From assembly GCF_036785885.1 (NCBI RefSeq), contig NC_092323.1, positions 6,828,501 to 6,892,500 of the forward strand: DNA of 64,000 nucleotides, given 5' to 3'. Numbering within the stretch: position 1 is the stretch's first letter; each line of letters opens with the position of its first letter. Below the pieces are notes generated by a model, which was not told the origin of the DNA, did not search any database, and saw only the letters and a list, made by a program, of their open reading frames with translations. Made by a program: the position numbers and the translations under genes. Positions 1-64,000 of the stretch are shown piece after piece. The DNA comes from Coffea arabica (Eukaryota > Streptophyta > Magnoliopsida > Gentianales > Rubiaceae).

Positions 1-497
1 TCAAAAGAGCCAAGAGGGGCAAGTGCATCAATAATCATCTCTTAACCGTGATTATAAAAGTTTTAATCGACTTTAATTGTTTCATTAAAGCAAATAGGAG
101 TAGCTGTTGCTTAGTCCGAAGAGATAAGCTTGCCGCATAAAAAGTGTAATTGAACTAGAATTCGACGTTGCTAGCCGCCCATGAAAATGAAAAGAAGAGC
201 GCATCAAGTGCCCAAAAATTGCCATTGAGGACGGGATTAGTGTTGTCCCCATCGAACCCCATCAGTCCTCAAATTTTGCAGCAGCTGACCCACCCCCAGT
301 CCGCAACAGAGAACACCCCGTCTCGCTCGTGCCCAGTATTTTGTATTTACTTCCACTTTCATTTTCACCAAGCCTATAAAGTCTCTAGTGGGATCCTGCC
401 TCCCCCAGTTCTTTTCTTTTTTATTTTTATTTTATTTCTGGGTGTTAAAGACTAAAGAAGAGAAGCTAAGTATTAATAGAAATTAATTCTCATTCTC
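1..497. other. intergenic, no gene recognised
   Basis: No coding region with family resemblance was seen. The short open frames here have no recognisable motifs. The last 17 bases (481-497) are the left copy of a target duplication belonging to the SINE that follows. Confidence 0.6.
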
Positions 498-682
498 TTT
501 CTTTTTTTTTTTTTTGTCAACACAGGGGTGTCCGGATCAAGACCCGAAGGCGGCCCGACTAATCCCCTGCGCCCAAGTACACCGCCACCCCAAGCGCACC
601 GGGAGTTAAGTGGGATTCGACCACTTGACCTTAGAGTTCCGGAAAAATCCCAAGACGATGGTCTAGCCCCGGGGGGGCTCCT
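498..682 (-). mobile_element. tRNA-derived SINE with poly(A) tail and 17-bp target duplication
   Basis: Read on the minus strand, this 185-bp GC-rich block has a Pol III B-box-like motif (GGTCGAATCCC) in its first half. It ends in a run of A, seen as the poly-T run at about 504-515 on the plus strand. The 17-bp sequence AATTAATTCTCATTCTC occurs perfectly on both sides, at 481-497 and 683-699, which is the signature of LINE-mediated insertion. The perfect duplication suggests a fairly recent insertion. The A box is less clear, so the tRNA origin is inferred mainly from the B box, the length and the tail. Confidence 0.75.
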
Positions 683-699
683 AATTAATTCTCATTCTC

Positions 700-1390
700 G
701 TTATCCCATATTCACCACTCCCCCAGCACTTCCCCTACCAAACACCCCAAAAAAAACAAAAAAGAGCCTTATGATGTGGCAAAAGCCCACAGCATGAGCA
801 TGAATTAGCTCTAATTAATTATGAAAGATCTCGAAAACATTAGCCTAATCGTTTGATAGGGTGGGCGAAGGTCGGGTATCCGCCTCGTCCATCATTTGAC
901 TGATCTGACCCGCAAGATCCTTATCTTGCCCATCAGTTATTTTTTTATCCTTATCTGCCTCGCATATTAGCGAGTACCTGCTAAGTTAGGGTTAGCTCAA
1001 CAGGTATTCGCTTTGTCCCACTTATCATTTAATTTTTTTAAAAAATAATTTATACTAATTTAATTTTATATTTTAATATTTATCTAAAATTTAATAAAGA
1101 CTTTGTTCTAAAAAAAAAAAGTCTCCCACTAAGAAACAAGCATGTGAAGAAAATACAAGATAAAGGAAAAAATTTAAAAGACTTCAAAATCAATAAAAAT
1201 TTGAAATAAGTAACACATTTTTTTAAATATATGTTCCACATTAATTAAACTATTTTCTATAAAATATAATATCATGACCTCGACAAATGAATCTTGTAAA
1301 TAAACTATAGGCTCTCAATTTGTAATATAATTTGTTCAATGAAATTGCTCATTTAACTCTAAAAATATTATTTTATAATATGTGTATAAA

Positions 1391-1421
<31 letters not shown>

Positions 1422-2057
1422 CACGAGGGCGAGTCGAGTTCCCGTGAATTTTTAATTATGCGGTCATAATTTATCCTGCATCTTAAACGGCGCCCGACAC
1501 TCTTTTGATCCAATCAAATAATACAGATCATGTATTCTAATTTTCGAGTATTGGATACAATGAATTTTTGAGTTAAAGGATAATTTTACCCACCCTGATG
1601 ACAAATGACAACACCAATCCCCTTCCTCCTGGTCCGTGCTCGTGGTGCTGGGCTAGCGTGCGGCTTGTCACTCTCATAAGGAAATTACGAAAAATCCCAA
1701 ATAAAAGCATCCCTCTCTCATTCTTTAAAATTCTTTCTTCGTTGCTTCTTTTTGGTGAGTCCCCTCCCTTCCCCTTTTCTCAGTTTCTGAACATCAGCTC
1801 TGTGAACTTCTACTAATCCAATATAGACTAGAGCAATTAGTCTAATTACTTCCATACATTACAGCAAATTGTACCCATCTTCCCCTCCCACCTGTTGCCA
1901 ACCTGCACTCAGATAGTGCTACAAAAACGTCCCCCCAAGAAAAAAGAATACTTTAGTAACTGCTAAGTATAATAGTGTCTTATATTTCTCCAAACGCATT
2001 TTAGTGCCACCAGCCTCTAGCCCCCAACACAACACCCTCCACCCCCCCACAAAAAGA
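700..2057. other. RLP44 upstream region, AT-rich, with (AT)n microsatellite
   Basis: This stretch is AT-rich, with an (AT)n run at about 1394-1420. A GC-richer patch at about 850-1030 and another at 1421-1500 contain 'gggtatccgcc'- and 'cggcgcccgac'-like words, as in degraded hAT MITEs, but no paired ends or target duplication could be fixed. The proximal part (about 1850-2057) is expected to hold the RLP44 promoter and leader. No confident TATA box was chosen. Confidence 0.4.
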
Positions 2058-2882
2058 ATGGGTGTTTGGAGCAACACAAGAATCCTGCTGCTGATTATCC
2101 TGCTAACGTGCGCCCTACTCCCGCCATCAGAGCCAGATCCAAACGACGAGTTATGCTTAACCCACCTCAGTGAATCCCTTCAAGACCCATTAAAGAACCT
2201 CCAAAACTGGAGCAAAGCTACCTTCGCTAACCCTTGCCAAGGCTTCACCTCCTTCCTCCAAGGTGCCACCTGCAACAACGGCCGCATTTACAAACTCTCC
2301 CTCTCCAACCTCTCCCTAAAGGGCTCCATCTCCCCCAATATCTCCAGCTGTACTAATCTTCAAGCACTCGACCTCTCCTCCAACGCCATCTCCGGCTCCA
2401 TCCCCCCTGACCTCCAATACCTCGTCAATCTCGCTGTCCTGAACCTCTCCTCTAACCGCCTTTCCGGGCCAATCCCGCAACAGCTCGCTCTCTGCGCCTA
2501 CCTTAATGTGATCGATCTCCACGATAACCAACTTTCCGCGCTCATCCCTCAGCAGCTGGGATTGCTGGCCCGCCTCTCGGTTTTCGATGTTTCGAATAAC
2601 AAGTTGTCGGGTCCGATACCTTCGTCCTTAGGAAATAGAAGCGGGAACCTGCCGAGGTTTAATGCGAGCTCCTACGAGGGGAATAAGGATCTGTACGGGT
2701 ACCCATTGCCGCCGATGAGGAGCAAAGGGCTATCGGTTCTGGCCATTGTGGGGATCGGATTGGGGAGTGGGTTGTTGAGTCTGGTGCTGAGCTTTACAGC
2801 TGTTTGCGTATGGTTGAAAATTTCGGAGCAGAAAATGGCTGCTGAAGAAGGCAAAATTAGTCAACTCATGCCGGATTACTGA
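2058..2882 (+). CDS. RLP44: RLP44-type receptor-like protein (LRR, no kinase)
   Basis: A single uninterrupted frame of 274 residues. It has an N-terminal signal peptide (about residues 1-25, rich in L and I), then a cysteine-containing cap, then about four plant-type leucine-rich repeats of the LxxLxLSxNxLSGxIP kind (about 75-190). An NPxxxF-like juxtamembrane stretch follows, then one transmembrane helix (about 228-255) and a 19-residue cytoplasmic tail ending in MPDY. This is the layout and length of Arabidopsis RLP44, a plasma-membrane protein known to link cell-wall pectin state to brassinosteroid signalling through BRI1/BAK1. The ATG at 2058 was preferred because it directly precedes the signal peptide; the frame is open upstream but has no earlier ATG. 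The tail keeps the Ser and Tyr residues that could be phosphorylated. Family assignment is strong; orthology to RLP44 also rests on gene order. Confidence 0.92.
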
Positions 2883-3820
2883 TTCAGCCTCTTTTTTTTT
2901 TTTTTCTTTTTTTGTTCTCTCTTGAATTCTTCTTTTTTTAAAAAAAAATATATTATTAATGGAGCTGCCACTAAGAATCAATGGCTGGATAGGATTGGAT
3001 GGAACTTACAGGTATGTTTAGGGAGGTGGTGTTAGTATTGGTAGTAGATTAGCAGTAGTAGTAAATTTTAGTGGCGATGATTGTGATGGGCATCTGGATT
3101 GAAGTTCCATGTTGTTGGCTTTTTGCTAAAATTTGGGGGTATTTTCCAACTTCATTTTTGGGGGGGGGGGGGGGGATTTAGTTGCTCTTTTTTTTGTTTT
3201 TGTTTTGTTTGCGCCCCCTTTTCCGTCTTCGGTTGTGACCGTTTTCCTTCTTTTTTTTTTTCCCACCTTTTGTGCTAAATTTTGGTTTCATCCTTCTGAA
3301 ACATTTGACAATGTAAAGAATTAACGAATTCAATTACGAGTTAAGGCAAATATATTACGTACATTTTTTTTCTCAAATTGTTTCTTTTAATATAGTGGCA
3401 CTGTATTTTTTTAGTGCTCTACAGCATTAATGTTAGAGTACTTGTTGATTTTTTGCTTGTGCGTACGCTAAAAGTTGACTTGCGTACGGTTATTTGTGGA
3501 GACATCTCATGTTTGCAGAGTTTGACTACTAAAAAATTATTAATTGTGGAATGGGAAACATTCCAGCTGATCACAATCTAATTTTTTTCTTTAGTTTGTA
3601 TACTCCTGTATTATACAGACTAATTAGCTTTAAATACTGTGGATTAGTTGCTGGCGCGACTAGAATAAATTATGGTATTAGCATTTAATACGATGTGGGA
3701 TTTGCTGATTTCTATTTCAAATCGTCCAGTATTTCTGAGACCTTAGTTATGATTGATTTTGATTGTCAAGATTTTTTTTTCTTTTTTTGGGTGGTGTCGT
3801 GCCGGGTTGTTCGTGGTGTA

Positions 3821-3948
3821 AACACTAAACAAGGGTCGTGTTTTGTATAATTAGAGAGAATTCGTGATTATGTTGAATGATCAATCAACACTAAACAAGG
3901 GTCGTGTTTTGTATAATTAGAGAGAATTCGTGATTATGTTGAATGATC
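3821..3948. repeat. tandem duplication, two 62-bp copies, period 66
   Basis: The segment beginning AACACTAAACAAGGGTCGTG is present at 3821-3882 and again at 3887-3948. The copies are essentially identical and are separated by 4 bases. Such identity points to a recent local slippage or repair duplication in noncoding DNA. Confidence 0.85.
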
Positions 3949-6337
3949 GGAAGGAAAAGACACAATATGAGTCTCTTTGTAGAGCAAGATGTCAACGGGG
4001 CAGGCAGGCGGGTAGTTAAAGTTTATTCCAAGCTGTTGAATCATGGGCGAAAGGAACTCTTTTTCTTCGAAATTATTATTATGATTATGAACCTAACTAA
4101 GAATTTAGACTCCCGCGTGAAGGGAGCTTATCCAATTATTAATATATGTTTGAACCACAGTTAGAGGGTGGTGTGTGTGTTTGAACCACAGTTAGTCAGC
4201 CAGTTTTTCATACTACTATTTCTGTTAAGCCAAAATAATGAAGCATATTATTGATGATTTGATACTACTACTTCACAATTTTGAAGTTGGGCACAATGTC
4301 AAGATTGATTCAATTAGATATTTTTTCGCAATTCTCCTGACCTGATTAATAGTGATGGTGGTTTGACTTTGTGATTTTGATCGATCTGTTGGCCATATGA
4401 AGCAGCGCCAACATCCTAGGCCTAGCTTTCGTTTCAAACGTGCTCACATGCTTTTTAGTATTACTTTTTAGTATTCTTTTTTATTTTTTTTTTCCCGAAG
4501 GTAATAATTGTTGTACAATTTAATTTATTCAGGAGTAATTCGGAGGGGACTGAACCACCACCGGATCAAACGAATGCACTATGCACCTGTCTGGAATTTT
4601 GAAACCAAACCACTTTAAATGTGAATTTTTGAACTCTTGCATTCGACTCCACCAAGCCTTAATGGCTGGGTTTTGGCTACACAAGACAGACATTCGTGAG
4701 AGAGAAAAGTTGCTTCCTCCGAAGCTGGGTGCGGTCTTCCTCCTGTTTCTACGCTTCTTCCTTTGTTGTGGATTGTTTTCTCTAATTTGCTTATACGACG
4801 TTGGAATTTCAGCTTGAACGACTGAAGTAAAAGTGCCAAAACTTTTGTGGTGATTGCTGATTAGGCTTATCAACATGAAATAGAAGCCACTAGAGCCTGA
4901 ACTTTTTTTTTTAGTCAAAATCGTTGCCACGATTTTTCCGTAAACCAATCTTATCGACTGCTAAAAATTTACAAATTTCTTCATGTTAATTTAATCGGCT
5001 CTAATTTTGTTTCCTTTTGGTAGATGAAAATACCAAAAGAAACGGAGGAGATTGATGACTGAAATTAACCCGATATTCCTGTGAATCACTTGACACCCGT
5101 GCTCGTCCTCCTCGTCATATTAATTTCCCCGTAGAAAATTCCCGATGGGCTCGACAAATTGAAAGGGCAGCACAGAGAAAAGAAAGTGATGCATGGCACC
5201 TTGTATGTATCATCAGATCAAATGGATCACAAGATATTCAACTTCGCACCGAAAGTAAAAGTTAAGTCAAAGTGTGCTTTAATTCCTCTCATTAATGTAT
5301 CCCCCAAGAATACCATGCATGTTATGGACTCATCATTTTCTGGGCCCTCTTTGCCCAAAATCCCTAAGAAAACTCTCATGAGTCTTCAGACTTTCAGCGG
5401 CCGATTCCATTTCCGTCAACTCGGACCAAATTGATTTGGATTTAGGTATGCTTCCCAAAATTCGGGACGAGTACAATATGAGATATTATATGCATATATA
5501 TTATATAATTTTTTAAAAAATAATACAATTAAAAAATTAGGCATAAAAATACTTGTTTGGCAGAATATTGCTTATAAAATCGTAAGTGAATGGTACGAAT
5601 GTCTTTGAAAGTTATGAAACTGAAAATACAACAGTTAAAATTACTATATTTTTTAAAAGATCATATTATATTTATGCTAATTTTGACCTATATTCTTGTG
5701 TATGAGACATTAAATTTATTAAAATCTTATCAGCTTATTATTTTTATATGTATAAATCTATAGAATTATGTTTTGTTATGTACATAATTATGTTATATGT
5801 CACTATCATGTTGTATATAACCAAGAGGATGAAGTCAGTCTCCTTACTAAAATTTTAAAATTTTTTCAAAAATTATAGTATAATTCGTGAAGTATAATAC
5901 GTCAAAAGTTTATTATGTGTTTTATATGGTCAATTAAAAAGTATATATACATCTTTCAAAATATTTTGAAAATGTACAAATATAAACGTTTTTTTAAATT
6001 ATGCATACGAACATATAGTATACAAATTTAATACAATGCATAGTTTTCCTCTCTCTTCTATCAACCTTGTTTGGACAACCTGAAATCAAAAATAAGTTCC
6101 TCTATGTTTTCCAAAGCTCTTAGAGGAGATTGTGATCAAAACTTACTAAATTAGTTTCAATCAAGTTATAATAAAATCATTTTCTAGCTCAACCACGTTT
6201 TCTATTAGTGAAAGAGGTTTAGCTTTTATATAGACAAAAAAGTTTCACTTTTATAGAGATTTTTTTTAAAATAGAGAGTTTACTATTTAGCATGTTGATT
6301 GAACTTGGAATCATCTATCCAACTTTATGTAGTCATG

Positions 6338-6672
6338 ATAAAGAAATCATAGGATAAAAAAAAAATGGAAGCGAAAGGGCAAAAATCATACTAGAAAAGA
6401 AATAATCACATTCAGAATACCATATTTAGAAATGATTATATTTAGGGCTACAATCCATCTCATCCTACCATTCAATCTAACCCAATTCTCAAAAAAAAAA
6501 AAAAAAAAGGGCTCATAAAGAAATCACAGGACAAAAAAAGGGGAGAAGGGGAGCGAAAGGGGAAAAATTCATACTAGAAAAGAAATAATCATATTCAAAA
6601 TATCATATTAAAAAATAATTATATACACGTCTACAATCCCTCTCACTAGACCGTTTAACTCAACACTCAAAA
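6338..6672. repeat. diverged direct repeat, two ~160-bp copies
   Basis: Copy one runs from about 6338 to 6490 and copy two from about 6515 to 6672. They share the words 'ataaagaaatca', 'catactagaaaagaaataatca' and 'ctacaatcc' in the same order. An A-rich tract (6491-6508) lies between them. The copies differ by many substitutions, so this is older than the 3.8-kb tandem. The origin is unknown. Confidence 0.65.
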
Positions 6673-6899
6673 AATAAAAAGTTTTTTTGAGCATTCAGAA
6701 TATCATCATTAACTAATGTATTGAAAATTCATTCAAGCCAAAAAAAAGAAGAAGAAGAAGAGACCGACGTATTCAAAATTAATAAGCCAGCGTTTCTACA
6801 AATATATCAATTAATTGTTCAAAAAAAAAAAAATGCACAGACAAAAAGCAAATTTTTTTTTCTTTTTTGGGGAAGAGATACTAAGAAAGACTGTATAAG

Positions 6900-7138
6900 T
6901 CGTGATTATTTGATCCGCGGTAAGATACCACGCCTCTAACTGTGGGATGCTGCACGCCTAAAGGCGTTTGATTTAATATCACGAGGTACCACGCCCACTC
7001 AGTTCATTGCAAAAGCTACGTAATTCGACCCGAATTACCCGTTTATCGTCATTTGGACTGCTTCCTTGTCAGCGGAAAGCAAAAGCCCTACCGGTGCAGT
7101 CTTAAACCCTCAGCCATCGTTTCTTTCCCTCGAATCCA
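6900..7138 (+). promoter_or_regulatory. helicase promoter/5' leader with telo-box-like motif
   Basis: An AAACCCT telo-box core lies at 7104-7110, about 30 bases before the ATG, with a second CCCTA word at 7086-7090. Telo boxes near the start site are typical of plant genes for ribosome biogenesis and translation, which fits a DBP9-type helicase. The motif is seen; its function here is inferred. Confidence 0.45.
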
Positions 7139-10100
7139 ATGGCGAAGAAAAAACAGAAATCATCGCAAAATAAGGATAAGAATCAAGAACTAAAGGAGCA
7201 GCCGGTAGTTGTAGAGGATGAAGCAGCAGCAGCTAAACAAGAAAAAGAAGACGAGGAGAAGGAGGAGGAGGAAGAACGGAGTTTCGAAGACCTTGGATTA
7301 GACCCTCGCCTAATTCGAGCACTTATCAAGAAAAACATCGACAAACCTACACCTATCCAGCGCGTCGCCATTCCTCTCATCCTTGTAACTGACTTGTTGA
7401 ATCAATTTTGGTCAGTTTCTTGATTTGTCTAAAAGTTACGAATTCGTTTAACCTTTTTTTTTTCTTTTGTTGGTTGTCTATCTAAATTGTTGCAGGAAGG
7501 TAAAGACGTGGTTGCTCGGGCAAAGACTGGTTCAGGAAAGACCTTCGCCTATCTCCTACCTTTACTTCAGAAGCTATTTTCTGACTCGCCTTCTAAACAT
7601 AACCAAGCTCCTACCGCTTTCATTTTAGCTCCTACTCGTGAGTTATGCCAACAAGTATGTAATCTTGATTAATTTGAGCTAGTGTTGTGAAGAAAAATCA
7701 ATCTTATTGAGGAATTAATGGCTTAGTTAATAGTATTTTTGTTTTTTGCTCCTCATTTTCTAGGTTTATGCGGAGGTGATGTCGCTAATTGAGTTATGTA
7801 GAGTGCAGCTGAAAGTTGTGCAATTGACTAGCAGCATGTCTAATTCTGACTTGGTCAGAATTTACCTTCTCTTGTTTTGGTGCCATTTTATAATTAATGA
7901 GCTTGGAGTTGTATAATTCAATTGTTAAACATGGGATGTTGGTGGCTGCAGAGAACAGCATTGGCTGGGCCACCTGATATTATAGTGTCTACGCCTGCTT
8001 GTGTACATACATGCCTGTCAGATGGTGTTCTTCAGCAGAAAGCTGTTCAGGATTCCTTGTCCATTATTGTCCTCGATGAGGTGTGAATTCAAACTGTGCA
8101 ATATACCTTAGTGATGATATGGATAAGAAAAAGGGTTGGTGCATTTGCTACAACATGATTATTGAAGAGGTTCATTTATCGAGTTTCTAAATAGGTGTTA
8201 GCACCAGTTTAATTAGTATGGTTATAAGAACCTCAAATACTTTCGAGGAAAAAATTTGTAATTTTGATGGTCTCAAGTTTGTGGATGGCTTAGTGGTGAG
8301 AGAAACTCATGATAGTTGTATTTGATATCAGGCAGATCTTCTTTTGTCATATGGATATGAAGATGATCTTAAAGCTCTTACGGCGCATGTCCCTAGACGT
8401 TGCCAGTGTCTTCTCATGTCAGCAACCTCTAGGTTTGATCCTGTTCTATAATGCTTTAGCAGGTTATGCCTATCTGTGTTGAAATTAAATCATTATCCTA
8501 ATATTTTTGTTTATATTGCATCGGGTCCAATACTCTTTTCTGTCAGTTCTGAAATTCATTCTTTTGCTTGTGGTGGGGCATACCACCGATGGCATTTTTG
8601 GCTCATGCTCTTTTAGAAAGTGATATTTTGTTTTCTTTGACTTCAATCTCTGCTTGTAATACTGAAGCATGTCATGCATGAAGCTTTGTGAGAAATTTAC
8701 TGCATTCAGTCATTTTATTTTTCCTCGTATGGATCGGATTATGCCACTTGCCTCTCATTGCTTATTTGGCAAATACCTTACACTGTTTTCTATCATGTGA
8801 CATTTTGCAGTGCTGATGTTGAAAAGCTGAAAAGGCTTATTTTACATAATCCCTACATCTTAACTTTGCCTGAAGTAGGAGACCTTAAGGATGACATCAT
8901 CCCCAAGAATGTTCAGCAGTTTTATGTAAGAAATTTTCTGCCTGCAGTTGTGAATCTTGTCAACATATTCTTGGTGGCAGTTTTGCCCCTGCAAATGAAA
9001 ACTAGAATTACCATACTGGCCAAGAAGCCAGAAAATCTGCTATTGCTTCAATTCTTATATTTTGTATACTCTGTCAAGCTTCATTACAGCTCTCCAATGG
9101 AATACATACGTCATACGCAACATGCCTTGTTTAAAATTTAAAAATCATACAGCAATGGTTATAATTTTGCGAAATTTGGTACAATCTAGTTACCCTCTAA
9201 GTTTCTGGTCTGCAGCATATCCCAAGGTTATAGTGGTTTACAACCTTTTACTGACATAATTGCTAAAGTAACAGATGATTTGCTTCTCTAGCCTAATCAT
9301 GTCTGAATAGGGTTGGAGCTTTGTCTAATGAATTTATGCACATATAAGTGACTCTGTAGATATGCATAACAGTACTGTATTACATTGGAATAGTTGTTGT
9401 TATTTCACATTAACTACGTAAAATTATGTCTTGCTATCAGATATCATGCAGTGCCCGAGATAAGCTTGTCCACATCCTTGCCCTGTTGAAGCTCGAGCTT
9501 GTTCAGAAAAAAGTTTTGATATTCACCAATGCAATTGATACAAGTTATAGACTGAAGCTCTTCTTTGAACAGGTACTCTGACTCTTCTAATTTGCTTTCA
9601 ATTATTGCTTTGCTATTGTCTTGACTTGCTAGTGCCAGTTATTTGTGGGTTATCATCTAATATCTGCTGTTTCTGATGTCGACTGGGGACTTCTGGCTTT
9701 AACCAATTTAGAAGTAACACAGGGAATAGTAAGAAGATGTTCTGCGTTTCAATTTTTCATCCCCCTAATTTGCATATAAGGACCTTTCAATTTTTTCCTA
9801 TTTTTTATTTTTATTTTATTATGATTTTTTTTTGGGTGAAAATCTAAAGCTGTAGACAGATGGAAATGGGTATCAGTGGTCTAGGAATTATGGTTATCAG
9901 ATCTGGGGTTTAGAAAACTTGCAAGTTCAGCAAAGTGTTGATCAATTGTATTGTTTCTTGATGAATTTCAATCTGATTGGTGAGGCAAGTATGGTAAGCC
10001 TTTATTTACAACTTCACCAATTAAGTGTCCCTCTGTACAGTTTGGTATAAAGTCTGCTGTTTTAAATGCTGAGCTGCCCCAAAATTCTCGTCTACATATC

Positions 10101-13100
10101 CTTGAGGTAACAGTTCTACTTGCTGGATTGTAGTCAACAAGCAGCTATCTTTATGATGATATGACTAGTCTTATTACCACCGGTCTAATTACTTGTTTCA
10201 TGTTCTGTCAGGAGTTCAATGCTGGACTTTTTGATTATTTGATTGCGACTGATGACAGTCAGCCGCAAGAGAAAAAGAAGTTTGACAGTGGAAGTAATGC
10301 TGTGCAGAAGAAAGCCAGAAAGCATGCCAAGCAAAAACTAGATGCAGAGTTTGGTGTTGTGAGAGGGATAGATTTCAAAAATGTGCACACGGTAGGCTGC
10401 TTTTCTAAAATACATTTTTCTTGACACTTGAATTTTTTTTTAAAATTTTTGCACCACATTCTAGACGTCATATTGCAGTATCTTATTCTTTGTTACAATA
10501 TCTTTACTTTGATGTATGATTTTTGCAATAAGCGCAGGTATCATTATGCATAGGTTATTATATATTTGGAGATACTCAGACAGCATATATCTACTTAATC
10601 TTCTTATTACAATCAAAGTGGATGGTTGCACGATTAGTAATTAGTATGTTACTATTGATTGAAAATTTTGAGCTTTTCCATGTATGTTGTTTATCCTACC
10701 CTTGAGCTTTCTTCCATACAGGAATTGCTTTGCGTATCATCTACTTGTCTGTGGCTGATGAGGTTGTCAGTTTGATAATCGACTTGTATTGATTCTTTTC
10801 TTTCTTGCAGGTCCTAAATTTTGAGATGCCTCAAAGTGCTGCGGGATATGTACATCGAATTGGACGTACTGGAAGAGCGTATAACACTGGTGCATCTGTC
10901 TCTCTGGTAATTTTCTAAAGACTAAATTGGAATTACTTTTGTAACTGAATTTATACCCTGACTTCCAGATTGAATTTGGTTGATCTTCATTTTTTTGCAA
11001 GCAGAACTGATGAACAGTATGATTGCTTGAATATTGACTAGAATCTTCGGTAAATCATTGGCTCATATATATCCATGTTGTAGAAGTTCTGTCATCCTTC
11101 GCAATCATGGTTTTGGTTTTCAGTTTTTTCTTTGTGTTTATTGCATACTGAAATATGCCTTTTATTTTTTATATCAAATATTGGATTGTGCTATAGGTTT
11201 TGCCCCTATTTTTTGCTGTTATTTTTATATCAGAATTCCTAATATATGTTAGAACATGAATAATGTCTCCCCTAATATGATTAAAGTGATTATGGTAATG
11301 AATTTAAAATTATTGTGATCATTTTCTTATATGTTTCTTATCTCCCTCTTACTTGATCTTGAATAGGTGTCCCCTGAGGAAAATGACATGTTTGAAGATA
11401 TTAAATCCATCATCGGTGAAAGTGATAATATGGACTCCAATTTTATAGCTCCATTTCCGTTGCTCACTAAGAATGCTGTGGAGGGCTTGAGATATAGAGC
11501 TGAGGTAAATATTGCCTTCCTTTACTGCATAGTAAGTTGTAACTTTTTGAACTTATTATGCATTAAGCATCTCTTTATGCTTACTTTGCTTCTGTGCTTC
11601 TATATATGCCAAACTTAAGTACTGCATTTGTCAAAGTATGATAGAAGTGATTAATCTATATTCTAAGTAGAGTCCTTTCCATTGTGTGAATGCTCATTTC
11701 GTAAAGGAACTAGGTAGAAACTCTTCAATGGCTTTCTCTAATTATTCATGTATGTATGTTTCTTCAAGGGTAAGTTGGTCATCAACTCAGTCACCTTGGT
11801 TGCTGGACATTTCTGAGAAATTAAAATATTTACTTTTGTTATGTTAGGATGGTGATTATTAACAGCAATTAAATTGTGATTTATGTTTAGAACGGTCATC
11901 TTTGGTGTTGTAAAATCAGTACCGTGGAAGATGTAAATGGCTATTTTTTCAGGATGTGGCAAGGAGTGTGACAAAAGTTGCTGTGAGAGAATCTCGGGCA
12001 CAGGACCTTAGAAATGAAATTCTCAATTCAGAAAAGTAAGTAGTTTTCTCACTTTAGCTTATGATTGGGTTGGCCTTATTTTGCCTGCAAGCTTTCAGTT
12101 AATTGCACCTTGGAAGTTGCGATGCAGTTCACATATCTGTTTTAGAGTTTGTTGAATTTGATCCCTTTGTTGTCATGTTATGCATTAAGATGCAGATGAT
12201 AATTCTTCATACTTTGCATATGAGCACTAGACATGTTCCATTGGAAGGAGATGACATCTCTGACTGTGACATTGGACTTGGGAGTTGTTTAAGTGGATGC
12301 GAATTAAACGTTCCTCTACATCTGAACACTATATTTGATTGTCAGGGAGACATTGATTTTGACTTTTATGTCTTTGAGGTAGTCAGTCACTAGCATGAGT
12401 AGCCCGTGTGGCCAAAAATTTATGCTAGTCATTTGTGATCATGTCTATTGTTTTCATTTTAGCTTTGATATTGTTTTGACATGCTTAATTTATTTGGATT
12501 TGCATGCATGTTATGCTTTCTGCTTATTCTTGCATGGTCTTCTATCTTGCTTTTGAGCTAATTTATATAGTTTTGATCAGGTTGAAGGCTCATTTCCAAG
12601 ATAATCCCAGGGACTTGGGTAAGATGAATTATTATTCGTGGATAATTACATTGACTTTGCACATGACTTCTCTTCAGCAATTTGACATGTATATTTGTTT
12701 CTGGGGAAAGATCTTTTGAAACATGACAAGCTTTTAAGTAAGAAGGATCCGGCTCCCCATCTACGTGATGTGCCCGAATACCTCTTGGACCCAACAACGC
12801 AGGAAGCCCGCAAAATTGTAAAGCTTGCGAGAGCTGCAATGGGCAATAATAACACTGCTCGCCGCAAAGGATTTAAGGGCAAGTTTAGAAAAAGTAGAGA
12901 CCCTTTGAAAACCTTTTCTGCTGAGGTACGTTTACAATATTTTTTCTGGTCTTCATTTGCTCAATGATTGTACTAGCAAACATGGGTGCACTCGGGGTGG
13001 GATGCTTTTTAATATTTCAAAATTGTAGAATTTTCCTTTATAAGTATTAAAATGTTCAGTTAGATCCTTGTAAAAGTTAATGCCCCCTCTAATATTTATG

Positions 13101-13823
13101 ACAAGTGAAATTCACCCCTGTAAATTTGCCATCTAAACTCATTTTTGTTCCCAATTTCCTCGTAAAGAACAGAAGGTAAACTCAGTTTATCATCTTAGTT
13201 CATGTTTATCATCAAATTGGGTACAAATTTTTGGTCGGTAACTTACATATATCATTTGTGTGACTAAATAGATATTCAGCATTTAGAATTCATGTAACAA
13301 ATAGATAAATTGTAGAATTTACATCACCTTTTTAAAAGTTAACTATTGTATCGAATGTCAGTTTCACACCCCAGAAGGCATGGGACAATGGTTAAGTTCC
13401 ATTAATGATCTCAAATTTATTGTATAAAAGTAGGTATCCAAATCAGTAAATGTATGAAAGAGATGATAGATTGAATCGGCGACCATGTCTGATAATGCAA
13501 TGGGGCCAAAAACAAGTTTAGATTGCAAGATGGAAAATCTACAATTTCTAAAACTGTAAGAGGACCAAGCTCTCGCATTCGCACATGCTAGCATATTTTG
13601 CAAAATAATACAAAAATTACTTTATACAACTGCATTACATCAAAATGTTGTTGAATGGCTTGCAATGGTGGTGGGTCGAATAGCTTGCAAGGGCAGATTT
13701 CTTATGAATTTAACGAAGCCTTGGTTTCAGGCATCAAGACGACCTTCAAAAGGTGGGATAAGGAGGAGGGGACCAGGGTGCGATGCCGGTCATAAGCGCA
13801 AAAGGAAAGAGACTGTCGATTGA
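7139..13823 (+). CDS. RH16: DEAD-box ATP-dependent RNA helicase, RH16/DBP9/DDX56 type
   Basis: Fifteen exons join in phase to 626 residues: 7139-7384, 7496-7654, 7764-7853, 7952-8080, 8332-8432, 8811-8925, 9441-9572, 10041-10106, 10212-10391, 10811-10906, 11367-11504, 11953-12035, 12581-12618, 12711-12925, 13731-13823. An acidic, Lys/Glu-rich N-terminus precedes the Q motif (TPIQRVAIP). Walker A AKTGSGKT is at 91-98, PTREL follows, and DEAD is at 207-210 (split by intron 4). SAT is at 238-240 and HRIGRTGR at 421-428. The C-terminus is basic (KRKRK), as in nucleolar helicases. DBP9/DDX56 proteins act in 60S ribosomal subunit assembly; that role is inferred by family. All joins are GT-AG. The acceptor of exon 14 (AAAG/AT) lacks a pyrimidine tract, and was chosen because it restores the conserved DLLKHDK sequence. 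The introns hold no other gene. Length equals my memory of Arabidopsis RH16 (At4g34910). Confidence 0.93.
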
Positions 13824-15000
13824 TTTGTTGCGCACTCGCTGGAATATTTCAGCTCGGGAGAGTCTCGGTCCCCAAAAGTTTTGTTTTATATTATATATGA
13901 TTGTAATGTTAAATTTTGATATCCAGCATGTCGTCCCGTTCTTGTCCATGTCTCCATGGATCGTCACACAGCATTTTGCGTGCTGGGGCGATCCTGGGCC
14001 AATTGCAGTGTCTGAACTTTCGGAATTGATTAGTCTTACAAGTATAGAATTCTTTTGGTGATGGCGCATGGCGTAGATTGTATCCGTCTAAACCCTGCGG
14101 AAAAAGTTGGCCGCCAAAAGCTGCATGATCCATTCACTCCTCCTCGTGCAACGGCTTCCAGTCCCGTAGTGAGTATCGTAACAAAGCCCAATAACTTGTT
14201 TGTTTAATTTTTCAAGAATACGTTTGTGGAAAAGCGAATGCTGCCTTATTGATGTCTAAAAAACATGTAGTTGTTCCTACCCAAAAGGCAACTAAGGGAT
14301 GTCTTCCCTGTGTGTTGTCTAACTCTCTCTCTTAAATATATATATATTTATTATGTTGAGGTGGTGTCTAGTCCACGTTGGTAACTTCATTAGTCTTTCC
14401 TTCTCACCAGTCGATGTTATCCGAGAGTCTGATAGTCTGAAGCGGACTTGCGTAGCCTGTAGCTTGATTGGTCGCCCAAACAAGACAGGAAGGAATTCTC
14501 TGTCTGAGAATATCAAATGTGGCGTAAATCTAACGTTAGCAAAGAAGTTATGTTTGGAATATTTAAAATTCTTCCTGAACACCACTAGTGATATTAAGAG
14601 ATACTATTATAGCTCATTAAAGAGGCCATGTTAATGACCATGATAGGCGTGTGTCTTTGATCTTGGCAACCGACCCCCCGACCTTTTGTTTTCGAGACGG
14701 AAAGAGGATCCTTCTAAAGCTAATGTACCCCGTCCAAACAAAAATTGACTAGAGATGATGTAAACATCACTGGAAAGAACAAAAGCTCCTCCTAAGATGT
14801 GACTGCCCCCACGGCCAGCCACGATTCGTGATTAATATATTTTGACAGAAGCCTGGTCGTCGGTTTAGTAAATATGTATCTTTCGTCTTTTCCGACTTAG
14901 CCCCACTGTCCCAGCGACGACTGATGGTCCTCTTGTCTTTTGGCCTTCGATGGGAGATTGCTGGCGGGTACTACAGGGATCTGTGGACAGTAACATTTGA
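13824..15000. other. helicase 3' UTR and intergenic DNA
   Basis: Begins with the helicase 3' UTR. Open frames in this stretch are short and have no recognisable motif. Nothing else could be assigned. Confidence 0.4.
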
Positions 15001-15140
15001 TGATTGCTATTTTTAAAATTTTTTTTATAAAAAATATATTATAGTGATTTTATGTATGTAAAATAGAAAAGTGATTGAGAAATGTGTTTATAAAAAATGT
15101 AAAAAAATTTTTGGTAGAAAAATCACAATCCAAACATAGT
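15001..15140 (-). mobile_element. ~150-bp MITE, 'TTTGGAT' family A, copy 1
   Basis: Read on the minus strand it starts with ATGTTTGGATTGTGA and carries the words TTTTTTATAAACACATTT, CAATCACTTTT and TACATACATAAAATC. These match in order two plus-strand copies at about 49227-49378 and 60136-60283. The three copies define a short noncoding repeat with a TTTGGA(T/C) end and a weak complementary end. No target duplication was fixed here. The superfamily is undetermined. Confidence 0.6.
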
Positions 15141-15295
15141 GTCAAAAGACTATGCTGCCTTGTGGTCATGTTTGATGTGTTCGTGCAGGCCGTGAAGCAG
15201 ACTTGATGTGATCCCAACCAACCGGTCCCGTTTTCATAATGCACTCGGCCACGCTTGATGTAGATCAACTTTGCCGTGTCCCAAAAGCCCAAAAA

Positions 15296-15298
<3 letters not shown>

Positions 15299-15327
<29 letters not shown>
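15299..15327. repeat. (TA)n microsatellite
   Basis: An uninterrupted TA dinucleotide run followed by a short GT stretch. Confidence 0.9.
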
Positions 15328-15333
<6 letters not shown>

Positions 15334-15889
15334 ATATTAGATTTATACGTAGATATATGATTTTTTTTTAAAAAAAAAATCTTTCTTTTAACCAGACAAC
15401 ATAGTAGTATACCAGTTAAAATTATTAAATATCCATGTCCACTTTTAGGTTTCGAAATGGTTTTCTATCTTTAGACCCACCTAAGTACGAGTCTTCTTTT
15501 TGGTGCAATCACTTTATATCATACCATAAAAACCCTTGTAATTTAGTTTCCAGATGATCCATATCTCCCTTTTTATTTTTCCACGATTTTCTTTAAGAAT
15601 AATTTCCTTAAGGAAAAAACAAAGATATGAGGATATTTATTGGAATAAAAAGCTTGAACTCGAAAACACTCTGAAGGCTAATAATGTTTAACCAAAAGTT
15701 GAGATTACTGATTACCTATGGTCTCAACTTTTAGTAAAGTGATTGTTGTGGGCACTGATGACTGATTATCAAGATTTCTTTTGATAAAATGCTATGTCAA
15801 ACTTGTACAGTTGGGGGTTACAAAGCTGGCCACAGAGCCCTTAACATGGAATAGTTCTGGCGGTAGCTGCCCTTAAAATATCCGCCCCC

Positions 15890-16045
15890 CAGAAGCTCCT
15901 ACAGTGCCATTGGAGGATCATCCAAGTAGATGAAATCTGCTTGTATTGGGACCCCTGGTCTAGCTAGCCAATCTGCACTCTTGTTACTCTCCCTCTTAAG
16001 CTTGTTGCGGGTTACATTGCCAATCTCTGCTGATAAATTCACGCA
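15890..16045 (-). pseudogene. RNase H-like (RVT_3) C-terminal fragment, LINE or related origin
   Basis: On the minus strand an open frame of about 50 codons ends at a stop near 15900. It contains VNLSAEIGNVTRNKLKRESN followed by KSADWLARPG and PIQADF. The 'N-(K/R)-x-A-D-W-L-A' motif is the C-terminal signature of the plant RVT_3/RNase H-like domain ('REANRAADWLA'), found at the end of many plant non-LTR retrotransposons and in stand-alone RVT_3 genes. Upstream homology is not visible, so this is a small relic. It could instead be a fragment of a host RVT_3 gene. Confidence 0.45.
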
Positions 16046-17307
16046 TCTGCTTCGTAAGATTAAAATGTGGCGATGTGTTTCTTAGTGCTTCATAATCAGC
16101 CGTATCTTCTGCATTTAATAATCAGCCGTCTCTTCGCAAATTGTATTCGGGAAATTGAGCAGCAACTTCATCTTAAGTGGTCCAACTTTGTCCCCTGATT
16201 TTGAGTTTATCTTGTCTAAATGTGGATGAAGTTAGATCAAGTGGTCCTAAAAAAAAAGGATTTCTTATGCATTTGGATATCAAACATACATAATTTACAT
16301 CATCACCAAAAGAAAAGGCATTAAGATAAATAAAACCTTCACAAGGTGGAAATGACAGGCGCTCAAGGGTAGTAGTATTGCAATTTGGATTAGATCAATA
16401 GCGAGATATATTGCTCTTCGACAAGATTTCGCAAAATTATACTTGAGTGAAGTATGGGGAAAAGCTTGCGTTAAAAAAAAAAATATGTTTACGGAAAACA
16501 TAAAAATTTTCCCGTGAAAAATCACAATCCAAACGAGGCAATCGATTTCGTTTAGTTTTATGTTGTTTATGCTTAATTTTTCAGATAAATCATCAGAAGC
16601 ATATCTTTTTCTTGTACCACAGGGAGTCGCTCTTTTCTACGGCACCATAGCGTTACGACTGCACGAGTTTCTGCTGCCTAATTGCCTAACGTATACCTGG
16701 AAATTATTGTGTTCGTATGCCGAAGAAGCGACACTTGAAATACATATAGAATGTGGTAATTGACCGGTTCGAGGAAACCTAAACAAAAACGACTTCAGCA
16801 TGTTTGTCGATGGGGCACTTACAAGCACTTCGACAGCGATCATGATAATATCAAGAAAGAAAAGACAACAAAAACTACTAGTTTTCTGTCTCTTTACTTT
16901 TTTATTTGCCAAGAGGAAACATCTTGAAATCACGGGGTGATTTTGTGGCTACCACCAATCCATATGCCTCCGATTTTTATTGTGTTCTATACCATTCTAT
17001 TAACTCTCGAGTATAGAAACGTGGCTGCCTGCACTGTATAATTTGGCAACCAGATCTCAGTCCGGATTACTTAGATTTTGTACGTGGATTGTCATTTTCA
17101 AAGCCAATGCACGATCTTTGTCAAATAGGTCCGTAGAAACAGTCGGCTAATGCAGCTAAGTTCTTTAAATTAGAACCCAAAAAATTCGGGCTCGTTATTC
17201 TTTTGGGAGAGCTGTGGGGACTGTATCACCCCAAAAGAAATAGGGGGAAAAAAAAACTTATGTGTAAGTATTGATGCAGCCTTTGTACCTTCAGAATGTA
17301 TCCTGGA
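16046..17307. other. intergenic, no gene recognised
   Basis: No protein family was recognised. At about 16470-16540 lies the end of a 'TTTGGAT'-type MITE (…AAAATCACAATCCAAACGAG), matching the terminus of the copy at 15001-15140. Confidence 0.4.
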
Positions 17308-17316
17308 TTTCTAATT

Positions 17317-17653
17317 GCGCAAATTATTCGGGCTGCTACTAAAATTTTGGAATCATCGAGTTTTGACCATCGAACTATTAAAAGTTTAGTTTTGCACGCT
17401 GAACTATCTAAAGTCTATATTTCGACCTATTCTATCAAATTTAATCGTTCGATAACTATGTGAAATTCCTACCCTTTTCTTGTCTTGTGAATCGTGCGAG
17501 TACTCATATATAACATAGTTAACGATTAAATTTGACGGAATAATTTGAAATCTAAATTTTAGATACTTCAATAGTTAAAATCCGCCTTTTAATAGTTTAG
17601 TAGTCAAAATTCAACGATTCCAAAAGTTTAGCGACTATTCTGATAAGTTGCTC
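17317..17653. mobile_element. Mutator-type MITE with near-perfect 9-bp target duplication
   Basis: A 337-bp element with long inverted arms. The left arm GCGCAAATTATTCGGGCTGC and the reverse complement of the right arm GAGCAACTTATCAGAATAG continue to pair for roughly 150 bp ('…TCGAGTTTTGACCATCGAACTATTAAAAG…'). Flanks are TTTCTAATT (17308-17316) and TTTCCAATT (17654-17662), matching at 8 of 9. A 9-bp duplication and long TIRs are typical of Mutator-like elements. Its terminal sequence resembles that of the Pack-MULE at 19514-21161, so both probably belong to one TIR family. It encodes nothing. Confidence 0.8.
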
Positions 17654-17662
17654 TTTCCAATT

Positions 17663-19504
17663 CATGCACGTGCATGACTTTAATCTAAAAGGCTCCTTAT
17701 CTTCACCAATCCTCCCATACACGAAATGACCAAAGGATTAACTCTAGGTGATCTTATTGGTATATCAACGTGCAATTAACACCATAGACATGTTTTATAT
17801 TCATTTCAGTATAAATAAAAAGGGATGTTTTAAATTGAAATTAACCAATAAGGTTGTAGGCCCACAATGCAGTCAATATTAGTTATATGCATTTTTACTC
17901 TGAATATATAATGGTACCAAATATTTCCAAAAAATATAAAAGAGGTGGGCTGTTGGAGACGAAACAGAAAATCAAGATGGTGTCATGGAAATAATCGCAA
18001 CTCGAGCGCCAAAGAATATTCCAAAGCTCAGTCCGCAGTGAAATGTACCTGGAAACGAAACGGAGGAAAAAAATCGCTGGCCTTTTCTCTTTACCAGACA
18101 AAGTCGCACAAAAACGTACAACCAACACGTGTTTTTTTTTCCCCAACACAAGAAGGTTTTTGTTTTTTTTTTGGAGGCTACTTATAATTTTTTCCACTTT
18201 ACTACCAAACCTAACTCTACCTCTACAACCCAACACAAGTTGGCACCTTAATGATAATAGACGTTTGTACGTATGTTTGACTTTCACTGTTAGAGCTGTA
18301 TTAATAAAAATTCTTATAAACCACTATGGTCCATATTCTAATCCATGGTGTGATTGGAGTTGAAATTATGCAAAAAATAATAATAATAATAATCTCAAAA
18401 AAACACACATGGAGACACACGAATGTAGTAGTATTATGATAAATGTCAAACGTATTTGTCGAACTACATGCCTATTGATTCCCCCATGTTGTAAGGGTGC
18501 TTTTTTTTTTGTTTTGATCACTAAGGGTGGCTAAACTTCAGAAAAAAAATCAACCAGTACGACAAATGTCAAATGTATTTGTCGAACTATAGACCTATCT
18601 ACTTCCCCAAGCTGTAGGAGTGCTTAAACTTCAGAAAAAAAAAAAAAATCGGCCAGTCCAATCTAAATCGAAATTTCGATTGAATTTTAGTAAAATGAAA
18701 ATTGGTAAAATAGAAGAATATTCAATGTACAATGTTTGGTAAAATAATTTAGAAATGAATATTGAAAATAAATTTCCTAATTCTTGATTATCGGCCGAAC
18801 TTTCGAAATTCTTATAATATACACACACAGGATATATATATTATTACTTATACATGATATAGATATACATATTACGTATTATATAATATTAAGATCTACT
18901 AATTCTTAGTGACTAGGGCCTACTACTAACTAGAACAGTAATACTTTAATGTTTTACATACTAGTGATTACTGATTAGTTAACTTATAATAGGAATTATG
19001 AATAATAATGATGATGGATGATTCTGAATACTTATGCTATTTTTCTTTCTTTTCTTTCTGCTTGGATTGATCTTTTTTTAAAAATAAAATTTTCAAATAC
19101 ATGCTACAGTAATACACAATAACCAAAAAAATATCTCATCCATACAACATATCAAAATTTTCAAAATAATTTTATAGTAAAAAATTTTCGTATATATTGC
19201 TACAGTATGGAGTTGATTTTTTGGCATATCATGCTTGTTGGAGTTGATTTCATTGAATTTTGTAGAGAAAGAACAAATGGGATCTAGTTTGGTGTAACAA
19301 TTTTTTTAGAGAAAATTAAAATTTTTTGCTTTACTATAATGATAATTCATATTTCGAATATTATCAAATTATTGATTCTTTGGCATAAATCCAATTATCA
19401 AAGACAGTAAAAAGATGTTGGTTTCGGAAGTAAAAAACTGCAAAAAATCAAATTTTTTAGTCAAATTTCCGATCACCAGTGGATGAGCAGGCCGTGTAGC
19501 ATTA
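17663..19504. other. intergenic, AT-rich, with a local repeat
   Basis: No gene recognised. It contains the direct repeat at 18438-18659 and, at about 19070-19210, a noncoding stretch with 'tgctacagtaat…ttgctacagta' words resembling degraded MITE ends seen elsewhere in the window. Confidence 0.4.
18438..18659. repeat. direct repeat, two copies of ~95-125 bp
   Basis: Copy one (about 18438-18560) and copy two (about 18561-18659) share 'ACAAATGTCAAA', 'GTATTTGTCGAACTA', 'CCTAT', 'TTCCCC' and 'CTTCAGAAAAAAAA' in order. The first copy has an extra T-rich segment of about 30 bases. Noncoding; origin unknown. Confidence 0.7.
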
Positions 19505-19513
19505 TAAACAAAA

Positions 19514-21161
19514 GAGCAAATTATCCGATTGGCCATTAAACTTTTGCAATCGTCGAGTTTTGGTCACTCAACTATTAAAAATCTGGTTTTGGTCACTAAA
19601 ATGTATAAAGTTAAGATGTGAGGCCATTCTGTTAAATTTAGCCGTTAAGTTTGCCGATCTGTCTATCCGTGCGATTTCCAAGGCAAAAGACAGGGTCAAT
19701 TTAGGAAGTTCAACGTAACATTGAATGCTTCTCTCAAAAATCGTCACTCTTCTTCCTCCCCTCATCAAATCTTCGTCAGACCCTTTTCATCCACCGTAGG
19801 CATCAGGACCAAACCCAGAACTTCCTCTCAAGCAACCCAATCTCCCCGCCACTCGTCCCCAAATTCTCCATTTGCTAAAGTTCCTTCCTCCAGTCCCTCC
19901 ACCAGCAGCACCTTTTATTCAGGTTCTGCCCCGAATACCGGCTCCGGTTCTGATTTTCAACTAAATTCGTCGGTTGGTACAACCTCCGCTTCAAGCCGTA
20001 CATCCCTCTCCAAGCCTCCAAGCCTCCATCTCTCCCTCCCAGAACACGCCTATATTTATGATTTCTCCGAAATCCGTTCTGCCACCAACAATTTTTTCAC
20101 CAAACGCTAATCCACTTCCTCCTCCTCCTCCCAGTCCTGGCGCTGCGAGCTCAACGGAAAGGACGTCATTATTTTTCAATGGAAAATCCATTAGACAATC
20201 CACGAATCTGAGCTGAGATCCAAATTATCGGTTATTTGTAAAAGCCATCATAAATGCTTAATCAAGCTCCTCGGAGCTTCCATTTCAAACATCACATTTA
20301 CTTAGTTTATGAATTTATCAGCGGCTCGAATCTTTCTACTTGTCTCCGAAATCCAAGAAACCCTGATTTCACCGTTCTTTCCACCTGGATGTCGCGAATG
20401 CAAATCACCACGGATTTAGCTAACGGCTTGAATTATATCCACACCGCAGCCGGATTCAACATAAGTTTGGTCCATAAGTACGTGAAGAGCAGCAAAATTA
20501 TTATCACTGGGCCTTCCTTGAATGCCCAAATTTGCCATTTCGGAGCCGCCGAGCTATGCTCTGAGACGGAGAGATATGAATGAGGTGAGATAACGGAAGA
20601 GGAGTTGCCGGAGCTGCGGAGGTCGAGGAGTAGGGGGAGGCAATTTGAAGGAGTGAGAGGATACATGTCGCCGGAGTTTAAGTCGATCGGCTTGGCGACG
20701 CAGAAGTCTGACATGTACGCTTTTGGAGTGGTGATTCTGGAGCTTTTGTCCGGGGAGGAGCCGCTGAAGTATAAATATGATAATGCGAGTGGAGATTATA
20801 GGAAGATTTCAATTATCAATTCAGCGACGGAGGCGGCGGAAACTGACGGAGAGGGTAATGAAACGGTGGAGGGAAGTTTTGAGGATGAAAAGGGTCTGAC
20901 AAAGATTTGACGAGGGGAGGAAGAAAAGCGACGATTTTTGAGAGAAGCATTCAATGTTATGTTGAACTTCCTAAATTGACCCAGTCTTTTACCTTGGAAA
21001 TCGCACGGATGGACAGATCGGCAAACTTAACGGCTAAATCTAACAGAATGGCCTCACATCTTAACTTTATACATTTTAATGGCTAAAATCAGACTTTTAA
21101 TAGTTGAGTGACTAAAACTCGACTATTGCAAAAGTTTAATGGCCAACCGAAAAATTTGCTC
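19514..21161. mobile_element. Pack-MULE carrying a receptor-like kinase gene fragment
   Basis: A 1,648-bp nonautonomous Mutator-like element. The terminal inverted repeats cover 19514-19792 and 20883-21161, about 279 bp each, with roughly 19 mismatches by eye (about 93% identity). Both ends read GAGCAAATT inward. The perfect 9-bp target duplication TAAACAAAA lies at 19505-19513 and 21162-21170. No transposase is present. The 1,090-bp interior is a captured, broken kinase-like gene segment (separate entry). High TIR identity and the intact duplication point to relatively recent activity. The right end lies 586 bp upstream of the squalene epoxidase ATG. Confidence 0.93.
19793..20882 (+). pseudogene. 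captured fragment of an atypical RLCK ('lysM domain receptor-like kinase 3'-like)
   Basis: Inside the Pack-MULE, the plus strand encodes a Ser/Pro-rich N-terminus and YDFSEIRSATNNFFTKR. After a frame change it continues with YLVYEFISGSNLSTCLRNPR, STWMSRMQITTDLANGLNYI, KSSKIIITGPSLNAQICHFG and GYMSPEFKS, then [20 protein letters not shown]. These are the hinge, catalytic and substrate-binding parts of a plant receptor-like kinase. Where HRD and DFG are expected the sequence gives VHKYVKSS and CHFG, so the parent family is catalytically atypical. The best remembered match is the intronless family represented by At3g57120. At least one frameshift and an in-frame stop (TGA at 20581-20583) break it, so no full product is possible. 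The lack of introns suggests capture from an intronless parent. Confidence 0.8.
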
Positions 21162-21170
21162 TAAACAAAA

Positions 21171-21747
21171 AGGCCAGCACGTCAAGACACCCAGCGGCCA
21201 ACCTGCCGGTCACCGGACCTTTCCACTTAACATACACCCCTCCCTTGTCCTCTCTCCACTGTGTACTCAATTCAGCTCCAGATCCCCAGATGCAGATGCT
21301 GGTACTACTTGCCAAACCTCAGCTGACCCCAACAGCGTTGTTACTCATATCAGTGGTCCAAATTTTGTTGTCCTCTTAGGAACCACTCAAATATCTACTT
21401 ACAAAATCAACGGAATGATGCGGTTTAATAGTTGTTTTAGGAGTAGTATTTATTCATCAACTGCTGCCAAGCCGGCCCATTCTACCTCCTCCTTCGTCCA
21501 TCGTCCTCTTCCAACACGCCACACCTTTCCTACTTCAGTTTCTTGGAATTTACCATCACCAACAGTATCCCGACCCAACAGGCCTCTATATATTCAGATA
21601 ACGAACCCCAAAACTAAAATAACAACAACAACATTCCCAGTTGTTTATTGTACTGACAACAGCAATACTACTAGTGCGACAACCCAAAACAGAGAACCAG
21701 AAGGTTCGAAACCCCGTTTGTTCTTTGGCCAACAAATTCGGATTGGT
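21171..21747 (+). promoter_or_regulatory. squalene epoxidase promoter and 5' leader
   Basis: A TATATAT box lies at 21587-21593, in CCTCTATATATTCAG, placing transcription start near 21620 and leaving a leader of about 130 bases. The right edge of the Pack-MULE is about 425 bp upstream of this box, so the distal promoter was displaced or replaced by the insertion. The frame is open from inside the transposon TIR into exon 1, with in-frame ATGs at 21415 and 21418 upstream of the TATA box. Confidence 0.55.
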
Positions 21748-25889
<4,142 letters not shown>

Positions 25890-26801
25890 AAATACCGAGT
25901 TTATCAGGCCTGAACACAATTTAGCGACTTTCACCCGTCTCCTCTTACTAAAAAGCAAGGGACGTTATGTGAATTTTTGATCTGCCAGGAGACAGAAGCT
26001 GTAGAGTAGACTAAAACTGTGAACAAAACTAAAAATTTGAAGTTTAGGCATCTGATAAAACTGTAAAGCATGAATCTCCCATATTACATTGGCTCATATT
26101 TTAATAGAAAAACCATCTTACTTCTAAACTTCTCGTACCGTCGCCAACATCAACATTGAACCTTCTTACTTTCATGGCTTTTGGGTGCTCTTCAGCGAAA
26201 ATGGTAATTTGCCACTACAATAAATTGTTCTGGTTCTCAAGTACAATTTAGGCAGCACATTATATTTCCTTATCTAAAAAATATGCGAGGCCGCGTATTA
26301 AAAATAAGGTACACATGTAAACTAGTTTAATGGGTTCGTAGTAATTAGCTGATAAGGATATGGTACTTCTTTTATGGTAGTTTTCTTAACTTCAACAAGG
26401 AATGTCAATGCAAACTCCTGTCTAAGAGACTTGTAATATAGGAAGAGTTAAAATAGTAAAAAATAGAAGTTATGATTCCAATTTGTTCTGCCTTGGCCAT
26501 TGATTTCCTTTGTAGCCTTTTATAGGAATGCACTACACAAACAGCGAAAACAGAGCTTTCCTCAGGTTAATTATGATTAGTCAAGACATAGGAGAATGAG
26601 GTAACTCGAAAACTAGTCAAAGGTTGCCTCTCGAGTTTTCAAGCTAGCGTCTGCGTTTCAAGCACATGGATTTGGCACGGACTTCTTCGAGCTACGAGGC
26701 CATGATGTCCAAAGTTTTAAGTGCTTCACATTTACTGCACGTCTCATACTTGCTTTCAAATATATCATGGCAATCATGCCAACGTGACCAATCTTTTAGT
26801 C
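25890..26801. other. convergent 3' region between SQE and PPR
   Basis: About 0.9 kb between the SQE stop and the PPR stop on the other strand. It should hold both 3' UTRs. Nothing else was recognised. Confidence 0.5.
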
Positions 26802-28997
26802 CTATGATCTGATCCAACTTCTTCCAGGTTGCTTCATCACTCCCAATTTCTTAATCAATTCCCGCACATCAGCAGACTCTGTCCATTTTCCTGCATCTGC
26901 ATAGATTTTTGATAGAAGCACATAAACTGCAGGATCATGCTTTTCAGTTTGAAGCAAGAAGCCAGCAACTACTCTTCCTAATCTCAAGTTACCATGAGCT
27001 GCACAGGAACTAAATAATGTCCACCAGACACCTGAATTTATGTCAACATGCTTGCTGCTTATTAATCTTTCGGTCTCATCAAGGTAACCTGCTCGACCTA
27101 GAATGTCAATGAGGCAAGAGAAGTGGTCTACATCTGGTTCAATACCATAAGTACTGACCATGGAGTTAAAAATTCGGCAGCCATCATTGACTAAACCTGA
27201 ATGGCTACAAGCTGAAAGAACTGCAGTAAAGGTAGCCTCATCAGGTTTAGTGTCAGAATCTTGCATCAGCTCAAAGCAACGGACACCTTCCCTACCTTCT
27301 CCATTTTGTGCATATGCAGATATCATGGAATTCCATGAAACTGTGTCTTTTGAAGTCATTTTATGGAAGATCCTCAAAGAAGAACACAAATCACCACACT
27401 TTGCATAAAGAGTAATGAAAGCATTATTCAAAGATGTCTCCAAAGAATAATGAACTTTGAGTGTGTAGGCGTGCACCTGTTTTCCATGCCGCAGAGCTGA
27501 AATGCTGGCACAGATGTTCAGAACAATGCTGAGAGTAAAAATGTTAGGAATAAATCCTGACAACACAAGCACTGAAAATTGCTCCAAACCCTGGACAGGA
27601 AATCCATTCAATTGATACCCGGATATTAAAGTATTCCAGGATATCAAATTTTTGGTGTTCATTGTATAGAATAATCTGTAGGCCTGGTTAATGTAACCAT
27701 GCCTGGAAAATGCTGAAAGCAACGCATTGGAAACTTCGACTTTCAAAAGTAGAGCGTTTTTCACAACAGCAGCATGAATCATCTCAACATTCACTACTGA
27801 CTCTGAGCTTACTAGTAAGCTTCCAATTGTGAACTCATCTGGTTTCGCCCCTTCTCTCTGCATATGAGAATAGACTAAGATAGCCTCTCTGCCCAAATTC
27901 TCATTAGCATAGCTTGTTATCATGGTGTTCCACGACACATTATCTTTCTCTATTAGTCTCTCAAAAACCACACGAGCTGCATTTAAGTTCCCACAGTTAC
28001 TATACATTGTTATTGCTGCATTACTCACAGAAGTACAATCTTCAAAACTCATCTTTATCGCTTGTGCATGCACTTGAATAGCATCCCTTAAACAATAAGA
28101 GGAACTCATTATACTAACAAAACTCAACTCTGTAGGCCATAGACCAGCACTTTGCATATTCTTAAACATTAGAAATGCATCCTCCTTTCTTTCCATGCTG
28201 ACTAGACCAGCTATCATTGCATTATAAGTTATCTGATCATGCACAATACCTTTTTCTTCTTCAAAAACTCCATGAGCATCACCAATCCTTCCGCATGCAA
28301 AATACATTGTAAGCAAAGCATTAATCACCGAAGTTTTAGCTAGAAGTCCAGACTTGATAACCAAAGAATGCACTTGCAATCCAAAGTCCAACAACTCCAA
28401 AGAACAAAGACTCAAAACACTAGCCAAACTATAATTATCACGTCCAACACCCAAAGAATGCATCTTCTGGAACAATCTGAATGCAATCTCATCAGACCCA
28501 TTTTCTGCACACCCTGTGATCATCGCATTCCAAACAGCAACATTTCGTTGTGGCATTTTATCAAACATCTGACAAGCATATTCAACGTCCCCGAGCTTTG
28601 CACACGCAGATAACAATGTTGTCCATGAATAATCATCTGGGCTTTCAATTTCATTAAAAACCCTTTTCACTGAACTCAAGTCTTGTGATTTTGCATAAAC
28701 CAAAAGAAGAGTATTTGAAACGTGAGGAAAGAAAATGAGCCCGGCCCGAATGGCATTAGCATGGAGCTGGTTGCCAGTGCTCCTGTCCCGGAGGTTGGCG
28801 CAGGCTGTGAGGGCGGCGGAGAGGGTGTAATGGTCAGGTCTGAGATGTGGGGACGAATTAATTTGGCTGAATAGTAGGAGGGCGCCAGCATATTGCTCGG
28901 AACGAGTGAGTTTTATAAGCTGGCGGTTGAGTTTGATTAGTTTGTTGGCGCAATTCCCACTTATGGTGGTAGTCAAGAAGCCTACTCCTCGTAACAT
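26802..28997 (-). CDS. PLS-class pentatricopeptide repeat protein (At3g49740-like)
   Basis: A single intronless frame of 731 residues, as usual for plant PPR genes. Tandem 31-36-residue repeats fill it, with repeated signatures such as VSNTLLLVYAK, DDYSWTTLLSACAKLGDVEYA, VAVWNAMITGCAENG, TVSWNSMISAYAQNG and CSHSGLVNDG. A C-terminal E-type region follows (VDHFSCLIDILGRAGYLDE, GVWWTLFSSCAAHGN, VYVLLSKIYADAGKW, PGRSWIRS). No DYW deaminase domain is present. Such proteins bind organellar RNA in a base-specific way and usually serve C-to-U editing, recruiting a DYW partner. The N-terminus is Thr/Asn/Lys-rich, compatible with a mitochondrial or plastid presequence. Residue-by-residue likeness to remembered At3g49740 is high, and gene order agrees. 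The RNA target is unknown. It is divergently transcribed from HflX. Confidence 0.93.
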   Translation of the reverse strand: MLRGVGFLTTTISGNCANKLIKLNRQLIKLTRSEQYAGALLLFSQINSSPHLRPDHYTLSAALTACANLRDRSTGNQLHANAIRAGLIFFPHVSNTLLLVYAKSQDLSSVKRVFNEIESPDDYSWTTLLSACAKLGDVEYACQMFDKMPQRNVAVWNAMITGCAENGSDEIAFRLFQKMHSLGVGRDNYSLASVLSLCSLELLDFGLQVHSLVIKSGLLAKTSVINALLTMYFACGRIGDAHGVFEEEKGIVHDQITYNAMIAGLVSMERKEDAFLMFKNMQSAGLWPTELSFVSIMSSSYCLRDAIQVHAQAIKMSFEDCTSVSNAAITMYSNCGNLNAARVVFERLIEKDNVSWNTMITSYANENLGREAILVYSHMQREGAKPDEFTIGSLLVSSESVVNVEMIHAAVVKNALLLKVEVSNALLSAFSRHGYINQAYRLFYTMNTKNLISWNTLISGYQLNGFPVQGLEQFSVLVLSGFIPNIFTLSIVLNICASISALRHGKQVHAYTLKVHYSLETSLNNAFITLYAKCGDLCSSLRIFHKMTSKDTVSWNSMISAYAQNGEGREGVRCFELMQDSDTKPDEATFTAVLSACSHSGLVNDGCRIFNSMVSTYGIEPDVDHFSCLIDILGRAGYLDETERLISSKHVDINSGVWWTLFSSCAAHGNLRLGRVVAGFLLQTEKHDPAVYVLLSKIYADAGKWTESADVRELIKKLGVMKQPGRSWIRS

Positions 28998-29771
28998 CTG
29001 ACGTTCATCTTCCCACTTGGATTGATGAAATTATGAAACACAAGTGACTTTTAGCATATTTTGTACACACAACGTAGGCTTAATCTTTCCTATATACCAT
29101 CAGTGTAAGGTTGATGTATGTCATATCAATTGAATTTAAACATCAAATTTTATATATGTGAAACGACGAAATTTTGTATATGTGATATTCATTTAGATTT
29201 TTATTTATATCTATTAGTATATGGTATTATTAATGCATAAAAGATTTATCGTTATTAAATAAAAAAAGTCCTATATATGTATATATATTAGGGAGAAGCT
29301 TGCGCTAAACGCGGGAGTTTTAACCTATGTGATAAAATATTTATTCAAATAAATTTAAAAAAAAAAGATACTAGTATTATAACTGTATGGTAACTGGTTT
29401 AATTGAAACAGTTGAAGTGCATGAAATTATAAATAAATTGGTCAAATCAACAAACTTATAAATAAATTGGTCAAATCAACAAACTTATAAAGAAAAACAA
29501 ATTTATAAGTAAAAGAAATAGAATTGTAATAGATAAGCAAAAACATCATTACCTTTCCAACAGTCATGTATAAATTCCTTTATACATATATATATAATAC
29601 TTTTAAATACCTTTCCAAAAAAAAATCATGTGATCTTTTATTTTTTACTATTTTAGGAAAAATGTCCAATTTAAGATCGACTCAACCTCTTTTTTTTTTC
29701 TAAAAAATCAACAACCTTTTTTCTTTTTAAAATCAACACAAACTTGATTATTGAAGTGTCAATTAACTGTT
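28998..29771. other. PPR upstream region, AT-rich
   Basis: Contains the PPR promoter in its right-to-left sense and a 29-bp tandem duplication at 29427-29484. No other gene. It ends at the left TIR of the next element. Confidence 0.45.
29427..29484. repeat. 29-bp tandem duplication
   Basis: TTATAAATAAATTGGTCAAA and the following 9 bases occur twice head to tail (29427-29455 and 29456-29484), with a partial third start. Noncoding. Confidence 0.85.
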
Positions 29772-30505
29772 GGAAAATTTGTCAAATTGGTCCCTAATAT
29801 TTTTACAAAAAACTTTTTTAGTCTCCAACATTTAAAATCACCCAGAATTGTCCCTAACATATAAATTATGATCCATTTTGATCCTAATGCTCGTATTTGC
29901 TCATTTTTCCGACTAAAAATGGCACGCCTCTCTCACGTGGGCATATTTTTAAGGGCAAAACTGAAAAACACACTTCATTCTCGGTTGAAAGCAAAAGTAT
30001 CCCTTTTCATTTTCCCCCCTAACATTACAGTCACAAAAAACCCTAATTTTCCCCCTGAATTTTGGGATGAAGCATATGAAGAAGGCATTGTGTACCTAAT
30101 GTTGAATAGGGCTCCCTTTTTCTTTTGCTTTTGTGCCAACCAGACACTAAGCACCACAAGACCAATTTCCAGAAAGCCCACGAATCCAATTGTCATGACA
30201 ACTCCGCCTTTCATGCCCCCACCATTTCTAGATATTGTGATTGCAATAATATTTAGAGCAGGTATAGTTAATCTTGCAGTGGGTTTCTTAGGGGCAATTG
30301 CTGATAAGGCTGAGCTAGTTGGAGCATCAATTTGGGATGCATTATTTCGAGAGGCAGGGGGAGAAGGTAGAATAAGAGATGTGGTGATGGGAGGAGGAGA
30401 CACCACCGAAAGTAGAAGGGGATTTAACAAGGATAGAGCTTGGGAAGAAGCAGGTAATGGTAGAGGAGGTAATACAGGAGATGGAGGGTTGTGAGCGGTG
30501 ACTTT

Positions 30506-31196
30506 GGGCTTGTTTGGAATCTCAAGTTTTTAGCAAGTTTGTATAATTCTAGTTTTTTAACAACTTTTGCTACAGGAATCCCAAAAAATTGATCAAAGTT
30601 TTTAACATACACACTTCAAAATAATACACAAAAAACTTTCCCTTCAACTTTTCTTCTTTTTCCCCCCCACCCACCTCACAACGTCTTCCGTCGCCGGCCA
30701 CCACCTCCACCACCACTTTCGGCGCCGGTCACTATTCCAGTTGTTATTGCCGGCCTTTTTTTTTTTTTCTCTCCCTCTCCCTCACCTCTTTTCCCCTCCC
30801 CATTTGACTGATCTGTTGGTGTATGTCTATTTTTTCCTTTTTTTTCTTTCTCCCTCCCCCCTCCCTTCTGCCTCCCCTGCCACCATCCCCTTCCTGCTAG
30901 CTGCGATATGGTCACGCGACCAGATCGTAGCTAGGGGAGGGGGAGGATGGCGGGAGAGGGGAGGAGAGAGGAAGAGACAAAGCTAAAAAAAAAAAATCCA
31001 TGGTTGCAACAACTCTGGTGTCGGAGGGGGAGGGGGAGGGGAGATGAGAGGGAAAGGGAAGGGAAGAGGGCAAAGGTGCCGGGGGAGGGGGAAGGGAGAA
31101 GAAGAAGAAAGAAAAGAAAAGAAAAAAGTTTTTCAACCTAAAAATTTTTCTTACAACTTCTACAATAATCTACAGTAAAATTTTAGACAAACACTC
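30506..31196. mobile_element. nested foldback/MITE-like element with pyrimidine and purine arms
   Basis: A roughly 690-bp insert inside the captured PERK fragment. The left arm is C/T-rich (about 30650-30895) and the right arm G/A-rich (about 30935-31125), so the strand can fold back on itself. Its ends read GCTTGTTTGGAATCTC on the left and, in reverse complement, GAGTGTTTGTCTAAAATTTT on the right. These resemble the 'GTTTGGAT' MITE ends elsewhere in the window. A tight hairpin marks the centre. No clear target duplication was found, so the boundaries are approximate. Confidence 0.6.
30899..30936. repeat. central hairpin of the foldback element
   Basis: CTAGCTGCGATATGGTC and GACCAGATCGTAGCTAG form 17-bp arms matching at 15 positions around the 4-base loop ACGC. 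This is the symmetry point of the larger pyrimidine/purine foldback. Confidence 0.8.
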
Positions 31197-31719
31197 AAAA
31201 AACTCACCTTAGGCCTTTATAGCGGGAGGTGGTGGAAAAACTGAGGTAGGTGATGCTGGGACTGCAATTGGCCGAGGAGGAGAGAGTCAAAGAGCTGGAG
31301 AAGGAGGTGTTGTGCGAAAAGAAGGGGAAGGTGATGGTTGTGGGGGAGGAAGGGGTGATAAGTTTACAGATGGAGGAGGGGCAGCAGGGAGTGGCGATGG
31401 TGACACAGATGGAAGGGGAGGAAGGGACGGAGAAGGTAAGGAAGGGAAAGTGGGCGGTGTTGATAATGGTAGTGGTGATGATTGGGGTTGGGGAGGAGGG
31501 GAAAGGTAAGTAAGGAAGTATGTTTTTCAATTTTGCTCTTAAAAATATATCCACGTGAAAGAGACGTGCTATTTTCAGTCGAAAAAATGAGCAAATACGA
31601 GCATTAGGATAAAAATGGATCATAATTTATATGTTAGGCACGATTCTGGCTGATTTTAAATATTGGAGATTAAAAAAGTTTTTTATAAAAATATTATGGA
31701 CCAATTTGGCAAATTTCCC

Positions 31720-32001
31720 TTATCGTTTATGGTTCACGTATAAAAGAACAACTTACAAAAACATGAAAACTCAAATTCAATTCAACTACACTATTTGAAC
31801 AGCTGCTCAAGCCTAACCAAAATTTGAGTTGAGTTGAGCCAGAGCGCTCCTTTGTTTCGGCGGTCAACCAAATCGCGAAGAGGAAATACAAGAAAAAAAG
31901 AGAGGAAAATAAAGAAGACAAAAAAGACCGAACCTTCTCCTTCCTAAGCTGCTTACTCCCTATGCAGTAACCAGAGGCAGGCAAAGCCATCTGCCAAAAA
32001 T
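31720..32001 (+). promoter_or_regulatory. HflX promoter and 5' leader
   Basis: Only about 280 bp separate the Mutator-like element's right end from the HflX ATG. No convincing TATA box was seen, as is common for housekeeping organelle genes. Confidence 0.4.
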
Positions 32002-35000
32002 ATGTTTAGAACCATCTCTCGTATTCGCCATATACAATCATTGCTCAGCCCCAAATCCCTCGTTTATACTACATTAACCAACCATATCCCAGGCTATGAC
32101 ACCCATCCCAGTCTACTCAGCCCTTCAAATTCCTTTTTCGAAAGCCCAAAGTTGCATTCTTTTCTCTCAACCCTTTCTTTTCCATTTTCAAGTTCTCAGA
32201 TTCTTCAGCGACGCCATCAAGATGGAGAGTCTATTGAAAACAATGAGCTTGTTAGCCGCCCTCCCAAGCTCTTCGTGGTTCAGCCGCGGTTTCGGCCTGA
32301 ACCCGTTTTGCAATGGAAGCTTGAAGAGGCTTTGAACCTCGCGAATTCGCTGGAAGAACAGAGAGATGGTTACTACGACACCGAGTTTTCGGAGAAAGAG
32401 TTGCCCCCTCATGTTGTGGTGCAGAATCCGATTGACCGATCACCTCGTGCTGGTCAGTTTTCCGGATTTATTTACTAGTATCCCTTTGTGGAATACAGCA
32501 GTAAAGTGATGAACTTTCTGATAAACTAGTGTTTGATTATTAGCTAAATTTTATATCTTTTTTATCCTTTTTAAAACAACAGTACACAGTAAGATGTTGA
32601 GCTGAACCAAAAGTTGGAAGTAGCTTTATCAGATTGTGCTTTATTGCAGATACTTATTTTAGGAAAGGAACAGTGGACACAGTTAAATGCCATCTATATG
32701 CCTTGGACTCGAAGGTATGCTTTTGGGATACTAGGTTGGCTTGCTATTTCTTTGTCTTGATTACTCAGCTGAATTCTTTTAGTACGCAGAAGTTGTTAAC
32801 ATTTTTCTGTCTTAATAGGACGAGGTGGATGCTATATTTGTGAATGCAAGTCTTTCGGGCATTCAACAGAGGAATTTGGAGGTAAGTTTTAATTTTAATT
32901 GCCTTCTGCGGTCTGCGGTCTGTTTAGACAAATCCACCTACTTATCTACTCTATATATTGTATGAATATCATTTGATCATTTTTACCCATTTGTTTGTCT
33001 TTTTATTCAAATGACAGCGTATTTGGGGCAAACCTGTTTTAGATCGCGTGGGTCTGATCATAGAGATCTTTAATGCTCATGCACAGACAAAGGAAGCAAA
33101 GCTACAAGTATTGAGCGAATATTCTGCCTTCTACCATTGTTACTATTGTTGTTACCATTATTCGTACAAGTTTCAAATATTTCATCTTTGATCCATCATT
33201 GACCCACAGGCTGAGTTAGCAGCTCTTATGTACAAGAGATCAAGGCTTGTCCGTGTTCGTGGTCCTGGTGGGCGCTATACATTTGGCGGAGCTGGTGAAG
33301 CAGAAGTAGTCAGTGCCAGAGGGTAAGTACATTGTTTGAAGTTCCTCAGTTACTGCTCAGCCATGTGATACATCTTTAGTAAAAGTCCTCAAAAGGAACA
33401 AGAGAGAAAAATTACCTAGTATGGGAATATTCATTCTTATGATAGACGTCTATTGTTTAAAACCAATTGATGTCAGATAGAGCCTTTTGCTTATTTTGTA
33501 GCCTTTGTGGTTTTTGTTCCAATCTTATGCACTTCCTTGTGACTTGCAGGAGAGGAAGTGGGGGGCGTGGTTTCATTAGTGGTGCAGGAGAAACTGAACT
33601 TCAACTCCAAAGACGGAGGTTTGATCATTGACTTTAAACCTTGCACTCAACTGATTCTTAGATTGCCATTTTACAGGTATCTTCTAAATGTCTGTATATG
33701 CAAAAGAAATATGTAAGTCAAGGGGATTGAGATAGAAATGGATATGATGGTTGGTTCTCTACTTTATTTGTATTGAAGTACACTCCTATTAAACGAAGGG
33801 TGGTATGGGGTAACTGACTTAAAAGCATGGTATCCAGAAAGTCCTAGTTTGACTTCTAACTTTATCATGGCAAGTTAGTTGAGAGTTCTGTGTCTTTTTT
33901 TGACTTTGTCCTGGAATGTGGTGTAAAAAGAAGCGAAGAGTTGAATGTTGAGCGGGGACCTTTTTTCACTAGTGAAAACATTTTGTTAACAGGATCAGTT
34001 CAAATGAAACTTCTCTTGACAGGATGCTTTGTGTGTGAACCATTTTACCTTCTGTGTTTTGGATTTCTATTACAGTTTACACTTCTGTGTTTATCAAGTT
34101 CTCTCTCTCTCTCTCTCCCCCCCCCCCTCTTCACCACCACGACCACCACTTGTTACATGCCTTCAATAGAAGTATATATGTCTTGTAACTCTTCAATTTC
34201 AGAATACTGGAGCGGCGGAGTCAATTGTTGTCTGAAATTAAGGAGGTGCGACGGACACGAGCTGTGCAACGTGCTGCTCGTAAGAGGCATGGAGGATCAG
34301 ATGATGATGTCATTGCTACTGTTGCTGTAGTTGGGTACACAAATGCTGTAGGTGGTTAGAACACCTCTAATTCCTTTTACAGTTCCCTATTGTTTAATTA
34401 GCCTAATGCTGTTTGGCTTTTCTCTGTAGGGAAAATCTACCCTAGTTGGTGAGCTTTCAGAGAGTTATCTTTACTGTGATGACCGGTATAGCAAATTGTT
34501 TATGCAGTCAATTGTCTTCTTTGTATATCTTGATAACGTCATTCACATGATATGGAGGTCTCATGGATCTGGTATCCATTTCTTGTGTTCTTTTGGTTAA
34601 GGTTTGCGTGGCTCATCGGAATTTTGTAATTATGCAGATTATTTGCAACAGTTGACCCTAAATTAAGAAGTGTAGTTCTTCCTTCTGGGTAATATAAACC
34701 ACTTCAGATTTTAATTTTTAGTTTTCTGTAGTAAGCAACAACTTCTGAATTTTGTTATTGAAACGCTAATAATTTTTGTCAACTTTTATGATGATATAAA
34801 GTAGGAAGATTTTTATTATCTGCTAAGCTTTATGTCATGGAGATGATCGTTATTTCTCCCTTATTTTCAGGAGGAAGGTGCTTCTTAGTGATACAGTTGG
34901 TTTCATATCAGATTTGCCCGTGCAGGTAACCAGGAAGCTGTGTTTTTCCATTGGGCTTTATTTGCATGGTTCTTACTTCTCATATTTTGCACCTTGCAGT

Positions 35001-36045
35001 TGGTGGAAGCATTTCATGCAACCTTGGAAGAGGTTGTTGAGGCCGACCTCCTTGTGGTATGATGTAGTACTATTTGATTGTTGTCTGTTGACTTCGATCT
35101 TGAACTTTGATCTATGCTCTGTAAAAGCACCTGATACCTGGGGAATCAATTCTCCTTCCCAGAGGGAGCAAAGGAGTGCATAAAAATCTTGTGAAGTTGG
35201 GGCATTATTTCGAGATGTCTCATTCCTGCCTTCGACAAATGGATGGAGTGCTTTGATTGTTTTAATTGCTACACAAGATAACTGGCAATTTCTTTTGCAG
35301 CATGTCCTAGACTCGAGTTCGCCATTTCTCGATGAGCAACGGAAGACTGTACTTCAAGTTCTTCGGCAAATAGGAGTATCTGAGGAGAAGCTTGCGAATA
35401 TGATTGAAGTTTGGAATAAGGTATTATGGCCAGTTCCTTCCTTAAGTTGTGGACTACAGGCAAAAAATTTGAGTATCTGAGAAGGAGATGCTTTTTTTTT
35501 TTTTGTTGGCAAAACATTTTCAGATTGATCTTCAAGATGAGGAATTCCGGCGCGATGAATATGGTGAGGATGAAGAAGTTGGCGATTTATCAGATGCAAA
35601 GGACGGTGAAAATGTTTCTGACCAGTTGTCCGGACTGGATGTTTCTGAAGCTGATGATGTAGATGCAAAGGCTGAATTGTCAGGGAATTGTGAGGAGGGC
35701 CTGGATGATCAACAAGGTGATTATTCTGATGGTTGGCTGTTATCAGGAGAAGAACAAGAATCACTGGTGGACTACGAAGGCTGTTCTGTGGGACAAGACA
35801 CTCCGGATAATTTACGAAGTTTCACCTACAGGAGCTGGAGGAATAGCAGAAAAGATCCTCAATTTGATTTGGGACCCACTGCATATGTGAAAACATCTGC
35901 CATTATGGGAGTTGGCTTGCAAGAGTTGCTGGAGCTGATTGATGAGAGGTTAAAGATCCAGAACGAGAAAGTCGTGGAAAGGAGCATCTTTGATCGCAAA
36001 TGGAGGCCCCCTCGCTCAGAAGATCCTATAGCAGCTGAGCAATAG
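32002..36045 (+). CDS. HflX: organellar HflX-type ribosome-associated GTPase
   Basis: Thirteen exons join in phase to 618 residues: 32002-32452, 32650-32714, 32819-32881, 33018-33107, 33210-33322, 33550-33618, 34203-34347, 34430-34485, 34638-34688, 34871-34925, 35000-35056, 35301-35420, 35524-36045. The first about 75 residues are Ser/Leu/Arg-rich, like a transit peptide. The HflX N-terminal domain follows (FVNASLSGIQQRNLE; RVRGPGGRYTFGGAGEAE; GAGETELQLQRRR). The G domain has G1 GYTNAGKSTL, G3 DTVGF, G4 NKID (444-447) and G5 TSA (near 570). Bacterial HflX splits stalled or hibernating 70S ribosomes; a mitochondrial or plastid equivalent role is inferred. A very acidic insert of about 120 residues separates G4 and G5. 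Length and likeness fit remembered At3g49725. Confidence 0.93.
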
Positions 36046-36196
36046 CCAGTTGGCCAGGCAGGATAGCTTCATTTTGTCTTCCTGCAGCCGTAGCTGTGTT
36101 GCCATTGGATTAATGCTACTATGATGAGTTCGGCCAGATCAAAGAAAGCTGGGAAGCTGCAAGCTTAAATCTTAATTCATGTGATCCAGTTCTGGA

Positions 36197-36239
<43 letters not shown>

Positions 36240-37062
36240 TGCTAAAGAAGAATGACTTGGAGGAGGGGCACCAAATCAATGACGCTTAGCCTGCTGGATT
36301 TCTTTCTACTTTGTTTTGGCCATCAAATCAGGATCCAACATCAATTTTGGATAGTAGCTATCGCGGCAGCCATAGAAACTCTCATTGTGAAGATTATTAT
36401 ACTTGTGTTGTTCCTCTCTTCACAGATGATGATGTGCCAATTCATTAACAGATACCAGGACGAAGTAGTATATACTCTACTTTGTTATATGGTAAATATT
36501 AATAAAACTGAAATCTGAAATTTAAAGTCATTAATTTATTGAATTAAAATCCCAACATTTGAGCATATTTTTTATTAAGTTGTGAACGGTTTATTATTTA
36601 TTTTTTGGAGTAAGTTTTGCCTAAATAATTCAGAGTCACTTAATCAATTAATTAAGATGTTTTTATGTTTTGTCGTCAAACATGTCTGAATATGTTAAAA
36701 TTTGAATTCGTTAAATTTAAGTTTTAAATTGAATTATCAAACAATTGTAGGAATAAATATGAGTTGACTTGTTTGACTAATTTGGCATTCTTAGGTTTAA
36801 CCTTCTTTTTTTTTTTAAGTTTCTTTTAAAGTCTTGAATTATAATTTTCTTTTTCTTTCTCTCAATTCTCAAATCAAATCTCAAGTGAAAAATATGCCAT
36901 GAGTTGTATGTCTTGAAAAGCAAATATTTGTCTTTCTCTATTTACCAAATAGAGAATGACCTGGTTAGATATTTTCACATTGGGCTTAAAAAATGTAGGA
37001 GGGCGAATCACATGGTTTATTCCTTTAAACAACTTGAGCTGGAAGGGCGTAAGTTCAATTAT
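36046..37062. other. HflX 3' UTR and intergenic DNA with (AT)n run
   Basis: An uninterrupted (AT)n tract at 36199-36236 lies within the probable 3' UTR or just beyond. The rest is AT-rich with no recognised gene. Confidence 0.5.
36199..36236. repeat. (AT)n microsatellite
   Basis: About 19 AT units without interruption, 150 bases after the HflX stop codon. Confidence 0.9.
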
Positions 37063-37071
37063 TATTATTAT

Positions 37072-38482
37072 GGAAAAATAGTTCAAAACGGCTTTCATAT
37101 TTTGTAAAATAGCATTTTCATCATTTACTTTTAAAAGTATAATTTTACATTCCTTAGAAATTTACATTGGTCAAATTTGATCTCTACCTAGATTTTCAAC
37201 TGGTTTTTGATAGGAATCTATCATGTGTCTTGCATGTAATCATTTTTTAAGGGCAAAATTATCAAATCAAAATTTACATAATCCGATCCATAGTCTCTTA
37301 AATTTCACAAAATAAATTGTTTCTTCCCTCACATTTTACAAAATGAAATTTGTTTTATCTTTCACATTTTACAAAATGAAATTTTTCATCCCTCATTGAC
37401 CATACATATGAATAGTTTTTTTTTTAAAAAAAAAAACCCATGTATATATCTATTTGATATCACTTGAGTTGTAGAAATAGTATATAATATATCTCTATTT
37501 GATTTCACCTAAACAAGCTAATTGTAGTTATATATATGCTATTCAATAGATATATACATAGATTAAAAACAAAATTATTTGTTTTAAATCCATGTATATA
37601 TCTATATGCTCTCACAATGTAAACTTATTCAATATTTGTGACCTTTTCTCTTTTGGTAATAGTTCATTTATTGAGTTTATAATAAAGCCATCAAACTAAT
37701 GGGTCATAATTCAAATTCTATAGTCATGCTAACAAATTATAATTTAAATTTGAAATTTCTACTCATCATCTTTAAGACTAATAGTTGAATTATTTGCCTT
37801 GTGATTGTTTTAAAATTTAAAAGTGCCAATCACTTATTTATTTTTGTCATACTTTTCCTTTATTTATTTTTTGTCTAAATTTAATTCGATATAAACACTC
37901 GATAATGTTTAGAATTAAATTTTTTTGTTTTCAATTTTCGAGTAAAAAGAAATGAATTTGAGTGAAAAACTAACAATTTTTTTTAAACTCATGTATATAT
38001 CTATTTGATTTTACTTGAGCAGTACAAATAGCATCTAAGATATCTCTATTTGTCAAGCAAAATCAAATAGAGATATATTATATACTATTTGTATTGTTCA
38101 AGTGAAATGAAATAGATATATATATGGGTTTAAAAAAAATCATTCGTATATATGATCATTGAGAGATGAAAAAATTCATTTTATAAAATACGATGGATGG
38201 AAAAATTCATTTTGTAAAATGTGAGAGATAAAATAATTTATTTTGTGAAATATGAGGGATTGTGGATCAAATTATGTAAAATTTGATTTGATAATTTTGC
38301 CCTTCAAAAATAATCACGTGCAAGGCACATGGTAAATTTCGCACAAAAACTAGTCAAAAATTTAAGAATGGACTAAATTTGATTAATATGAAATTTATAA
38401 ATGACATAAAATTACACTTCTAAAAATAAAAAATGAAAAAATTATTTTACAAAATGTGAGAGGTGTTGTAAACGATTTTCCC
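37072..38482. mobile_element. 1.4-kb foldback/Mutator-like element with TATTATTAT flanks
   Basis: The two halves are inverted copies. The left arm carries 'CATATTTTGTAAAATAGCATTTTCAT', 'AAGTATAATTTTACATTCCT', 'AAGGGCAAAATTATCAAATC' and 'CACATTTTACAAAATGAAATTT' (each shortened here to key words). The right arm has the same words in reverse complement and opposite order. An inner palindrome built on 'ATGTATATATCTATTTGAT' occupies the middle. The arms run at least 350 bp. TATTATTAT occurs at 37063-37071 and 38483-38491 as a possible 9-bp target duplication, but it is low-complexity. No coding capacity. The right end is about 60 bp from the probable CGR2 TATA-like site. Confidence 0.7.
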
Positions 38483-38491
38483 TATTATTAT

Positions 38492-39332
38492 TGTTATAGG
38501 CTGGCAGGCCACCCGTAGTATCCAAAATCTAATCAAGTAGTAGGAGCAGCAGCGCTATTTAAACGCGGTTGATCCGATGGCGCGCCAAATAACTAAAATC
38601 TTTAGATCCACAATGCAGGCAACCCCACCCCATCGCCCCGCCGCACCTCCACCGTAACCTCTTTTCTTCTTCTCAAATTGATTCCTTCAGGTTACGCTCC
38701 TCCTTATCCCTTAAACTTCTCTTAATTATTATCATTTTTCGTTTTGATGTCGAATTATTTTCTCATCCTCTGGAGTTCATGCATGCACATTATGTAATTA
38801 TATATTGCTGCGATTGTATTTTGATCGATATGATCATCTGCCTGCAAGGTTTAAATCTTTCTCGACCTTTATGTGTCCTTTTGCAAATACTAGCCTTGAT
38901 TTTTCAGCATAAATGGTTGTTTAAGAAAAAGAAAAGAAAATAATCTCAGAAGGGGAAGGATATGGACAGGAAGGAGAACGGGGGGCATGAGAAATAAGGT
39001 TATATTTGGATCTGAAAATGCTGGCACAACTGTTGGACTCTGGTATTTCTTTGAAGAATGGCACGTAAAAATAGATCACGGTCTTAACTTAGGCCGTCGC
39101 TGCATTTCTCGTGATTATTATTGTAAGCAAAGCAATTGAAGATCATGATTATAGTATGATGCCCTTGACATAGACAACGGGTTTGTATGGGCTTAATTTG
39201 TTTCCTTACTTTAACACTGTCTGCAATTTGTGCGTAGAATTAGTAGGGTCATATTTTATCGTGCTTTGGCTGTCATGATGGTTAAATTTTCGTCTTTGTT
39301 TTGGTCCAGTGTGGATCACTACTAGAACAGTC
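38492..39332 (+). promoter_or_regulatory. CGR2-type gene promoter, 5' UTR and probable leader intron
   Basis: CTATTTAAACG at about 38556-38566 is a TATA-like site. A GC/CT-rich leader (38620-38690) ends CCTTCAG/GTTACG, a possible donor, and TTTTGGTCCAG/T at 39309-39310 is a possible acceptor. A 5'-UTR intron of about 38691-39309 would place a short exon before the ATG at 39333. This is inferred from splice-site words only. Confidence 0.4.
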
Positions 39333-40698
39333 ATGTCAAGAAGGCCTTCAAATCCCGCAAGGCGCTCTACGGCCACTGGAATTTCTGGGGCAAGTTTTCG
39401 TCCTAAATCACGCCCTTCTTCTTTGTTATCCGTGGTCCTTGGTGCCCTGGTACGTTAGACTACAACTCTTTTTTGTTGTTTGTGAATGAAATATGCAGCT
39501 AGCTGTGTGATGCATTTCCTTCCTTTTATTGCTCTAAATTCCAAGTTCCATGTTGCAACTTGAGTGTTCATATGCTGAAACTTTCTCGTCATTCTTAAAC
39601 TTTCAGGGTGTCATCCTCGTTGTTGGCTATTTGTTTCGGGGCTCAGGTAACTCTTTGTTTGCTGAGATATAGGTTGTCTGTTGGCTACTAATCATTTCAT
39701 GTATGACTTCAAAATGAGAAACAATAGGTTAATAAAATTTCGCATCGTATTTTTTAGAAGTTTCATGTTTTAAATCTTTTTTTTGATTTCTAATAGGATC
39801 TGAGATCGAATGTTTCTCCCTTCTCACCCTGAAAGAGATTTTTGTTTGTAGGTTTATCAGGGACTAGCAGGGAAGCGGTTGCTGGAATTGATGGTACAAC
39901 TTCAGATATTTAAGTTTTAGATGTATAAACGTTGCCCAAAAGTTGCAATTGATTCCCTTTTCATCTTTTTGTTTTATTTTTTCAAAAGTTTTTTATGTTA
40001 AATCGTGATTAATATGTAGCTATAGAATTGTCTAGAAAGCATTGAATATGTTAGTTGAACATCACTGTGATCTAATTTTTACGAGGACTTGGTATGCCAA
40101 GGGCTGATAGTTTGAGTTTTCAGCATCTATAGGCAACACATGTACATTGGAACTTTTGAGAGCAATACCTATCCTAAAGAAGGCATATGGTGCAAGCATG
40201 CAAAAAGTTTTGCATGTAGGACTTGATACTTGTTCGGTGGTCTCCAATTTGTTGAAAGACGATGATACTGAAGCCTGGGGTGTGGAGCCCTACGATTTGG
40301 AGGATCCCAGTGGGAGCTGCAAAAGCCTTGTGCACAGGGGCATAGTACGCGTGGCAGGTATCAAGTTTTCTCTTCCATACAGGGAAAACTCATTTTCTCT
40401 TGTTATTGTGTCAGATGCTGTGGATTATTTGTCCCCAAAATACCTGAACAAGACTCTTTCTGATTTGGCGAGGGTGTCATCTGATGGTCTCGTCATATTT
40501 ACAGGTAAGCTCAAAACAATATGCATACTGCTGTCTGGTAATATTTAGTTGTGTATCTAAGTGAAAGAATTTCAAACCTGCAAGACGCTTTCATCCTTGC
40601 CCAGCAACACATCATGTAGAACTAGAAGTCATTTACCTTCTTTTGCAATAAATTAGCAAACCATAGAGCAGCCAAATATTTGTCTCCTAAAATAGAGT

Positions 40699-40733
<35 letters not shown>

Positions 40734-42047
40734 AACACAAACATAATAGTGCATGCACATGCACACAAACTCTCTCTCTATCTCTCTCTCTCACTTGTAC
40801 ACACATTGGCACATCCTCAGAGCCATGCTCCCATCCACTTGTGCTGATATACTGGTCCATCTACTTTGCATGTATTCTTTTACTTGAGTGATCCACTTAC
40901 ATGTGCAGTTCCATGTACTTTGCATGTATTCTTTTACTTGAACAATTTGGTCTGTTTTCCTTTGAATGCATGCTGATTTTGGAACCCACCAACCATTACT
41001 GGTACTGGTTCTCAACCTAAGCTATTCAGTATTCATTTAACTAGTCCGACCCAAAAACAGTGATTAGTTTGTAAACTCCTCATTTTATATCTAGTTTATT
41101 AACAAGATGGAGATTGAATTCCCTGTTATTTGGTCTATATCTTTTCCTATTTAGGTTTTCCAGGTCATTCTAGAGCTAATGTTGCTGAGCTATCCAAGTT
41201 TGGGCGCCCGGTAAGCTATTAACTAGTTTGGCTTCAAGTGGTCTTACTGCTTTTTAGATGTTTTTATAGCTAGCAATCGAAAAATGATGTAGGAAGAGTC
41301 AGCTAATTGGCATACCAACAGGATAAATATGGGGGTTTCTTTTGCTGAAATAGTATGTCAGAGAAAAGTTGTAGCTTATGTGGAAGGTCAATGTGCTCTT
41401 TCTCTAGCCTTTTTCCAGGAGGAATCCTGTCTCAGATGCTGTAGTTTTGATGCTTTCTGTCAATAGTCATTTAATTTGGGGCCTAAGCCTTTTTTTTTCC
41501 TATTTTCTTTTTTGGATTGTTTTAGTGTCTAAAGCATTGACCATTATTACAGTAGCTGATCATAGGCTACAAATTTGTTACCTATGGTTGCATGTATTTT
41601 TTTGAATCTGTACCAGCCTGTTTGCCTCTCGATTTTAGTTCTCTGCTTTTAGTCCGCCAAAAACAGACAACAAAATATACAAAAACTTCCACAATCAAAG
41701 AGCAAAGGCCAATCATTTACATCTGGTTCAATTATCAAAGCTTCTTTTATACTTTTAGCATGAAGAACTTAGAGTACGCAAAATGAGACATTACTGGTTG
41801 AGATGCTCTGTTGTGGGATATTTGCTGCTTATATTTGCTGAATGCAGAGGGCTTGTTTTGCCTGAAAAATAACTACTCCAAATTTCATGTCCAGGCAAAA
41901 ATGCGCAGCTCTTCTTGGTGGGGTCGTTTTTTTGTCCAGACTAGTTTAATGGAGAATGAAGCTGCAGTAAAAAAGTTTGAACAGGTTGCAACCGAGAGCA
42001 CATACATCCCAAGGTGCCAAGTTTTCCATCTCAAGTCTTTTCGCTGA
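39333..42047 (+). CDS. CGR2: CGR2/CGR3-type Golgi pectin methyltransferase
   Basis: Six exons join in phase to 262 residues: 39333-39449, 39607-39646, 39852-39893, 40124-40504, 41155-41210, 41895-42047. The protein is type II: a basic Ser/Arg-rich N-terminus, a single membrane anchor (about 30-48, SLLSVVLGALGVILVVGYLF) and a lumenal domain. That domain has AIPILKKAYG, KVLHVGLDTCSVVSNLLKDD and EAWGVEPYDLED, which form the SAM-binding fold, then VIVSDAVDYLSPKYLNKTL, SKFGRPAKMRSSSWWGRFFV and a C-terminal CQVFHLKSF. Arabidopsis CGR2 and CGR3 are Golgi methyltransferases that methyl-esterify homogalacturonan, affecting wall expansion. Family and length match. Gene order (next to HflX and a PPR gene) favours At3g49720/CGR2 over CGR3. 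Introns 4 and 5 are long and contain simple repeats. Confidence 0.92.
40699..40793. repeat. compound (CT)n(CA)n microsatellite in CGR2 intron 4
   Basis: (CT)n runs into (CA)n at 40699-40733, and a second CT-rich run occupies about 40768-40793. Both lie inside an intron. Confidence 0.85.
40855..40945. repeat. imperfect direct repeat in CGR2 intron 4
   Basis: 'TACTTTGCATGTATTCTTTT' with ACTTGA follows CCAT(C/G) twice, near 40862 and 40915, with a period of about 53 bases. Confidence 0.7.
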
Positions 42048-42729
42048 CTTGCTTCAATACTAGGACTGTCTTTAAATTTTCACTTTATTAAGCCACTGAA
42101 TCAATAATTATTGATTAGATAATTGGTAGGATAGGAGTTATTTATTTAGTGCTTATACAGTTTCCTTGCATTAGAGAACAATTTTTTGAACAGTTCAAAA
42201 GGCAATAGGCACTAGTTTTTGGAATTTGGCTAATTATCAGTTGCTGTGTCTAATATTGCAAGTCCTTGTTCTTGGTACCATTGGATTTTAATTACTGTCT
42301 ATGAATTTAAGTATGCTAAAAACATTCCAAAGCGAGGAGGCAGCAGAGGGAGAAAACATATACAAGATTATTCCATGGTACATCAGCAGAATACAATCAA
42401 ATTCGCTTCACTTCCAATGTTAGCATGCCAATAACAAGTTACAATAGATGAAAAGAGTCTTTCTGAATTTACAAAGTTTTAGCAACTTCACCATCGGGGA
42501 TGGACTGCCAGAATTGAGCCTTCTAAACTTACGGAAGTATCCAGCACCAATGTGAACTCAATGGAGAGGTGACATTGGAAAACATGTCATAGGGTCATTT
42601 TAGCAAGATTTGCAGTGTACTGTATACATGGAATCCACCAAGTAAATGTTTGCTTAGTAGAATAGTAGCAGATTTAATCTCCTTGAACTCCTCACAACAC
42701 TAGCTCTTCCATCCTTGACAGAAAAGTAA
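42048..42729. other. convergent 3' region between CGR2 and PPR
   Basis: Holds the CGR2 3' UTR and, on the other strand, the PPR 3' UTR. No further gene seen. Confidence 0.5.
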
Positions 42730-44865
42730 TCACCAAAAGTCGGCACATGAACATTGCCCATCCTTGAAGAAGTGAAACCTGTAACAATCCCTAACAGTAA
42801 TCTCTCTCCCAGTTATGGTAGAGATAACTTTAATTGCATTGTGACAGTCCTCGCATATCCTCAAGTTTTTCACAACAAGTATTGGATCACCTTCTTTAGT
42901 TGTTAATAAAGCAAATCCAACTGCTAGCTTCTCACTGTGATACCCCTGCCTAGCTGTTTCTTCACCTTTCCACCTCACAGTCGGCCAATAACCTGCTTGC
43001 CTCATCTTCTTTGACATCTCTTCCCAAAAATCATATATCTCATTTATCATTGGATGCGAACTATCGTCTGCTAGAAACACATGGATCCTCTTGTCCAACT
43101 CAATCCAACTACACCCTGGTTTCTTCTTTAGTTGCTTATCTCGCATTAGTTTTCTAGCTTTGGCAACTTCTTCCCATCTGCCAGCACTGGCATACATGTG
43201 CGCAAGCATGACATATGGAACTGCATTTGAAGAGTCCAGCTGAAGACACTTTTTAGCTGCTTTTTCTGCTAGCTCCATGTCACCATGTGTTCTACAGGCT
43301 CTGAGCAATGATCCCCAACCAATGCTGCCAGGATCATGTGGCATGGTCTCAATCAGTTTCTCTGCTTCCTTGAGCTGGCCTGCTCGACCCAAAAGGTCAA
43401 TCATGCATGAATAATGTTCTGGCTCTGGTTCTATCCTAAATTTCTGAGTCATCATTTTGAAATATTTCTGCCCTTCTTCAACTTCTCCTGTATGCGCGCA
43501 TGCACAAAGAACAGATATGAAAGTTATGCTAGAAGCAGCCGTATCACTTTCAAGCATCTGTTCGAAAAGTAACAACGATTCCTTTCCTAAACCATGCTGA
43601 GCGTATCCAGCAATAATTGAATTGAAAGTGACACTGTTATGCTCCGGCATCTGATTGAATACCTTCCTTGCATCTTGAAGATTTCCAGATTTGGAATACA
43701 TAGCTATCAGGGCATTATCTACCGCAACTAGGTTTGATGGTATATCAGCTTTAACTACCAAAGCGTGAATTTGCCTCCCTTGTGAAGGTGATGCCAAGTT
43801 AGAACAAGCACTAAGCACACAAACAAAGCTGCAATCATCAGGACGGTGACCAGACATTTGCATCTCTTTGAAGCAAGCGACTGCCTCTTCATAGAACTCC
43901 TCATTCTGGGAACACGCAGAAATCATTGTATTCCACAGGACCAAGTCGGGGTCAGGAATTTCCTCAAATACTTTTCTGCAGTCCAAGATACTACCTCTGC
44001 ATTTTGCATACAAATCTACCAAACTACTTGCCACATGAGGGTTCTGGTGGAACCCCATTCTGATCAATTGAGCGTGAAACTGAAGCCCACCAAACAAATC
44101 CTCCATGCTTGTAAAGGCAGTCAATACGCTTGCCAAAGTAAACATGTCAACGCTAAAATCCCTGCGAACCATTTCTTGATACAAAGAGAGCGCCTTTGAT
44201 CCCTCTTTGTGCTGCCCGTAAGCCACAATCATTGAATTCCAAGACACCTCATCTTTAATTTCTTCCATCCCATAAAATACCTTCTTGGCCTCATCTATGA
44301 AGCCATTTTTACCGTACCACGTAATTAAAGTATTGTTTACAGAAGCATATGAATCAAACCCACCCAAAACAGCCAAGCAGTGCAGCTGCTGAATCAAACT
44401 GTTGTTATCAGAAGCAGCATTGACTGCCGCAGAGAATGTGAAGCCATCCATATCCAAACCCATAAGCCTAATACGCCTAAAGAGTTGAAGGGCAGGCAGG
44501 GTATCCCCGCGGTCAGCATAGGCAGAGATGAGAGTATTATAGGAAACCAGATCAGGCTGGGGAATCTGGTCGAACAGTTGGTGGGCGAAGTGGGCCAGAA
44601 ACTCTTTGGCATAAGCAGCTATAATGGCGTTGAAGGAGAAAACATTTGGGTTGGCGGTGGTGTCGAAAGCCTTGCGGGCGTCGGAGAGTAGGCCGCATTT
44701 GGAGTAGAGGGTGATGAAGTGATTGGATAGGTAGGTCGAAGGTGGTATAAGGGACTTGATGAAAAGAGCGTGGAGAGATTTTCCCGTTAAGAGGTCTCTT
44801 TGAATTATGCATGTCTTCAAAAGTTGGCGGAACTGTTGAACTAGGCTCCATGACGTTTGGTTCAT
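42730..44865 (-). CDS. DYW-class pentatricopeptide repeat protein (At3g49710-like)
   Basis: One intronless frame of 711 residues. PLS repeats cover most of it ([85 protein letters not shown]). Then come E1/E2 motifs ([48 protein letters not shown]). A complete DYW domain ends the protein, with the deaminase HSE ([13 protein letters not shown]), CEDCHNAIK and a terminal CSCADFW, so the last triplet is DFW instead of DYW. DYW domains catalyse C-to-U editing of organellar RNA; the zinc-binding and glutamate residues are present, so activity is plausible. The target site is unknown. Sequence agrees closely with remembered At3g49710, including the start MNQT. Confidence 0.94.
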
Positions 44866-45119
44866 CTAAGAAGCCAACACTAGCATTGTAGCACTTTGTT
44901 TGTTTGTGACACTATGATGATGGTTCTTCTTTTTTATTAAGTATTTTGTTTTTGTCATAGAGATAAAGGAGGGAAAAAATATCTTCTCTCTCTCTCTCTT
45001 CTAATAATTTTATCGGGAGACTGTTCAAGTCTTGCAAAGAAGAAGGAGAATAATACTTGAAAATCCAGTCACTAATTTAAGCGGGGTTTTGGAGACATAT
45101 TTCTTCACTCTTTTGGGCG
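44866..45119. other. PPR upstream region
   Basis: The promoter of the minus-strand PPR gene is expected here. It contains a short CT run (about 44986-45000). Nothing else recognised. Confidence 0.4.
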
Positions 45120-45130
45120 TGAGTAAGACC

Positions 45131-45473
45131 ATGGTTCGAAGACTCGGCCGAGACCGAAACGACTCGGCCGAGACCGGTCGTCTCCGTCTCGGCTTAGCTC
45201 GAGACTAGACAGCGACGAAACGTCTCCGAGATACGTGACAGGCCGAGACGTCACCGTGAAGGGTTGAAACGGCCGAGTCACTCCGAATCATCCCGAGTCA
45301 ACTTGAATTTTTATTATTTTTACTAATTTTTAATTATTTTTATTTATCATATTTTTTATAATTTTTAGAATATTAAATATTTCAAAATTTCACGTCTCGC
45401 CGAAACCACGACCGATATGCCGAGACCGATGTGAAACGATCCAAGCCGCGACCGCGACCGCGACTTTGAACCA
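45131..45473. mobile_element. CpG-rich TIR element with 11-bp target duplication
   Basis: A 343-bp element flanked by TGAGTAAGACC at 45120-45130 and 45474-45484 (perfect). The ends pair as ATGGTTCGAAG and, reversed, ATGGTTCAAAG. Inside, the arms hold repeated CGGCCGAGACC and CGACCGCGACCG words, while the centre is AT-rich. The GC-rich arms contrast sharply with the AT-rich surroundings. The long target duplication and TIRs suggest a Mutator-like MITE. No coding capacity. Confidence 0.82.
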
Positions 45474-46017
45474 TGAGTAAGACCCTAACTGGATTAATCA
45501 CAGGACAGGAAAAATTCTACATGTAGAAAGGTCTTTGTGCGATCTATGACCCAAAAATGCTCTGACGAAAAATGGGACCTTTTAGCTTAACAAGGACTTA
45601 GGCGAAGAATAGAATAGTCTTAGAACAGGCCCAAAACTAACGACCAAGTCCCTCTTTTGAACTCTGGGAACATGGGATATTCTGATTGCCCATAACCCAA
45701 GAACTAATTCCACCTTGCCGGGCTTAAGAGATCTCAATTCCAATTTGGGTTTTGTAGCGAGCATATGTTTACAAGCTTACCTCCACGAAATTGGGAATTT
45801 ATGATCTCCGCTTCGCCTGATTATATAAATGTATGCAGAGACTCGGTGCTTGGTGGTGCTTGATACGCTGTCGTCACAGTACTCTACTAATATAAAATGT
45901 CTGTCGTCTATTTGAGTATCAGATCTATTATTATTATTATAGAAATTAGAAATAAAAGCAAGGTGCAAGTGTTGTATTGGGACACCAAAAGGGGACGACT
46001 AGGGAGGCTGGTTTGGT

Positions 46018-46519
46018 TAGGCCTGTCAACGGGTCGGGTCTAGATCCGGATCCGGACCGGATCCGTGAAATTATTGCGGGTATGGGTAGGGATTTAATTC
46101 CGTTTCCCGGATCCGGATCCGGATCCGTTTTGTCAAACAAAAAAACAGGTCGGATACGGAATATAGTATTCCGACCCGTATTAGACCCGGATCCGGATAT
46201 AAATGAATTAATAATTTAAAAAATATATATTTATCAATATAATTTGATTAGGGTGATGTATTTGAGTAAAATCAATTTGATTTCTTTTCTTATTTGGTTT
46301 TTTCTTTGCATTAGTTAGAAATTAGTTTACAAATATATTTTTTTCTCATTTTTATTAGAAATTATAAATTTTGCTAAATTTGTTCGGGTAGACCCGACCC
46401 GGATCCGGATCCGGAACATAGAATAAAAGACCCGTCGGGTAAACGGGTCGGATCCGGGTCCGATATAGTAATTCGGGTCCGGATCCGGAATAATGAATTC
46501 CGGCCCGTTGATAGCCCTA
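46018..46519. mobile_element. hAT-type MITE with GGATCC-rich subterminal arrays
   Basis: A 502-bp element with 8-bp target duplication GGTTTGGT at 46010-46017 and 46520-46527. The ends are TAGGCCTGTCAACGGGTCGG and, reversed, TAGGGCTATCAACGGGCCGG. Both subterminal regions carry many copies of the self-complementary word CCGGATCC (for example near 46045-46060, 46107-46125, 46395-46415 and 46480-46490). The middle is AT-rich. 8-bp duplications and 'GGGCTGTCAA'-like ends are typical of plant hAT MITEs. No transposase. Confidence 0.9.
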
Positions 46520-46975
46520 GGTTTGGTGGCTCACACTTGCTCTGTGGGGAGGCATGTGAACATGGGTTGGGGGGGAACAATTCATCATTTGCTTAATCAG
46601 TGCATCTCAGGCTTCAGGTTGATGACAAGTTTAATTAGTCCCAGATGAACGCTGGGCCTGAAAATCTTAACGCGAAGCGGTTTTAAAGCAGGATTTAGGT
46701 GGCAATTTGGCTTTTAGCTACAACATGCTAGCCCAATTGGATCTTTTTCGGCTCTGCTAGCTTTCACTGGGGAAACAGCAACATGCTTCCCCAGCGCCAG
46801 CACAAAGAAACATATGCTTATAGGGTGTCCTAATTTCGTTGCACCTATTGCTTACCCTCCCCCCAAAAAAAAAAAAAAAATCAGATCATCTATGGCACGA
46901 ATGAGTAATCCGGTGACAATGGTCATTGCATTTATTCAGTACTCCATAATGATATATATATATATGTGGGTGTGT

Positions 46976-47004
46976 GGGGGGGGGGGGGGGGGGGGGGGGG
47001 GGGG
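46976..47004. repeat. G29 homopolymer
   Basis: Twenty-nine uninterrupted G residues preceded by a (TA)n/(TG)n tract. Length is likely to vary between reads. Confidence 0.9.
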
Positions 47005-47432
47005 AGAAAACATATGAGAACAAAGTTTGTCAGATATCGCAATAATATTCTTCTGAGTATGCTTATTTCGCGCTACAAATTTTTTCTCACTAACTAGCAA
47101 TATGGCTGGCGGCTTTTGCAGTAAACTTGAGGTCAATCAATTGGTGATGCTGATGCTGGTGCCAATGTCCTCTGCCTGCGGAGACCGCAACTCATTTTCC
47201 AAAATAGCAGGTCCAGCTCTTTGGTACCCAATGACGTTGCATCGGAGAAGTGACTGCGAAATTAATGATTCAACAATTTCACACTGACAATAATGAGCCA
47301 TCTTCTGAACAAAATAGTTTGACTCGAAGCTCTTAAACGTGGCATTGAATATAAGAATGGATGGACTACAGTACATAAAGAGGCATTGAGGTGGAGTATT
47401 ATTTGAATAGAGTCTGCGAAATTATCACTTTC

Positions 47433-48743
47433 TGTAGAACTCAGAAATTAACCAAAAACTCAAAGAATATATATTTTATAAAATTCATGCATATGCATAT
47501 GGGGAGGCAATTAACATATATAAAAATATATGTGGGAGAAAGGGAATAAATCAACAATATATCATTAATTACACACACATAATAACAAGACTCTCAAAAT
47601 TTCACCATTTTCAGCTGTATACAATAATAAAATTCCCCATTTATAAACTAGATGATTTGGTAAACACTCACAAGAAATTTTCTAATAAAATATTAATTTT
47701 CAAATAATAAAACTTCTATAACTTAATTCTAATAGAATTACTAAAACCTTAACTTGACTACAACACTATTAAATACTAATATAGAAATTTCTTTTTTTTT
47801 ATTTGATTTAATATGCCAACATTACTTTCTTTAAATCAGGTTCTCTCTTAGATTTGATTCACCGCTATCACAAACAATAATCTCTTTTCCAAATTATATC
47901 AATTTCATTTTGTACCATTTCTTTATCATTAACCACTTCTCTTGATGCAATAATCCACACATTTGGGTAGAATGTTTTTGTTGTGCAATTTGATGTCAAT
48001 TTATTGACAAATCACTTTGTGATTTTGATAATCACACCTTAACTAACAGGATTCTTCTCTGATCACTATTATAACACCGGCCGCAATCTGACAAATTTTG
48101 AACCAATTTTATGGTTCGATCCTCACCAATTGGATACTACATGACCAACTTTTTGATCTAATTCAATCAACAGATTTCTTCACATCAATTTCTACAGATT
48201 AACTTTGACAACAGAAACGTCTAGGATTAATCTCGTAATCTAGCCAATTCTTCAATGTTCACAAGCACTCCAAGATTAATTTTTTGGATCTAGGGCTAGG
48301 TGTAGAACTCAAAAATTAATCAAAAACTTATAGGAGATATATTTCATAAAATTCATGCATATATGGAGACAATTTACACACATAAATAAATGTATATATA
48401 TATATATATATATATAGAAGAAGAGGAATAAATCAATAATATATTATTAATCACACATAATAAGAGAGTTCTCAAAGTTTCAATCTTCCCAACCATGTAC
48501 AATAATAATATTTCTTATTTATAAACTAGATGACTTGGTAAATAAGTCATATAACCACAATAAAATACTATTTTTCAAACAATAAAACTAGTAGTATAAT
48601 TTGATTATAATAGAATTACTAAAATTTTAACTTGACTAAAATACTACTAAATATTGGCTGGAGGAGTCCCATATACTACTAAATATAATTTGATAATAAT
48701 ATAAATATTTCTATTTTTTTGGACTTGATTTAATATGCCAACA
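47433..48743. mobile_element. TRIM-like miniature LTR retrotransposon fossil
   Basis: Two direct terminal repeats, 47433-47821 and 48301-48743, begin TGTAGAACTC and end GCCAACA, giving the TG…CA boundary in either orientation. The 5-bp target duplication CTTTC lies at 47428-47432 and 48744-48748. The internal part is only 479 bp and shows no gag or pol, as in terminal-repeat retrotransposons in miniature. The repeats have diverged clearly in sequence and length, so the insertion is old. Orientation is uncertain; the minus reading (TGTTGGCATATT…) looks more Copia-like. Confidence 0.85.
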
Positions 48744-49226
48744 CTTTCAAGATTGGCTGGAGGAGTCCCATCCATCAATATTTAAAAGCATTAAGGTAAT
48801 GACCGAAAACCATCGAGCATGGGCGCGCGCCGTTGTGAGTCCTGAGACTTACTTAAGAGAAAGCGATAAAATCTGATTGTTATTATATGTTGGCATTTAA
48901 TGGCATCATCTCCAGCTCTTAACATCCTTTGACGTGTGAATATGCTACACTACATGCGTGAGTGTTACTTCAGACGGCCCACTAAGTGAGAGTGTCGACG
49001 AGAGATTAACTGGTCTGAAAGAAACATGCGAGACTGAGACTGCTTCTCTCGTCTCTTGTCCTCCAGTCATAAACGAAACTCAAAGATTGTTTCGGAATGG
49101 AATGTTAATTAATTTGTCAACACTAGCTCAATTATAAACGTAAAATGCCTTCAAAACTTTACACCTTACTCAAGATTTATCTAATTACGTCAATAGGTAA
49201 GGTACATCATCCCTTCCTTTTCCGGT

Positions 49227-49378
49227 GTTGATAACTTGTTTGGATTATAATTTTTTTTTAGAAAATTTTTTACGTTTTTTATGAACACATTTTTCAATCA
49301 CTTTTTTTTTTTAACTTACATACATCAAATCGTTGCAGTACATTTTTTATAAAAACTCTCAAAATAGCAAACCAATCC
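49227..49378 (+). mobile_element. ~150-bp MITE, 'TTTGGAT' family A, copy 2
   Basis: Starts CTTGTTTGGATTATAA and shares ATGAACACATTTTTCAATCA, TACATACATCAAATCG and TGCAGTACATTTTT with the copies at 15001-15140 and 60136-60283, all in the same order. Target duplication not resolved. Confidence 0.6.
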
Positions 49379-50069
49379 GGTTCTTGTTTTGATATTGTCA
49401 AGGGGGGAAAAAAGGCTTTGGATTTACAAAACACATTTGATGAATTATGTGAAATATATAATTGGGTTGTGGAAAGTTATATAGATAATCCTGCATACTT
49501 CCTCCTTTCGACACCAGTATTATTCGTCAATATTGCTTGTCAGACATGATCGTTGAAAACCTGTCCGGGTGTCCACATCAACCTGCAAATTGAGCAGGGG
49601 AATTCAATTCCAAATTACTTGTCTATGACTTTAGCTCTTTGTGGAAATTTATCATCTCAGCACGAGACTTCATGAGAAGTATATTACAATTCGGAATTTT
49701 TTTTGGAAAATTTGTCTTCAAACTTGATGCGTACGTACGTTGAAGGGAGAAAAGAAATAAGAGGTATACACGGCACATTTTTGATGAAAAAATGCGGCTA
49801 TTGCGTATCTAAGTATTATGTTTGAATAGCAACATGATATATGTTACTGAAACTTTCTTTCGGGGGCTTCAAACTTCTGATGAACAAGTAGGAAATGCTC
49901 AAACAACCAACTACTCCCACTTCCAGAGTAATTGGCCGTCGATAGAGTTTTAAAACTCTACTTGAGCGTAAATCAAGAGATTAAATCTCTTGACTTATAT
50001 TCTAATATCTAGATTTTTGTGGAAATATTTCGCCAACGGTACATAGGCACCCGTCTGGACCTGTTTAGG

Positions 50070-50260
50070 TTTCCCTTCCCCTAATGTAGAGTAGGAATAG
50101 TTGTAGCATAGATAGCCCTTCCTCTAATGTAGAGTATGAGTAGTTGTAATATATAATCTATCGTGTCCAGTGATGGTTCACCGGGTTCTCCTTGACCTGT
50201 TTAGATCCCATGTTCCTCTAGTGTAGAGTAGGAATAATTGTAATATACAATCTATCGTGT
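50070..50260. repeat. local repeat, three 'CTAATGTAGAGTA(G/T)GA' units
   Basis: The word CT(A/G)(A/G)TGTAGAGTA followed by a (G)AATA(G/A)TTGTA segment occurs near 50081, 50115 and 50218. The last two units also share AATCTATCGTGT, and two copies of GACCTGTTTAG precede the array parts (near 50058 and 50197). The origin is unknown. Confidence 0.65.
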
Positions 50261-50681
50261 TGGAAAAAAAAGTAAAAAAAAATGCTCAAACGCAATTTCC
50301 AGCCCGAAGCTGCTTGAAATCTTCAGCTGGGAGAAGACAGCATACGTATCTTAAACTGCAAAATTGAGGATGCAAAATGCATTGGAGAACGGTGAAATGC
50401 TTAGCGGATTGACACTTCACATCTCGATGGTTATATTTAGAAGAAACCAGTACTAGTATTTTGTCCAAAGAATGGACAGGTAGAAGAAAGTTGGTGGGGA
50501 TCCCTCAACTTCACCATGGAGTTACGTGCGATAATCAAGATTTAGATAAAGCAAAATTGGACTTGCAAACCAAAGATAAATTAAATTACTCCACGATGGT
50601 AGGAGAATTACAAATGTAACGCACTAAAGCATCAGTTTTTCATTTCCGTTAAGTGAAGTCCTATTAATGGAATAACCAATC

Positions 50682-50830
50682 GGTGTGTTTGGATACGAGA
50701 TTATTTAGAATAATATTTTGAAAAAATACTACAACTCTTCTTTTTTTTATGTGAAATAAAATATTGTTATAAAATTTGTTTGTGATATAATAAAATTTTT
50801 TTAAATAAACCACTGTCCAAATAAACTCGC
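50682..50830 (+). mobile_element. MITE, 'GTGTTTGGATA' family B, copy 1
   Basis: Begins GGTGTGTTTGGATA and ends TGTCCAAATAAACTC. It includes ATTATTTAGAATAATATTTTG and AATACTACAA, words also found in the element at 51247-51411. It has the terminal pairing of a short nonautonomous DNA element. Confidence 0.55.
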
Positions 50831-51246
50831 TAAAAGCATGTTTTTTTTCCTCCTCATTTGAAGAATGTAAGCTTGACCGTGTAATTTTGTTTGGACAAGA
50901 AAGGAAAGGAGCAAGAAAAGAAGAGAACATAAAAGTTCAAAATGACATTCTTCTTACCTTTCTTCATGACACACTACGTTTCATAGTTAGTCGCCATTTT
51001 ACTTGTTGGCTTCGTTGTTGACGAAAATTTGTAATGTGGAGAAACTTTAAAACCTCTAATTTATTTTTATTATCCTATTTTACCCCTCACCAAACAAAAA
51101 CCCTCCAAAGAGAGGGGGGAAAAACAGTAGTGTGATCCTAAATCCTTATCTGGCTTTTATATTTTCTTATAATCAGTTACGGAAATTTTCTGACAAGCTT
51201 GGTAGTGGATTAATCATGACGAAATACCAATATTAATTGACATAGA

Positions 51247-51411
51247 GTATTATTTGAGATATTATTTGGAATAATTATTGTAGTACTTTTTGTGATGTGA
51301 TATATATGAGATAAAAAGGTGAATTGGGAATATAAAAAGGTAGGTTAAGAAATGTATTTATGATACAAGCGAAATATTATTTGAGATATTTTTGCTATCC
51401 AAACACTCCCA
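51247..51411. mobile_element. MITE, 'GTGTTTGGATA' family B, copy 2
   Basis: Ends in ATTTTTGCTATCCAAACACTCC, the reverse of the family B start, and contains GATATTATTTGGAATAATTATTG and a TTGTAGTACTTTTTGTGATG segment. The word 'ATTATTTGAGATATT' occurs near both ends. Confidence 0.5.
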
Positions 51412-53609
51412 ATTAATGTTCGTAGCGTCGAAAGGACGTTTCGACGTGTATTTCAATCTTACATGTTTACTCGTTTTTCTTCTTCCTTGGCAGTACTTCT
51501 AAACTAGTTTTCTAGCTTATTATCTTTGAGCCCTTTACTACAAAATCTCTTCCAAATTTTGATTACTTTCAGAAAGAAATGATCAGATCAGATTGAAGCG
51601 GACCTAATCATTCTTCTCTAAACTTCTTCTAACACAATCAGCAGTGCTTTGGTTGTACACATAGTACGTGAAACATACATAGAGTGTTTTTTTTTTGGGG
51701 GTCAACCAATAATATAGGTTCACTAAGAAAAAAGCAAACTCCTCGAGTCAAAATAGAATTGTTGTTTAAACTCTCTTTTAAACTCCATTTGAATTCTTAA
51801 TCAGTCTTGTGAAAGCAATCGCATATATTCAACGCAACGTGCAACTTCAAGCTTTGAACTTTCTTCAGTCAACAAGAAAAACAGTGGGAAAACAAAGAAT
51901 AAAAAGAAAATGGATATGTCAATACTTCCTTACCAAACTTAAGGAGCAAGATTTGTCAACGATGGATTATGGTCTTATCTCCCACCGTTGCTCCTTGTAG
52001 CTTTCAGAGTGTATACCACATCCACATGTATGCAGCATTGACTCTGCGCCCTATATGTGCCGAGAGTTTTCAGGAACGTCATCTCCTAAACCTAAAGCCT
52101 TGACGCTTTGGAAAAAAATAAGGAATGCGAAGTTGCTATAGATATTGCTGGAGTTTGAAGTCTTGACTACTGAAATAAGTTCCCTTGCACGACTTTAATT
52201 TAAGTCAACCATTTGATCCAGAACTTGAAATTGTTTACTGAGGAGTCAGTCAGGACGACTTTGAGTTTCACTCTTGACAGCATGCCGTTTACGTGTCCAT
52301 GTTTCAACTGTGATATACTATAGTTGAAATTTGAGGTCTCACCTAATAAAGAAAAAAAAATTTGTATTTAGGTGTAATTTGCGTTGACCTTGGGATTTTA
52401 TCTTATATCTCAGCGTCGCCGGCCTTCATAAATACACATCATGCATCTATCAAGAACAAGTGCTGATTGAGTTCAAAGATGAACGGCCTTGGGCCTTTTT
52501 TTTTTGTTTTTGGGGTGGGGGGAGGCGGCGGCGAGAGAGAGAGACAGGAGCTGATGCACTAGGGTCCTAAATAAGGAGGGTCGGCCGGGGGCCTACACCA
52601 TTGAAGAGGGGGATGAGGAAGCAAATGGTCCTATGACTAGTTGATAGTGTCTCCTCTCCCCTGGGTAAGTCTGGGGAAGGAATGGGACTTAATGTGCTTG
52701 TCATGTTGGTTGTCACCCTGGTTTTAGGCCTCTATGGTCCTTACCTATGCCCTTTCAAGGTATGGGGTGGGGGCACTTAAACAAGGCTTTCACATGCCCT
52801 AATCACCCTTCTCCTACTACAAACCACGTGGTCCCCCTTCAATCATTTTTTTCTTATCATTTTGAGGGGCTAAGAATCCAATATTCCCCCAAAATTATAG
52901 CCCTTAATCCCCTATATAAAAAAGAAAATATTAATAATCTTTCCCAATATAAGTCAGTCCAGTGAAGGAGAGTTGGATTTCACGGTTTATATCCCCTTTC
53001 CTATATTAATCTTTCCTAGAAACAGTAGACAACATTAGTTTGTAATAACCATGTCAGTCTAGAGTCGAGATAAGAATATGTGTTCATACGAAAAACAGAC
53101 ACAGGACCCTTCATCCAAAGGTAATGAACTTATTTCCTAATTAATCAACTATGAGAAATCTTTTGCCTATTATTATTAGCACAAAGATGTTCTTAAATGT
53201 ACCCAACCTTGAAAATTACTATAAACAAAGTACCTATATATATATATACAGAATGTTTTTTTTGGGTTGTGGGGAAGAAAAATGTGGCAAATCAGAGTAT
53301 GGGAACTTCTACATATACTTGTTAAGCACTGTGAGCCGGTGGGTGGTCCAGAAGCATTATATTGTTGGTTGAATTAATTTTGTCAAGAGTGGAAAATTTG
53401 ATTGAAGTTTTGTTCTCTCTGATCGAAACACGATTTGAACAAGTTGCGTAGGAGGTTGGCTGCACGATTACCACTTCGCCCTCTGAGAGAAGATCATACG
53501 ACGCCCAAAACCAGGAAGCATGTGTTTTTCTCGTTCTACAATACAACTTAATGCACTTGAAATTTGGGTACAAGAGATTAGCAATTGTGATATCTGGAAT
53601 ATTCAGAAC

Positions 53610-54137
53610 TAGGGCTGCAAACGACTCGAGTCGAGTCGAGTTTTGGACTTATCGAACCGAGCTCGACTTAATAACAGGTGGGTTCGAGTTCAAACTCGAG
53701 CTTGACGAGCCAAGAAAATTGAGTTAGAACTCGACTCGACCAAGGAAAAGTAAGGCTCGAGCTCGACTCGACAAGACTCGTGAGCTGTAGCTTGATTTCT
53801 GGCTCACGAGCAGCTTGAATTGTCAGCTCGTAACGTAGCTCGACTGTTTGACTCGTGAGTAGCTCATTAGCTCGAGTTTCTGAAAATTAATCTAATAAAA
53901 ATAACAAATAATTATTTTTTTTGATAAATAATAAAATATTAGGGATATATATGTAATTTTACTATTAAAATAAAAAAAATAAAAAAATATATATACTCGA
54001 ACTCACGAGCTAACGAGGTTAATATTTTGAATTCGAACTCGAGCTCGAGTTCGATTTCGCTAGCTCGAACTCGACTCGAATTCGATATTGATTGAACTTG
54101 AGTCGCTCGCGAGCGGCTCGATTCGTTTGCAGCGCTA
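53610..54137. mobile_element. hAT-type MITE with CTCGAG/GCTCGA-rich arms
   Basis: A 528-bp element with perfect 8-bp target duplication TTCAGAAC at 53602-53609 and 54138-54145. The ends are TAGGGCTGCAAACGA and, reversed, TAGCGCTGCAAACGA. Both arms are packed with CTCGA, GCTCGA and ACTCGACTCGA words on both strands, while the centre (about 53880-54000) is AT-rich. This parallels the layout of the hAT MITE at 46018-46519 with a different repeated word. No coding capacity. Confidence 0.9.
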
Positions 54138-54849
54138 TTCAGAACTCGAAAGAGTTGGTCATTTTCTTGACAAAATCGAACGATTGCGTGGCAAACTGAT
54201 CTGTAACATTTGTATAAAATTGAGGCCCGTAAAGATATCTCAGTATGGGCACCTGTGACAATTTCGTGTCAGGTGTAAAAAGATATAGACGGATGCCTCT
54301 TTTTCAACCGCCTTCAAACCTTGTCTTCTACTCATGCATGTCATTTTATCAGCAGAATTTTCCACGACCGGGTGAAATTATATTGTTCGACCCGTCATTT
54401 CTTGCCCCAGAGTGAATCTTAACTTAATAGTTCAATCAATCAATCAATGAGGTCTCGCCGATTGAGAGACCAAATTTTCATCATGTTTGAGTAGGACCAT
54501 AGCAACAACCTTAGATGCAAGTATTAGATTAAGCTTATTTTGTTCTTTCAATTCGCTTCAAGAAGTGAAAACTTGTATGCCATGTCTCATGGGAGATGGG
54601 GTTTGGGCAAACCATCCAAATTCTTTTCCAGTCGAGACGATAACAGAAATCATTTCGACAGCCCATGAGTGGTTTATGTGCTTCCCAGTCCTTAACCGTT
54701 TAAAACAAAATGTTGGGGGAACATAATGGAATAGGAAACAATTAACTGCCCAATTTGAAATTGTTTTACATGTATACATACTAATAAGTATTTAATAATA
54801 ATTCACTCATTAAAAAAAAAGCATAAATTTTTCAAAGAACATGACATCT

Positions 54850-55100
54850 CCACCGTGCACCAGGCTAGAGATAAATTTGGGCTCTCAAAGATTTATCTGC
54901 GAAAACATACGAGATCGCAGATTATACTTTCGGAACGGAATCAAATCTCGGAAGCAAAATATTAATCTCAGTTTAAACTCATCATGTCTCTTGTTTTTTT
55001 CCCTCCCAATGCTCTTTCTGCCTCCGACTACCAAATTTAGGTTCGAACTCTAAGCCCACGTTCTCGCTCGGATATATTGAGCCAACCCTCCCTAGTAATT
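54850..55100 (-). mobile_element. possible tRNA-derived SINE remnant
   Basis: On the minus strand the text GGGTTGGCTCAATATATCC is followed after about 20 bases by AGAGTTCGAACC, which fit Pol III A- and B-box spacing. No tail or target duplication was identified, so both the identity and the extent are tentative. Confidence 0.35.
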
Positions 55101-56261
55101 AAACCAATCGTGTCTTAAATGAATTCATGACAAAAAGTCAAAATTTGGTACAATGGGACCCTTTTCCCAAACGAGTAAACCAATTTGCAGAGTCAAAATT
55201 GCTGGAAAAAAATCAAATGTACATATTAATGTATATCACCACCTCGTTAATTAAAAAATTTGTCTAAAAGTCCTCATATTAATTCATTTTAACATCCCGA
55301 CTTTTGCACCGTCGGGATGTAGCAACGTTATCTTGAACTGCTCTGGGGTTACGACACCATGATGTGCTTGCTATTCATTTTATTCATGTGGCTCGTAATT
55401 TGACCGGTCAGCGGTTCCGTCTAAAAAATGCAAAGGTCTATGGTACGACTGGTGGCGGGGTTGGTGTGGAATGTGACTTTTTCGTCAAGCAACTTAGGGG
55501 AGTATCGAAATCCCAGTATCCATCTAAGTGTCAGACTAAAAAAAAAAAAAGAGAAGAAATCAGACAATTGCTGAAACCACGATGGGCTGTCCCTCAACTT
55601 TTTCTTCCCTGAAGAATTCTTTCGTGCATACCCCAAAAAAGACATGAAAAAGGCCTCTAAATCTGGGAGCGCCAAGTCACCGCAGGTCACCCATGACCTA
55701 CCATGATGCCAATATAATATATCTTTTTCTTTTTTTCGTTGTTCGAAATTTGTGGAATTATAGAGATCCCAGGTCACTTTTGATCACTTTTTTTTTTTTT
55801 TTTTTTTTTACCTAAACGAGGCTGTCTTATGACTTCAATCGAACTCCGCAATGATTTTAAGTATAATTTTTTTTCACCCAAGTCTTAAATGTGATGATGG
55901 TATAACCAGTGACCACCATCATCGCTTTAGCCTTTGAGTCGTAAATCAGTTGGCCAATACAAACGGCGCACTTAGGTTATGGGTGAGGGATTCTAGGAAC
56001 AATTTCGTCGGTCGAAAGTTTCCGGTTGGTGCGGTTTTCTCGTTTCTGTTTTTTCACCCCACATTACATTCTTTTGTTACAGCCAATCAATCTACCGTGC
56101 CCTTCTGGAAACCTCGGTCAAGTTATTAGGAATTGTTGAAGTTACTACTACTTTTATACAACTCAAAACCAGGTGGCACATTTTCCACCCTTGTTCGCAA
56201 ATGTGAATTTATATCTCTTTTCTCCACACGCAATGGCACGGAGAGTGTTTCTTTTCTCGCT

Positions 56262-56482
56262 GGCTGCCGCCCCCCGGCATAGTTTAGTGGATAACGTGTG
56301 GGTTGAGGAGGGCAGAGGTTGACTCCTAAATGAAGTGGTAACTCAGCTTTTCGTATTAGCTTCAATTTTCTCCCCTCCTCTCGATATTTGTTCAGGTGGA
56401 GTTCTTCGTTAATAATAGACCATTCATATTCATCACAAATTTTAACAACCAAATCGTGGTGATTAAATCAGGGAGTAACTCT

Positions 56483-56513
<31 letters not shown>
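56262..56513 (+). mobile_element. possible tRNA-derived SINE with A-rich tail
   Basis: GGCATAGTTTAGTGGATAAC contains an A-box match (TAGTTTAGTGG), and CAGAGGTTGACTCC, about 30 bases later, matches a B box. The unit can be followed to an A-rich run at about 56490-56513. A target duplication was not found. Confidence 0.45.
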
Positions 56514-57282
56514 TTTTTGCATCTATTGATATACGGGTGTAGACTGGAGACTGTACAAGGAGAGTGAGTGGCCGACATGGAAGTAAGAGATGGGCCATCG
56601 CGGTCGGGGAACATGTGGACCATGGCTTGGTTAAAGGTCCAATTTTGGGTGGGCTTTGTTTCCTCATGTCACTATGTCCTGAGATTTGTGTCGGTCTGGC
56701 TTTAAGTTTCTCGGCAAATCACAAGCCTTTTCTCTACATGTATCCGTCTAAAATCTAATACTACACCATTTTATCAAATTTTCATACGAACTTTTTTAGT
56801 TTCCAACCAATTGAAATCATCTGAGTTTGACGGAAATGGCATAATGTTTACCTCATAGAATCGGCACCTAATTCAAAGCGCATCTCTCTCTCTTGCCCCC
56901 TGGTAGTAATTAAGAAGGAAAACGTCAAGAAAAGTAAATGAGTAAAACGTTAAAAAATATTATTTTTTTAAAAAAAAAAAAATCCGAAATAGATATGCCT
57001 GCTGGAGATTGTTGTACACTCACTTCCACTGATTTTGCTACGCATCTCTGACGCGGCGCAGTTGAGGTCTTGAAAGAGGATGTAATAAAAAGTTTTAGTA
57101 GCCGGAAAAGCGCGTGGATTTAGCACACATTGCGTGTTCGTACTCAAAAAAAATTTCATAAATGAGCAAAATCGGTGGAGAAACTAATAATGACAAGAAA
57201 GAAAAAAAAAAACCCAGAAGATTTTTGAAAAGAAAGGGGGAGAAAAATGTTGGTCTATGCTGACCTTGGCAGCCAAAACTTC

Positions 57283-57540
57283 TATATATATGCATAGAGA
57301 ATATGCCAGAGAGCAACATACCTGCCCATTGCCCAAAACCCACTCCATCGACGACTACTACTTTTCTCCTCCTTCCACATTTCCACTGAATCCCAATTCT
57401 CTTCTCTTTCGTCTCTCCTTTTTGCTGGCTACAGAATTTCCTGCTAGCTTTCGGCTGCTTCTTCTCTTTTTGCCTTTTGGCTCACACGATTTTTCGAGGC
57501 TAACTTTTCCAAACAAAACCAGAAATACAGAGTAATTAAA
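57283..57540 (+). promoter_or_regulatory. ACC synthase TATA box and 5' leader
   Basis: TATATATA at 57283-57290 sits in a CTTCTATATATATGCATAGAG context, predicting a start near 57315 and a leader of about 225 bases, C/T-rich and free of splice signals. Confidence 0.65.
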
Positions 57541-59319
57541 ATGAAGCTGCTATCTAGGAAAGCCACGTGCAATTCCCACGGCCAAGATTCATCGTACTTC
57601 CTGGGATGGCAGGAGTATGAGAAGAACCCATACGATGAGGTTCGCAATCCGACAGGCATTATTCAGATGGGTCTTGCGGAGAGTCAGGTTTGTCAACAAA
57701 ATATCTTTTCCCTCTTTTTCAACTCTTTTACTCCACATATGCATGTGATGGTTTTTTTTTTGGGGGTAAATTTCGACTGTCATTCTTCTTTTATCTCATA
57801 CCGTCACTATTACTTTTGGCAGCTCTCATTTGATCTGCTGGAGTCATGGCTGGCTGAAAATCCAGATGCCAGTGGCTTCACGAGAAACGGGGAGTCCATT
57901 TTCAGAGAACTAGCTCTTTTCCAAGATTATCACGGCCTTCCCGCTTTCAAGAAGGTTCGTTGAAAACGATAATTTATGAAGTACCGTCACAAATTTATTT
58001 AAGTACTATGCTCAGCTGGCTCTATCTCTTATGGATGTTCAATGCAGGCGTTGGCCGAATTCATGGAAGAAATTAGAGGAAACAAAGTCACATTTGATCC
58101 CAGAAACCTAGTCCTAACTGCAGGAGCAACTTCGGCTAACGAGACCCTCGCGTTCTGCATAGCTGAACCAGGCGAAGCATTCCTCCTTCCAACTCCATAC
58201 TATCCAGGGTACGCACGCATACATGCAGCGCCATGCTACCCCGTACTTTTTTTTTCTTTTTTTTGTACACGGTATATAAACACTCTTATATGATATCACG
58301 TTGCCGGACCGGGTCTAATGATGAAACCGCATGAATAATGCAGATTTGATAGAGATCTCAAGTGGAGAACCGGAGTTGAAATCGTTCCAATTCAATGCAC
58401 GGGCTCAAACGGCTTTCGAATTACCGAATCTGCCCTTGAGGATGCTTATCAACTTGCTCGCAAGCAGAACCTCAGAGTCAAGGGCGTCCTGGTCACTAAC
58501 CCTTCCAATCCACTGGGAACGGCTCTGAGCCGTCAGGAATTAAATCTTCTAGTTAGCTTCATTTCTGCCAAGAACATTCATCTCATTAGCGACGAAATCT
58601 ATTCTGGCACAGTTTTTAGCTCGCCGAGCTTCGTTAGTGTCATGGAGGTTTTACTAGAAAGAAATCTCGCCAACACTCAAGTTTGGAACAGAGTTCATTT
58701 AGTATATAGTCTTTCCAAAGATCTGGGACTTCCCGGTTTTCGAGTTGGAGCGATTTACTCCAACGACAACACAGTCGTAGCTGCAGCCACAAAAATGTCG
58801 AGCTTCGGATTAGTTTCTTCCCAGACTCAGTATTTGCTATCCGCCATGCTCGCCGACAAGAAATTCACAAAGCATTACATTTTTGAGAATCAAGTACGCC
58901 TTCAGAAGCGGCACGCAATGCTCGTTAGAGGACTGAAGAATGCTGGAATCAGCTGCCTTGATAGCAATGCCGGATTATTCTGCTGGGTGGATATGAGGCA
59001 TCTTTTGACCTCCAAAAGTTTTGACGCGGAGATGGAGCTTTGGAAGAAGATAGTATATCAAGTCGGGCTTAACATCTCCCCGGGATCCTCATGCCACTGT
59101 GCCGAACCCGGCTGGTTTCGTGTGTGCTTCGCCAACATGTTGGAAGAAACGCTAGACCTGGCAATGCAAAGGATAAAGGATTTTGTGGTATCAACGGCCA
59201 CCAAATCTTCCAACACCGGTCGGAGTCATCATCTTTCCAGCAAGTATTCAGCCCGAAAGTCTCTCAGCAAATGGGTTTTTCGGTTATCGTTTCATCATGA
59301 CAGTGAAAATGAACGATAG
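57541..59319 (+). CDS. ACS: 1-aminocyclopropane-1-carboxylate synthase, type 2 (ACS9/ACS5 group)
   Basis: Four exons join in phase to 471 residues: 57541-57687, 57833 region start 57823-57954, 58048-58208, 58344-59319. The enzyme is cytosolic and PLP-dependent; it converts S-adenosylmethionine to ACC, the committed step of ethylene synthesis. It starts [20 protein letters not shown], and [20 protein letters not shown] and the TNPSNPLGT motif follow. The active-site block [14 protein letters not shown] has its PLP lysine at about 272. The C-terminus ends [16 protein letters not shown], the TOE motif of type-2 isoforms that lets ETO1/EOL E3 adaptors mark the protein for degradation. The MAPK sites of type-1 isoforms are absent. 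The three-intron layout is the family norm. Gene order next to the DYW PPR gene supports orthology to At3g49700/ACS9, but ACS4, ACS5 and ACS8 are close paralogues. Confidence 0.95.
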
Positions 59320-60135
59320 TCCTAGTGTGAACGTATCGAATGGTTGACTTTTTTTTTTTACTATTATTCTTTTTTTTCCTCAATATTTAGATGTTGAGTT
59401 TCAAATTTTGTACTATTATTTCATGCAAAGAGAGTGCACTCGGTCCATGTGGATTAGAAGTGGTTGATTTCTGCTCTATTATTTTGTAAAATCTCATTTG
59501 TGAGGACTTCCACGATATCTTCTTGAATTGTTCAAACCATCATTAATACAATAATGTACGTGTCACATGATGATCAGATTCGGGATTACATATTTAATTG
59601 TATGTTCTTTGACGCCCTTTTTCTGCATGAGTTTTTCCTTTTTAGAAATAAGTATGCATGGCATTATCAAACTCAATATTGCAACGTCCTAAAAATTAAA
59701 ACCCAAATGAATACTATTAACTAGTATTAAGTTAACATGCTACTGTAGTACTGTGTCAACGACTTAGAATGCATGTAATGCCTACACTTGATTACATTGG
59801 AATTTGGGAATGCTTCGTGGTAGCGGCGGGATTACCGGCAAGATCCTGGTAGAATGATGCCGACATTAGACTTGCATTGGCCGGTTTCTTAAACAGATAT
59901 ATAACTGACATTCCCCCCCCCCCCCCCCCCAATGGATTTTTTTTTTCTTTTTTGAGAAATGGAATACTGTATAAGACGACGTTTTAGCCGTATGAGCAGC
60001 TTTCTTGATACGGGTCAGAAATGGAATGAGTCACAACAATGAATTCGTTCTCCACCTAGTGTTTTGGGGTAGGGTAGCGACACCAGTCTTTTTTCTGGAA
60101 TGAGATGGGAGCTTCGAAAACCCTGAGGCCTTGTT
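59320..60135. other. ACS 3' UTR and flanking DNA
   Basis: The ACS 3' UTR is expected in the first few hundred bases. A C18 run lies at 59913-59930. No other gene seen. Confidence 0.45.
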
Positions 60136-60283
60136 TGGACAGCAATTTTCCAAAGAAAATTTGTTACATTTTCCGTGAACATATTTTTCAATCATCTTTT
60201 TACCTAACATATATCAAATCGGTACAGTAATTTTTCTACAAAAAATCTAGAAAAATGCAATCCAGACACAACCTAAGTTTTCT
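60136..60283 (+). mobile_element. ~150-bp MITE, 'TTTGGAT' family A, copy 3
   Basis: Starts GCCTTGTTTGGACAGCAATT and shares GTGAACATATTTTTCAATCA, ACATATATCAAATCGG and TACAGTAATTTTT with the copies at 15001-15140 and 49227-49378. It ends AATCCAGACACAACC, a partial inverse of its start. Confidence 0.6.
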
Positions 60284-60521
60284 AACGCTTTTAATCTTGG
60301 ACACACAGATAAGAAAAAGGACTAAACACAAAGGAAAAGAAAAAAGTTTAAAAAGAAAATGATCATCCATATACCGTCACTAACTACATAATTGGTAGAG
60401 TTTCCTGCAAGAAATTTTCATGTTTAAATCTTTTGAAAATTTGAATGTATTATTATTATTAAGAGAGAAGAAAATTTTGAACACCTCTAAATTTTAGAGT
60501 TTCAATTGTAGCACTAGACTA

Positions 60522-60668
60522 AGAGTCCATTTAGATTGGAGTTTTTGGAAGTTTTTGTTAAAAAAAAAAAATGCTATAATGATATGACGTATGTGAAATA
60601 AAAAAAATAATTTAAACATATGTTATTTCAAAAAAATTTTCTTGAAAAGCTTGCAATCTAATGAGGAC
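60522..60668. mobile_element. short TIR element, 'GTCCATTTAGATTG' type
   Basis: Begins GAGTCCATTTAGATTGGAG and ends CTTGCAATCTAATGAGGACC, imperfect inverted ends enclosing an A/T-rich 115-bp centre. The architecture resembles the two 'TTTGGAT' MITE families, but the internal sequence differs. Confidence 0.45.
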
Positions 60669-63600
60669 CTAAAGCACATCATGTACCCCATTTGTCCTTT
60701 AAACGATAGACTTTGGCAATTGAAAAATGAAATTATCAAATTTTCATATACTTGGCTAGGTATACGGATCATTTTTCTCCTTCCAACTGCAATAATAACG
60801 AACGGTAGTATTTGAAAATTTTACTGTTATTTATTGATATGCTAGAAAATTCTCTAAAAATTTCTAAGCCAAAAGACTTTGGTGCTATTTCAATAACGCC
60901 ATTGTCTTTCTAAAACAACAAAGTGACATTTTCCTCATCCTATCGTTTGTTGATGCATTTGTCAGAAGATGGATCGGAGTAGCACTAACATATCAACTAG
61001 AGTAGTCATCCTAGGCTTTGATCATCGTACCTGCATGTGAAGCCTTGATTTCTATTATTGTTTTCCCGGAATGTTGCATGCGAAATTGGTCCATGTGAGG
61101 GTATTGGTGGCCAAGGAAAAGAGTTAAACATTACTGAGTAAAAATAAACACACTAGAATTTTGGTCCGTTTCCATGTTCTTCTTGACTACTAACATGTGG
61201 CCTACAATCTGCTAGGTTTTGCTGTAGAATTCGGAGAGCTGAGATGCTCCTTAAGATTCTGGGGCTGTACTATTATATTGACTTTAGGTTGCAGAATTGC
61301 TATTTTCGAGTATGACTAATCCCGCTCTGCATTCTTTCCGGTAGCGATGATTCCGGCTGCTCCTATCAACGTCGAGAATTTTCAGTTCCAAAGTATAAAC
61401 AAACCTCGTTGTATGATTATTTTGTGGTCATTTTGCGCTTTGAGGTGGAACACAAAAGAATTTTTTCTGATTATGTATTTACTTACTTAAAATGAGGGAG
61501 ACATGTATAGTAAAAATAGTTTACTAAAACCAATACTAAGTCACACATGGAATTGTATACCCAAGTTCCAACTCTAATTTCATAATAAAAAAATGTGTTA
61601 CATCTCAAAACTGATTGACAATGAGTAAATTCGCCCAAAATCTTATTAATGTAGCTAAAATTTCTTGAGAAGCAAATTTTTTGTCTCTCAACACCATTTT
61701 TGCCTCACCATGAGAACAAAACATCAGCTTGCTCAGCCTCTAACCCTTCATACATAAAAAACTTCTGAGGGACTAAGTATTCAATATTGTATTACTTGGA
61801 GTCATTCCGACAAATAAAATTGTAAGTAACTTGTGCATACTTCAACACGAATTATCCAAAACACTCATCAAGTAGTGAGATTGCATAAGCTTTCGGAAAA
61901 CCTAGCAAGATAGCATTATTAGAATTGGCAGCTAAACCATTCACAAGTTATGCTGTCCAAGGCAATAAACTTTCTAAATAGTTTACAAACGAGCTATAAA
62001 ATAGACTGTAAGCAAAGGTCGGAATTGAGATGCCTTTCTAATTTTAAGAGAATGAATATCACAAATTCCAAATTGGACTCACGAGCTTAGTCCCTTCGGA
62101 CCAAGCAATGCATTTATTCTTTAAAAATCAGTAATTTTTGTTAAAAGTACAATGATTTGCAGGGGAAGCATGCTTTCTTGAACATGCTATTTACATAAAG
62201 ATCCGACAGTGACCCTTAAAAACTTCCTGCGTATTGTAATTTGTAAAACTTTCTTTCTAATCGTAAGTAACAACAGGGAAAAGCTAAAACTTGGAAAAAC
62301 TTTTCAAGACAGAACCTTGAACATCTTTCACCTTAGCTGATCCAAAGTCAATAAGCACGCAGTTGAATAGATTTGTTTGTATGTCGACATGGAAGACAAT
62401 AGCAGACAGGAATATTTTTGACTGAGGCTATTGTTTCCTGCAACCTAGACACTCGGCAACGTATCGCTACTGTTAATATTCCGAATGACAAGCTATCGAC
62501 TGAACCCTGCCCCAAAGTCGAGCTGGCGACAAGAAATTTGTTGTTACACATACGTATCGTGATGGTTAAAATTCTCAACCTTTACAGCAGTTACCTCTTA
62601 TTGTTCAAATTAACATACTTGCATGTCATAATATTCAAGAATTCGATGGAAAAACCAAAGAAAAGAATCTTCCAAAATTCAACTGCATACAACCTTGACC
62701 ATGGGAGCAACGTTGGTTTATGAGTTGAAGGCAAGACAAGACCATTTATGTAAATGTGGGATGGAGTGTCATGTGGGTTTCACATGAAATCATCGATCAA
62801 AGCACATGGAGAGTAACAGAGAACATCTGCAGTATTCTTTTTTTTTTTTTTTTGAGAGAAAGCGTGTGAGTTAAAGAGTTGAAGGTAGGGTTTATCCGCG
62901 TGCTCTCAGCTATGGAGCCAGGTGAGCCTGTGTGAGGTGGTGCCATGGCTATTCCTTCATTCGTCGCTTGTGTCCTTAGCGATATCAATAACTCGCTATT
63001 AGTATTACTCACTCACCAACATTGACGCGAACATGAATGGCCAATTGAACGTGACCCCTTGTCTCAGGAGTACGAAACCGTGCCCCACAGCCCATACCAT
63101 GGATTTTTCAATAACACGGACCCTCGTCCATCTCGAACAGATTGTTCCAGTCTCAGTTTTTGTCTCGAATCTCAATGATTGAATGGACTGATGGACCTAA
63201 ATTACTATTACTTAATTGATTTTATCGGCAAAATTGTAATAAAAAAGGGGCATCACCTGCTAAATAGGGTCTTCCCTTCAAATCTCCTCTTGCATTTTCT
63301 ATTACAGTGGTACTTCTATATGCATTGAGCACAAGGATATTTTGGTAAACCATGCATGGACTCTCATTGATATTAAATGATATGGTACTTTTACCTCGGC
63401 AAATTAAGATGCATTCGGAAATGTAACAGCACTTGCGTAACAAAATATCAATGGATTGATCAAGCATATATTACTCTTGCAAGTAGCTTGTGTACTCAAA
63501 AGTTTTGCGGATTTTTTACATTTGCTCTTGCATGGCCTGTAAAAGTTGAGACTAAAGAATCTTGACATATTACTTACGCAATAACTATTAGGAAAAGGAG

Positions 63601-64000
63601 AAATGATCTGTATCACTTAAAATTTGTCCACTAAATAAGGGGAAAATAATCTCCCATGCGGACTGACGTGGAAAGATGATGCGGAATTTTCTCAATTTAA
63701 GCCATCCAACTCACTTAATTGATCTAACATCTTACTGTTTCTTTCTAAACCCTGGCTATTGCCCAGCCACCACCTCCAAGAAACAGGAAACTTTAAAAAA
63801 AAAGAAAAAGGGTGGTGCATCTTATATAAAGACATGAAAAGGCATCATTGACTAATGACGGCAAACATCTGAGCGCATGGATATCAGCAATGCTGTAGCA
63901 TTCTTCACTCTTTCGATGGAGAAATTAAAGATTCTAGTTTATGCATGTTTTAACAAGAATATATATCCTTCTACCAAGTCCCGACCTATGTTTTCAGAAC
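60669..64000. other. terminal gene-free interval
   Basis: No coding sequence with recognisable family features was found in the last 3.3 kb. A T16-18 run at about 62838-62855 precedes a 150-bp GC-richer patch that could be a reversed SINE, but no Pol III boxes or target duplication were found. Confidence 0.4.

Follow-up and report, generated by a model that had tools for sequence, protein, structure and literature searches.

A Pack-MULE of Coffea arabica with a decayed copy of a LysM receptor kinase-related gene and a candidate template-switching scar

A stretch of 64,000 nucleotides of the Coffea arabica genome (contig NC_092323.1, positions 6,828,501 to 6,892,500; hereafter the window) contains an element that is, judged from its sequence, a non-autonomous Mutator-like element (MULE) of the Pack-MULE type, and a well-supported case of this type in coffee. 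In our opinion, it is highly probable that this Pack-MULE bears a decayed copy of a pseudokinase-like gene and has passed through capture, spread and decay. The first-pass annotation of the window had proposed a Pack-MULE with a captured kinase gene, and this proposal was borne out by intact parent genes free of terminal inverted repeats (TIRs), by junctions shared among several copies and by an empty site on the homeologous chromosome.

The element and its insertion site

The element is 1,648 bp long and occupies positions 19514-21161 of the window, where its ends read GAGCAAATT (19514) and AATTTGCTC (21161). The inverted arms (19513-19792 and 20883-21162) comprise 280 nt each, are 93% complementary and are spaced by 1,090 nt. 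The left arm, consisting of the TIR and of R-type subterminal sequence, runs on the forward strand from 19514 to 19805, and the right arm, also of R type, occupies 20883-21161 on the reverse strand and is read inward from 21161. A perfect 9-bp target site duplication (TSD), TAAACAAAA, flanks the element on either side (19505-19513 on the left, 21162-21170 on the right). MULEs are recognised, among other characters, by TSDs of 9–11 bp (PMC3310237), and the coffee element agrees with them both in TSD length and in its long TIRs. A transposase was not found inside the element, where 1,074 of the 1,090 bp of the interior align to a parent kinase gene. The earlier description of TIRs of about 279 bp at about 93% identity, a perfect 9-bp TSD and a missing transposase is thus confirmed.

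On the homeologous chromosome C13, the matching flanks enclose one TAAACAAAA and the element is absent. A chance arrangement, in which a remnant of a local gene would lie amid unrelated inverted repeats, had been envisaged in the first-pass annotation. No support was found for it; it is refuted by the empty homeologous site, the perfect TSD and the identical junctions at other places, and its probability is practically negligible. The interior is not a local gene, because the homeologous site lacks the whole element and copies with the same junctions occur elsewhere. The homeologous stretch of C13 bears an extra insertion of its own nearby. Another stretch of about 150 bp in the window (19057-19207) has more than 30 genome matches among those listed, mostly at 84–89%, and looks like a second, short repeat insertion because of these many matches and because the C13 homeolog is devoid of it.

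A first-exon region of squalene epoxidase, a neighbour of the element and not a part of it, was recognised by eye at 21748-22107 on the forward strand. Its candidate starts are 21748 and 21772, and the element lies about 0.6 kb upstream. Among three stretches submitted, the exon at 23591-23878 was the only one with a squalene epoxidase match in Pfam, and the same exon matches squalene monooxygenase in the PDB. The placing of the insertion in the 5′ region of a putative squalene epoxidase gene is supported by these matches. Other long open reading frames (ORFs) of the window resemble, by eye, an LRR gene (1917-2882), two PPR genes (26802-29030 and 42730-44865) and an ACC synthase gene (58339-59319).

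Parent kinase genes and the captured fragment

A search of the genome (1,197,963,845 bases in 131 contigs) with the interior of the element gave 12 matches, namely the window itself, two loci without TIRs, five more copies and four short pieces, three of which belong to copies already counted; the fourth lies elsewhere on C19. With interior positions 11–1084, the two TIR-less loci (C2:46530014-46531079 and C1:52184855-52185920) share 95% identity, and the intact parent expected from the first inspection is therefore present as two paralogues. They are situated on the homeologous chromosomes C1 and C2; several sequences in this study were found paired on neighbouring-numbered chromosomes (C1/C2, C3/C4, C5/C6 and C13/C14). 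Three of five other stretches of this genome were compared with the PDB: a methyltransferase exon on C2 is almost the same as xanthosine methyltransferase of coffee (2eg5), a second exon comes close to that structure, and a third proved to be of another kind. No TIR matches were detected in the 9.5 kb analysed around each of the parental loci.

Each parent has a continuous ORF of 454 aa, which ends at TGA. Between the two parents, 10 of 1,362 nucleotides and 4 residues are different, with dN of 0.0039 and dS of 0.0186 (NG86), values that indicate constraint on both genes. Their Pfam matches are to protein kinase domains only. Hydropathy, averaged over 19 residues, peaks at 1.11, so that no clear membrane span is evident. 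In the PDB, all six of the best relatives are LysM/chitin receptor kinases, which upholds the connection with LysM signalling suggested earlier. In the alignment to these relatives, the HRD position of the parent reads HKY and the DFG position reads HFG, in agreement with the former description of an atypical kinase devoid of HRD and DFG. The best PDB relative itself has HKN and NFG at these positions. The data support the assignment of the parent to pseudokinase-like genes related to LysM receptor-like kinases, and its protein would be expected to have no kinase activity.

The captured fragment (19803-20876, forward strand, 1,074 bp) copies codons from about 26 to about 381 of this 454-codon intronless kinase-like gene and contains stops and indels. 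It takes in much of the N-terminal tail and the N-lobe, and the final 73 or so residues are missing. The kinase-like nature of the interior, noticed at first inspection, was verified with Pfam: both ORF halves are above the cut-off for PF07714 and just below it for PF00069. The extent assigned to the fragment at that time, from hinge to C-lobe, proved to be too narrow. The absence of introns carries no weight as a clue to capture, because the parent ORF itself is continuous, and this argument was dropped.

Spread, dating and decay of the chimera

Six further copies carry pieces of the fragment, which brings the places with a complete or partial chimera to seven. Copies with two arms are located on C3, C2 (52.65 Mb, C2b), C14 (8.53 Mb, C14b) and C20. 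The C22 copy comprises a single arm with the later portion of the fragment, and a chimera on C19 (C19:43454343; L037 / L041) contains only its first portion, after which other sequence follows. The end matches of this C19 chimera are 280 bp at one side and 201 bp at the other.

The left junction is common to the window copy, C3, C2b, C14b and C20, and the right junction to the same five copies and C22; C2b, C14b and C20 have an internal deletion in common. A perfect 9-bp TSD at the exact ends was found in two of the five complete copies (window and C2b), while the TSD of C3 has one mismatch, that of C20 is a perfect 9-bp one with a 1-bp shift, and C14b, with its altered left end, has none. Copies with the same junctions stand at sites with different TSDs and flanks, which indicates that the element moved as a unit. 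Because the junctions are the same wherever they are readable, a single capture event with subsequent spread of the chimera by transposition is supported.

Within the captured part, the parents differ from each other at 8 sites, and the copies side with the C2 parent at 5 of these and with the C1 parent at 3. At all 8 sites, the copies agree mutually where letters are present; the one site at which C22 differs lies before its captured part. As the copies match neither modern parent throughout, the simplest reading is that the capture most likely predates the divergence of the two subgenomes. For the split of C. canephora and C. eugenioides, 4–6 million years are given (PMC11018527). The insertion in the window is younger than the subgenome split, if dated from the empty C13 site with its single TAAACAAAA, and such an insertion in one subgenome only, after the split, is supported. 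Exact excision from C13 is a possible but less simple alternative to later insertion. Among the copies, this empty-site comparison concerns the window insertion alone.

Scored at the positions at which the parents are identical, the window copy carries 43 substitutions in 1,055 sites (4.1%), and the corresponding values are 56/1,050 for C3, 58/980 for C2b, 62/980 for C14b, 69/981 for C20 and 50/700 for C22. In the window copy, C>T and G>A account for 30 of the 43 substitutions versus 2 for T>C and A>G; the share of C>T and G>A in the other five copies is 59–68%. This pattern fits a neutral, methylation-like decay of the copy. It might be supposed instead that the element is a gene under selection, which makes a functional truncated protein, as some captured fragments are expressed and bear signs of selection according to a review (PMC13317346) and the present one retains its kinase Pfam matches. 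However, in-frame stops and indels interrupt the fragment, and the substitutions of the window copy have no third-position excess (17/10/16 at codon positions 1/2/3), whereas the parents are constrained. Functional coding by the element copy was rejected on these grounds, and selection of this kind is very improbable.

A regulatory role of the element would be an effect added to the preferred explanation and not a replacement for it. Small RNAs from read-through of the element could dampen the parent kinases, or the squalene epoxidase promoter could be altered in one subgenome. The 95% identity to both parents, the position upstream of squalene epoxidase and the description of captured sequences in maize as siRNA reservoirs (review PMC13317346) speak for such a role, to which we ascribe a low probability.

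The TIR family, the junctions and the possible course of capture

A pattern of the 33-nt TIR terminus, with at most 3 mismatches allowed, was found in the whole genome at 135 forward and 123 reverse sites, and its reversed control at 0 and 0 sites. With 258 terminus sites versus none in the control, the arms belong to a large family. A perfect 9-bp TSD at the exact ends was present in 21 of 27 family elements examined; the remaining six include one with a 10-bp TSD, one with a 9-bp TSD shifted by 1 bp, one with a single mismatch and three with none. Four of the 21 (L025-L027 and L031) share one TSD and probably represent a single insertion that was duplicated. Three of these, L025-L027, are near-identical elements that follow each other at a step of 4,178 bp in C8:38390828-38400567, with a common TSD, and L031, with the same TSD, is about 62 kb away, the duplication including the element. 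The elements L019 (C10) and L021 (C9) are identical, have identical 20-bp flanks on different chromosomes and show no recognisable TSD.

Other members of the family carry pieces of other genes. L016 and L018 contain a piece of a TCP transcription factor (PF03634, E 5.4e-33 for L016; L016:1993-2667), which matches C3:20768230 (98%) and C4:20805605 (97%). In these two loci (L075 and L076), the TCP domain lies in ORFs of 555 and 563 aa and there is no TIR match; for these reasons they are the likely parents, although the start of the TCP peptide was not found in them on first look. An ORF beside the TCP piece is LRR-like by eye and has no Pfam name. L032 and its relatives carry an O-methyltransferase dimerisation piece (PF08100; L032:1795-2157); the interior of L032 has matches of 85–86% on C3 and C4, and another part of it matches C5 and C6 at 92%, so that the members of this type may possibly represent a double capture. 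The second ORF of L032 gave Pfam PAM2 only, below the cut-off, and no Pfam family was obtained for the captured pieces of L013, L037 and L012 or for the 77-aa ORF of L016.

A genome search for the MULE transposase (PF10551) resulted in 150 scored places of 2,147 candidates, a number too large for any one of them to be singled out as the partner. When 55 hand-picked places of these 150 were compared with 100 listed places of the 258 termini, the nearest transposase was 22.7 kb from a TIR, and an autonomous partner with the same TIR was not found among the places compared. In three long TIR-bounded regions (L043, L044 and L045, the last ending on the right within L046), inspection by eye of the ORFs of at least 120 aa revealed no transposase. 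A retrotransposon polyprotein ORF of 1,808 aa within one of these regions (L045:2166-7589) is apparently a nested insertion.

The arms of the kinase elements have a peculiar composition. In eight other family members, the two arms resemble each other over their outer 201 bp (0.83–0.97), and at positions 209–278 the L and R arms of the same element have an identity of only 0.23–0.38. At these inner positions, the arms of the kinase elements have mean identities of 0.81–0.92 to R arms versus 0.32–0.35 to L arms, and both arms are of R type in all four kinase elements typed (window, C3, C2b and C20; C14b was left out). Alignments with the 280-bp query extend over 276–281 bp at both ends in the five complete kinase copies. 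In each of 21 kinase-free two-ended loci, which were the best matches to this query and include several near-identical copies, one end matches over about 280 bp and the other over at most 209 bp, and the longest arm match in a further set of loci is 228 bp. Double R arms were thus seen only together with the kinase capture among the members examined, which make up a minority of the 258 termini.

At the left junction, the arm continues through GGCATCA, a reading also present in the L012 and L025 R arms, and joins the parent at TCA (19803-19805), a 3-nt microhomology shared by the arm and the parent gene. At the right junction, where the parent reads GAAG, there is a filler of repeated right-arm sequence (20873-20885, forward strand). 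In the C3 copy this filler is exact: the 13 letters GAAGATTTGAGGA recur in the right arm at an offset of 28 nt (element positions 1350 and 1378). In the window copy, the repeat departs from this at a single place, with T for A. The chance of a given 13-mer in the arms is about 8e-6 by a simple count worked out post hoc. Chance can produce microhomologies of 3–4 nt, but hardly the 13-nt repeat.

The 13-nt arm repeat, the TCA microhomology and the R-type sequence in both arms fit template switching during repair or replication, which we infer as the mode of capture. In this process, synthesis would run inward from an R-type arm, jump at the 3-nt microhomology TCA into the kinase gene, copy about 1.07 kb of it and jump back at GAAG into an R-type arm; a slip of 28 nt at GGA would leave the 13-nt repeat, and synthesis would then run out to the terminus, giving an element with both arms of R type. 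Later movement would depend on a MuDR-type transposase supplied in trans. The order of these steps is a reconstruction, and a single end product does not reveal in which direction and when the templates were switched; both arms could have been of R type already before the capture. Whether the capture itself rebuilt the element, with one arm type templating both ends, the inverted repeats lengthening from about 200 to about 280 bp and the 13-nt scar arising, is a question on which our judgement is almost evenly divided, with a slight inclination against.

Capture through neighbouring insertions (the Catoni/Gisby model, described for Pack-TYPE elements in PMC8903248) deserves comparison with template switching. 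Here, two elements with their R arms outward would flank a segment, their inner parts would be deleted and the outer ends would be mobilised, likewise yielding two outward R arms. Deletion repair can leave microhomology and templated fillers. However, the surroundings of both parents are free of TIRs over 9.5 kb, and since the breakpoints lie within one coding exon, two insertions inside the gene followed by deletions would be needed. A parental allele with paired elements, now lost, is conceivable; on the whole, we consider this course of events unlikely.

The kind of element described here is already known. The Pack-MULEs of rice (Jiang et al. 2004) are likewise non-autonomous MULEs with TIRs, a TSD and a host gene fragment, without transposase and with parents elsewhere in the genome; unlike them, the window element comes from a eudicot, coffee. 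As regards the earlier remark that Pack-MULEs are less documented in eudicots, the table in PMC3310237 gives counts of 46 for Arabidopsis, 220 for tomato, 2,853 for rice and 276 for maize. Tomato PM-ZIBP, the subject of that paper, is another multicopy Pack-MULE of a eudicot; it has tandem TIRs, whereas the coffee element has single arms, the inner 70 bp of one arm type at both ends and a filler copied from the arm. The PM-ZIBP paper discusses replication slippage in arms, mentions acquired sequence in extended TIRs and regards the way in which MULEs acquire sequences as not yet understood. Pack-CACTA and other Pack-TYPE elements (PMC8903248) are also TIR elements with gene fragments and no transposase; their authors argue for capture via neighbouring insertions, whereas the coffee junctions, as we read them, fit template switching better. 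The animal Pack-TIRs, for which gap filling and FoSTeST were proposed (PMC8277862), similarly have microhomology at breakpoints and became multicopy in some cases via later transposition. The coffee case differs from them in being a plant one, and the same paper considers it worth exploring whether its template-switching models hold for plant Pack-MULEs. A Mutator element at a homoeologous exchange is mentioned in a coffee genome paper (PMC10805892), and no description of this family or of a coffee Pack-MULE was found among the literature surveyed by title or by the beginning of the abstract.

In this family, the parents are still intact, an empty site is available for comparison, the subgenome split provides a relative date and several copies have a readable junction scar in common; the value added to what is known of Pack-MULEs consists in a relatively dated, sequence-resolved capture. 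If the proposed course of events is true, the coffee element would be a sequence-resolved plant case of capture by template switching and would point to a route by which long TIRs may arise.
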